Positions 1 to 49,632 of a stretch of DNA of 49,632 nucleotides are shown here, piece after piece. The DNA is from Williamsoniiplasma lucivorax ATCC 49196. Its GTDB lineage: Bacteria > Bacillota_I > Bacilli_A > Mycoplasmatales > Mycoplasmataceae. Each line of letters begins with the position of its first letter. The first letter of the stretch is position 1. A model generated the notes under the pieces. It saw only the letters and a program-made list of their open reading frames with translations. It had not been told where the DNA came from and made no database searches. Made by a program: the position numbers and the translations under genes. The stretch is taken from NCBI RefSeq assembly GCF_000518285.1, contig NZ_JADH01000011.1, positions 1-49,632 of the forward strand, read 5' to 3'.

Positions 1-5
1 GCCAA

Positions 6-446
6 ATGTCTAGTAAAAAATGAATAATTAAATGAATTACCATTGTTGACTTCAAAAGTAAAACTGTGGAAACAGATTTAGAATTAAGCAAAGAACAACG
101 CAGTGCCATCACAAATGTTATAATCGATTGGGAAGATGAAGAAAAAATATCGTTCCGAGATAAAATCAAAGAACCAGGAAAGAAGGTCACAAAAATGTTA
201 CAAGTTAAAAGACACACTAGTCCAATTGGGCCACCAATTGAAGATGACCTTCGCGAAATCATCAAAGACTTAAAAAAAGAAGTTCTTAAATTAACTCAAA
301 AAGTTGAGTTTTTAGAACTTGAAAATGCTCAATTAAGAGAAAGAGTTCAACTTTTAGAAGCTCAAAATGCTCAATTGAAAGCAGAAAATGCTCAATTAAA
401 AATAAGACTGAATAAATACGAAACTCAATTTGGAATTATTAATTAG
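6..446 (+). CDS. Coiled-coil hypothetical protein (5' end uncertain)
   Basis: I do not recognise a family. Read with UGA as Trp, the frame is open from the window edge; the first ATG is at 6, giving 146 residues, and a GTG at 66 is an alternative. The protein is charged and has no signal peptide. From about residue 80 it becomes a strong leucine-zipper-like coiled coil with near-repeats of E/Q-N-A-Q-L spaced seven residues apart, ending about 15 residues before the stop. This suggests a self-associating or scaffold-type protein. It may be the C-terminal end of a longer gene, because the frame remains open to base 1. A strong hairpin terminator follows directly. Confidence 0.6.
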
Positions 447-474
447 TATTTACCGCCAAAAAACTCAACTCTTG

Positions 475-530
475 AAACTTCATAAAATGAATTTTTAAGT
501 TCATTTTATGAAGTTTATTTTTTTCTTTTT
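475..530 (+). terminator. Rho-independent terminator
   Basis: A 17-bp perfect stem (475-491 with 500-516) has an 8-nt loop and is followed by a T-rich tract. It ends the coiled-coil gene and isolates the permease pair downstream. Confidence 0.85.
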
Positions 531-601
531 CTTATATTTTAAAAAATGATGTACAATCAAAATAATTATTTTTTGAGACCAAAAATTAGAAAGAGAAATG
601 T

Positions 602-2179
602 ATGTTAAAAAATAAAGCAAAATTTTATGAATTTTTATCACTATTCATCATGACTGTTGGAACTGTAATTGGTTCAGGAATTTTTATGAAAAACACACAA
701 TTATTACAATCAACTGAAAATCCAATCATTGCTATCATCTTATGAACTGCTGTTGGATTAGTAGCAATCATGATTGTTTATGTGTTCATTGAAATTTCGT
801 CTGCAACAACCCATATGGGAAATGGAACTGTTGGAACTTGAACAAAGATGTTTATTAATCGCCGCACAGCGAGCTTATTCTCTGTATTTTACACAACTTT
901 ATACTACCCAATTTGTCAATCACTTTTTGCTGGAGCATTTGTTGGTTTCTTTTTTCAAACTATTGGTAAACCGTTAGATGCTGATACACAATTAATTATT
1001 TTATTAGCCACTGGAATTTTCTTAATTGTTTTTTTTAATACAATTAGTATGTTAAAACCATCACTTTCTCGTCATATTCAAGTGTTTGGAACAATCTTTA
1101 AATTTATTCCTTTATTAATTGCTTTAGGAGCTGGATTCTTTTTAATGAATACAGGAAGTTCTGCCTTTCTCAATGGTGGTTATGGTGGTCATGACTGATC
1201 AACATCTAATTTTGTGGGGGCTAATTTTATTAAAGGTTTTGGGCCAATTCTATTTGCTTTTGATGGTTTTATTTATATTACAAATGCGCAAAAACGCGCG
1301 AAATTTAAAGAAGTAGTTCCTAAATCATTATTATTTGGATTAGTGTTTGTGGCGATCTTTTATGTTTTAATTTCAATCTCATTATTTATGGGATCACCAG
1401 ATGGAAGTATTGTGGAATTATTATCTAAACTATTTTCATTATCAGGATCAGCTAGTGCTGCGACTGCTGCCAACATCATTTCTAACATTTTCTTAATGGG
1501 AATTTGTTTAATTGGAGTGAATATTTTTGCAATGATTGGAAACATTGGTCTAGAATCCGATGTTGATGCAAAAATCGTTTATACACATAACAAAGGGATG
1601 AGCACTGTTCATGCTGGAATTGTTAATACAATTTTATCAATTATCTTTTTTGTCGCTTTGACTTTAGCTGGGACAATGTTTATTCGTGGTAACTGAACTG
1701 GTTTAGGAACCACTTTTGAATCTTGAACAGCAGCTGACCCGAAAAACGTTAATCTTAAAGATTATTTAAGCATGGTTAACAATAATATGTTAGCTTTCAT
1801 CAACACCATGTCAACCGCCATTTCAACATTTTGTTTCTTAATGGTTGGGATGGTAATGATTGCTTCAATTTTCAACCGCAAAACTAATAAAGTTGCGGTT
1901 GAAAAAATCAAAGGCTTTATTCCACTAGCAATTTTTGGTTCAATTCTTTTGATTTTCTTTGTTATTTGTGGGGTTATAACTTTCGCTTTACCAGAATCTG
2001 GTAAAGCATGAATTGGCTCAGATGGATTCTACTTTACAATTCTTTTCGGAGGTTCATTTATTTTTGCAATCTTAATCTTTGCTTTACAAGAATTTCTCTT
2101 TTATAAAATTCCAATCACTAATGGTTTCCATGGATTTCATTCTGATCACAAAAAAGGTGTAGCGCATGTTAAACAATAA
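602..2179 (+). CDS. APC-family amino-acid permease (copy 1)
   Basis: Integral membrane transporter of 525 residues, close to the usual 450-550 of APC permeases. The first helix carries the family glycine signature (GTVIGSGIF, about residues 20-28), which in APC proteins forms the unwound substrate-binding helix. About twelve hydrophobic segments follow; a basic NRKTNKV loop lies near residue 425. Several TGA codons are read as Trp (for example at 1197 and 1695). The start at ATG 602 follows a GAGA-type ribosome site. The gene overlaps the next, clearly paralogous permease by 14 nt, so the two are translationally coupled. Substrate is not evident; an amino acid is inferred from the family. Confidence 0.85.
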
Positions 2180-3728
2180 ACCAAAAACGAAAACGTTTGA
2201 ATTTCTAACATTATTTACGATGGTTATTGGAACTGTTATTGGTTCTGGTATTTATATGAAAAACAATGAACTATTACAACAAACCCAAAACCCAATTATT
2301 TCGATTGCTCTTTGAGCTCTTGTTGGTTTTGTTTGTGTTATTTCGGTGAGAATTTTTATTGAAATTTCGAGTTCAACCAAGCATTTTGGAAATGGAACAA
2401 TCGGGAACTGAACAAAACTTTTCATTAATAGAAAAGTGGCTTCATTGTTTTCGATTTTTTATTTAGTAATGTATCTACCTTCAACCCAAGCTTTCTTTAT
2501 TGGAACATTTATTATGTATTTTTTCCAAGCAATTGGAGTAGTGATTCAACCTTCAACCCAAATTTCGATTTATTTAGCAGCCGGAATCTTTGTTTTGGTG
2601 GGGTTTACTTTACTACAAATGTACAAACCCAAATACAATAAAACTTTACAAGTTTTTGGAACAATCTTTAAATTTATTCCACTAGTTATTGCCTTAGTAG
2701 CTGGTTTTGTTTTAATGGATAAAACTGGGGGAAGTTCAGCTATGTGAAATGGTGGTGGAGAAACTGGGGGTCACTGGTCAACAACATCAATTTCTAAAAC
2801 CGCATTTATTGGTGGTTTTGGTGCAATTTTATTTTCATTTGATGGTTATATTTATATTGCTAATGCTCAAAAAGATGCAACCCACAAAGATGTTGTTCCG
2901 AAAGCTTTGTTTTTTGGAATGATTTTTGTGGCTATCTTTTATATTTTAATGGCGATTTCTTTATTTTTAGGTTCACCCGATGGTTCAATTCAAAAACTAT
3001 TTGAAAAACTATTATCCGGAGGAGCTAAAACCCCAACTGAATTAGTAGCTAATTTATCAAGAGTTATTTCCAATAGCATTTTGATTATTATTTGTGCTTT
3101 AAATATTAATGTCTTTACTTATATTGGTGCTGTTGATGTGCAGTCTGATGCTGAAATGGGCTTGTTGTTTTCTGGTAAACAGAAAACAACAATGACTGAA
3201 AAACAAGCTGGTTGAACCCAAATGGCAATTGTTGCCATGATTTATGTGATCATGGTTTTACTAGGATTTTTTATTCCAATTGCAACAGCTGGATGAGAAG
3301 GAATCAATACCATTATTACGATGGAGGGTATCAAAACTGGCATCTTCTATGCCCCTTTAACTTTAATGGGTGAATTTGCTTCGGCGGTTTCTGCTCTTTC
3401 CTTTCTTTTAATTTCGGCAATTGTTTTTGCAGCAATCTCGAACCGCAAAACCAATAAAGTTAAAGTTGATAAAGTGCGATTCTTCTTACCTTTAGCAATC
3501 TTTTCATCAGTCGCAATGTGTCTCTTTACCTTTTTTGGAATTTTCACTTTTGTCTTTCCGAACGAATTCTTATTAGATGACAAAAAATGAATTGAAACAA
3601 GTGGGTTTATTTTCACAATTATGTTAGTCTTATCACTTATTTTATGAATTGCAGTCTTTTTAATTCAAGAAAAACTTCTCTTTAAAAAATATCCCAACCA
3701 AATGATTATTCAGGAACTTCGACAATAA
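2166..3728 (+). CDS. APC-family amino-acid permease (copy 2)
   Basis: A 520-residue paralogue of the upstream permease. The two share the start of helix 1 (GTVIGSGI), the GNGT-GxWTK segment, the QVFGTIFKFIPL segment, the FDGxIYIxNAQK segment and the SNRKTNKV loop, so they arose by tandem duplication. The ATG lies inside the last codons of copy 1, preceded by AAAAGGTG as a ribosome site. No terminator separates the copies, so they form one operon. The pair could form a heteromer or transport different amino acids; the sequence cannot decide. The loop at residues 195-215 is richer in Gly than in copy 1. Confidence 0.85.
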
Positions 3729-3773
3729 AGATTTTTTTAAACATGGTAAAATTAAAAAAGATTAGGAGAACAT

Positions 3774-4397
3774 ATGAACTTACCAAATAGAATTACAATT
3801 TTTAGATTATGTGTTGTTCCTTTTGTGGCGATTTTTATTTTATTAGGTTTTTATCTAACTGATTCTCGATTTTTGATTGGCAATCAAACTTATAGTATTT
3901 CAATTTTTTATCTAATTGGGGGTTTGTTATTTATCATAGGAAGTTTGAGTGATTTTTTAGATGGTTATTTAGCTCGTAAAAATAATCAAGTCACTGATTT
4001 TGGTAAATTCTTTGATCCGATTGCTGACAAACTTTTAGTGAACACTGTTTTGATTCTTTTTGCTTGAACGGGGATGCTACCTGTTTGAATTACTTTAATT
4101 TTAATTCTAAGAGATATCTTTGTTGATTTTATCCGCATGATGTTAAGTAAAAAACAAGTCACACTTGCTGCTGGAATTTGGGGGAAATGAAAAACTGTTT
4201 TTCAAATGTTTGGTTTAAGTTTAATCTTTTTTATCTCTTATAAATTTTTCCCTCAATTTGAAAAATATGAATATGGTTGATTTAACATGGTGGTACAAAT
4301 CCCAATGTTTTTAGCGGTTATCTTTAGTGTTTATTCAGGAGCTGATTATTTTATCAAAGCTTATCCCACACTTTTTAAAGGACAAAAAAATGTTTAA
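3774..4397 (+). CDS. pgsA: CDP-diacylglycerol--glycerol-3-phosphate 3-phosphatidyltransferase
   Basis: Makes phosphatidylglycerol phosphate from CDP-diacylglycerol and glycerol-3-phosphate in the membrane, the committed step toward phosphatidylglycerol and cardiolipin. The CDP-alcohol phosphotransferase signature is complete: D-x2-D-G-x2-A-R-x8-G-x3-D-x3-D, from about residue 61 (SDFLDGYLAR, then GKFFDPIADK). The protein has 207 residues, typical for PgsA, with several membrane helices. Start ATG 3774 follows AGGAGA. Its last 8 nt overlap rsmG. A cardiolipin synthase at 40677 would use its downstream product. Confidence 0.93.
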
Positions 4398-5097
4398 TAA
4401 TTGAAACATTTTTGATGGATATAAAAACATCAAACTAACTGAAAAAATCAAAACCCAATTAAATCAGTATTATGATTTTTTAGTTGCTGAAAATGCTAAA
4501 TACAATTTAACAAGAATTGTTGATCAAAATGAAGTGTTTGAAAAACACTTTTTAGATTCTTTGTTATTTACAGAAGAATTTACACTAAACAATCAAGTAA
4601 TTGCTGATATTGGAACTGGTCCTGGTTTTCCTGGTGTTGTTTTAAAAATTTTTTTTCCATATTTAAAAGTTACTTTAATTGAATCAAATAGTAAAAAAAT
4701 TACCTTTTTAAAACAACTAATTACTTTGTTGGGTTTAACGGATGTTGAAATTGCGAATGAACGAGCAGAAATCTTTTCTATAGCTCAACAAGAAAAATTT
4801 GATCTTGTAATTTCTCGAGCCGTTGCCCATCTAGATATCATTTTAGAAATTGGTGTGCAAATGCTAAAAATCAATGGAACTTTTATTTTATTAAAAGGTC
4901 CGAAAGCTCAACAAGAAATTAATGAAATGGGCAACAAAGACCAAAAAATGAAATTACAGTTAATTAAGACCCAAACTTTAGAAGATACTGGTTTTGGTAT
5001 TCGAGTAAATTTGTTTTATCAAAAAATTTCTACCACACCAAACCTTTACCCTCGTAAATATGCACAAATTAAAAAAACAAATGCCAAAACCAAATAA
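4390..5097 (+). CDS. rsmG: 16S rRNA (guanine527-N7)-methyltransferase RsmG (GidB)
   Basis: Methylates N7 of G527 in 16S rRNA using S-adenosylmethionine. The SAM-binding loop is visible as ADIGTGPGFPG (about residues 71-81), followed by an acidic strand end (TLIESNSKK) and the conserved VISRAVA segment. Length is 235 residues, normal for the family. ATG 4390 overlaps pgsA by 8 nt, so the two are co-transcribed and translationally coupled. The C-terminus has the usual basic PRKYAQIKK tail. Confidence 0.92.
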
Positions 5098-5113
5098 TCT
5101 TTATATTAATATA

Positions 5114-5119
5114 TATAAT
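5114..5119 (+). promoter_or_regulatory. -10 element of small membrane gene copy 1
   Basis: TATAAT only 20 nt before the ATG at 5139, implying a very short leader with a GAGG ribosome site. No clear -35 was seen. Confidence 0.45.
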
Positions 5120-5138
5120 TTTCGTGAGGTATATATAT

Positions 5139-5519
5139 ATGAAAACAAAATTTGAAGGACAATATAAAACGGGTTTAACATTAATCATAATTGGGGCATC
5201 AATTGTGATTGGAGTTATAAGCATTATGATACTTGTTTTTTTAGCGGGGGTTGGCATGGTCTTACCATTTTGACCAACTAGAATGGTGGCGATTCCAATA
5301 ATTTTTATGGTTGTATTTTTAGTACCAACTATTGTGACATTAGTTCTAGCAATTATTGAGATGAAAAACAAAACAGCCAAAAGAAAGATTGTGCTTGCTA
5401 TTCTAGGAATTATCTTTTCTACAGTGCTTGGTGTTATTGGTGGTATTTTTTTACTAATTGCTGAACAAGAACCGATTAGTGTTTCCCAAACTTCTTCACA
5501 ACCAGAACAAATTTTATAA
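5139..5519 (+). CDS. Small four-helix membrane protein, family copy 1
   Basis: Function unknown. It has 126 residues with a conserved N-terminus (MKTKFEGQYKTGL), two long hydrophobic segments, a basic loop (KNKTAKRK, about residues 85-92), one or two further hydrophobic segments and a short polar tail. Paralogues lie at 8028 and 9438, with a decayed copy near 8479-8931. The first 20 nt of all three intact genes are identical (ATGAAAACAAAATTTGAAGG). TGA is read as Trp once. It has its own promoter and terminator. Confidence 0.75.
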
Positions 5520-5532
5520 TTATCTGTTTTTT

Positions 5533-5569
5533 AATAGTTAGTTTATTTCGATAAACTAACTATTTTTTT
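5533..5569 (+). terminator. Rho-independent terminator
   Basis: A 13-bp perfect stem (5533-5545 with 5552-5564), a 6-nt loop and a T run, just after small membrane gene copy 1. Confidence 0.85.
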
Positions 5570-6133
5570 ATTGAGTACTAAGTAGTGTGTTATCGTGAAT
5601 CATAAAAATCATTATCAAAAAGTAGTTATATTGATATTGAAATCATAAAAATTTTTATGTTTGATTTTTGTCTAATCTTGATGATATTTTTTATGTTGTT
5701 TTCAATGTTGAAAATGTGATATTTACAAAATGCAAGTCACAAGAATAATTACAAAAAATCAAAATTGATTTTTACTAAAAAATAAAAAAATTTTCATTAC
5801 AAAATTTAATGCTTAGTGTAGCTATCGATCATTTTGATCACATTAATGTTTTTGAATCATCTTCTAACAAAACACAATAAACCATTAAATTATGATTGGT
5901 TAAATGATTTGTTAAAAATTGGTTTAATCAACTAAAACTCTTTATAAATGGTTGATTATATGATTTTGATAGCTTGGTTTTTTGGTTATTTGATGTGTTA
6001 ATCAACAATGATAATCAATCAATTATTTTTATTATATAATTTTGGAAAAACTTTATTATAGTATTAATTGACAGTCTGAATTGAAAGTTAAATAATTAAA
6101 ATAAGTCACACGACTTAGAAGGAATTTAATAAA
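5570..6133 (+). other. Gene-poor AT-rich stretch
   Basis: About 560 bp without a convincing gene. Frames between about 5810 and 6035 read as long hydrophobic runs broken by stops, which may be a decayed membrane gene, but no family is recognisable. TATAAT-like sequences near 6035 may serve the short ORF at 6134. Confidence 0.4.
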
Positions 6134-6322
6134 ATGAAAAACATATTAAACCAATTGAAACAACCATTTGGAGATCCGAGAATTTTTACAAGAAATTCTT
6201 TTTGCAATAACGAGACAAATAACACTAAAGAAATTATTTTTCATAACAGAATAATAGTCTATTCAGCACTAGCCCAACAAATAAAGAAGGAAACAAGATA
6301 CTTAATAAACGGAAAAGAATAG
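6134..6322 (+). CDS. Short hypothetical ORF
   Basis: A 62-residue frame with a reasonable ribosome site (GAAGGA, about 10 nt before the ATG). The product is polar and basic, with no signal peptide, transmembrane segment or recognised domain. It sits alone in a degraded region, so it may be a relic start of a longer gene. Weakly supported. Confidence 0.3.
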   Translation: MKNILNQLKQPFGDPRIFTRNSFCNNETNNTKEIIFHNRIIVYSALAQQIKKETRYLINGKE

Positions 6323-7036
6323 ATCATTTAAATATGAAAAATATTTTTAGATTTTGATACCCTTAAAAGCCAAAGGCTGTTTTTAATTGTGCAAAAATGC
6401 AATCATGTAAAATGAATAAAAACATTTTTCCCTTTTAGAACAAGTAAGTTATTTATTTATTTTAACGATTATAAATAAATATTAAATGAGCAAATGTTAA
6501 TGATAAAGCCTCCCTACATCTTTGTTAAAAATGAAGATGTCTTTCCTATTGTTCGACTTTTTTGCCCCTACTTCTTTGTTAGAAAATAACCCCAAAAAAA
6601 TATAATAGACTAAAAGATGATGAGTAAATTACTCCCCAAAATTTGCATATTACAATATTAAAATTTTATATTCATCATCATAGTTATTAATGAATTAATC
6701 GTTCTTGCTTATCGTGAATTAAGCCGTTAAAACTTTTGAAGATCAAGAGAAATAATTTTTAGTGTATGAATATTATTGTGTTGTGAATTCACCTTTTTTA
6801 GAATTTGGTTTGGAATATTTGTTGATTAAATTTTTCATTTTAATCAATAAAAAAATTTCTATTTTTTAAGTTCTTGAAAAGCTATTCTGGAGAGTTGGAT
6901 TCAAAAATAAAATTTTTAAGGGTGGAATATATATCTACACATAATATTCAATTATAAAAATCATCATTTGATTATTTACTCAAAAGTTATTTGAATTTTT
7001 AAAAGTAAAAATTCAAATCATAAGGAATATAAAGTG
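6323..7036 (+). other. Gene-poor stretch with short repeats
   Basis: About 700 bp with no supported gene. It holds an imperfect direct repeat (CCTACATCTTTGTTA near 6513 and CCTACTTCTTTGTTA near 6567) and a perfect 13-bp inverted repeat at 6989-7018. The rest looks like decaying intergenic DNA. Confidence 0.4.
6989..7018. repeat. 13-bp perfect inverted repeat before the ISLre2 relic
   Basis: 6989-7001 pairs with 7006-7018 around an AAAG loop. It lies directly upstream of the AAGGA ribosome site of the ORF at 7037. No T tract follows, so it is not an obvious terminator; it may be a leader hairpin. Confidence 0.6.
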
Positions 7037-7441
7037 ATGCCTAAACAGACAGAAAAAAATAGAAAATTTTTATTGAATATGAGATCTAAAATCGAAGACA
7101 AAGATTTAGAGTTTTTTAAAACAAGAAACAAGGCGAAGTATGTCCTTGTCAAAATTAAAGCCAGAGTAATTACAACTGAATTTGGCAATTTAGTTTACAA
7201 ACGTCGTATATACAAATATTTGGAAAATTACACTTGAAAATATGTGGCTTTTGTTGATGAATGTTTTAATTTTTCTAAATGATCAAAAATAGATCCTAAG
7301 TTAATTGAAAAAATTAAACAACAAATAGAAATGGGCGAACGCTATCAAAAAATTGTTGATATGTTTCCCTTGGCTAAATTGTCAATTATGACTATTTCTA
7401 GAATCCATCAATCTATGGAAACTTACAAAAAAGGTAAGTAA
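7037..7441 (+). pseudogene. ISLre2 (UPF0236) transposase, N-terminal remnant
   Basis: An open frame of 134 residues that matches the N-terminal part of ISLre2/UPF0236 transposases: a KARVITTEFGNLVYKRR strand pair, then YKY, a segment ending VDECFNFSKW, then a predicted helix-turn-helix (ERYQKIVDMF ... SIMTISRIHQ). Full members are about 400-450 residues and carry the catalytic domain further downstream; here a stop follows at once, and the next DNA is an unrelated transposase relic. It is therefore a truncated copy. GTG 7034 is an alternative start. No terminal repeats were identified. Identification is from pattern memory, not a search. Confidence 0.65.
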
Positions 7442-7619
7442 CAAAACAAAAACAAAGATTAATTAAATTAATAAAAATCAAGCAGTTTTCACATTATGTG
7501 TAGTGCTTTTGTGTAATCAAAAAGCTTATTTCAAGCTTAAAATAATGTTAAAAAATAATTTGAGAACAAAGGTATAAAATTTATAAATAAACATCATAAA
7601 TGTTTACGAAATGGAGAAA
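7442..7619 (+). other. Spacer between two transposase relics
   Basis: No gene seen. A short hairpin-prone AAGCTTATTTCAAGCTT segment lies near 7521-7537. It may include the eroded 3' part of the IS3-type element. Confidence 0.3.
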
Positions 7620-7990
7620 AAATTTACTTTCAACTCACTCATTAAATGATTCTGTCGGAGCATTATTTTTAAAGCTGGCATCTGACATTGAGTGTGTTTT
7701 TTAGTGTCTTTTTTTGTGTACAAAATTAAGACATTTTTATTAACAAAATTTGTTCCTTAATCGGATTGCACAATCATTTTTTGGCTATCGTTTTTAGCAT
7801 ACTTTTCAATCATATCTAAAACTTTTAAAGCAGAATTAGAATTTTTAGAAGTGTTCGGTAAAAATGCTGGTCGACAATTGTTGAATCAAGCAAATCATAA
7901 GCAATCATAGAATTTTGTTTATTTACTGGACCAACTCTGTTTTCAATATGGAATTTCTGGAATAAACACATTTCTGCCTTAGGTGATAAT
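7620..7990 (-). pseudogene. IS3-family (IS150-like) transposase OrfB relic
   Basis: On the minus strand, frame-broken pieces match the integrase core of IS3-family OrfB in order: AYDLLDSTIVDQ, then NSNSALKVLDMIEKYAKND, then IVQSD-stop-GT (the second catalytic Asp region, near 7756-7776), then SMSDASFKNNAPTESF (the catalytic Glu region, near 7640-7690). At least two frameshifts and a UAA inside the core make it non-functional. No terminal repeats could be assigned. The relic ends where the small membrane gene copy 2 begins. Confidence 0.6.
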
Positions 7991-8027
7991 TGGTATAAAA
8001 TATAAGTGTGTTTCATGGAGGTATATA

Positions 8028-8408
8028 ATGAAAACAAAATTTGAAGGCGAGTATAAAACTGGCCTAACATTAATCATTGTGGGTTCTTCAATTCTAATTG
8101 GAATTCTTGGGATTATGGTAATTGTGCTTCTCGTAAGTATTGCTGTAATTGGTTCTGCAACGCAAGTGGCGGTTTTTATCGGATTGGTGGTCTTTATGAG
8201 TATTTTCATCGCACCAACTATTGTAACTTTGGTGTTGGCAAGCATTGAAAGAAAACACAAGACTACTAAAAGAAGAGTTGCTCTTGCTGTTCTGGGAATT
8301 ATTTTTGGGAGCGTTATTGGAATAATTGGTGCTATTTTTTTACTAGTTGCCAAAGAAGAATCGCCAACTCCTCCCGTCGAAAATAAAGATCAAGAAATTA
8401 AAGCATAA
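8028..8408 (+). CDS. Small four-helix membrane protein, family copy 2
   Basis: Paralogue of the proteins at 5139 and 9438, again 126 residues and closest to copy 1 (shared PTIVTLVLA, basic KHKTTKRR loop, LGIIFGSVIG, GAIFLLVA). The tail is acidic and proline-containing (EESPTPPVENK). Start ATG 8028 follows TGGAGG. Its promoter (TATAAA at 7994) lies within or next to the end of an IS3 relic on the other strand, so the copy may have arrived through rearrangement. Function unknown; a membrane location is inferred from hydrophobicity. Confidence 0.75.
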   Translation: MKTKFEGEYKTGLTLIIVGSSILIGILGIMVIVLLVSIAVIGSATQVAVFIGLVVFMSIFIAPTIVTLVLASIERKHKTTKRRVALAVLGIIFGSVIGIIGAIFLLVAKEESPTPPVENKDQEIKA

Positions 8409-8425
8409 AATTTTTAAAACTTTGT

Positions 8426-8463
8426 AATAACTAGTTTCCTAAGTGGGGGGCTAGTTATTTTTG
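8426..8463 (+). terminator. Probable terminator
   Basis: A 9-bp stem (8426-8434 with 8451-8459), a 16-nt loop and a short T run after small membrane gene copy 2. The loop contains a GGGGGG run, unusual in this AT-rich DNA. Confidence 0.6.
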
Positions 8464-8478
8464 TGAATTTTTAATTTC

Positions 8479-8931
8479 ATTGTTAAAAGTAAAGGTTATT
8501 TTTTCCGCCACACATAAGGCAAAATATAAAGCAAGTTTAACCATTGTTTTAGCCATTAGTTTCATTGGGATGCCATACTCATTAATTGTTGTTTTTATGA
8601 TTGCAAGTGGTTTGGCAGGAGTAGTCTTTTTTCTATTATCTTTTCTAATCTTTTTTTAATTCCTACATGATTATCATGGTTTTTACGATTCGTAATTTAA
8701 GGCAAAAACAACAAAACACAAAATTGTAATCAGTGTTTTAGGGATTATTTTTAAAGGTCTAACACTACTCTCGACCCACTTTTGTTTATATCAATTATTG
8801 GTATTTTGGAACGTCTACTTTCACTTGCTTTTGGAACTTTATGATCAACCGAAGGAATTCTTGTTCGGGTTGCTTCCAAACAAGCAATTGAGGATGAACG
8901 AACAGGTTCACAACTAAACAAATTGCATTAA
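8479..8931 (+). pseudogene. Decayed copy of the small membrane protein family
   Basis: Frames here contain recognisable pieces of the family in the right order: AKYKASLTIVLAISFIG (family GEYKTGLTLII), a hydrophobic run, a basic loop with TKHKIVISVLGIIF (family TTKRRVALAVLGIIF), and LWSTEGILVRVASKQ (compare LWMTGGIMLLVAEKE in copy 3). The start codon region is lost and frames change at least twice. The last piece matches copy 3 better than copies 1 and 2. The end is a TAA at 8929. Confidence 0.65.
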
Positions 8932-8935
8932 AATT

Positions 8936-8967
8936 ACACCAAGAATTAGAGTCATAATTCTTGGTGT
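8936..8967 (+). terminator. Hairpin after decayed copy
   Basis: A perfect 13-bp stem (8936-8948 with 8955-8967) around a 6-nt loop. No long T run follows, so termination may be weak. Confidence 0.5.
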
Positions 8968-9403
8968 CTTGCAGTTTAAACAAGGTAAAATTTATCAAAA
9001 ATCACTAAGAATTTTTGATATTTTTTTTGTATTTTTTTATTCATTTATATATTAAAAAACAACACCAAATAAAATTGGAAATGTTGCTTTTTAATTATTC
9101 TTTTGAAACAAAACAATAGTGGTTTTGTTAACTAATCATCAAAATAAATGCACTACTAATATTATTTTGAGTATGTTGAGCCTAGACTGAACTCATAATT
9201 TTCCTACAACACTTTTGGGTTAAATTCTATACTTGTTGTTGTTTTTATTTGCACTTTCTATTTTTTTCTTCTATTTGTTTGCTAATTCTTTTTTAATTCT
9301 TGGCTAATTAAAAAGCGAATAAAGAACTAAAAACCAAAAGAAGATATTACGTTTTCCAATTTTGGCATTCTAAAAAAATATTTTAATAAATTTAATACAA
9401 GTG
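8968..9403 (+). other. Gene-poor stretch before copy 3
   Basis: About 430 bp with no supported gene. An imperfect hairpin near 9050-9095 resembles an old terminator. Pieces near 9235-9340 read as hydrophobic then basic residues, so another very eroded family copy is possible but not demonstrable. Confidence 0.35.
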
Positions 9404-9409
9404 TATAAT
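9404..9409 (+). promoter_or_regulatory. -10 element of small membrane gene copy 3
   Basis: TATAAT located 28 nt before ATG 9438, which has a strong GGAGG ribosome site. A -35 is not clear. Confidence 0.5.
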
Positions 9410-9437
9410 TAATAAGATTTATACGGAGGTAAATAGG

Positions 9438-9914
9438 ATGAAAACAAAATTTGAAGGGAAATATAAAACAGGATTAATCTTAGCAATCATAGGTTCTGCA
9501 ATCTTTTTAGCATTAGGAACAATTTCATTGATTGTGCTATTAGCAACAATGACTGTTATTCCAACAGCTAGCATTTTAGCTTTGGTTGTCTTAGGAATTG
9601 AAATAATTCCTGTCATCATTATCATGGTTTTTGCAGTTAAGGATTTAAAAGCAAAAACAACTAATCGAAAAATGACAATAGGTATTTTAGCAATTGTTTT
9701 TGCTAGTCTATGTCTTATTGCTTTAATTATTAATTTTGCGACAACTTTAAGTGTGCTTGGAATAATTACTAATTTAACTGTGGCTGCTTTATGAATGACT
9801 GGTGGAATTATGCTATTAGTAGCTGAAAAAGAAGTGAGCAATGTTGATACACCCCAACCACCAGTTACACCAACCCCAACTGAACCAAAACAACCAGTTG
9901 AATTAGGGGCGTAA
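9438..9914 (+). CDS. Small membrane protein, family copy 3 (longer form)
   Basis: The third intact paralogue, 158 residues. It shares the MKTKFEGKYKTGL start and basic KAKTTNRK loop but is longer than copies 1 and 2 because of an extra hydrophobic stretch (NFATTLSVLGIITNL), then LWMTGGIMLLVAEKE and a Pro/Thr-rich cytoplasmic-looking tail (TPQPPVTPTPTEPKQP). One TGA encodes Trp near 9793. The stop is only 4 nt before ychF, so ychF is probably transcribed from this promoter. Function unknown. Confidence 0.75.
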
Positions 9915-9918
9915 TTTA

Positions 9919-11013
9919 ATGGCGTTACAAGTAGGAATTGTTGGGTTACCAAATGTTGGTAAATCAACTTTGTTTAATGCAATTACTAATTCCAAAGTGG
10001 AAGCGGCTAATTATCCATTTGCCACTATTGAACCAAATGTGGGAGTTGTTGAAGTTCCAGACAAAAGATTGGATCAATTACAAACAATTTTTGGTTCTAA
10101 AAAACGCATTGCTACAACAATTGAATTTGTCGATATTGCTGGGTTAATTGCAGGAGCTAGTAAAGGTGAAGGTTTAGGCAATGCTTTCTTAGCAAACATT
10201 CGTGAAACAAATGCGATTTGTCAAGTGGTGCGTTGCTTTGATAATAAGGACATTACCCATGTTGAAGGTAGCGTTGACCCAATTCGTGATATTGAAATTA
10301 TTAATTTGGAATTAATGTTAGCTGATGAAGCATCAATCAAAAAACGCCTGGAACGTTTAGCATCAAAAATGCGCGCAAACGATAAATTAGCTAAATTTGA
10401 ACATGATGTTTTAGTTAAGTGTCAAGAACACTTAACTAAAAACTTATTATTAAATTCGCTAACTTTAAATGAAGAAGAAATGAAAATCTTATCTGGTTTT
10501 CAATTATTAACTTCAAAACCATTTATTTATGTTGTCAATGTGAATGATGATGAAATTGCTATGGATAATGATTATGTAAAACAAGTCCAAGCATATGCCC
10601 AAAAACAAGGTTTTGCAGTTGTGAAAATTTCAGCAAAAATTGAAGAAGATTTATCTGAAGCTGATGCTGAAGAGAGAGATGCTTTTTTACATGAACTAGG
10701 AGCAGAACAAACTGGTTTAGAAGCTTTAATTCAAGCTGCTTACCAAACACTTGGTTTGCAAACTTATTTCACAGCTGGTCCTCAAGAAGCCCATTCATGA
10801 CAATTTAAAAAAGGGATGAGTGCTCCACAAGCTGCCGGCATTATCCATACTGATTTTGAACGTGGTTTTATTAAAGCAGATATTTACAATGTCAAAGATT
10901 TATTGGCATTAGGCAGTGAAAAAGCTGTTAAAGAAAATGGTAAAATGCGTTTAGAAGGTAAACAATACATTATGCAAGATGGCGATGTTTGTTTCTTTAA
11001 ATTTAATGTTTAA
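9919..11013 (+). CDS. ychF: Ribosome-binding ATPase YchF (Obg-like)
   Basis: A universally conserved TRAFAC-class P-loop protein that binds ribosomes and prefers ATP over GTP. It has 364 residues, the normal length. The Walker A is GLPNVGKST (about residues 9-17), switch region IEFVDIAGL near residue 70, followed by [13 protein letters not shown]. The usual NKxD is replaced by NVND (residues 208-211), typical of YchF and the reason for relaxed nucleotide specificity. The C-terminal TGS domain ends [13 protein letters not shown], the family hallmark. Start ATG 9919. A terminator follows. Confidence 0.95.
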
Positions 11014-11034
11014 AAGACTTTGAGTCTTTTTTTA
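11012..11034 (+). terminator. Rho-independent terminator of ychF
   Basis: An 8-bp stem AAAAGACT/AGTCTTTT (11012-11019 with 11023-11030) followed by T residues, overlapping the ychF stop codon. Confidence 0.8.
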
Positions 11035-11178
11035 TTTAGAAAAATATTGCTATAAACAAAAATTTAATGGATATTTTTAACTAGTCAGTTTCTGTGATGC
11101 TGTTGAAATTGCTAGAAATGTTTTCATTTTTTTTACAAGTAACTAACAACAACATTTATAATTTATGAGAAAGGATTT

Positions 11179-11865
11179 ATGAGTACAATTAAAAAACAAA
11201 TCAGTGTTAATGGTAATTTAGTGAATTACAATATTACTTATCGTGATCAAAAAAACATTATTTTAAGAGTTAAAGCTGGGGAAATTGTGCTTTCAGCTCC
11301 TTTTAATACGCATGATTGATTAATTGAACAAATGATTTATAAAAATTATCATTTAATTAATAAACACCGTTTGAATTATGATGTTCATTCTAAATTTGAT
11401 TTATATGCCTCAACCCCATGAATTAAAATTTTAGATCAAAAAGTGAATATTATCTTTTCTTTAGATAATATTCACCCCAAATTTATTGATGATGAACTCC
11501 ATATTAAAAAATATTTTAATATGGAGGAACAATTAAATAAAATTTACACTTTTTTAGCTAAACAATATAAAAATTGGTTTATTAATCGGACTAGTCGTTG
11601 AGCGAGTTTAATGAATTTAAATTTTAAAACTTTAAATGTAAAATTGATGGCGAATAAATGGGGGGTTTGTTATACCCAAACCCAAAACATTGTTTATAAT
11701 ACTAAATTAATTCATTTCCTACCAGAAATTATTGATTATGTCATTGTCCACGAATTAACTCATTTAAAGCATCCTAATCATTCCAAAAACTTTTGGTATA
11801 CAGTTGAAAAATACCTCCCTAACTATCGGGAATTAAAAGAATTATTAAATCAACCACAAGTTTAG
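11179..11865 (+). CDS. YgjP-like zinc metallopeptidase (M48/DUF45)
   Basis: Predicted cytoplasmic zinc-dependent peptidase of 228 residues. The gluzincin motif HELTH is at residues 191-195, and the family block continues with HLKHPNHSKNFW and a C-terminal LPNYRELK, where the third metal ligand is expected in the HPNH segment. The N-terminal half is a strand-rich domain, common in YgjP/DUF45 proteins. Start ATG 11179 follows GAGAAAGGA. Two TGA codons encode Trp. It is flanked by terminators, so it is a single-gene unit. The biological substrate of the family is not well defined. Confidence 0.85.
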
Positions 11866-11876
11866 GTTGATTTTTA
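11847..11876 (+). terminator. Terminator overlapping the stop codon
   Basis: AAATCAACC (11847-11855) pairs with GGTTGATTT (11865-11873), then T-rich DNA. Confidence 0.7.
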
Positions 11877-11935
11877 TTTATGATAATTTCGCACCCCTTT
11901 TTTAAAAAAGATAAATTTAAAAAATAACAAGAAAA

Positions 11936-11964
11936 TTTACTCGGTAAAAATTAAGTAGTAAAAT
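11936..11964 (+). promoter_or_regulatory. Promoter of the arginine deiminase operon
   Basis: TTTACT (11936-11941), a 17-nt spacer and TAAAAT (11959-11964) form a plausible sigma-70-type promoter. Transcription would start just before the repeat-hairpin at 11977. Confidence 0.5.
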
Positions 11965-11976
11965 TAAAAATGTGAG

Positions 11977-12001
11977 ATGGTTTATCTAAACCATAAACCA
12001 T
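11977..12001. promoter_or_regulatory. Palindrome plus tandem repeat in arcA leader
   Basis: ATGGTTTA (11977-11984) is followed by two copies of TAAACCAT (11987-11994 and 11994-12001) that share one base. Either copy can pair with the upstream arm, giving two mutually exclusive hairpins, or the block may be a protein operator just downstream of the transcription start. Confidence 0.6.
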
Positions 12002-12029
12002 TAATCACCGGAATTGAAGGAGACAAATT

Positions 12030-13229
12030 ATGGAAAAAAAAGTTCATGTTTTTTCAGAAATCGGTAAATTAAAAAGTGTTTTAGTTCACCGACCTGGGGA
12101 TGAAGTAGAAAACTTAACCCCAGAATATTTAGAAAGGTTGTTGTTCGATGATGTGCCATTTAAAAAAGTGGCCGTTGAAGAACACAACCAATTTACTGAA
12201 ATAATGAGAAATAATGGCATCGAGGTTCTTTATATTGAAGAATTAGCTGCTGAAACTTTAGACCAAAACCCAAAATATCGCGAAACATTCGTTGACGCTT
12301 TCATTAGCGAAGCAAATGTTCGTCAAGATTTGGTTAAACCATTTAAAGAATTTTTAATGAAAATGAATAACTTAGAGATGGTAATCAAAATGATTGCTGG
12401 AACTAAAAAATTAGAATTAGGATTGGTAAATGATCAAGACAAATATCCATTTGTTGCCGACCCATTGCCAAATGTTTTGTTCCAAAGGGATCCATTCGCT
12501 TCAGTTGGAAATGGAATTACCATGCACCATATGTGATCAGTTACAAGAAATAGGGAGACAATTTTTCCTGACTTAGTGTTTAAATTGAATAAACGCTTTG
12601 CAGGAAATGTCCCCTATTTTTATGAAAGAGAATGAAAAGATTATATTGAAGGAGGGGACATTTTAGTTTTAAATAAAGAAACATTAATTATTGGTGAATC
12701 ACAAAGAACTTCAATGGCAGCTATTGAAAAAGCTGCCAAACAAATTTTTGACAAAGGTTCATATAATAAAATTATTGTTTTAGATTTACCAAAATCAAGA
12801 GCATTTATGCACTTAGATACTGTCTTTACAAATATTGATTATGATAAATTTATTGTTCACCCTCTAATCTTTGATTCAATTGACCAATTCAAAATTTATG
12901 AATTAACTAAAAATGGTAAAACTGAAATTAAAAAACCTTTAATTGAAGTTTTAAATGAAGCTACAGGTCATAAAGTGCAATTAATCAAGTGTGGTGGAGA
13001 AGATCCAATTGCCGCTGGTCGCGAACAATGAAATGATGGAACAAACGTTCTAACAATTGCCCCAGGAGTGGTCATTGCTTACGAAAGAAACTGAGTAACT
13101 ATTGATTTACTAAAAAAAGCTGGTGTTAAAGTGATTACAACTCCATCTTCAGAATTATCACGCGGACGTGGTGGGCCAAGATGCATGACCATGCCAATTA
13201 TTAGAGAAGATTTACCAAAAGGTAAATAG
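12030..13229 (+). CDS. arcA: Arginine deiminase
   Basis: Hydrolyses L-arginine to citrulline and ammonia, the first step of arginine fermentation. It has 399 residues, close to the usual 400-410. Catalytic motifs are present: FQRDPF near residue 151, EGGD near 210, HLDT with His261, and the nucleophile Cys385 in GGPRCMTMP near the C-terminus. Three TGA codons encode Trp. ATG 12030 follows AAGGAGA at a good distance. It is first in an operon with ornithine carbamoyltransferase, an exchanger and carbamate kinase. No sign of inactivation. Confidence 0.96.
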
Positions 13230-13250
13230 CATTGTCCAGAAAGGAAAAAT

Positions 13251-14246
13251 ATGGCAGTAAATTTAAAAGGAAGAAGTTTTTTAAAACTTCTAGATTTCAC
13301 ACCAAGAGAAATCAGATACTTACTAGATTTATCACGTGATTTAAAACGTGCTAAATATGCAGGTGTTGAACAGAAAACGATGGAGGGTAAAAATGTTGTT
13401 TTACTTTTCCAAAAAGACTCAACTAGAACACGTTGTGCATTTGAAGTTGGAGCATTAGATCAAGGTGCTCACGTCACTTATCTAGGACCTTCAGGTTCAC
13501 AATTTGGTAAAAAAGAATCAGTTGAAGATTCAGCAAAAGTTTTAGGAAGAATGTATGATGCAATTCAATTCCGCGGCTATAAACAAAGCGATGTTGAAGC
13601 TTTAGCTAAATATTCAGGGGTACCTGTTTACAATGGGTTAACTGATGAATTTCACCCAACCCAAATTCTTGCTGACTTTTTAACAGTCGAAGAACATTTG
13701 GGATATCTAAAAGGACGTAAATTAGTTTTTGCTGGTGATGCTCGTAACAATATGGGAAATTCATTAATGGTCGGTGCGGCTAAAATGGGAATGCATTTTG
13801 TAGCAGCTGCACCAAAAGATTTATGACCAGATGTGGCATTGGTTAACCAATGCAAAGAAATCGCCAAAGAAACTGGGGCCAAAATTGAAATGTGTGATGA
13901 CATGCTAAAAGCATGCAAGGACGCTGATGTTATTTATACAGACGTTTGAGTTTCGATGGGAGAACCAGAAGAAGTTTGAGCAAGTCGTATCAAAGATTTA
14001 AAACCATTTCAAGTCAATATGGCAGCGATTAAAGTTGCTAAATCAGAAGTGATTTTTATGCATTGCTTACCAGCCTTTCATGATTTAAATACTGAAGTGG
14101 CTCAAGATGTACATAAAAAATTTGGTCTAACCGAAATGGAAGTAACTAACGAAGTTTTCAACTCAAAACACTCTGTTGTTTTTGAGGAAGCTGAAAACCG
14201 TTTACATACCATTAAAGCTGTAATGGTTGCCACAATTGGAAAATAA
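13251..14246 (+). CDS. arcB: Ornithine carbamoyltransferase, catabolic (arcB)
   Basis: Splits citrulline by phosphorolysis into ornithine and carbamoyl phosphate. It has 331 residues. The carbamoyl-phosphate loop STRTR is at residues 57-61, HPTQ follows in the [10 protein letters not shown] segment, and the ornithine-site HCLP lies near residue 268. It is 21 nt after arcA with a GAAAGGA ribosome site. Placement between arcA and arcC, with no arginine biosynthesis genes, supports the catabolic role; by sequence alone it is not separable from argF. Confidence 0.95.
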
Positions 14247-14303
14247 TTCCAATTTTGATACAAATTGTTATACAATTACAAAAATAAAAAAAGGAGGAAA
14301 CCT

Positions 14304-15968
14304 ATGACTCAGGTAGAAGAAAAAAAAGGTCTTTTTAAACTAAGATCAAAAAATTCGAACAAACCAAAACGAGGATTTAAAATGTGATCTGCATTTTCCA
14401 TCTTGATGTTAATTATTGTTGTTTTGATTTTTATGTCTTGAATTCTGAAGTGAGCAGGAGCAACAACAAATGTTCACATCCCGGGCGCTTGAGATACAGC
14501 TAATGGAGAATGAGCCGAGGGAGCAAACTGAATTAAACCGCATGATGAAATAAAAAATATAAGTGCCCTTGGTATTTTAGATATATTTATAGCCCCAATG
14601 AAAGGGTTTTTAGGAAGATCGGGAATTATCATTTTCGTTTTAATGCTGGGAGCATTTTTAAACATGGTGATTGTGTCTAAATCTTTAGAAGGTTTTTCAC
14701 AATCAATTGTGTCAAGAATGAAAGGTAAAGAAATTTGAGCAATCATTCCATTGATGATTTTCTTTTCAGTAGCCGGAACAACTGAAGGAATGGCTGAAGA
14801 ATCATTAGCATTCTATATGATTATGATTCCATTAATGATTGCTGCTGGTTTTGATACATTTACCGGACTATTAATTGTCTTGGTTGGAGCTGGAGCCGGA
14901 GTGCTTGCTTCAACTGTTAACCCATTCTTAATTTCGGTAGCTGTTTCATCTTTAAATCAAGGTGTACCAGATCATTTACAAATGTCTGTTGGTGATGGAT
15001 TAGTTTGACGTATTATATCTTGAGCTGTCATCACAGCCATTGCAATTGGATTTGTCTTTTGATATGCACGTCGTGTCAAACAAAATCCACAAAAATCAAT
15101 CACATTTGCCACTCGTGAAGGTGATAGAGAATTTTTCTTAGCTCATGTGACTGAAAAAATTCAAATGACATGAAGAAGAAAAACAACATTAATTTTCTTT
15201 GCTGTGACATTCTTCTTTATGATCATGTACTTAGTCGGTTGGGATGCAATTACCGGAACAACCGCTATGGAAGATATGGCTAATTGAATTCATACCCATA
15301 TTCCATACTTAAACTCAACAATTCCTGGTTTTGGAAATGGTGGCATGGAAATTGTTGCCGGATTCTTCTTAATTGGTACAATCGCCGTCGGATTGATTAA
15401 CACCATTGGTGTTAAAAAACAACCCGGAGAAACTAGTGAAACAATGATTTTGAAAGACTTTATGACTGGAGCTTCCGATCTTTTAAGTGTCTGTTTAATT
15501 ATTGCAGTTGCTGCTGGTATTGGGTTTGTTTTAGAACAATCACATATGCAAGAATGAATTGTTAGTGGTTTAACTAAATCAATTGGTGGAATTAATTCTG
15601 GAATTGGAAAAGTAATAGTTTTATATATTATCTTTTTACCGCTTTCATTCTTAATTCCATCGACATCAGGATTTGCTGCTGCCGTCTTCCCATTGATATC
15701 TGGTATTGTTAGAACCGAATCTGGAACAGGACCATTTGATCCTGTGACTGCATCTGGATCAGTGCTAGCCTTCTCATTTGCCTCAGGAATTATTAACATT
15801 ATTACTCCAACTAGTGGAGTTGTTATGGGTGCAATGGCAATTTCAAGAGTTGATTATGGAAAATTCTTAAAAGGGGTCGCCCCATTATTGGGAATTCTCT
15901 TTGTAGCTTCAATTCTTTTAATCGCCATTGGTGGAGCAATTGCTGGTGTCTCTCCAATAATTGCTTAG
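14304..15968 (+). CDS. YfcC-family permease, presumed arginine/ornithine exchanger
   Basis: A polytopic membrane protein of 554 residues with about 12 hydrophobic segments. It matches YfcC/DUF-type permeases: the AGTTEGMAEESLAFY segment near residue 155, NPFLISVAVS near 210, and PSTSGFAAAVFPLI and TPTSGVVMGAMAI in the C-terminal half, the two-hairpin pattern of this anion/amino-acid transporter superfamily. A strong AAGGAGGAAA ribosome site precedes ATG 14304. Its position inside the arc operon implies arginine uptake coupled to ornithine export, replacing the classical ArcD. The substrate is inferred from context only. Confidence 0.85.
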
Positions 15969-15986
15969 AAATAAGGAAAAAATAAA

Positions 15987-16919
15987 ATGTCAAAAATTGT
16001 TGTTGCTGTTGGTGGTAACGCTTTAGGAAATAGTCCTGAAGAACAAAAAGTTATCGTCAAAAACACAGCCAAACATTTAGTTGATTTTGTTGCCAAAAAC
16101 AACGAAGTTATCATTGTTCACGGTAATGGACCACAAGTGGGAATGATTACTAATGCTTTTGATCTTGCACATAAAAGTGATGCAAAATCACCTATTGTAG
16201 ATTTCCCAGAAGCTGGTGCTATGAGCCAAGGTTATATTGGATATCATCTGCAACAAGCGATTGTGAATGAATTGAATGCTCGTCACTTAAAAAAATCAGT
16301 GGCCGCGATTATCACCCAAACTGTTGTTGATGCTGACGACCAAGCATTTCAAAATCCATCTAAACCAATTGGTCTATTTATGGATGAAACTGAAGCAAAA
16401 CAATTAGCGCAAGCTAATCATTGGGATGTCAAAGAAGATGCTGGTCGTGGTTGGAGACGGGTTATTGCTAGTCCTAAACCAATTGATATTGTCGAAAAAG
16501 CGATGATTAAAACCTTGGTTGGTCAAGGTTATATTACGATTACAGCTGGTGGAGGTGGCGTGCCTGTCATTCAGAAAAACAATCGATATCTCGGAGTTGC
16601 TGCAGTGATTGATAAAGATTTTGCTGCTGCTAAAATTGCTGAAATTATTGAAGCAGATTCGTTAATTATTTTAACTGCTGTGGATCGTGTTTTAATCAAT
16701 TACAAACAACCAAATGAAAAAGGTTTAGTTGAAATGTCAATTGCGCAAGCTAAGCAATATATTGAGGAAAATCAATTTGCTCCAGGTTCGATGTTACCTA
16801 AAGTGCAAGCGGCAATGACATTTGTTCAATCAACAAATGGCAAACCAGCCTTTATTGGTTCTTTAGAACAAGTTGATGAAGTTTTAAAAGGCTTATCTGG
16901 AACTAAAATCACAAAATAA
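15987..16919 (+). CDS. arcC: Carbamate kinase
   Basis: Transfers phosphate from carbamoyl phosphate to ADP, giving ATP, ammonia and carbon dioxide; the energy-yielding last step of the pathway. It has 310 residues, the usual size. Amino-acid-kinase fold motifs: VVAVGGNALG at the N-terminus, VHGNGPQVG near residue 47, ITAGGGGVP near residue 188, and the DKDFAAAKIAE segment. Trp is encoded by TGG here (16421, 16450). It is 18 nt after the exchanger gene and ends at a strong terminator. Confidence 0.96.
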   Translation: MSKIVVAVGGNALGNSPEEQKVIVKNTAKHLVDFVAKNNEVIIVHGNGPQVGMITNAFDLAHKSDAKSPIVDFPEAGAMSQGYIGYHLQQAIVNELNARHLKKSVAAIITQTVVDADDQAFQNPSKPIGLFMDETEAKQLAQANHWDVKEDAGRGWRRVIASPKPIDIVEKAMIKTLVGQGYITITAGGGGVPVIQKNNRYLGVAAVIDKDFAAAKIAEIIEADSLIILTAVDRVLINYKQPNEKGLVEMSIAQAKQYIEENQFAPGSMLPKVQAAMTFVQSTNGKPAFIGSLEQVDEVLKGLSGTKITK

Positions 16920-16961
16920 AAACAGTCTAAGAAAATCTCGATTTTCTTAGACTGTTTTTTG
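16919..16961 (+). terminator. Rho-independent terminator of the arc operon
   Basis: A long perfect stem, AAACAGTCTAAGAAAAT paired with ATTTTCTTAGACTGTTT, around CTCG, then T residues. Confidence 0.9.
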
Positions 16962-17052
16962 TCTAGTTTTTGGTGAATTATTATATTTTTTACAAATACA
17001 TAATTACAATTAATCAACAATATTTTTGATAATGTTTCGTAAAAAACGAACT

Positions 17053-17151
17053 CGATTTTTGCAAAATTAATGATTAATTTTAGCTTTTAAAAGTGATTAA
17101 TTTGAGTTGAAAAAAACTCCAAAAAAATCTTTTTCGTTTTTTGCAAAATTA
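17053..17151 (+). repeat. Direct repeats upstream of the surface-protein gene
   Basis: TTTTTGCAAAATTA occurs at 17056-17069 and again at 17138-17151, both preceded by CG. A second pair, GTGATTAATTT/ATGATTAATTT, lies between them. They may be regulator sites for the exported protein at 17217. Confidence 0.5.
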
Positions 17152-17184
17152 CTTGAAAAGAGTAAACAATTCTATATATTGATT

Positions 17185-17201
17185 TGTAGGGAAAACCTAC
17201 A
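17185..17201 (+). promoter_or_regulatory. Leader hairpin before the surface protein
   Basis: TGTAGG pairs with CCTACA around a GAAAA loop, ending 15 nt before the ATG at 17217. The ribosome site after it is weak. Confidence 0.45.
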
Positions 17202-17216
17202 GAAAGAAAAAACAAG

Positions 17217-18968
17217 ATGAAAAAACTATTAAGTTTACTAGGGGCTGTTGGATTAATTTCAACTAGTGCAGCAGCCGTGGTTTCTTTTGCGCACGCACCA
17301 GAAATCAGAAATGCAGAAGATAACCAAGAGGAAGGCAAAACTTATACACAAAACTTAGCCGGATTACGAGACTTGATTGTTGATGCTAAAGTATTGGGTC
17401 AAGGAGCTAAGAGTGTTCAAGCTTTTGCGGAATTAAAAAAAGAAATTGGGGAAGCTGAAGCAGTTACTCAATTATGAACCAATGAAAAAGATGACTTGAC
17501 AATAGTTACTGCAGCAATAACAAAATTACAATTAGCAATAACAAAATTTAATACTGATAGTGATGTAATGGCAAACAAAGCAACATTAGGTACAAGAATA
17601 ACTAATGCAAGAAAATTATTAGATGATAATTCACATAAAACAGCATCAGCTAAAAGTGCTTTACAAGGAAAAATTGATGAAGCCAACAATGTGTTTGAGG
17701 ATGCAACAATTACAATTCTTCAACAAAGCACAGTCAATGAATCTATTACAATTTTACAGTTAGCAATGATTACTTTTGCTCAAAGTCAAGATGAAAAAGC
17801 TGATACAAATGCATTACAAAGCAAAATTAATGAAGCTAGAGCAACACTAGCAAATGAAATATATAAAAATAAACCAGTCGCAGTTATTCACCAATTACAG
17901 GAAGCAATTAAACTTGCTGAAATAGTTGTAGAAAAAGGGTATAGCAAACACAGAAATGAACAAGTGATTGTCGATCAACAAATAGATATATTAACCCAAG
18001 CAATTGAGAACTTTGTGAATTCTAATAAAGTGAAAGCTAATTTAAGTGCATTAACAAGTTTAATTAGTACAGCTCAATTAATTCAACAAAATCATAAATC
18101 TGATGCTGATTGAAACACTTTACAAGCAGCAATTGGACGTGCTATGGGTGTTGTTACAGCACAACCAATCAAAGATAAACAAGATGATGTTAATGCTGCA
18201 GTTATAACTTTACAAGCAGCAATCAATAATTTTAATAATGCTGCTAACAAATTAGCTGATGTTTCATTGTTAAAAACAACTATTGATCAAGCTAAAACAA
18301 TTGTAACCAAACCAGTTGATAAATTAGATGCTAATTGAAACACATTCCAAATAGCAATTGCGAATGCTAAAAGCATTTATGATAGTGCACCAACAATTAA
18401 TCAACAAGAAGAAGTTAATACAGCAAGCAACACACTTTTTACTGCACTATTAACTTTCTTAAATTCAGCTGCTAGAATTAACATTAATAAAATAATTGCC
18501 AATGGAACATTCATTGCTAATATTGCAAATAATCGCGAAGAAACTATTGCAGCAGCAGTGGCAGCAGTCTTAACAAGTAAATCAATGACTAAAGACACTG
18601 ATTATACAATCTCTGTAGCAACTAAACCAGTTGGTGAAAAAACTAAAGTGACTTTAACAGGAATCAATGGTTATACTGGAACAGCTGAAGTGACTTTTGC
18701 AATTGCAATTAGTAATATTGAAACTGAAATTAAAGATCTTGTTGATGAACATAAATATGCAACTTGAAATGCTGAAGCGTTACAAACAGAAATTGATAAT
18801 AAATTGGATAATCCAGGTGCTCTTAAAGTAGTTTTAGTAAGTGAAGATGCAGAATCAGGTACTAAACGTTTCTCAATTACTGCTAACGAAAAATTTAATT
18901 ACAGTGCTTATCATGGTTCAATCGAAGTTTCATATCAATTTGATGAAGATTCAAAAGATGAAGAATAA
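17217..18968 (+). CDS. Exported surface protein with FIVAR-like helical repeats and spiralin-like C-terminus
   Basis: A 583-residue protein with a typical signal peptide (MKKLLSLLGAVGLISTSAAA, cleavage probably after AHA near residue 27). There is no lipobox Cys, unlike most mollicute surface lipoproteins, so it may be secreted or held by another means. Residues about 40-440 form at least five three-helix units of 75-85 residues with recurring L-Q-x-A-I-x-x-F and I-x-x-A-x-x-I patterns, resembling FIVAR domains. The C-terminal 140 residues hold two strand-rich units ending in YTGTAEVTF and YHGSIEVSY, similar to spiralin repeats. An adhesin or envelope role is inferred. Own leader and terminator. 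Confidence 0.75.
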
Positions 18969-19010
18969 TTAGTTGAACATAAGAATAAAATTTAAACTAT
19001 TAATTTAAAA

Positions 19011-19041
19011 AGAATTAAGCCCATTAAATGGGCTTAATTCT
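19011..19041. terminator. Hairpin between the surface-protein genes
   Basis: A 14-bp perfect stem (19011-19024 with 19028-19041), with A/T-rich flanks on both sides but no clean T run on the plus strand. Confidence 0.65.
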
Positions 19042-19193
19042 ATAAAAAAACATTATTTAATTTACTTTCAATGTGTGAAATAAACTAGTGGTATTAATAT
19101 ACAAAATAATATTATTAAAAACCAAACAAGCAAATTTATTTAAACAAATTAAAAACAAAATTAAATTTTTAAGAAAGGAGAACACATTTTAAG

Positions 19194-20777
19194 ATGAAAA
19201 AAATATTAAGCTTTTTAGCAGCTATTTCCATAACATCAACAAGCACTCCGCTTGTTGTCAATTGTAATAATTTCAAACCCATGGACATTAATAAAATAAT
19301 TACTAAACATGATTTAGGAACTATCAAGATGAGTAATGAACGAGAAATTTTAAAAGCCATTAATCAAGAAAAAAAATCTTTTAATTTTCAATTGAAAGAT
19401 TTAGAAATTGAAATCATTAAGCCAACTGGTTTGGATAAACAATTCCGTGCGAACATCAAAGGTAAGAATAGGTATTTTGGACAAATACAAGTTAGTTATG
19501 TGATCCATGATTATTTATCAGATTTAAAGAATTTAAACACCGAAGCTCAAACTTATCAACAACAAGAGTTAAAAAAAGATGATTTATGATTTAATTTAAA
19601 TTATTATCTTGGTCTGGCAGAAGGGATGATTAAATTTAACCCATCAGTTATTCAGTATGATTTGGTGATGAATGCACTTTTTAACTTACAAAACGCTATG
19701 GATGAATCCAAAAATGGTGGTTATAAAGAAGCAGATAAATCAATGTTAAAAGCTAATTTGGATGTTGCTCGATCAATTGCATTAACAAATAAAGATGTCA
19801 GTTATATAACAATATTCCAACAGGCAATCAGTGATGCTCAAACTGTTTATGATAATCCGAATTTAACTATTAATGACCAAAGAACGGTTATTGATTTAGA
19901 AACCAATAAATTATGAATGGCAATTTTCACCTTTATTCAAACCCCAAACAAACTTTCAGGTCAAAATCTACAACAACCAATGATTGAAGAAAATGAAGAA
20001 ATGGGAGCAATGAAAATATTTGGTTTATTAGAGGATGAGAATTTTGATGATAAACCAATATTACAAGGAGAGCAAATGGCATCAACTAACCAACAAAATC
20101 AGTTATCAGAAAGTGTACGATTGAATAACCTAATTCTTCAAGCACAAGCTATTGGCCAAGGAAATAAGGCAATTAATGCTTACGCGACTTTAAAAAAAGC
20201 AATCGGATATGCCGAAGGAATTGCTAGCGTTTATACAAGCGAACATGAAAATCCAATCTCATTAACCACAGTGATTGTTGATCTACAAAAAGCAATTGAT
20301 GATTTCGCTAAAACCAATGATTTAAAAGCCAACAAAGATAATTTAACACTTTTAAAAACGCAAATTAATGGTATTTTAGGTTTAAATCATTTCAGAACAG
20401 ATAATGCTGTTGCAACTTTAAATAGTGCATTAAATAAAATTGAAGAAATTCAAGGTCAAGATTTAGGTATTAGCCAACAAGATATTGTTGATCAAACTGT
20501 GATTGCAGTGAGAAATATAATAATTGCATTTTATGCTCAACCTTTAAAAGAAGCAGATTATAGTAAATTAGATGAACTTATTGAAGAGGCGCAAGACTTG
20601 TTAAGTGACAACAACAAAGAAATTGAAATAACTCAAAGATTAGCTAATCAACTAGCCAAGGCAAACCACATTAAAACATTAAACTTAAAAGCAAATGAAC
20701 AAGAGCAAATAGAGTTGGTTGAGATTGAATTGAGTAAGACAATTGAACAATTTGAAATAGAACCTATCAGAGTATAA
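19194..20777 (+). CDS. Surface lipoprotein with FIVAR-like repeats
   Basis: A 527-residue lipoprotein. The signal peptide (MKKILSFLAAISITSTSTPL) ends at a lipobox-like VVNC with Cys24 as the lipidation site. Residues 30-100 form a strand-containing unit ending RYFGQIQVSY, the same spiralin-like ending that closes the neighbour at 17217, but placed N-terminally. Helical repeats follow, with an acidic low-complexity linker near residues 260-300. The unit from about residue 305 (ILQAQAIGQGNKAINAYATL) matches the first unit of the neighbour (IVDAKVLGQGAKSVQAFAEL). The two genes share modules but in different order. Ribosome site AAAGGAGAA. Function inferred as surface or host interaction. Confidence 0.75.
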
Positions 20778-20862
20778 TATTTTAAATTTATGTCTTTAGA
20801 GTATGTCAACTTAAAGTACCACTTTAAAATAAAGCCATTTTTTTAAAAAAGTATTTAGAATA

Positions 20863-20898
20863 AAAAAATTTCTTACTATTCAAAGTAAGAAATTTTTT
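20863..20898. terminator. Bidirectional terminator between the lipoprotein gene and topA
   Basis: A 15-bp perfect stem (20863-20877 with 20884-20898), with A run on one side and T run on the other, so it can end both convergent transcripts. It overlaps the topA stop codon. Confidence 0.85.
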
Positions 20899-22972
20899 AA
20901 TTTTCATCAACTAAAGATTCTAGTATGGTATCGCCAGTTTCAACTTTTTCTTCTTTGGCTTTGTTTTTTTCTTCTTTTGTTTTACGTCTATTTTCTCAAT
21001 ATTCTTTTCTTTTGTCTAAGAACTCTTGGCGACGTTTAGCGGCCTCAGCACGTTGTTCTGGGGTTGGTTCCACATATTCTTTTCAAGAACCATCTGGTTG
21101 TTCGTATTCACGATAACCACATTTAGTAGTGGTAAAGTTCGAACAACCACGTCCGCGCCCAAATCTTGATTTAATAAAGACTAGTGTTCCTTCGCCACAG
21201 CGCGGACAAGCATCAGTGCCTGTTTTAGCTTTGACAATTTCTTCTTTAACTTTTTCTGAAAGACTAGTATAAATACCTTTTAATCAATCAACATTGTCAA
21301 ATTTACCCTCACTAATTAAATCTAGTTTAGATTCCATATCTGATGTATAACCTAAATTGAAAAATTCGGCATAATTACTATTATATAAGAATGATTCGGC
21401 ATTAAAACCTTTTTCAGTTACCTCAATTGGTTTTGACTTATGATATTCCACATATTCTCTTTCTTTTAACTTAGTTAAAATTGGATTATATGTTGAAGGA
21501 CGGCCAATCCCTAATGATTTAAGCTCTTTAATAATACTTGCTTGATTATACATTCTTGGTGGTTTGGTTTCGGTTTTCTCATCTTGAATTTTTGATTTAT
21601 CAATGATAACTGTGAAACCTGTCTTTTTTTCTAAATGAGGAATTTGGCCACCAGTTTGATGGATCATTGCTTCACAATTTTCTTCATTAATTTCAATGTC
21701 TTCATCATGTTTAGTATTGGTTTCTAAACCTTGGTACCCAAGGTTTAGCACTTCTTGATAAGCTTGTCTAAATTTGTAACCAGCATTATCAAAAATTCAA
21801 GCATGGTTATATCCACTTGGTCCATGCATCATTGACTTGATAGTATTTCATCAAATCATTGTGTAAAGACGTTTTTGAACTTCATCAGTTAATTGTGTCT
21901 TCACTGCTTCTGGTGTATTTTTAATTTCGGTCGGACGAATTGACTCATGGGCATCTTGAGCATTATTATCTTTTTTGCCAATTGGATCAGCATATAATTT
22001 TTGATCTCATCTCTGGGTGATATACGCTTTTGCTTCATTGATAAAATCAGCTGAATAACGCGATGAATCCGTACGAATATAAGTAACTAATCCGGCCTCA
22101 TATAATTTTTGGGCAGCCATTGTAATTTGACTAGTACTTAATTTTAATTTTGAAAAACCATCAGCTAACATTGTTGCTGTTGAATATGGTGTAAAACTAC
22201 GAGTTTCGAATTCATTGGCTTTATAATCAACACAATGATATTGGTCAGTTAATTCATTTAAGATTTTTTGAGCAATTTCATCAGTAACAAAATATGTTTT
22301 TTCATCATTTAAATTTTTATTATCTTTGTCTTTAACAAGCGGCATGAATAAGTTTTGTTGATCATCAACAACACTGATTTTGTGATATGGAGTGGGAACA
22401 AATTTTGCAATTTCTTTGGCACGTTCTGCCAAAATATATAAGGCTGGTGTTTGAACACGACCAGCACTCATTAAGCCAGTCGCTTTTTGCAATGATTTAG
22501 AAACTAAATAACCAATAATTTTGTCAAGCATTTGTCTTGACACTTGAGCATTGACTAAATCCAGATCAATGTCTGTCATATTTTCAAAACTGTGCACAAC
22601 AGCTTTTTTAGTAATTTCATCAAAAGTTGCTCTTTTGATATTTTTATTCATCCCTTTAAAAATATTTGAAAGGTGTCAAGCAATGGCTTCTCCTTCACGA
22701 TCGGGATCGGATGCTAGGACAATTAAATCTGCGTCTTTACCAGCTTTTTTAATGCTATTAATATTATCTTTTTTGGTTGGTGCATTCACAAATTCAGGTG
22801 TCATGGTTTCTAAATCAATTCCTAAAAGTGCTACTCCTTTGTCAGCAATGCGATTAATGTGCCCTCCACTTGCCATCACAACATATTCATTTTCAGAAAA
22901 TGCTTCATTCAAAAAATGTTGAATTTTGGCAATTTTGGATGGGGATTCTAATAAAACTAAAACTTTACTCAT
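20897..22972 (-). CDS. topA: DNA topoisomerase I
   Basis: Type IA topoisomerase that relaxes negative supercoils. It has 691 residues. The Toprim domain shows VLLESPSKI at residues 5-13 and SDPDREGEAIAWHL near residue 90. The active-site Tyr is Tyr298 in GLVTYIRTDSSRYS. The GIGRPSTY segment lies further on. Only one C-terminal zinc ribbon is visible (CPRCGEG ... GCSNF ... KCGY), where many bacterial enzymes have three; this is followed by a highly charged Lys/Glu/Arg tail. Six or more TGA codons encode Trp. It is divergent from gltX. Confidence 0.96.
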
Positions 22973-23033
22973 ATTATTTTTTACTCCTTTAAATAGTGTC
23001 TGGTTATTTCCTACTACAATATAGTACTTATTT

Positions 23034-23060
23034 TTGAAATTAATACAAGAGCTATATAAT
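23034..23060 (+). promoter_or_regulatory. Promoter of gltX
   Basis: TTGAAA (23034-23039) and TATAAT (23055-23060), spacer 15 nt, slightly short. It lies in the divergent topA/gltX gap. Confidence 0.5.
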
Positions 23061-23153
23061 ATACATAAATATTAATATTAAAATATTAACTTTCTCATGA
23101 AACATCTTATTTCGACTTTAATGTTAATATATATTGGTATTAAAAGGAGAAAT

Positions 23154-24608
<1,455 letters not shown>

Positions 24609-24613
24609 TATCG

Positions 24614-24645
24614 ACCATTATTGAAAAAATAATGGTTTTTATTTA
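24614..24645 (+). terminator. Rho-independent terminator of gltX
   Basis: ACCATTATT (24614-24622) pairs with AATAATGGT (24628-24636), then T-rich DNA. Confidence 0.8.
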
Positions 24646-24673
24646 TAATAAATAACATTAAAAGGAACTGTTT

Positions 24674-25885
24674 ATGATGTATGAAAAAGTGATAAGAGAT
24701 AATGTTCATGGAGATATCTATTTCAATCATCCAATCTTTATTGAAATTTTGGACACACCAGAAATGCAACGCTTAAGAAGAATTTTGCAACTGGGAGGAA
24801 CTAGTTTAGCTTATCCTGGCGCAACCCATACCCGTTTTTCACATTCAATTGGGGTTTATCATATTTTGACTTTATTTTTAGAATCCAATGATTTATCGCA
24901 TTTATCAAGTCAAGATAAAAAAATCGTTTTATTAGCTGGTTTGATGCATGATATTGGTCATGGACCATTTTCTCATTCTTTTGAAAAAGTGTGTTTACAA
25001 AATCATGAAAAATACAGCACAGAGATTATTAAAAATCCGCAAGGTAATATTTTTAAAATTTTAAAAAAGCACAAAATTAATCCCGAAGAAGTAGTTTCGA
25101 TTATTGAAGGTACACATCCAAATAAAATTTTAAATTTGTTGGTGAGTTCGCAACTAGATGCTGATCGTTTGGATTATTTACAAAGAGATGCTCAAAATTG
25201 TGGTGTTGGCTATGCGACATTAGACATTCGTTGAATCGTGCGACATGTGCGTATTGTCGATCATAAAATTGTTTTTCCTAAAAAATCAATCCATGCTATT
25301 GAATCATATTTATTGGGGAGATATCATATGTACAAGCAAGTATATGATCATAAATGTTCAATTAGCTTTGATGCTTTATTAGAAGTGTGATTCAAACGTT
25401 TAAAAGATTTATATACTTCAAAATTTGATTTTGAAAATCCCCAAATTGAAGTTATTTTTCAAGAACTTCTGAATAACCAAATAATTCCAATTGAAAAATA
25501 TTTGCAACTAGATGATTATTCCATGTTTGATATTTTCAAAATCACCCAAAAATCTAAAGATAAAACACTGGCTGATCTCTCTGCAAGATTGTTGAATAGA
25601 AAAACTTTTACAATTGTGAAAGCAACAGAAGTTAATAAAAATAATTTAATTAAACAATTAGAAAATAATGGTTTTGACCCACAATATTATTTAATTGAAT
25701 TAATCCCAAAAAAATCCATTGTTTACCAAGATGGGGTTGTTAATGGTAAGGATGAGACAATTTGAATCCAAAACAGCACGCAATTAGAACCCCTTTCAAA
25801 ATATTCAATGTTTGCTGAATCAATGAAATTAATTAACCAAGCTAATAATGAAAAAATTTTTTTATTTCCTAAAAAATTAGTGTAA
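24674..25885 (+). CDS. HD-domain phosphohydrolase (YwfO/SAMHD1-like)
   Basis: A metal-dependent HD hydrolase of 403 residues, close to YwfO-type proteins related to dNTP triphosphohydrolases. Motifs in order: THTRFSHSIGVYH near residue 52 (first His), GLMHDIGHGPFSHSFE near residue 94 (HD plus further ligands), and SQLDADRLDYLQRDA near residue 160 (the last Asp). All expected metal ligands are present. The first of two adjacent ATGs (24674) sits at a good distance from AAAGGA. The likely role is control of nucleotide pools; the precise substrate is unknown. Confidence 0.88.
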
Positions 25886-25920
25886 TATATTTTGAGTAAT
25901 AAGTGTATGGAGGTAAGGTT

Positions 25921-26319
25921 ATGTCTAAAATGACAAACATAGATTTAGCTTATGAGTTTTTAAAAGAAAAAAATAACTCGGTTAAATTTAATGAGATATG
26001 AAAAAATATTTCAGAAAAAATGTCTCAAAATCATCAAGATTTAAATGCTGTGATGGCCAATTTATATGCAGCATTAATTACAGATAACCGTTTTGCATTA
26101 ACACAAGATGGTTCATGAGCATTAAGTAGTAATATGAAAGTTGAAGACGTCAAAAGACAATACAATAATCTAAATACTGCTAAATCAGTTCAAGCTTCTG
26201 CAGTCGATGATGAAAATTTAACATTTTATGGTCCAATTGATGACGATGATGTTGAAGATGATGATGAAGATTATGAATTAGAAGAAGATGACTTCGGTAG
26301 CGGAGATATCGAAGAATAA
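25921..26319 (+). CDS. rpoE: RNA polymerase delta subunit
   Basis: Accessory Firmicutes/Mollicutes RNA polymerase subunit that speeds RNA release and recycling. The N-terminal 80 residues form the HARE-HTH domain (TNIDLAYEFLKEKNNSVKF ... TQDGSWALSS), then a linker, then a very acidic unstructured C-terminal tail rich in Asp/Glu (residues 98-132), the hallmark of delta. Length 132 residues; somewhat shorter than the 170-190 common in Bacillus. It lies upstream of pyrG, as in many Firmicutes. GGAGG ribosome site. Confidence 0.92.
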
Positions 26320-26322
26320 TTG

Positions 26323-26362
26323 AAAGGTTTGTAAAAACTACGTTTTTATGACCTTTTTATTT
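26323..26362 (+). terminator. Terminator of rpoE
   Basis: AAAGGT...TAAAAAC pairs imperfectly with GTTTTTA...ACCTTTT, followed by T-rich DNA. Confidence 0.75.
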
Positions 26363-26391
26363 TTTAAAAGAAAAACAGGAGAAGAGAGAGA

Positions 26392-27987
26392 ATGACAAAA
26401 TATATATTTATCACTGGTGGTGTGGTTTCTGGGTTAGGAAAAGGGATCACTGGTAGTTCATTAGGAAGATTATTAGTAAATTCAGGAATCAAAGTTTTTA
26501 TGCAAAAATTTGATCCATATTTAAATGTGGATCCAGGGACAATGTCACCATTCCAACATGGTGAAGTTTATGTGACTAATGATGGCGCTGAAACTGATTT
26601 AGACTTAGGACATTACGAGCGATTTATTGACGTTAATTTATCAAAAAAATCTTCAACATCATCAGGAAGAATTTATGTTGAAGTTTTAGATGCTGAACGT
26701 CGTGGTGATTGAGGTGGGAAAACTGTGCAAGTTATTCCACATATTACTGACAACATCAAAAACAAAGTTTATGCGCTTGCTGAAGATCCTAACATTGATG
26801 TTGTCATCACTGAAATCGGTGGAACTGTTGGAGATATTGAATCACAACCATTCCTAGAAGCTTTGCGTCAAATTCGCATGGAAAAAGGCAAAGAAAATGT
26901 GATGTTTATTCATGTTGGTTTAGTCCCTTATATTTCAGCATCACAAGAATACAAAACTAAGCCAATTCAACACTCAGTCAAAGAACTGTTAAGTTTAGGA
27001 ATTCAACCAGACATTATTGTTACTCGTTCAGATAAAACAACCCCATCTGAAATCGCTAATAAAATCTCACTCTTTTGTAATGTTCCTAAAGAAAATGTCA
27101 TTCAAGCTGTTGATGTCGATTCGATTTATGAAGTGCCATTAAGAATGGGTGACCAAAATTTACATAAAATTGTCATTGAACAATTACAGTTAAAATCAAA
27201 ACCAACTGATATGGATGAATGAAATAAATTTGTGGAAAACATTTATGATTCTAAAGAAGAATTTGCAGTCACTTTTGTTGGTAAATATATCAAAATGCCA
27301 GATGCTTACTTATCAGTTATTGAATCTTTAAAAATTGCTGGTTATGCACACAAGAAAAAACTAAAACTAAATTGAGTTAATTCTGAAGAAATTAATGAGA
27401 GCAATTACCACACAATTTTTAAAGATTCAAAAGGAATTTTAGTGCCTGGGGGATTTGGTAATCGTGGTGTGCAAGGAATGTTATTGGCAGCAAAATTTGC
27501 TCGTGAAAACAATGTCCCATATTTAGGGATTTGTTTAGGAATGCAAATTGCTTCCATCGAATTTGCTCGTAATGTTTTAGGGCTTAAAGATGCTCACTCA
27601 ACTGAATTTGATGATGCAACAAAAAATCCAATTATTGATTTTGTTCACGGCATTGATCAAAACAATCTTGGGGGGACATTACGTTTAGGAGCGTCAAAAA
27701 CAACGATTAAAGCAGACACTTTAGCACATAAACTATATGGTAAAACTGAGATTTTTGAAAGACACCGTCATCGTTATGAATTTAACAATGCCTATCAAGC
27801 AGCTTTTGAAAAAGCAGGTTGAGTGTTTTCGGGAATGTTTGTTGATAAAAACTTAGTCGAAATGATTGAAATTCCAGCCAACAATTTCTTTGTGGCTGTC
27901 CAATTCCACCCAGAATTTACCACAAGACCAAATAAACCGAACCCCTTATTTAAAGGATTTGTTGAAGCAATCATTAAACAAAAATAA
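26392..27987 (+). CDS. pyrG: CTP synthase
   Basis: Makes CTP from UTP with glutamine as nitrogen donor. It has 531 residues, standard. The N-terminal synthase domain begins [16 protein letters not shown] (P-loop), followed by [20 protein letters not shown]. The glutamine amidotransferase domain has Cys381 in GICLGMQ and the His-Glu pair in FHPEF near residue 506. All catalytic residues are in place. TGA encodes Trp at several sites. The start follows AGGAGAAGAGAGAG. Confidence 0.97.
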
Positions 27988-28003
27988 GCTCTTTGAAAAT
28001 AGA

Positions 28004-28044
28004 TTGTGGAAAAGAGAGATTAACATTTATAATAATAATGTTAA
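28004..28044 (+). promoter_or_regulatory. Promoter of fba with an overlapping inverted repeat
   Basis: TTGTGG (28004-28009), 18-nt spacer, TATAAT (28028-28033). The -10 lies between the arms of an 8-bp inverted repeat TTAACATT/AATGTTAA (28020-28027 and 28037-28044), a possible operator. Confidence 0.5.
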
Positions 28045-28059
28045 TAAAGGAGAAAATAA

Positions 28060-28965
28060 ATGGCAAAAATTTACAATAAAAGATTAGTTAATGCACACAA
28101 CATGGTGGAAGCGGCACACAAAAACAAATTTGCAATTGGACATTTTAATATTAATAACTTAGAATGAACCAAAGCAATTTTAGAGGCAGCTCAAGAAACT
28201 AACACCCCAACAATCATTGCAACTAGTGAAGGGGCAATTAAATACATGGGTGGAGTTGAAACTGTTGTTGGAATGGTTAATGGGTTATTGAACAACTTAA
28301 ACATCACTGTTCCTGTGGCATTACACTTAGACCATGGACAAACTGTCGAGATGTGTAAAAAAGCAATTGATGCTGGTTACTCATCAGTGATGTTTGACGG
28401 ATCACACCTTCCGTATGCTGATAATGTGGCTAAAACTAAAGAAGTTGTGGCTTATGCAAACCAATTTGAAGTTTCAGTGGAAGCTGAAATCGGTTCAATT
28501 GGTGGAGAAGAAGATGGAGTTGTTGGTCAAGGTGAACTAGGGGACCCAAAAGAAGCTGCTGAAGTTTCAAAATTAGGAATCTCAATGTTAGCTGCTGGAA
28601 TTGGAAACATTCATGGTAAATACCCAGAATGATGAAAATCGCTTTCATTTGAAACATTACAAGCTTTACAACAAGCAGCACCATTCCCAATGGTTTTACA
28701 TGGTGGTTCAGGAATTCCTCAGGACCAAGTTGAAAAAGCAATTTCAATGGGAATTTCAAAAATCAATGTTAACACTGAATTACAATTAGCTTTCCGTGAT
28801 GCAACTCGTGCATATATTGAAGCTGGTAAAGATTTAGATGATGTTAATAAAGGATTTGACCCACGTAAATTACTAGCCCCAGGTTACAAAGCACTAAAAA
28901 CAACATTCGTTGAATTAACTGGTTGATTTGGAAGCCAAGGCAAAGCAGATTTAGTTAAAAAATAA
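28060..28965 (+). CDS. fba: Class II fructose-bisphosphate aldolase
   Basis: Zinc-dependent glycolytic enzyme splitting fructose-1,6-bisphosphate into two triose phosphates. It has 301 residues. Motifs: FNINNLEW near residue 29, LHLDHGQT near residue 90 (metal ligand His), VEAEIGSIGGEEDG near residue 146, and VLHGGSGIP near residue 213 with a second metal ligand and the phosphate loop. Consecutive TGA codons encode Trp-Trp (28630-28635). GGAG ribosome site. A terminator shared with the convergent HAD gene follows. Confidence 0.96.
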
Positions 28966-28967
28966 TA

Positions 28968-29000
28968 AAAAATCACTAATTGGATTAGTGATTTTTATTT
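28968..29000. terminator. Bidirectional terminator
   Basis: AAAAATCACTAAT (28968-28980) pairs with ATTAGTGATTTTT (28984-28996) around TGG; it serves fba and the convergent HAD gene. Confidence 0.85.
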
Positions 29001-29831
29001 TAGATATTGTTCCAAAGCGTGAACAATACCATCTTCATCATTGGTTTTAGTGACAAAATCAGCAACATTTTGTACTTCTGGTTTGGCATTACCCATCGCG
29101 ACCCCCACTCCAGCATATTGAATCATGCTCATATCATTTTGACCATCTCCAATGGCCATTAAATTTTCTGGATTAATTCCTAGTTGAGGTAAAAAATTAT
29201 CTAAAGCATAAGCCTTATCAATCCCAATATCAGTATACTCAAAAAAGAAATCAGAAGTAAACATCGAATTAGCTTTACCAATAAAAGGCGCTTTTAATTC
29301 TTGTTCGATTTCTTTTAAATAAGCAGGATCACCAGCTGATAAAATTTTATACATTGGATAGTTAGCAAATTCCACAAGATCTTTAACTTCAGAAACTAAC
29401 ATATTACATCCATGGGCCTCATAACGAACAACTTCTAATTTGACATCTCTAAATGCAATTGGTTTAGGATAAGCATTTTCCACGCAAACATAATCATCTT
29501 TATAAACCATAGTAACTAGGTCAAATTTTTTCAAATGTTGAATGATTTCTGCTGCCATAGTTGCTGACAGTGTTTTTGAAAATAAGATTTCATTAGTTTG
29601 TAAATTAGTGGCAACAGCTCCATTATATGAAACCAGAAAACCATTATTTTTATCCAATTCTAATTCTTTGGCAAATCTCATCATCCCTGGAGTAGGACGT
29701 CCTGAAGCAAGAATGATTTTAATGCCTTTTTCTTGTGCTTCAATAAGTGCTTTTTTAGTCAATGGAGAAATTATTCTTTTGTTTGTTAATAATGTTCCAT
29801 CAATATCAATGACAATTGCTTTTATATTCAT
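28995..29831 (-). CDS. Cof-type HAD-superfamily phosphatase
   Basis: A cytoplasmic phosphatase of the Cof/YidA type (HAD subclass IIB), 278 residues. The nucleophile motif is VIDIDGTLL (residues 7-15), motif II is ILASGRP near residue 40, and motif IV is GDGQNDMSM near residue 228, followed by VAMGNAKPEV, a Cof signature. Substrates of the family are sugar phosphates or flavin nucleotides; the one here cannot be told. It starts 1 nt after the stop of the upstream amidohydrolase, so the two form a minus-strand operon. Confidence 0.92.
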   Translation of the reverse strand: MNIKAIVIDIDGTLLTNKRIISPLTKKALIEAQEKGIKIILASGRPTPGMMRFAKELELDKNNGFLVSYNGAVATNLQTNEILFSKTLSATMAAEIIQHLKKFDLVTMVYKDDYVCVENAYPKPIAFRDVKLEVVRYEAHGCNMLVSEVKDLVEFANYPMYKILSAGDPAYLKEIEQELKAPFIGKANSMFTSDFFFEYTDIGIDKAYALDNFLPQLGINPENLMAIGDGQNDMSMIQYAGVGVAMGNAKPEVQNVADFVTKTNDEDGIVHALEQYLK

Positions 29832-29832
29832 T

Positions 29833-30330
29833 TTATCCTTTCAATGCCGCAGATCCTTTTAAATCAATTTCGGCAAGATAACCTAATTCTATTGCATGAT
29901 TGTAAGTTTGTAAAACACAAATATCTAAAGCGACCCCAACAAGAATCAATTTAGTAATCTTTTTTGACTTTAAATATTCATCTAAGCCATTACTTGTTCC
30001 TGCTTCATCAAAGAAAGCAGAATAACTTTCATACTTGGTGTGTTGACCTTTGTAAATAATTTTATTAATCAGTTGCAAATATGTTGGATCCAAATATAAT
30101 TTAGCACCCATACTGTTTTGCACACAATGCTTTGGTCAAATTTGAAATGATGCATGATCATTTGGGTGGTCATCCATAGAAGCAATAATTAATTGATTTT
30201 CTTGGTGAAACTTCAACATTAAAGCTTGAATATATGGTTTTAATTTTTCAGCATGAAGAACATATAAACTTCCCTTTGGATTAACAAAATCATATTGGTA
30301 GTCAATAATCAGTAGTGCTGTTTTTTTCAT
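29833..30330 (-). CDS. pncA: Nicotinamidase-like isochorismatase-family hydrolase
   Basis: Predicted to convert nicotinamide to nicotinic acid in NAD salvage. It has 165 residues, a little short for PncA (180-210). The catalytic Asp is in LLIIDYQYDF (about Asp9), metal-binding residues are in MDDHPNDHASF (around residues 52-62, variant of DWHPxxHxSF), WPKHCVQ follows, and the nucleophile Cys is in VGVALDICV near residue 139. Trp in WPKHC is encoded by TGA at the ORF break. An inverted repeat and AGGGG ribosome site lie just upstream. Confidence 0.85.
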
Positions 30331-30338
30331 TTTCCCCT

Positions 30339-30365
30339 CGCTTAAAATTACAATAATTTTAAGCG
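30339..30365. promoter_or_regulatory. 12-bp perfect inverted repeat abutting the pncA ribosome site
   Basis: CGCTTAAAATTA (30339-30350) and TAATTTTAAGCG (30354-30365), 3-nt spacer. On the minus strand, the stem ends immediately before the AGGGG ribosome site. It may be an operator (a TTGAAA -35 lies suitably upstream) or a leader hairpin. Confidence 0.65.
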
Positions 30366-30563
30366 ATTAAATGATTTTCAAACAAAGAAATAAACTTTTA
30401 TTTAAAATTCCCACAATAAATTTTTCCTTTTTATGAAAACAAATCTAATTTTAAATGAGGAAAAAATTTTATCTATTAGTTAGGAAAAGGTGTGGAGTGA
30501 ACATTCTGTTAAAGCTAAAAATCGTGATTTAAAAATTGGGATGGTTTTTTTTCAAAAAAACAC

Positions 30564-30569
30564 TATAAT
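30564..30569 (+). promoter_or_regulatory. -10 element of rpmE
   Basis: TATAAT 55 nt before the rpmE ATG. A small CTATG-AAAA-CATAG hairpin lies in the leader at 30593-30606. Confidence 0.5.
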
Positions 30570-30623
30570 ATACTAAGTACTTAAAAGTATATCTATGAAA
30601 ACATAGTAAAGGAGATTAAATCT

Positions 30624-30866
30624 ATGCCAAATAAAGATATTCAACCAAAATATTTCGATAATGCGAAATTTGTATGTACAACTTGCGACAGCATAATGGA
30701 AATCGGTTCAACAAAAGCCGAAGAAATTAGAGTTGATGTTTGTTCAAATTGCCACCCTTTCTATACAGGGAACCAACAATTTTCAAATACAGCTGGTCGT
30801 GTTGAACAATTCAAAGCAAAATTTGCAAAAAAAGATGAACTTAACGCAAAGAAAAACAAAAATTAA
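30624..30866 (+). CDS. rpmE: 50S ribosomal protein L31
   Basis: Large-subunit protein bridging to the small subunit. It has 80 residues. It is the zinc-binding (C+) form: two Cys pairs, FVCTTC and VCSNC, followed by the family HPFYTGNQ segment. A zinc-free paralogue is not present in this window. A basic Lys-rich tail follows. GGAG ribosome site before ATG 30624. Confidence 0.96.
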   Translation: MPNKDIQPKYFDNAKFVCTTCDSIMEIGSTKAEEIRVDVCSNCHPFYTGNQQFSNTAGRVEQFKAKFAKKDELNAKKNKN

Positions 30867-30877
30867 TTTAGTTAATC

Positions 30878-30900
30878 AAAAAGGCTTGTGCCTTTTTCTT
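30878..30900 (+). terminator. Rho-independent terminator of rpmE
   Basis: AAAAAGGC (30878-30885) pairs with GCCTTTTT (30890-30897), followed by CTTTTTT. Confidence 0.85.
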
Positions 30901-30946
30901 TTTTGATAAAAACATTTAAAATTATAATGATAGAATTGAGGGTCAA

Positions 30947-32839
30947 ATGGGTTATAAATTAAGTAATTTAAAATTTGTTGATAAAAAGCACATTTTGGAT
31001 AATGTTCATTTTGAAATAAATGATTCTGAGTTTACAACCATTTTTACCCAAGATAAAAAACAAAAAAAATTTATCAAAGATACTTTAAAAGGTAAAAAAC
31101 GAATTTTATCTGGCAGATTTCAAATTGATGATGCTGATCTAGTTGGTTCAAAATTTGTTAAAAGCAAAGTTGATTTTATTGCTCCAGATATTTGGTTTGA
31201 ACGTCTGATTCCCCCAAGAATCATTTTGAATTTATCACTTTTATTTGACCAAAAATTTTTAAGACTGGCACGCATTAAAAAAAATGATAAAAAATTTGAT
31301 TATTTATCATTTGTTGATTCACACAATGATTTGACTGAAATGCAATTAAGAAGAGAAATTGATAAAACAATTTCGTTTTTTTTAAACAAAGCCATTAATT
31401 TGAACAAAACTTTGCACAAAGCATTTATTAATGAAATCAAAAAAATTAATAACAAGCAAAATGAAAAAATGTTTGCTCAATTTTATGCCCAAATCAAAGT
31501 GATGATTATGGAATATTTTAATTTGATTTTAAAATGAGAATTAGATAATCTAGCATTAACATTTTATCAAGTTGTTTGAGATCAAATTTACAGTTTCCAA
31601 GACTTAAGACATTCATGCCCATGTGAATATAATGTGAAACATTCATCAAATGAACATTTGAAAGATAATATTTTTAAATTTAAATATAAGCAGCCATACT
31701 ACATGATTCAAAAACAATTAAAAATCATTAACATCCGAATTTCGGAATTACGTATTGCTTTATTTAAAACAAAAAAATTAACTCGAGCCACAAAAAAACA
31801 AATCACTTGGGAAATTAAGAAATTTTTTATTGATAATAAGATTCCCAAAGAAGAACAGGCAGTTGTTCATGAATATTTAAATAATTGAAAAAAAACAATC
31901 CAAGATTTAGTTGATGATTTTAAAGTCTCACAAAAAAAAGGAATTTTAGAATCAATCCGTCAAGAAGGTGCAATTATTGAAAAGGAAATTATCCATTTAA
32001 CTCATGAATACCATAAAAAAGTTTTAGCGCAAACGAATAAAATTGGGAATAAAAATGAGTTTAAAATTCTGAAAAAACATTATAAAAAACAAATTGAAAG
32101 TATTTATAAACAATCCATGACTTGAACTCAAGAAAATTTGAAAAAACTGAACATTAAATTTGATTGATATTTAAAAAGTGGTTTTAAAATTTCTTCAATC
32201 AACATTATTTATCTGAAAATTTTAAAAGCCATTAACATGCACAAGAAGAATATTGTTTTTTATAATATTATTAAATTACTAACTAAAAATGACGTCAAAT
32301 TATTGATGAATACTATTCAAGCAATTCAAAAAGAACACCCTAATCTTTGTTTCATTAATTTAACTGATGATTTTAGTTCCATCATCGATTTTAAACAAAA
32401 AGTTTACGCAGTCAACCCGAAAAATCAATTAACAAATATTACCCCAGAAGCAATTTATAATAAAGGTGTTTTACAATCAATGAAACCTTTTACCAATATC
32501 AATTTAATTTCTTATAAAAAAGTAGAACAAGGTATTGAGTTTGAAGAAAGGTTTTGACCAGTGCAAAGCACATCATTTAATGAAACTGGAAAAATTAATA
32601 TTAACCCTTTTATGATAAAATTAGAAGAGCAAAAAGATGTTGCCGGGCAATTAATTCTTGAAGTTTTAACAAAAGTCACTTATAAATTTTTAGACCGTAA
32701 AATGTGAGTGGGCATAACTAATTCAGGAAGTAAAATTAATTTTTATTCAAATCGCAAACTTGAACCGAATAAAAAAATTTTAATTTATATCCAACCAGCA
32801 GCTATTATTATTAAAAAGGAGACAAATGTTAACTCGTAA
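30947..32839 (+). CDS. Degenerate ABC-ATPase-like protein (PotA/MalK-type), catalytic motifs lost
   Basis: A 630-residue open frame with no transmembrane segment. The N-terminus follows an ABC-ATPase start (YKLSNLKFVDKKHILDNVHF, then EINDSEF), but the Walker A loop reads FTQDKKQKKFIKD at residues 32-44 and lacks the glycines and Lys-Thr/Ser. About 300 residues of Lys-rich helix follow. Residues 420-490 resemble the second half of an ABC domain: IVFYNI in place of Walker B, TKNDVK as D-loop, LTDDF with Asp474 in place of the H-loop His, and TPEAIYN. The last 70 residues resemble a TOBE domain. It overlaps the DHH gene by 14 nt. No partner permease is adjacent. Family assignment is my inference. 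Confidence 0.55.
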
Positions 32840-33770
32840 AGAAGCAAAATTTATTGCTAAAAAAATTAATGAATACAAAAATATTGTGATTGTCAAACAT
32901 CAATTACCCGATTGGGATGCACAAGGAAGCGCCATTGGTTTGGCGCATTTGATTAATGATAATTGAAAAAATAAAAATATTTTTGTTGCAGGAGATCGCT
33001 TGCATGATGAACAACAATTTGCCAAACCTTTGAATCAACAAGCATTAAGCGAAGCATTAATTATCACTGTTGATACAGCAGTTGCTAGCAGACTTGATTT
33101 CAACGAATGAAAGCAAGGTAAAGAAAGTATTAAAATTGATCACCATATTGCTGTTGAAGATTATGCCACTTATAATTTTGTGGATGTTAATGCGATTGCA
33201 GCAGCACAAGTTGTGACAATGTGAGCAGTCATAATGAAATTAAAAATTTCTCCAATCGCTGCTGAAAATCTTTACAAAGGAATTTCCACAGATTCTGGCC
33301 GCTTCTTGTTTCAAGCAACTAATGCTGAAACTATGGAAGCAGCGAAACAATTATTATTAGCTGGGGCTGACCTAACTAAAATTAATAATTATCTATATGT
33401 CACAAATTTAAAGCAAAGACAATGAAATAATTTTGCATTTAGTAAAATGCAATTAACAAAAAATGGAGTTGCATATATAATTATTGAGGAAAAAGATTAT
33501 AAAGATTGAAATATATCTTATTATGACATTAAAGCCGCTCTTGGAACTATGGCTGGATTGGATGAAATTAAAATCTGATTTACAGTTATTGAGTGAGAAA
33601 AAGAATATAAAGTTTCAATGCGTTCAAGAGAATATGACGTCAATTCAGTTGCTGTAAAATATAACGGTGGAGGTCATAAAGTTGCTAGTGGTGCAAAATT
33701 AACAAACCTTGATCAACTGAAAGGTTTTCTTCGTGAAACAGAAAAACTTGTTAAAAATATAAAGGGGTAA
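32826..33770 (+). CDS. DHH-family phosphoesterase (NrnA/MgpA-like)
   Basis: A predicted nano-RNase / pAp phosphatase or related cyclic-dinucleotide phosphodiesterase of 314 residues. The DHH domain shows KHQLPDWDAQGSA near residue 24, VDTA near residue 82, and the DHH triad at residues 105-107. The C-terminal DHHA1 domain ends with GGGHKVASGA near residue 282, the substrate-recognition signature. The expected metal ligands appear present, although the first motif is DWDAQG rather than the commoner DxDALG. ATG 32826 lies inside the end of the upstream gene, and tdk follows after 2 nt. Confidence 0.9.
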
Positions 33771-33772
33771 AA

Positions 33773-34384
33773 ATGAAAAATAATATTTTGTCAAAACAAA
33801 ATTGTGAAAAATTAGGATGAATTGAATTAATTACTGGATGTATGTTTGCTGGTAAAACCGAAGAATTTATTCGTCGTTTAAGGAGATATGATTACGCTAA
33901 ACGCAATGTGATTGCATTTAAACCAATCATTGACCAAAGATATTCAGTCAATTCAATTGCATCTCATGCTGGTTCAATGTTGCCATCATTCCCAATTTCT
34001 TCAACTGAAGAAATTAAAGATATCTTTGAAAAAGAAAATAAAAGAAAACCAATTGATGTTGTCGGAATTGATGAAGTGCAATTTTTAGATAATCAAATTG
34101 TTGCTTTCATTGATCAACTTGCTAGTCAAGGTATTATTGTCATTGTCACTGGGTTGGATAAAGATTTTAGAAGTGATCCTTTTAAAAATGTTGATCAATT
34201 ATTACCAATGGCTGAATTTGTTGATAAATTAACTGCTATTTGTCATTCATGCGGAAACTTTGCCAACCGTACCCAAAGATTAGTTAATGGCGGGTATGCC
34301 AAAAAAACAGATCCATTAATTTTAGTTGATGGACAAGATAGTTATGAAGCACGTTGCCGAAATTGCTATGTAAAACCAGAATAG
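33773..34384 (+). CDS. tdk: Thymidine kinase
   Basis: Type II thymidine kinase phosphorylating thymidine for dTTP supply, important in organisms that rely on nucleoside salvage. It has 203 residues. P-loop GCMFAGKTEE at about residues 22-31, Walker B-like DVVGIDEVQF near residue 98 with catalytic Glu, and zinc-binding Cys pairs CHSCG (near 155) and CRNC (near 196). GGGG ribosome site overlaps the DHH stop region. It is followed 13 nt later by prfA, an arrangement common in Firmicutes. Confidence 0.95.
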
Positions 34385-34397
34385 AAAAGGGGATTAT

Positions 34398-35492
34398 ATG
34401 AATCCAAAAACTCTTGAAGCTTTAGAAACTATGGAAAAACGCATCAATAAAATTGATGTCGAATTACAAGATGAAAATATTACTTCAGATATTAAAAAAT
34501 TAACTGAACTAAATAAAGAAAGATCTAGTTTAGAAGATGTTGTAGCTAAATTCCAAGAATATAAAAAAGCTTTAGCTTCAATTAATGAAGCTAAAGAAAT
34601 TTTTAATATTGAAAAAGACCAAGAGATGATTGAACTTGCTAAAATGGATTTACAAGAAAATGAAGAAATCATTGAAAAATTAGTTCCGGAAATTGAACAA
34701 ATGTTAATTCCTAAAGATCCAAATGATGAGAAAAATGTAATCATTGAAATTCGTGGTGCGGCTGGTGGAGATGAAGGGAATATTTTTGCTGGCGACCTTT
34801 TCAAAATGTACAAATTATATTGTGAAAAAGAAGGTTGAAAAATTAATATTATGGAAGCTTCAATATCTGAGGCTGGTGGTTATTCACAAATTGTTTTCAT
34901 GGTTAAAGGTGATGGAGTTTATTCGAAATTAAAATTTGAATCTGGAGCACACCGTGTGCAACGTGTTCCTAAAACTGAAGCGAAAGGGAGAATTCAAACT
35001 TCAACAGCCACTGTTGCTGTCTTGCCAGAAATGAGTGATGTTGAAATTAGTATTAAACCAATAGATTTAAGAGTTGATACTTATCGTTCATCTGGAGCTG
35101 GGGGTCAACACGTTAACACCACTGATTCAGCTGTCAGAATTACTCACCTGCCAACAGGGATTGTTGCTTCTAGTCAAGATGGTCGTAGCCAACTTGATAA
35201 TAAGGAAACAGCGATGAAAATGTTACGTGCCAAAGTTTATGAAGCCGAAGTTGAAAAACAACAAGCTCAAGCTGATGCAACAAGAAAAAATGCTGTTGGA
35301 ACTGGAGCAAGATCTGAAAAAATAAGAACTTATAATTACCCCCAAAATCGTGTCACTGATCACCGTGTTGGTTTAACATTAAATAAACTTGATCAAGTTA
35401 TGGAGGGGAACATTGATGAATTTATTATTAGTTTAATTAATGAACATCAATTACAAAAAGTTGCTCAACGTCTTGAAGAGGAAGCTGGGTAA
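34398..35492 (+). CDS. prfA: Peptide chain release factor 1
   Basis: Terminates translation at UAA and UAG. It has 364 residues. The peptidyl-transferase motif GGQ is at residues 235-237 ([10 protein letters not shown]), and the stop-recognition tripeptide PxT is PKT at residues 191-193. RF1 does not read UGA, which agrees with UGA being Trp here; mollicutes of this type lack RF2. It overlaps prmC by 1 nt. AAAAGGGG ribosome site. Confidence 0.96.
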
Positions 35493-36322
35493 TGACTATT
35501 CGGCAAGCTTATTTAGAACTTAAAAAATATCTTAAAAATCAATCAGAAATTTATCAGCTCTTAGAATTTATGACTGGTGAAGATTATGATTGATTAATTT
35601 ATCATCAAGATAAATTAATCAAAAATGAAGTTTTTTATCATGATGTAATCAATGCTTTAATCGCAGAGGTACCTGTTGCTTATATCGTGAAAAATAAGCG
35701 TTTTTATGGTCTTGATTTTATGGTTGATCAGCGGGTTTTAATTCCTCGAGTGGAAACCGAAATGCTTGTTGAAGAAGCATTAAATTGATTGGGTGATCAA
35801 CAAGATAAAACGATTATTGATCTCTGTACTGGAAGTGGAAATATTGGGATTACATTAAATAAATTAACCAACCATCAAACTTATTTAACTGATATTTCTC
35901 GTGATGCTCTCGATGTTTGTCAAATTAATATTGCAAAACATCAATTAAAAAATATCAAACTTTTACAAGGTGATTTATTAACACCACTGATTCAAAATAA
36001 GATTAAAGGTGATTTGATTGTTTGCAATCCACCCTATATTGAACATAGTGATGATCATGTTGGTGCATCAACCAAATATGAACCACAAAATGCGTTGTAC
36101 GCTGATGATCAAGGTTTAAAATTCTATCGTGAAATGTTTGCCCATTTTCAAAAAATCATCAATGATCATAATAATTTCTGTTTGATTATGGAATTTGGAT
36201 TTGCTCAAAAAGATGCAATTGAAAAACTGGTTTTTGAATTTATTGATTACAAAAAAATAACCCACAAGTTTTTGAAGGATGCTTCTAATAATTGAAGATG
36301 TATAATAATTAAAACTATTTAA
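35492..36322 (+). CDS. prmC: Release factor glutamine methyltransferase
   Basis: Methylates the Gln of the GGQ motif in RF1. It has 276 residues. The SAM-binding motif IDLCTGSGNIGI lies near residue 110, and the NPPY catalytic motif lies near residue 180 (VCNPPYIEH). RVLIPRVETE near residue 87 is another family marker. ATG overlaps the prfA stop (TAATG), so enzyme and substrate are translationally coupled. The gene ends directly before the ribosome site of the next membrane protein. Confidence 0.95.
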
Positions 36323-36330
36323 GGAGGAAA

Positions 36331-37767
36331 ATGAAAAGTAAAGATGATTTTTTAAATCCCAAGTTTAGATTAAACTGAAAAATAAAAGACTCAATTGAAG
36401 ATGTGAGCAAACGAAATCTTTTTCTTTATAAGATTTCGTTTCTTGTCACTTTTCTTTTTGTTGTCCTTTTTGCCATTTCTTTTCTTTATCTTTACATTAT
36501 TTCTACTGACCAACATTTAAAGGTTTATTTTCAATATTTTGATAGTCTAACCAAAAAAGGTTTTGCTCTCCCTTCTTTTGTGGATGTTTGGGGAACAATG
36601 ATTGCCGCATTTGCTTTATTTGCCATATCACTTGGGTTGGTTGCATTATATAAACCAATTGTCACATCTGGGGGTAATACCAAACTTAAACAATTGTTTT
36701 ATATCGTGACCTTAACAATTTTTATTGTCAGTGCTTTTTTACTTTCAGCATTATCTCAACACCACTATGGCTCATATGCTGAATTCGTAAGATTAGAATT
36801 ATCAACTGAGGCTAATCCAGAATTAACCAAAGCTTTGAAAAGTGTTGGTGATACTTTAATTTTTGATTGGAAATTTCAATCAACTGTTTGATGAGTTTTA
36901 TTTGTGCAAATTATTGGCATTTTTTCCCTAATTATTACTTTAGAAAATGCAACTTCAAAAAAAGAAGATACAACTGGAATTGAAAAATACATTCACTATA
37001 ATTTAAAAACATCAAAAAGTTTTTCTGGTTCAAAAATTGTTGAAAAAATGAATCGTGTTTTCAAACCAACAACAAAAAACATTTCTGTCTGAGCACTAAT
37101 TGTCGTTGTTTTGGTGTTATTACCAAATTTTATTTTTACAATTTTAATTTCCACTTCCACCACTAAAATGGGGGCAATGATTCAGTGGTCGTATCACTTA
37201 CCAAACCTTTTAAAAGATTTTTCTGGTGTCGATCAACTATATAGTCATCTATTAGGTGATAAATATCAACCAGCTTACTTCTCATTAAATTCATTACCAA
37301 TCATCATGATTGGAATTACTTTTGCCACTTCCTTTTTCTTCTTATCAATTTTGACTCGTAGTGAAAAACAAATTTCTGACATTGTCTTTGTGGTGCAAAG
37401 TATTATTTTAGGAATTGAAGTGGTGACATTATTAATTATTATGATTTTCATTAAATTTGAAATGAATACATTATTAAGCATTTGACTTGATCATGGTGCC
37501 AATTTTAAAACTGAGTTACAAACGATTCTAACAGTTGACTTTAACAAAATCACTGAGCTATTCCATTTCGATTTAGTTCAACATGCCATCGACACCAAAA
37601 CTCTTGAGTGATTACCACGATCAGGAGTAATTGCTGAAACAATTATTAGTTTTTCATTTGTTGGGGCAATGTTTACTGGAGTAGGAATTGGTCTTGTTAA
37701 AAATATCAAAATGCATAATGAATTTTATAAATTAAAAAAAGAAGCGGAGGAAGAATATGCTTACTAA
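36331..37767 (+). CDS. Polytopic membrane protein, unknown function
   Basis: A 478-residue protein not recognised as a family. After a 30-residue charged N-terminus it has about eight hydrophobic segments, grouped as one (near residue 35), two (near 85-135), one (near 190), then four more. A basic loop lies near residues 215-245. Glu/Lys-rich C-terminus. Strong AAGGAGGAAA ribosome site. Its last 11 nt overlap tsaC, so it is part of the prfA-prmC-tsaC unit. No signal peptide or transporter signature was seen. Confidence 0.7.
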
Positions 37768-38257
37768 ACAACAAATCTCTCAAGCTATCCAAGATCTTAA
37801 AAATAAACAAATTATTATTTTACCAACTGATACAATTTATGGTTTATCCGGGATGGTTAATCAAGAAAATAAACTTCAAATTAATCGCTTAAAACAAGCT
37901 GATGAGAACAAACAAATTATTGTTTTATTTGCTTGCTTTAAACAACTTAAAGGTTTGGTAACTATTACTAAAGAAATTAAACAATTTTTTAAAGCGAATA
38001 AAAACACCACTGTGGTTTTGAAGGGGGAAGACGAAACATTTGCTGTGCGTCCCCAAGTGAGAAAAGATTTAAAAAAAATTATTTGTCGAAGCGGTTTAAT
38101 TTATTCAACTTCAGTCAATAAGCATGGTCAACAACCATTATTTACTCAAGCTGATTTAAAAAGTTTTGATTCCAAAGTTAATCTTTATTTTGACCAAGAG
38201 TACAGTGCTAATCCATCACGTATTTTTGATTGAGAAAAGAAAGTTTGGTTACGCTAA
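37757..38257 (+). CDS. tsaC: Sua5/YrdC-type L-threonylcarbamoyladenylate synthase, short
   Basis: Makes threonylcarbamoyl-AMP for t6A37 modification of tRNAs. It has 166 residues, shorter than the typical 180-210 YrdC core. The N-terminal ATP/threonine pocket is clear (IIILPTDTIYGLSG), followed by INRLKQADENKQIIVLFA in place of the usual KxR-PL segment, VAVRP-like AVRPQV, and STSVNKHGQQP in place of STSANxSG. The divergence suggests relaxed constraint but the frame is intact. GGAGG ribosome site; overlaps the upstream gene by 11 nt and the next by 1 nt. Confidence 0.8.
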
Positions 38258-38949
38258 TGGCGATTAATATTCACGACATCACAGATGCGGTTGCATATGA
38301 TGAAAATACTTTTAAATATTTTCTGGAAAACGAAACAAAATTAGATAGTCACCATTTAAAAATTATGGAAAAATTTTTAAATGGTCATGAAATTGCTATT
38401 CCAGCAATTTCAACACTTTTAAATCAAGCATATCCTTTTGTTGGTAAGCGTGATGCAGAATTAATCAAAACTTTAATTAAAAGAAACCAAGACATTAATA
38501 AATTAGTGACTTTGGCAATTCATAATAAAAAAAGTTTTGAACTGGTTTTTAATGTCATTGATGATAAAGCCAAATTCGAAAACAGTCTTGCTAAGTCAAT
38601 TGTTTATGATTTAAATAAATTAATTTATAAATTCAATATTTCCCATCTTTGAGCAAATAAAACCTTTATTAATGGTGATGTTAATCGTCTTTTTATTGGC
38701 ACAATTCCTATTATTGCAACAAATAAAAAAGAATGATTTCTAATTAATTTTAAAACTAGTCAAAGTGGTTATGACCAAAAATATGCAGCTGAACTTGAGC
38801 TCCAAAAAGAGTTGTTTGAAACAAACACAAAATTTAAAATTGCTAAAACAATCTTGTTAAATCCGAGAGCACAACGAGTTGTTGTGGAAACATTTACAAT
38901 TTCTAATTACGAAAAAACAAAACTGAGTCAATTAATGCTAAAATGTTAA
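38257..38949 (+). CDS. Hypothetical protein, possible inactivated PD-(D/E)XK nuclease fold
   Basis: A 230-residue soluble protein with no recognised family. The C-terminal half reads like a RecB/Cas4-type nuclease core: INGDVNRLFIG (residues 138-148), then FLINFKTSQSGYDQKYAAEL (from 161), then a helix and a final strand (AQRVVVETF). In active enzymes the first motif has Asp at the position of Asn143 and the second reads D-x-K; here Asn164-Phe-Lys166 replaces it. Both acidic ligands would be Asn. ATG overlaps the tsaC stop by 1 nt (TAATG). This fold call is an inference. Confidence 0.5.
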
Positions 38950-39033
38950 ATGATGAAAAACGGCTCTTTTTTAGTAGTTGCTTTTTCACACACTAAAGAC
39001 TAAAATTAGCATATACATAAAGGAATACTCTAT

Positions 39034-39936
39034 ATGGAAAAATTCGAATTGATCTATGACTACAGAGATAATAAACGTCATAATCTGGAGTTATTAGCAC
39101 TCATCAAACGTGAGGGTACAAAATCAACATATGAAGATTGAATGGTTAAATATCATTGAGATGATAACTATATTCCTTTTGCTTTGGTAAATGAAAAAGG
39201 AGACATTGTTTGCAATGTCGGAGTTATGAAAATGAATGTATTTGTTGGAAATACAAAATATAAAGCTACACAATTAATCAGTTTGTTGATTAAGGATTCT
39301 TATAAAAACAAAGGTTTGGAAAAAAAGCTTTTAACACAAATTGTCAACAAATTTGGTAATGTGGTGGACCTAATTTATTCTTTTGATAGCACCATTAATG
39401 ATTTCTTAAAAGAAATTTCAGATTTTAAGTTATCAGAAGAATTTAGATACATCAAACCATGAGACATGACTAAAACATCAAGCGGTATAATTATCAAAAA
39501 AATGGATTTAAACAACACCAAAGATTTTGATATGTTGTATTCTGAAATTAAGCATACAACTAGGGTGTCCCCCATTCTATCAACAAGTGGAGATGCATCA
39601 ATTAAAATGTTTAATATTTTGAAATACTATGATCGCAATGTTTACTATGTACCTTCAAAAGACGCAGTTGTTGTTTTTGTGAATGATGACCATGTATTTA
39701 AATTAGTTTCGGTTTATTCAAAATCAAATTCCAATATTGAAGACTTATTAAATACATTAGTACCCGAGGGAACAAGACAAGTGGAATTTGGTTTCATCCC
39801 TGATCAGTCAATTAAAGATGTGGAAATACTCACAACTGAACATGATATGAATAAACGTAAACTTTACATTCATGATATTTCAGCAGGTGTCAGCAAGTGG
39901 AAAATTTGTTTTCCAGTTTTATCAAGAGGCAGATAA
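39034..39936 (+). CDS. GNAT-like N-acetyltransferase domain protein
   Basis: A 300-residue soluble protein. The N-terminal 150 residues resemble a GNAT fold: a strand pair ending ICNVGVMKMNVFV-like residues, then ATQLISLLIKDSYKNKGL followed by helix EKKLLTQIVNKF, the position of the acetyl-CoA pyrophosphate loop, although the classical Q/RxxGxG/A is only loosely conserved (YKNKGL). The second half resembles a degenerate GNAT repeat or SCP2-like domain, as in Eis-type proteins, but this is weak. Ribosome site AAAGGAA. Single-gene unit with its own terminator. Confidence 0.6.
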
Positions 39937-39939
39937 CAC

Positions 39940-39966
39940 AAATAAGTATTAAATACTTATTTTTCC
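39940..39966 (+). terminator. Rho-independent terminator
   Basis: AAATAAGTA (39940-39948) pairs with TACTTATTT (39954-39962), then T residues. Confidence 0.8.
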
Positions 39967-39987
39967 ATTTTATAGAGAGGTTTAATG

Positions 39988-40677
39988 ATGAATTATATGC
40001 CATTTAAAAAGTTTTTTAAAAACATAAGTTACCGATTATTTTTAGAAGAATGAAAGCTTGACTCTCATAAATTTTCTTTTGCCTCTGAAGTGGATAAAAA
40101 AAATATTATCTTAAAAAACATGCATTTGTTATTAAGGTTTCATCAATTTAATGATGATGATTTCATTACGCAAATGAACATCATTCGTCTGCTTTCGGCT
40201 GAATTATATTATGCTTCTAATAGTGAACTAGATGCTGATACACAACTAAATTTAAGAGAAAGAATTCTTGATTTAATTAATACTTTAAATTTAGTTGTGA
40301 TGAATGAAAATTTAGAGTGTAAGGTGATTAAAGAATTTGATTTTTCCGAAGAACAAATTAAAAAGTACTTTAGTTATAACAAAATTTATTCAATGATTGC
40401 GAGCATTTTTGCTTCCCCTTTTATTGAAGAACAACATTATTATTCATACTATGAATACGCTTATTATTTAGCAATGTATTTGAATTTACATTACTTTTCT
40501 AACATCGAAAATATCAATCCAGATATTAATGTTTTTATTGTTAAACTCAACACCCAATTTAATATGATTAATGCGATTCAAACAATTGCCCCAGTTGACT
40601 TTAATGTTTTTGTGCTTAAAACCAACAAGTGAATAAATACGATTAAATATAAAAAATTAAACAAGGAGAACAAATAA
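39988..40677 (+). CDS. Hypothetical protein translationally coupled to cls
   Basis: A 229-residue protein (ATG 39985 would add one Met; 39988 has better spacing from GAGAGG). It is rich in Tyr, Asn and aliphatic residues, largely helical, with no signal peptide and no clear transmembrane helix. A Tyr-rich stretch (EEQHYYSYYEYAYYLAMYL) lies near residue 150. No family recognised. Its TAA overlaps the ATG of cardiolipin synthase (TAATG), so it may act with phospholipid metabolism, but that is context only. Confidence 0.65.
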
Positions 40678-42218
40678 TGAAAAAATCTTTAGTTGCTTTT
40701 GGTTCATTAATTTTTATGTTTTCCAGTTTAATTATTTTTATTGTCACTTTGACTATCTTTTTATCAGTGCAAATGTTGTGAATCCTTTTTGTTCTAGAAA
40801 TAATTTCAATTATTTGGTCTTTTGTGGTTTTGATGAACCAAAAACGCCGCATTGAAACTAGATTGCGCTGAGCACTATTTATTACTTTTGTGCCAGTAAT
40901 CGGGATTGGTTCTTATGTCTTTTTTGGGCGAGTTTATAAATACAAATCTGCAGGTGAATATAAATATAAAAATTTTGCTGATTTCAAGCCAACTTCAAAA
41001 GAACTAATTAAAAATGAAATTATTGATCCGATTATTGAAAAAGAAACACCACAATTCAAACGTGCATTTATGATGCCTTTAAATCAGCAAAATGAAGTCA
41101 TTTATAAAAATTCTAATTCGACATTTTTTGGCAATGGAGCCCAAGTTTGACCACAAATTTTTAAAGATATTAGTCAAGCTCAAGAATATATTTTAATTAA
41201 TATGTACATCATTGCAGATGGTGAACTTTTAAAAAATTTGATTAATCTTTTAAAAGTTAAAAGAGATGAAGGAGTGAATGTTTATATCATTTATGACTTC
41301 ATTGGTTCTTACACAAGATTTTCTAATAAAAGCATTCAAGAATTAAAAAATATGGGAGTCAATATCATTCCATTTTCACTAGTGCGTTTTCCTTTTGTGA
41401 AATGAACAGCTAATTATCGTGATCACCGTAAAGATTTTTCAATTGATGGAAAAATTGGTTACGTTGGAGGCGCAAATATTGCAGATGAATACATCAATAA
41501 AAGTGAACAATTTGGTTATTGAAATGATGCAATGGTGAGAATTGTTGGAGAAGGTGTACAAGGAATTGAAAAAGTATTTGTGTCTGATTGGATGTTTATT
41601 ACAAAAAAATCAATTATTGAAATAGAACCAAATATTGGTAAAAAACGTATTGCTAAAATTAATGAATCAAATAACTTGGCGCAAATTGTAACGACTGGTC
41701 CTAATCATGATTCACCAATGCACTTTGATTTATTATTAAATTTAATTCAAAGTGCTCAGAAAAGAATTTGGTTAAGTACGCCATATTTTGTTCCCCCAAT
41801 CGAAATGATTAAAGCAATTGCATCGGCAGCAAAATCTGGGATTGATGTTAGATTAGTTCTACCAGGAATTTCTGATAAAAAATTTCTTTTAGATATTTCT
41901 CGAAAATGAACCGATGATTTATTTAAAGCTGGTGTTAAAATTTATAGTATGAACAATGTCTTCAATCATACAAAAGGATTCTTGTTTGATGATGAAATTA
42001 CTTTTGTTGGTTCAACAAATTTAGACTATCGAGCATTTTTTTCAGACCAACAAACAATGGCTTTAATTAAATCAAGAGAGTTTAGTAATCAAATAAAAAC
42101 TAAATTTGAAAAAGACTTTGAATTATCGGAGTTATATATTGAACAACCTTCGAAAAAATGGAATCGATTTTATAAAGCATGAATAATGACTCTAAATGTG
42201 ATAGAACCATTATTATAA
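40677..42218 (+). CDS. cls: Cardiolipin synthase (phospholipase D family)
   Basis: Condenses two phosphatidylglycerols into cardiolipin and glycerol in the membrane. It has 513 residues: two N-terminal transmembrane helices, then two PLD domains. Both HKD motifs are complete: HRKDFSID with His250 and HTKGFLFD with His431, each followed by the family GGANIA or GSTNLDYRA segment. TGA encodes Trp several times. It follows the unknown upstream gene by overlap and has an AAGGAGAA ribosome site within that gene. It acts downstream of PgsA at 3774. Confidence 0.94.
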
Positions 42219-42246
42219 GTTTATAATTAAAAAAAGAGGTGAAAGA

Positions 42247-43221
42247 ATGGAACAAGAATTTGATTTTGAGTTTGGGATAAAAGATATTTATCCCACAATT
42301 CAAAAAGAAATTAGTAAAGACGAGAATGTTATTGGCGGGATAGTGAGCAGAAAAGTGGAAGCAAATAATGTTGTTTCTTCTATTTATGTCGAATTAGTTT
42401 TAACTGATTATAATCTTTGAGTTTTTCAAAAAGATAAAAATAAACCAGATAGTGAAGTTGAATTTGAAAGAACTGACATCCGTGATGTCAGAATGATTTC
42501 TATTGAGAAAAGTAAAAATAATTCTAATAATGTGATTATTAGTTTAGTTGTGAAAAATAATTTTTTTGTTCTGGAATCAGAACAAAAATCATTGGCCGAA
42601 GATTTTGTCAACACCATGAAAAAACATATTTTAAAAACCCACAATGACCAAGAATACTATAAATTTACTGATGTTAATGATGAAGAATTAAATAATTTTG
42701 TTGATATTGAAAATCAAAAAACACCCAAAGTAGAAACTAAAAAAACAACTGCTAAAGAGGTTGCTAAATTTTTCTTTAATCACACATCAATTTTTAAAAG
42801 CGCACCAACACTTGAAGTGCTTTTAATGCTATTTTCATTTGTTTGATGAATTCTAGGAATTACTTTTATTTCGATTTTTGATCATGTTGCTCCAAACAAA
42901 CCAGCGAATGCCACATTTTATTCGCTAGGAGTTTTAATGATTGTTTTTAGTCTTTTAAACGGGTTAACTTTAATTCCTTATTTTATGAATTTTATGGAAA
43001 AAGACCAAATTAATAAAAAAATGATTAAGGCACTACTACTAATTCTCTTTGACATTTTATTGTTTGTGACTAGTGTTATGATGGTGGCAAAATCAAATGT
43101 CGTGGCAATTTTTTTAATTATTGATTTAATTTTAATTGTGCTTGTTTTATTCTGGGCAACAATTGATTTAGCGCGTGACATTTTAGAAATTAAACATCAA
43201 GCAAAACTTGAACAAAAATAA
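42247..43221 (+). CDS. PH-like domain membrane protein, unknown function
   Basis: A 324-residue protein. Residues about 10-130 are strand-rich with a pattern like a bacterial PH domain (IYVELVLTDYNLWVF, then VRMISIEKSK, VIISLVVKNNFFVLES, and a closing helix), followed by a linker with Lys/Thr and then four hydrophobic segments in residues 195-310. A C-terminal charged helix ends the protein. It follows cls by 28 nt, so it is probably in the same operon. The PH-like call is inference; function unknown. Confidence 0.6.
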
Positions 43222-43228
43222 TTTTATG

Positions 43229-43276
43229 AACAAAAATCCAGGACCAAATTACTAGCTTCGGTCCTGGATTTTTGTT
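43229..43276 (+). terminator. Terminator after the cls operon
   Basis: AACAAAAATCCAGGACC (43229-43245) pairs with GGTCCTGGATTTTTGTT (43260-43276), a 17-bp perfect stem with a 14-nt loop. Confidence 0.8.
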
Positions 43277-43346
43277 GTCTAAAGATCAAATTTAGCAAGA
43301 TAAAATACCATTTTAAAAATTTTCATTTTTTTTGCATAAAAAGATA

Positions 43347-43378
43347 TATAATATTTAGAGTGTGAGTTCGATACACAC
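43347..43378 (+). promoter_or_regulatory. rpsL promoter -10 and leader hairpin
   Basis: TATAAT at 43347-43352, then GTGTG (43360-43364) pairing with CACAC (43374-43378) around AGTTCGATA. The hairpin would be at the very 5' end of the str mRNA. It resembles a tRNA T-arm, but no tRNA body surrounds it. Confidence 0.5.
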
Positions 43379-43402
43379 GGATAAGTGAAAGGGGGATAAA
43401 TA

Positions 43403-43813
43403 ATGCCTACAATCAACCAGTTAGTAAAAACTAACCGTAAAGCTAAAACTTGAAAAACTAAAGCACCAGCATTGAATCGTGGAGTTAATACATTGAAAAA
43501 GAAAGTAACTAAAGTTTCATCACCACAAAAACGTGGAGTATGTACTCGTGTTGCGACAATGACACCGAAAAAACCTAACTCAGCGTTACGTAAATATGCT
43601 CGTGTAAGATTGACAAACGGAATGGAAGTTAATGCTTATATCCCAGGAGAAGGACACAACCTACAAGAACACTCAGTTGTTTTAATTCGTGGGGGTCGTG
43701 TTAAAGATTTACCTGGGGTACGTTACCATATTATTCGTGGTACATTAGATACTCAATCAGTTGCTAAACGTAAACAAGGGCGCTCATTATATGGAGCAAA
43801 ACGTCCTAAATAA
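43403..43813 (+). CDS. rpsL: 30S ribosomal protein S12
   Basis: Decoding-centre protein of the small subunit, 136 residues. The conserved [17 protein letters not shown] and [13 protein letters not shown] segments are intact, with wild-type Lys residues at the positions whose change gives streptomycin resistance in other bacteria. GGGGG ribosome site before ATG 43403. It starts the str operon rpsL-rpsG-fusA. Confidence 0.97.
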
Positions 43814-43855
43814 AAATAAAAAATAAATTAGTAAAATGAAAGGAGAATTACTACC

Positions 43856-44323
43856 ATGCGTAAAAATCAAGCGATAAAAAGAGATGTTTTATCTGATCCA
43901 ATTTATAATTCAAAATTAGTGACTAAAACAATTAATAAAATTATGTTAGATGGTAAAAGAGGAACAGCTCAAACAATTATTTATACAGCATTTGATATCA
44001 TCAAAGAAAAAACTGGTCAAGAACCAATTGATATTTTCAATAAAGCTATTGAAAATATCCAACCACACTTAGAACTTAAAGTTCGTCGTATTGGGGGAGC
44101 TAACTACCAAGTACCAGTAGAAGTTTCAAATGAAAGAAAAGTTACTTTAGCATTACGTTGATTAATCAACTATGCTCGTCTACGTAACGAAAAAACAATG
44201 GAAATTAAGTTAGCTCACGAAATTATTGATGCCTCAAACAATATGGGTGGATCAGTTAAAAAACGTGAAGATACACATAAAATGGCAGAAGCAAACAAAG
44301 CGTTTGCACACTACCGCTGATAA
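43856..44323 (+). CDS. rpsG: 30S ribosomal protein S7
   Basis: Small-subunit assembly protein binding the 3' major domain of 16S rRNA and the E site, 155 residues. It begins [17 protein letters not shown], contains [15 protein letters not shown], and ends AHYRW with Trp encoded by TGA. AAAGGAGAA ribosome site. It lies 42 nt after rpsL and 14 nt before fusA. Confidence 0.97.
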
Positions 44324-44337
44324 TAGAGAGGAAAATT

Positions 44338-46413
44338 ATGGCAAGAGATTTTCAATTAAAAGATACTCGTAACTTTGGAATCATGGCGCACATTGATGCT
44401 GGTAAAACAACAACAACTGAACGTATTTTATTCCATACAGGTAAAATTCATAAAATTGGTGAAACTCATGAAGGAGCTTCACAAATGGATTGAATGGCCC
44501 AAGAACAAGAACGTGGTATTACAATTACATCTGCTGCAACAACTGCATTTTGAAAACATAATCGTTTTAATATTATTGACACTCCTGGTCACGTGGACTT
44601 CACTGTTGAAGTTGAACGTTCATTAAGAGTTTTAGATGGTGCTGTTGCTGTTTTAGATGGACAATCTGGGGTTGAACCTCAAACTGAAACAGTTTGAAGG
44701 CAAGCAACAACATATAAAGTCCCTAGAGTTGTGTTCGTTAACAAAATGGATAAAACTGGAGCTGACTTTGAATACTCAGTTAAATCAATTGGTGATAGAT
44801 TAGGGGCCAAAGCAGCTCCAATTCAATTACCAATTGGAGCTGAAGAAAACTTTACTGGAATTATTGACCTTGTAGAAATGAAAGCTTACCACTATGATGG
44901 AGGAGCTGATGAAGTTGCTCAAGAAATTGAGATTCCAGCTGACATGTTAGATCACGCAAAAGAATTACGTGGTCACTTAGTCGAATCAGCAGTTGAGTAT
45001 GATGAAGAACTAATGATGAAATTCTTGGATGGTGAAGAAATTACTATTCCTGAATTAAAAAGAGCAATTCGTAAAGGTGTTATTAGTGCCCACTTCTTCC
45101 CAGTTTTAGCAGGTTCTGCTTTTAAAAACAAAGGAGTTAAATTATTACTAGACGCCGTGATTGATTACTTACCTTCACCATTAGATGTACCATCAATTAA
45201 AGGGCATTTATTAGATGGAAATGAAGATGAAAGACATTCATCAGACGAAGAACCATTCTCAGCATTAGCTTTCAAAGTGATGACTGACCCATTTGTTGGA
45301 AAATTAACATTCTTTAGAGTTTATTCAGGAATTTTAGAAAAAGGAAGTTATGTTTTAAACTCAACAAAAAACAATAAAGAACGTATTGGTCGTATTTTAC
45401 AAATGCATGCCAATAACCGTACTGAAATTGAACGTGTTTATGCTGGAGATATTGCAGCTGCTGTTGGGTTGAAAAATACCACAACTGGTGATACATTATC
45501 TGATGAGAAAAAACCAATTATCTTAGAATCAATGATTTTCCCAGAACCAGTTATTCAATTAGCTTTAGAACCAAAAACTAAAGCTGACCAAGAAAAAATG
45601 GGAATTGCATTAAACAAACTTTCCGAAGAAGATCCAACTTTCAGAACTTATACAGATGAAGAAACAGGACAAACAATTATTGCTGGAATGGGTGAATTGC
45701 ACTTAGATATTATTGTTGACCGTATGCGTCGTGAATTCCATGTTGAAACAAACGTGGGAGCACCACAAGTATCATATCGTGAAACAATTAAACAAGCCGG
45801 TCGTGCTGATGGTAAATACATCAAACAATCAGGAGGACGTGGATCATATGGTCATGTTGTGATTGAGTTTGAACCAAACCATGACAAAGGATTTGAATGA
45901 ATCGATAAAATTACCGGAGGACGTGTTTCTAAAGAATACATTAATGCAGCTCGTGCTGGATTAGAAAATGCATTAGGAAATGGAATCGTTGCTGGTTACC
46001 CAATGATTGATATTAAAGCAACTATTGTTGATGGATCAATGCATGATGTCGATTCAAATGAAATGGCATATAAAATTGCGGCTTCAATGGCATTAAAAGA
46101 AGCTGCTAAAAAAATGAACCCAGTTCTTTTAGAACCAATCATGAATGTTGAAGTAACTATTCCAGATGAATATTACGGAGATGTTATGGGGAATATTTCA
46201 TCAAAACGTGGATTAATTGAAGGTTCAGAACAAAGAGGAAATGCACAAACTGTTAAAGCAAAAGTGCCTCTAACTGAAATGTTTGGTTACGCCACTGAAC
46301 TACGTTCATTTACACAAGGACGTGGAAATTACACAATGATTTTTTCTCATTATGCTGAAGCACCTAAATTTGTGGCTGAAGATGTAATTAAAAAATCAGG
46401 TAAAAAAGCTTAG
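44338..46413 (+). CDS. fusA: Elongation factor G
   Basis: GTPase that drives translocation. It has 691 residues. G-motifs: [13 protein letters not shown] (P-loop, residues 17-29), the switch [15 protein letters not shown] near residue 81, and [10 protein letters not shown] near residue 135. Domains II to V follow in normal order, ending with [14 protein letters not shown]. Third gene of the str operon, 14 nt after rpsG. Confidence 0.98.
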
Positions 46414-46464
46414 TTATTCTAACTAAAAAGATATAGAAAAAATCTTAAAAAAAGATTAATATTA

Positions 46465-46521
46465 TATAGTAAAATAAAGTCCGCCCTTATGGGCGGCAAG
46501 ATATTAGACCAAATCTAATAT
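46465..46521 (+). promoter_or_regulatory. tuf promoter and double-hairpin leader
   Basis: A TATAGT -10 at 46465-46470, then a GC-rich hairpin CCGCCC-TTAT-GGGCGG (46481-46496) and a second hairpin ATATTAGA/TCTAATAT (46501-46508 with 46514-46521). No T run follows, so these are leader structures rather than a terminator. Confidence 0.55.
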
Positions 46522-46551
46522 TTCCATTTATGAAACAAGGAGAAATTTAAA

Positions 46552-47739
46552 ATGGCAAAAGAAGCATTTGATCGTAGTTTACCGCACGTTAACGTTGGAA
46601 CTATTGGACACGTTGACCACGGTAAAACTACTTTAACAGCTGCAATTACAAAAGTATTAGCAGCTGAGGGTGGAGCAGAATTCAAGGATTACGCAAACAT
46701 TGATAACGCTCCCGAAGAAAGAGAACGTGGAATTACAATTAACACTTCACACGTTGAATACAAAACTAAAAAACGTCACTACGCACACGTTGACTGTCCA
46801 GGTCATGCTGACTACGTTAAAAACATGATTACTGGAGCAGCACAAATGGATGGAGCTATCTTAGTTGTTGCTGCAACTGATGGACCAATGCCTCAAACTC
46901 GTGAACATATCTTATTGTCACGTCAAGTTGGAGTACCTTGTATGGTAGTTTTCTTGAACAAATGTGATATGGTTCAAGATGAAGAATTAATTGATTTAGT
47001 AGAAATGGAAGTTCGCGACCTATTAACTAAATATGAATTTGATGGAGATAACACACCAGTTATCCGTGGATCTGCACTTGGTGCATTAAACGGAGAAGAA
47101 AAATGAGTTAATGCTGTTAAAGAATTAATGGACGCTGTGGATTCATACATCCCAACTCCAGAAAGAGATTCAGCAAAACCATTCTTGATGCCTGTTGAAG
47201 ACGTCTTTACAATTACAGGACGTGGAACTGTTGCCACTGGACGTGTTGAACGTGGAACTATCAAAGTTAACGAAGAAGTTGAAATTGTTGGATTACACCC
47301 ACAAGCTCACAAAACAGTTGTTACTGGATTAGAAATGTTTAGAAAATTATTAGACTTTGCTGAAGCTGGAGACAACGTTGGTGCATTACTACGTGGAGTT
47401 AACAGAGAAACAATCGAACGTGGACAAGTTTTAGCAAAAATCGGAACTATCAAACCACATACAAAATTAAAAGCATCAGTTTATGCTTTAACTTCAGAAG
47501 AAGGGGGACGTCACAAACCGTTCTTTAACAAATACCGTCCTCAATTCTACTTCCGTACAACTGACGTAACTGGAGAAGTTACATTATCAAAAGGTGTTGA
47601 CATGGTTATGCCTGGTGATAACGTAGAGATGGAAATCCAATTGATTAAACCAGTTGCGATTGAACAAGGAACTAAATTCTCAATCCGTGAAGGTGGAAGA
47701 ACAATTGGTGCCGGAACTGTTATTGCAGTTGAAAACTAA
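46552..47739 (+). CDS. tuf: Elongation factor Tu
   Basis: Delivers aminoacyl-tRNA to the ribosome, 395 residues. G-motifs: GHVDHGKTT (residues 19-27), [12 protein letters not shown] switch, DCPGHADY near residue 82, and NKCDM near 137. Domains II and III are complete ([26 protein letters not shown]). It is separated from fusA by a 138-nt leader with its own promoter, so it can be expressed independently of the str operon. AAGGAGAA ribosome site. Confidence 0.98.
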
Positions 47740-47770
47740 TTCTTGTTTTTAATGAAATAACTTTCAAATT

Positions 47771-47856
47771 AAACCAAAAAAACTCAAATAAACGAAGAGT
47801 AAAATCTTGTTATTTGAGTTTTTTTATACCTCTTCGTTAGTGAGGAAATTTGGTTT
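47771..47856 (+). terminator. tuf terminator with interlocking complementary arms
   Basis: The core terminator is a 16-bp perfect stem (47776-47791 with 47810-47825) ending in a T run. In addition AACGAAGAG in its loop (47791-47799) is perfectly complementary to CTCTTCGTT downstream (47830-47838), and AAACCAAA (47771-47778) to TTTGGTTT (47849-47856). Confidence 0.8.
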
Positions 47857-47898
47857 TTTATGCTATTTTTGGTACATTCATATGAGTGAGGATTAATG

Positions 47899-49305
47899 AT
47901 GAAACTGAAATTATTTTTTAAACAATCCCTTAAAGATTTTGTGATTCATTGACCACTTTACTTAACTTTTACTTTATTTTTAATTCTGAGCTTATCAATG
48001 TCATTAGGTTTGGTGTCCTTTACTTCACTTTTTATTAACGACATGAATCATGCCATTGGTTTAAAACCCATGGATAATGTTGAATTTAAACTAGAAAAAT
48101 ATTATGTTGATCAACGACAAACTAAAAATGATGATGAAAGTATTTTTCAAAAAGAACATGCTGATGAACCACTTTTTAAATTTTTTGAAGAAACCATTAA
48201 AGATGTTAAAACAACAGAACAACAAAAATGAAATCGGATGATTTATCGTCATTTTGCTTTAAATTATGGGGACATCATCCACATTGATCCTGTTGCAAAT
48301 CTCACCACAATGGAAAATAACAATCTTGAACAACCAGACTATGATCAAATCAATCAATATATTGACCAAATCCGTTTGAAATTTAAAATGAAATATCATG
48401 TTACCAATATTCAAATGGCCTTTTTTGTAAATGAATATCTTAAACAAATTAATCATGATGAAACGACTTTAATGAAAGAAAAGTTTTATTTTAGAAAGGA
48501 CCGTGATAATTCATTTCAAGTGAAACTTGAAAATCAACAAAAATCAGGTTTTTTAAAAACCCTTTTAACCAATCCTGAAATGGGCGATCTTCATCAAGGA
48601 TATTATGGTGATGAGATAGCAAATAAACTTTTTGACCAGCAGCCAGAAACACAAAAAATTGCAAATTATAATTTGTTTCATGCAAATGATTTAAATAAAA
48701 CTTATTTTGACCAAACAATTAATTTTAACGATGTCAAATATCAAAATTATCTTGATAAAAGCAAACCAGAGTTTGGCCGTTTCTTTTATGTATCACCCAA
48801 AGATGCGCATTTTTTTGATTTAAAAATCGGTCAAGAATACAACATCCACTTGATGTCAAATGAAAACATTCAATCCACAAATCGTTTTTTATTTGCCGGT
48901 GTTTTGATTAACGGACATCTTTGACACGACCCGTTTTGATTGGATTTATTTATACCACTACAAACGATAAATAAACTAATGTTTGAAACTCATGAAGAGA
49001 CTATTGATCAAACTGATTCGACACCATTAGACCGTTATTGAGATAGTGCACAACGATTTACAACTCAAATAAAAATGCAGTTTTGATTTCCTAATCAAGG
49101 TGATGCTTATCAGGCGCAAAACTTTTTTTCAAACTGATTTGAAAAAAACTTAATGACTAGTTGAGGAGACTATGAAGCTAAATTACAAAGCAACACCGAT
49201 TGAATAGAACGCGAACTTTATTTCAATACTTTATCTATCTTGAAAATTTTTATTTTACTGACAGTCGTAATTTCATTATTCGGGTCTGTAAAGAATTTTG
49301 TGTAA
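47899..49305 (+). CDS. ABC-type (FtsX-like) permease, truncated by IS insertion
   Basis: The N-terminal 460 residues or so of a large mollicute ABC-type permease: one transmembrane helix near residue 25 (WPLYLTFTLFLILSLSMSLG), then a long extracytoplasmic domain of about 400 residues, then the start of a second helix (LKIFILLTVVISLFG). The frame ends right there, with the last residues (GSVKNFV) coming from the end of an IS256-type element, so the rest of the gene, with the remaining helices, is separated. ATG 47896 is an alternative start; 47899 has better spacing from GAGG. Family is inferred from architecture. Confidence 0.65.
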
Positions 49306-49632
49306 ATTCCAAAACACACGATTAACTTTGTAGTAAGTTAATAATGAAGAATGGAGATAACACATGAAAAAACAACCAAAAGATTCTTTCGAACAAGGTC
49401 TAGACCTAATACTTGAAAATGAAAAAGATTTTTCAAAAATTTTTAATGAAGATGGGCTATTTAAAAAGCTAACAAAAAGAATTGTTGAAAGGGCTTTAAA
49501 TACTGAAATGGATGCCTATTTAGGGTATGAAAAATATAACCGAAATACAGATGAAAATAACTATCGAAATGGGACAAGTTCCAAAACAATTTTGACTGAA
49601 AATGGTGAAATTGATTTAGTCATTCCAAGAGA
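49282..49632 (+). mobile_element. IS256-family insertion sequence, left part
   Basis: The left end is probably at about 49282, where GGGTCTGTAAAGAATTTTGT begins, a typical IS256-type terminal repeat. It interrupts the permease gene. A small hairpin ATTAACTT/AAGTTAAT follows at 49321-49342. The right end and target duplication are outside the window. Confidence 0.7.
49364..49632 (+). CDS. IS256-family (Mutator-type) transposase, partial
   Basis: The first 89 residues of a DDE transposase of about 400. The signature N-terminal segment is clear: ERALNTEMDAYLGYEKY, then NYRNGTSSKTILTENGEIDL and VIPR at the window end. The frame is open and shows no decay, so the element may be active. ATG 49364 follows TGGAGATAA. 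Confidence 0.9.
   Translation, partial: MKKQPKDSFEQGLDLILENEKDFSKIFNEDGLFKKLTKRIVERALNTEMDAYLGYEKYNRNTDENNYRNGTSSKTILTENGEIDLVIPR

What the first reader, a model, noticed from the sequence alone, without database searches (positions are those of the whole stretch)
30947..32839. A 630-residue ABC-ATPase look-alike with all nucleotide motifs replaced
The N-terminal 100 residues and residues 420-490 line up with the two halves of a PotA/MalK-type ATPase, and the C-terminus with a TOBE domain. Walker A reads FTQDKKQKKF, Walker B ends in Tyr-Asn instead of Asp-Glu, and the H-loop His is Asp474. A Lys-rich helical block of about 300 residues separates the halves. The frame is intact and coupled to a DHH phosphoesterase, so it is kept by selection rather than dying. 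A dead ABC domain reused as a binding or regulatory protein would be unusual.
Basis: partly seen in the sequence, partly recalled or inferred. Interest (0 to 1): 0.7.

Follow-up and report, generated by a model that had tools for sequence, protein, structure and literature searches.

The report
Ancient dead ABC-ATPase kept by selection
This bacterial gene encodes a sugar-transporter motor protein that lost every part of its ATP-burning engine long ago, yet every sampled relative in one large branch of the wall-less bacteria (mycoplasmas and their kin) still carries it, and a matching gene survives in the laboratory-made minimal cell, so it must now do a different, still unknown job.

Summary
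Window 30947-32839 (code 4, TGA=Trp) encodes a 630-aa protein, X. AlphaFold2 plus Foldseek gives a MalK/MsmX/GlcV-type ABC ATPase with TOBE domain, interrupted by about 300 helical residues. Walker A, Q-loop, signature, Walker B, D-loop and H-loop residues are lost in essentially all of 74 aligned relatives, so the loss is ancestral. X is present in every genome of three families (60, 5 and 9 genomes) and in none of 246 others of the order. It sits at one locus, rpmE-X-nrnA(DHH), usually followed by tdk-prfA-prmC, and is under purifying selection. The gene order matches JCVI-syn3 rpmE/0137-0138-nrnA/0139-tdk/0140. MMSYN1_0138 was already noted as ABC-like with a non-conserved ATP site (PMC6629657), so the bare fact is known.

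New here: X is a full-length dead paralogue of a Mollicute sugar ATPase with the same insertion. The insertion holds an invariant Asp, Cys-x-Cys, His set, with ligand swaps that suggest a metal site, absent from the intact paralogues. I read X as an ATP-independent binding or scaffold protein; partner unknown.

The parts
30947..32839 (+). X: 630-aa pseudo-ABC-ATPase (dead UgpC/MalK-type NBD + helical insertion + TOBE)
30947..31264 (+). N-terminal half of the NBD (residues 1-106); Walker A position 31046-31072 (T34-F42), Q-loop Gln position at P80
31265..32146 (+). helical insertion (residues 107-400), homologous to the insertion of intact long sugar ATPases
31580..31582 (+). codon of D212, invariant in 74/74
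31616..31624 (+). C224-x-C226, invariant in 74/74 (putative metal ligands)
32003..32014 (+). H353-x-x-H356 (H356 invariant in 74/74, H353 in 62/74; putative metal ligands)
32147..32446 (+). C-terminal half of the NBD (residues 401-500): degenerate signature (S416), Walker B Y439-N440, H-loop D474
32447..32836 (+). TOBE/OB-type C-terminal domain (residues 501-630)
30624..30866 (+). rpmE (L31), conserved upstream neighbour
32826..33770 (+). DHH phosphoesterase (NrnA-like), conserved downstream neighbour, overlaps X by 14 bases
33773..34384 (+). tdk, conserved cluster
34398..35492 (+). prfA, conserved cluster

Best explanation
X is an ancient, catalytically dead paralogue of the long UgpC/MalK-type (CUT1) sugar-ABC ATPase of this bacterial group. 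Shown by computation: it keeps the NBD fold, the helical insertion and the TOBE domain; it has lost the residues needed to bind and hydrolyse ATP; it is single-copy, fixed at one locus and under purifying selection throughout three families. Inferred: it cannot work as a transport ATPase and instead acts as a nucleotide-independent, soluble binding or scaffold protein. In that reading a bound metal ion (probably zinc; D212, C224, C226, H356 and H353) pins the bases of the two helical hairpins of the insertion, which, with the strongly basic N-terminal half, form the binding surface. The partner is not known. The basic charge and the gene cluster (L31, nanoRNase NrnA, release factor RF1) make an RNA- or ribosome-related partner my first guess (about 35%), ahead of a transporter-regulating role (about 25%).
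For: Fold: AF2 pLDDT 88, and Foldseek top hits are CUT1/PotA-type ATPases including their TOBE. Catalytic residues: retained by 0/74 at Walker A G4 and G6, signature second Gly and Gln, Walker B Glu, D-loop Asp and H-loop His. Distribution: 60/60 family genomes plus all 14 genomes of f9 and f11, 0/246 elsewhere in the order. Synteny: X next to DHH in every locus examined. Selection: dN/dS 0.06-0.36 in the close pairs and 0.14 for X versus its 74% relative L010. Paralogy: the X profile matches the intact ATPase L151:2191-4113 end to end (E 4e-17) and its insertion alone (E 4e-7); insertion profile score 47 versus 18.5 reversed and at most 17.5 shuffled. Metal site: D212, C224, C226, H356 in 74/74; the 12 members without H353 carry an added Cys or His right after CxC. 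Basic charge: +6.6 per 100 aa, the most basic of the window's ORFs of 230 aa or more; family mean +4.8 versus +2.2 for intact paralogues. No permease gene on this contig. Kept in the minimal genome as MMSYN1_0138 by gene order.
Against: No function is shown by any result here. The H353-lacking members form one clade, so ligand compensation is one loss with two kinds of replacement, not many independent events. Charge is inflated by AT-rich codon usage. Two of 60 family genomes have X broken by a frameshift.
Confidence: 0.82

Rival explanations
1. X is a pseudo-NBD subunit of a transporter: it pairs with an intact ATPase (PotA or the long sugar ATPase) or sits on permeases as a brake, like the regulatory role of the MalK TOBE domain.
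For: NBD+TOBE fold of importer ATPases; intact long paralogues with homologous insertions exist in the same genome next to permeases; PotA-like ATPases occur in all family genomes.
Against: No permease gene on the window's contig. X occurs in 60/60 family genomes but a close long sugar ATPase in only 21/60, so it is not that ATPase's obligate partner. Q-loop, D-loop and signature, which make the NBD dimer interface, are all lost.
Confidence: 0.25
2. X is a dedicated partner of the DHH phosphoesterase NrnA encoded directly downstream (overlapping by 14 bases), for example positioning nanoRNA or pAp substrates.
For: X-DHH adjacency in every locus examined across three families.
Against: The whole rpmE-X-DHH-tdk-prfA-prmC block is conserved, so adjacency is not specific. 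The remaining families of the order lack X, while M. pneumoniae NrnA is reported as an active oligoribonuclease/pAp phosphatase (cited in PMC6609329).
Confidence: 0.25
3. X is a decaying pseudogene.
For: All ATPase motifs are gone; two genomes of genus g8 have frameshifts.
Against: Nearly all aligned relatives have a long uninterrupted frame; dN/dS well below 1 in the close pairs; invariant residues over deep divergence; kept in a designed minimal genome.
Confidence: 0.02
4. X is an SMC/Rad50-like protein: split ABC halves joined by a coiled coil with a zinc hook.
For: A long helical insertion between the NBD halves, containing a Cys pair.
Against: A TOBE domain follows the NBD and the best fold hits are sugar ATPases; CxC plus His, not CXXC at the apex; the insertion alone has no significant PDB match, best E 0.085; the insertion is homologous to that of sugar ATPases.
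Confidence: 0.02

Closest known systems
MMSYN1_0138 of JCVI-syn3.0 (Mycoplasma mycoides)
   Same: Same position: rpmE/0137, 0138, NrnA/0139, tdk/0140. Published as homologous to ABC ATP-binding regions with a non-conserved ATP-binding site (PMC6629657).
   Different: Its sequence could not be fetched here, so orthology rests on gene order and that description. The paper reported no clade-wide conservation, paralogue origin or metal site in the passages I read.
Long UgpC/MalK-type sugar ABC ATPases of Mollicutes (L069:1215-3113, L070:911-2746, L151:2191-4113)
   Same: NBD halves, helical insertion at the same point, TOBE, similar length (611-640 aa); profile match end to end.
   Different: Those have intact Walker A, LSGGQ, Walker B and H-loop and lie beside permease genes; none of the 23 long ATPases examined has CxC in the insertion.
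Spermidine PotA (MMSYN1_0197 family, NF043075)
   Same: Same CUT1/PotA-type NBD+TOBE superfamily.
   Different: About 340-360 aa, no insertion, active motifs.
Degenerate NBDs of heterodimeric ABC exporters (e.g. BmrCD, TAP; from general knowledge)
   Same: A non-hydrolysing ABC site kept by selection.
   Different: Those still bind ATP and are fused to or paired with transmembrane domains; X has lost the binding motif itself and has no strongly hydrophobic segment.

Membership tests
ABC ATPase, functional | Walker A GxxGxGK[ST] | tested here: not met
   T34, K37, Q39, K40, K41 at the five positions; the Gly at positions 4 and 6 retained in 0/74
ABC ATPase, functional | LSGGQ signature | tested here: not met
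   second Gly and Gln retained in 0/74
ABC ATPase, functional | Walker B Asp and catalytic Glu; H-loop His | tested here: not met
   Glu 0/74, His 0/74, Asp 7/74
CUT1/UgpC-MalK-type NBD by descent | NBD plus TOBE fold | tested here: met
   Foldseek top hits GlcV, MsmX, MalK, SugC; UgpC/GlcV models match distant members to their C-terminal end
CUT1/UgpC-MalK-type NBD by descent | shared helical insertion of Mollicute long ATPases | tested here: met
   insertion-only HMM matches L151 insertion E 4e-7, colinear; control alignments score far lower
CUT1 transporter subunit | encoded with permease and binding-protein genes | tested here: not met
   no PF00528 match on this contig; neighbours are rpmE and DHH
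MMSYN1_0138 orthologue group | same gene order and ABC-like without an ATP site | tested here: met
SMC/Rad50 | apical CXXC hook and no TOBE | tested here: not met
   CxC near the end of a helix away from the hairpin tip, TOBE present
Zinc-binding protein | bound metal | not testable with these tools
   conserved ligand-like set only
Pseudogene | relaxed selection, broken frames | tested here: not met
   dN/dS 0.06-0.36 in close pairs; long uninterrupted frame in nearly all relatives

The most novel reading that the evidence does not exclude
A whole clade of wall-less bacteria turned a sugar-transport ATPase into a nucleotide-independent, metal-clamped RNA- or ribosome-binding (or NrnA-binding) core factor, needed even in the minimal cell: a complete change of function of an ABC ATPase outside transport.
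Probability: 0.35. Interest if true: 0.8.

Novelty: new variant of a known kind. Interest (0 to 1): 0.58.

Why it matters
MMSYN1_0138 is one of the unexplained genes of the minimal cell, whose genome was built from essential and quasi-essential genes. Showing that it is an ancestrally dead, clade-wide conserved sugar ATPase with a specific invariant site in its insertion turns 'putative ABC protein, doubtful' into a testable hypothesis: look for metal and for a non-transport partner, and mutate C224/C226/H356 rather than the old ATP site.

Tried and rejected
P0001 alone against Pfam, NCBIfam and PDB sequences: no significant hit; weak hits (ParE-like toxin, TilS C-terminal domain) are below cut-off. 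Foldseek of the insertion alone: no PDB match below E 0.001; the listed coiled coils (dynein, Smc5/6, ClyA) are length and helix effects. I first read the insertion as unique to X; the paralogues showed it is not. I first read H353-x-x-H356 as invariant; the distant families f9 and f11 lack H353. DHH partnership from adjacency: weakened because the whole cluster is conserved. A genome-contig scan with the deep alignment failed for lack of a conserved stretch; a subset scan named four Mesoplasma/'Acholeplasma multilocale' orthologues only. Literature searches for pseudo-ABC ATPases and for the long Mollicute ATPases found nothing relevant.

Full report
Check of the observation. The window comes from a bacterium that reads TGA as Trp: CTP synthase, RF1 and EF-Tu in the window are whole only under code 4. 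Under that code 30947-32839 is one 630-codon frame.

The ABC relationship is real. Alone, P0001 has no significant Pfam, NCBIfam or PDB-sequence match. With relatives it does: the N-terminal 106 residues match intact long ATPases at E 3e-13 and the C-terminal part at E 6e-11. The most distant relatives match UgpC, GlcV and MMSYN1_0197 (PotA) models at E 1e-9 to 2e-18, in part up to the end of the TOBE domain. AlphaFold2 on a 50-sequence alignment gives pLDDT 88 and pTM 0.78, and the Foldseek hits below E 1e-5 are nearly all importer ATPases of the GlcV/MsmX/MalK/SugC/PotA type.

Distribution and locus. A search of 60 family genomes found X in all 60, in 12 of 12 genera. A search of 320 genomes of the order with the family profile and with the insertion profile found it in all 60 of f1, 5 of f9 and 9 of f11. 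No full-length relative appeared among the other 246; only short ABC or helix matches did. The locus is rpmE-X-DHH, usually followed by tdk-prfA-prmC. Named members include Mesoplasma seiffertii, M. photuris and M. grammopterae. JCVI-syn3A has rpmE/0137, NrnA/0139 and tdk/0140, so X is by position MMSYN1_0138, which Antczak et al. [quoted passage not shown] That paper states that the 473-gene minimal genome consists of essential and quasi-essential genes. I could not fetch the 0138 sequence itself.

The loss is ancient and the gene is not dying. Over 74 relatives, no sequence keeps Walker A Gly-4 or Gly-6, the signature second Gly or Gln, the Walker B Glu, the D-loop Asp or the H-loop His. In the 24 closest pairs dN/dS is 0.06-0.36, and 0.14 between X and its 74%-identical relative L010 (dS is near saturation there). 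Nearly all relatives have a long uninterrupted frame; two genomes of one genus show a single frameshift.

Origin. The same genome encodes two intact 611-632-residue sugar ATPases beside permease genes, with insertions of about 280 residues between Q-loop and signature. An f9 genome encodes another (L151:2191-4113). The X profile matches L151 end to end (E 4e-17), and the insertion-only profile matches its insertion colinearly (E 4e-7). Insertion against insertion scores 47 in hhalign, against 18.5 for the reversed profile and at most 17.5 for eight block-shuffled ones. X members form one clade apart from the intact ATPases (FastTree support 0.998), on long branches, so its exact sister is unsure. 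I conclude that X is a full-length dead paralogue of this ATPase type.

Where the conservation went. The four residues identical in all 74 relatives all lie in the insertion: D212, C224, C226 and H356. H353 is present in 62. The 12 without it form a single clade and carry either CxCxC (8) or CxCHxxH (4) instead. That is what a four-ligand metal site that swapped one ligand would look like, though it is one loss with two replacements rather than many independent events. None of 23 intact long ATPases has CxC. In the model D212 and C224/C226 lie at the end of the returning helix of one hairpin (129-218), and H353/H356 at the end of the returning helix of the second (251-360). By topology both ends face the NBD, so the site could pin the two hairpins together. 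The insertion model alone is confident (pLDDT 92) and has no significant PDB match.

Mechanism. Shown by sequence and prediction: ABC/TOBE fold, no ATP machinery, purifying selection, invariant insertion site, no permease gene on the contig, no strongly hydrophobic segment. Inferred: a soluble nucleotide-independent binding or scaffold protein whose insertion is held by a metal. Partner: the protein is the most basic of the window's long ORFs, and its conserved neighbours are L31, nanoRNase and RF1, which favours an RNA- or ribosome-related role. Transporter regulation and an NrnA partnership remain open. A close long sugar ATPase is found in only 21 of 60 X-bearing genomes, so X is not its obligate partner.

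Novelty. The bare fact was published for the minimal-cell gene. The clade-wide ancestral loss, the paralogue with a homologous insertion, the selection data and the ligand-like invariant set are additions that I did not find in the papers searched; the library is incomplete.

Noticed in passing
L067 and L068 (genomes G024 and G019): X is split into two overlapping frames by what looks like one frameshift in each of these two genomes; sequencing error or real decay not decided.
   Followed up: partly
L151:2191-4113 and L152: Intact 640-aa sugar ATPase with a helical insertion homologous to that of X, the best surviving active cousin.
   Followed up: yes
window 49364-49632: Start of an ORF resembling an IS256-type transposase, judged by eye, running off the window end.
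   Followed up: no
L025, L026 (genus g2): No tdk was detected directly after the DHH gene; L026 has two DHH frames in tandem.
   Followed up: no
L132, L133, L135, L136, L137, L138, L139: The intact long sugar ATPases of Mesoplasma-type genomes have an even longer gap between Walker A and LSGGQ (about 450-535 residues).
   Followed up: no
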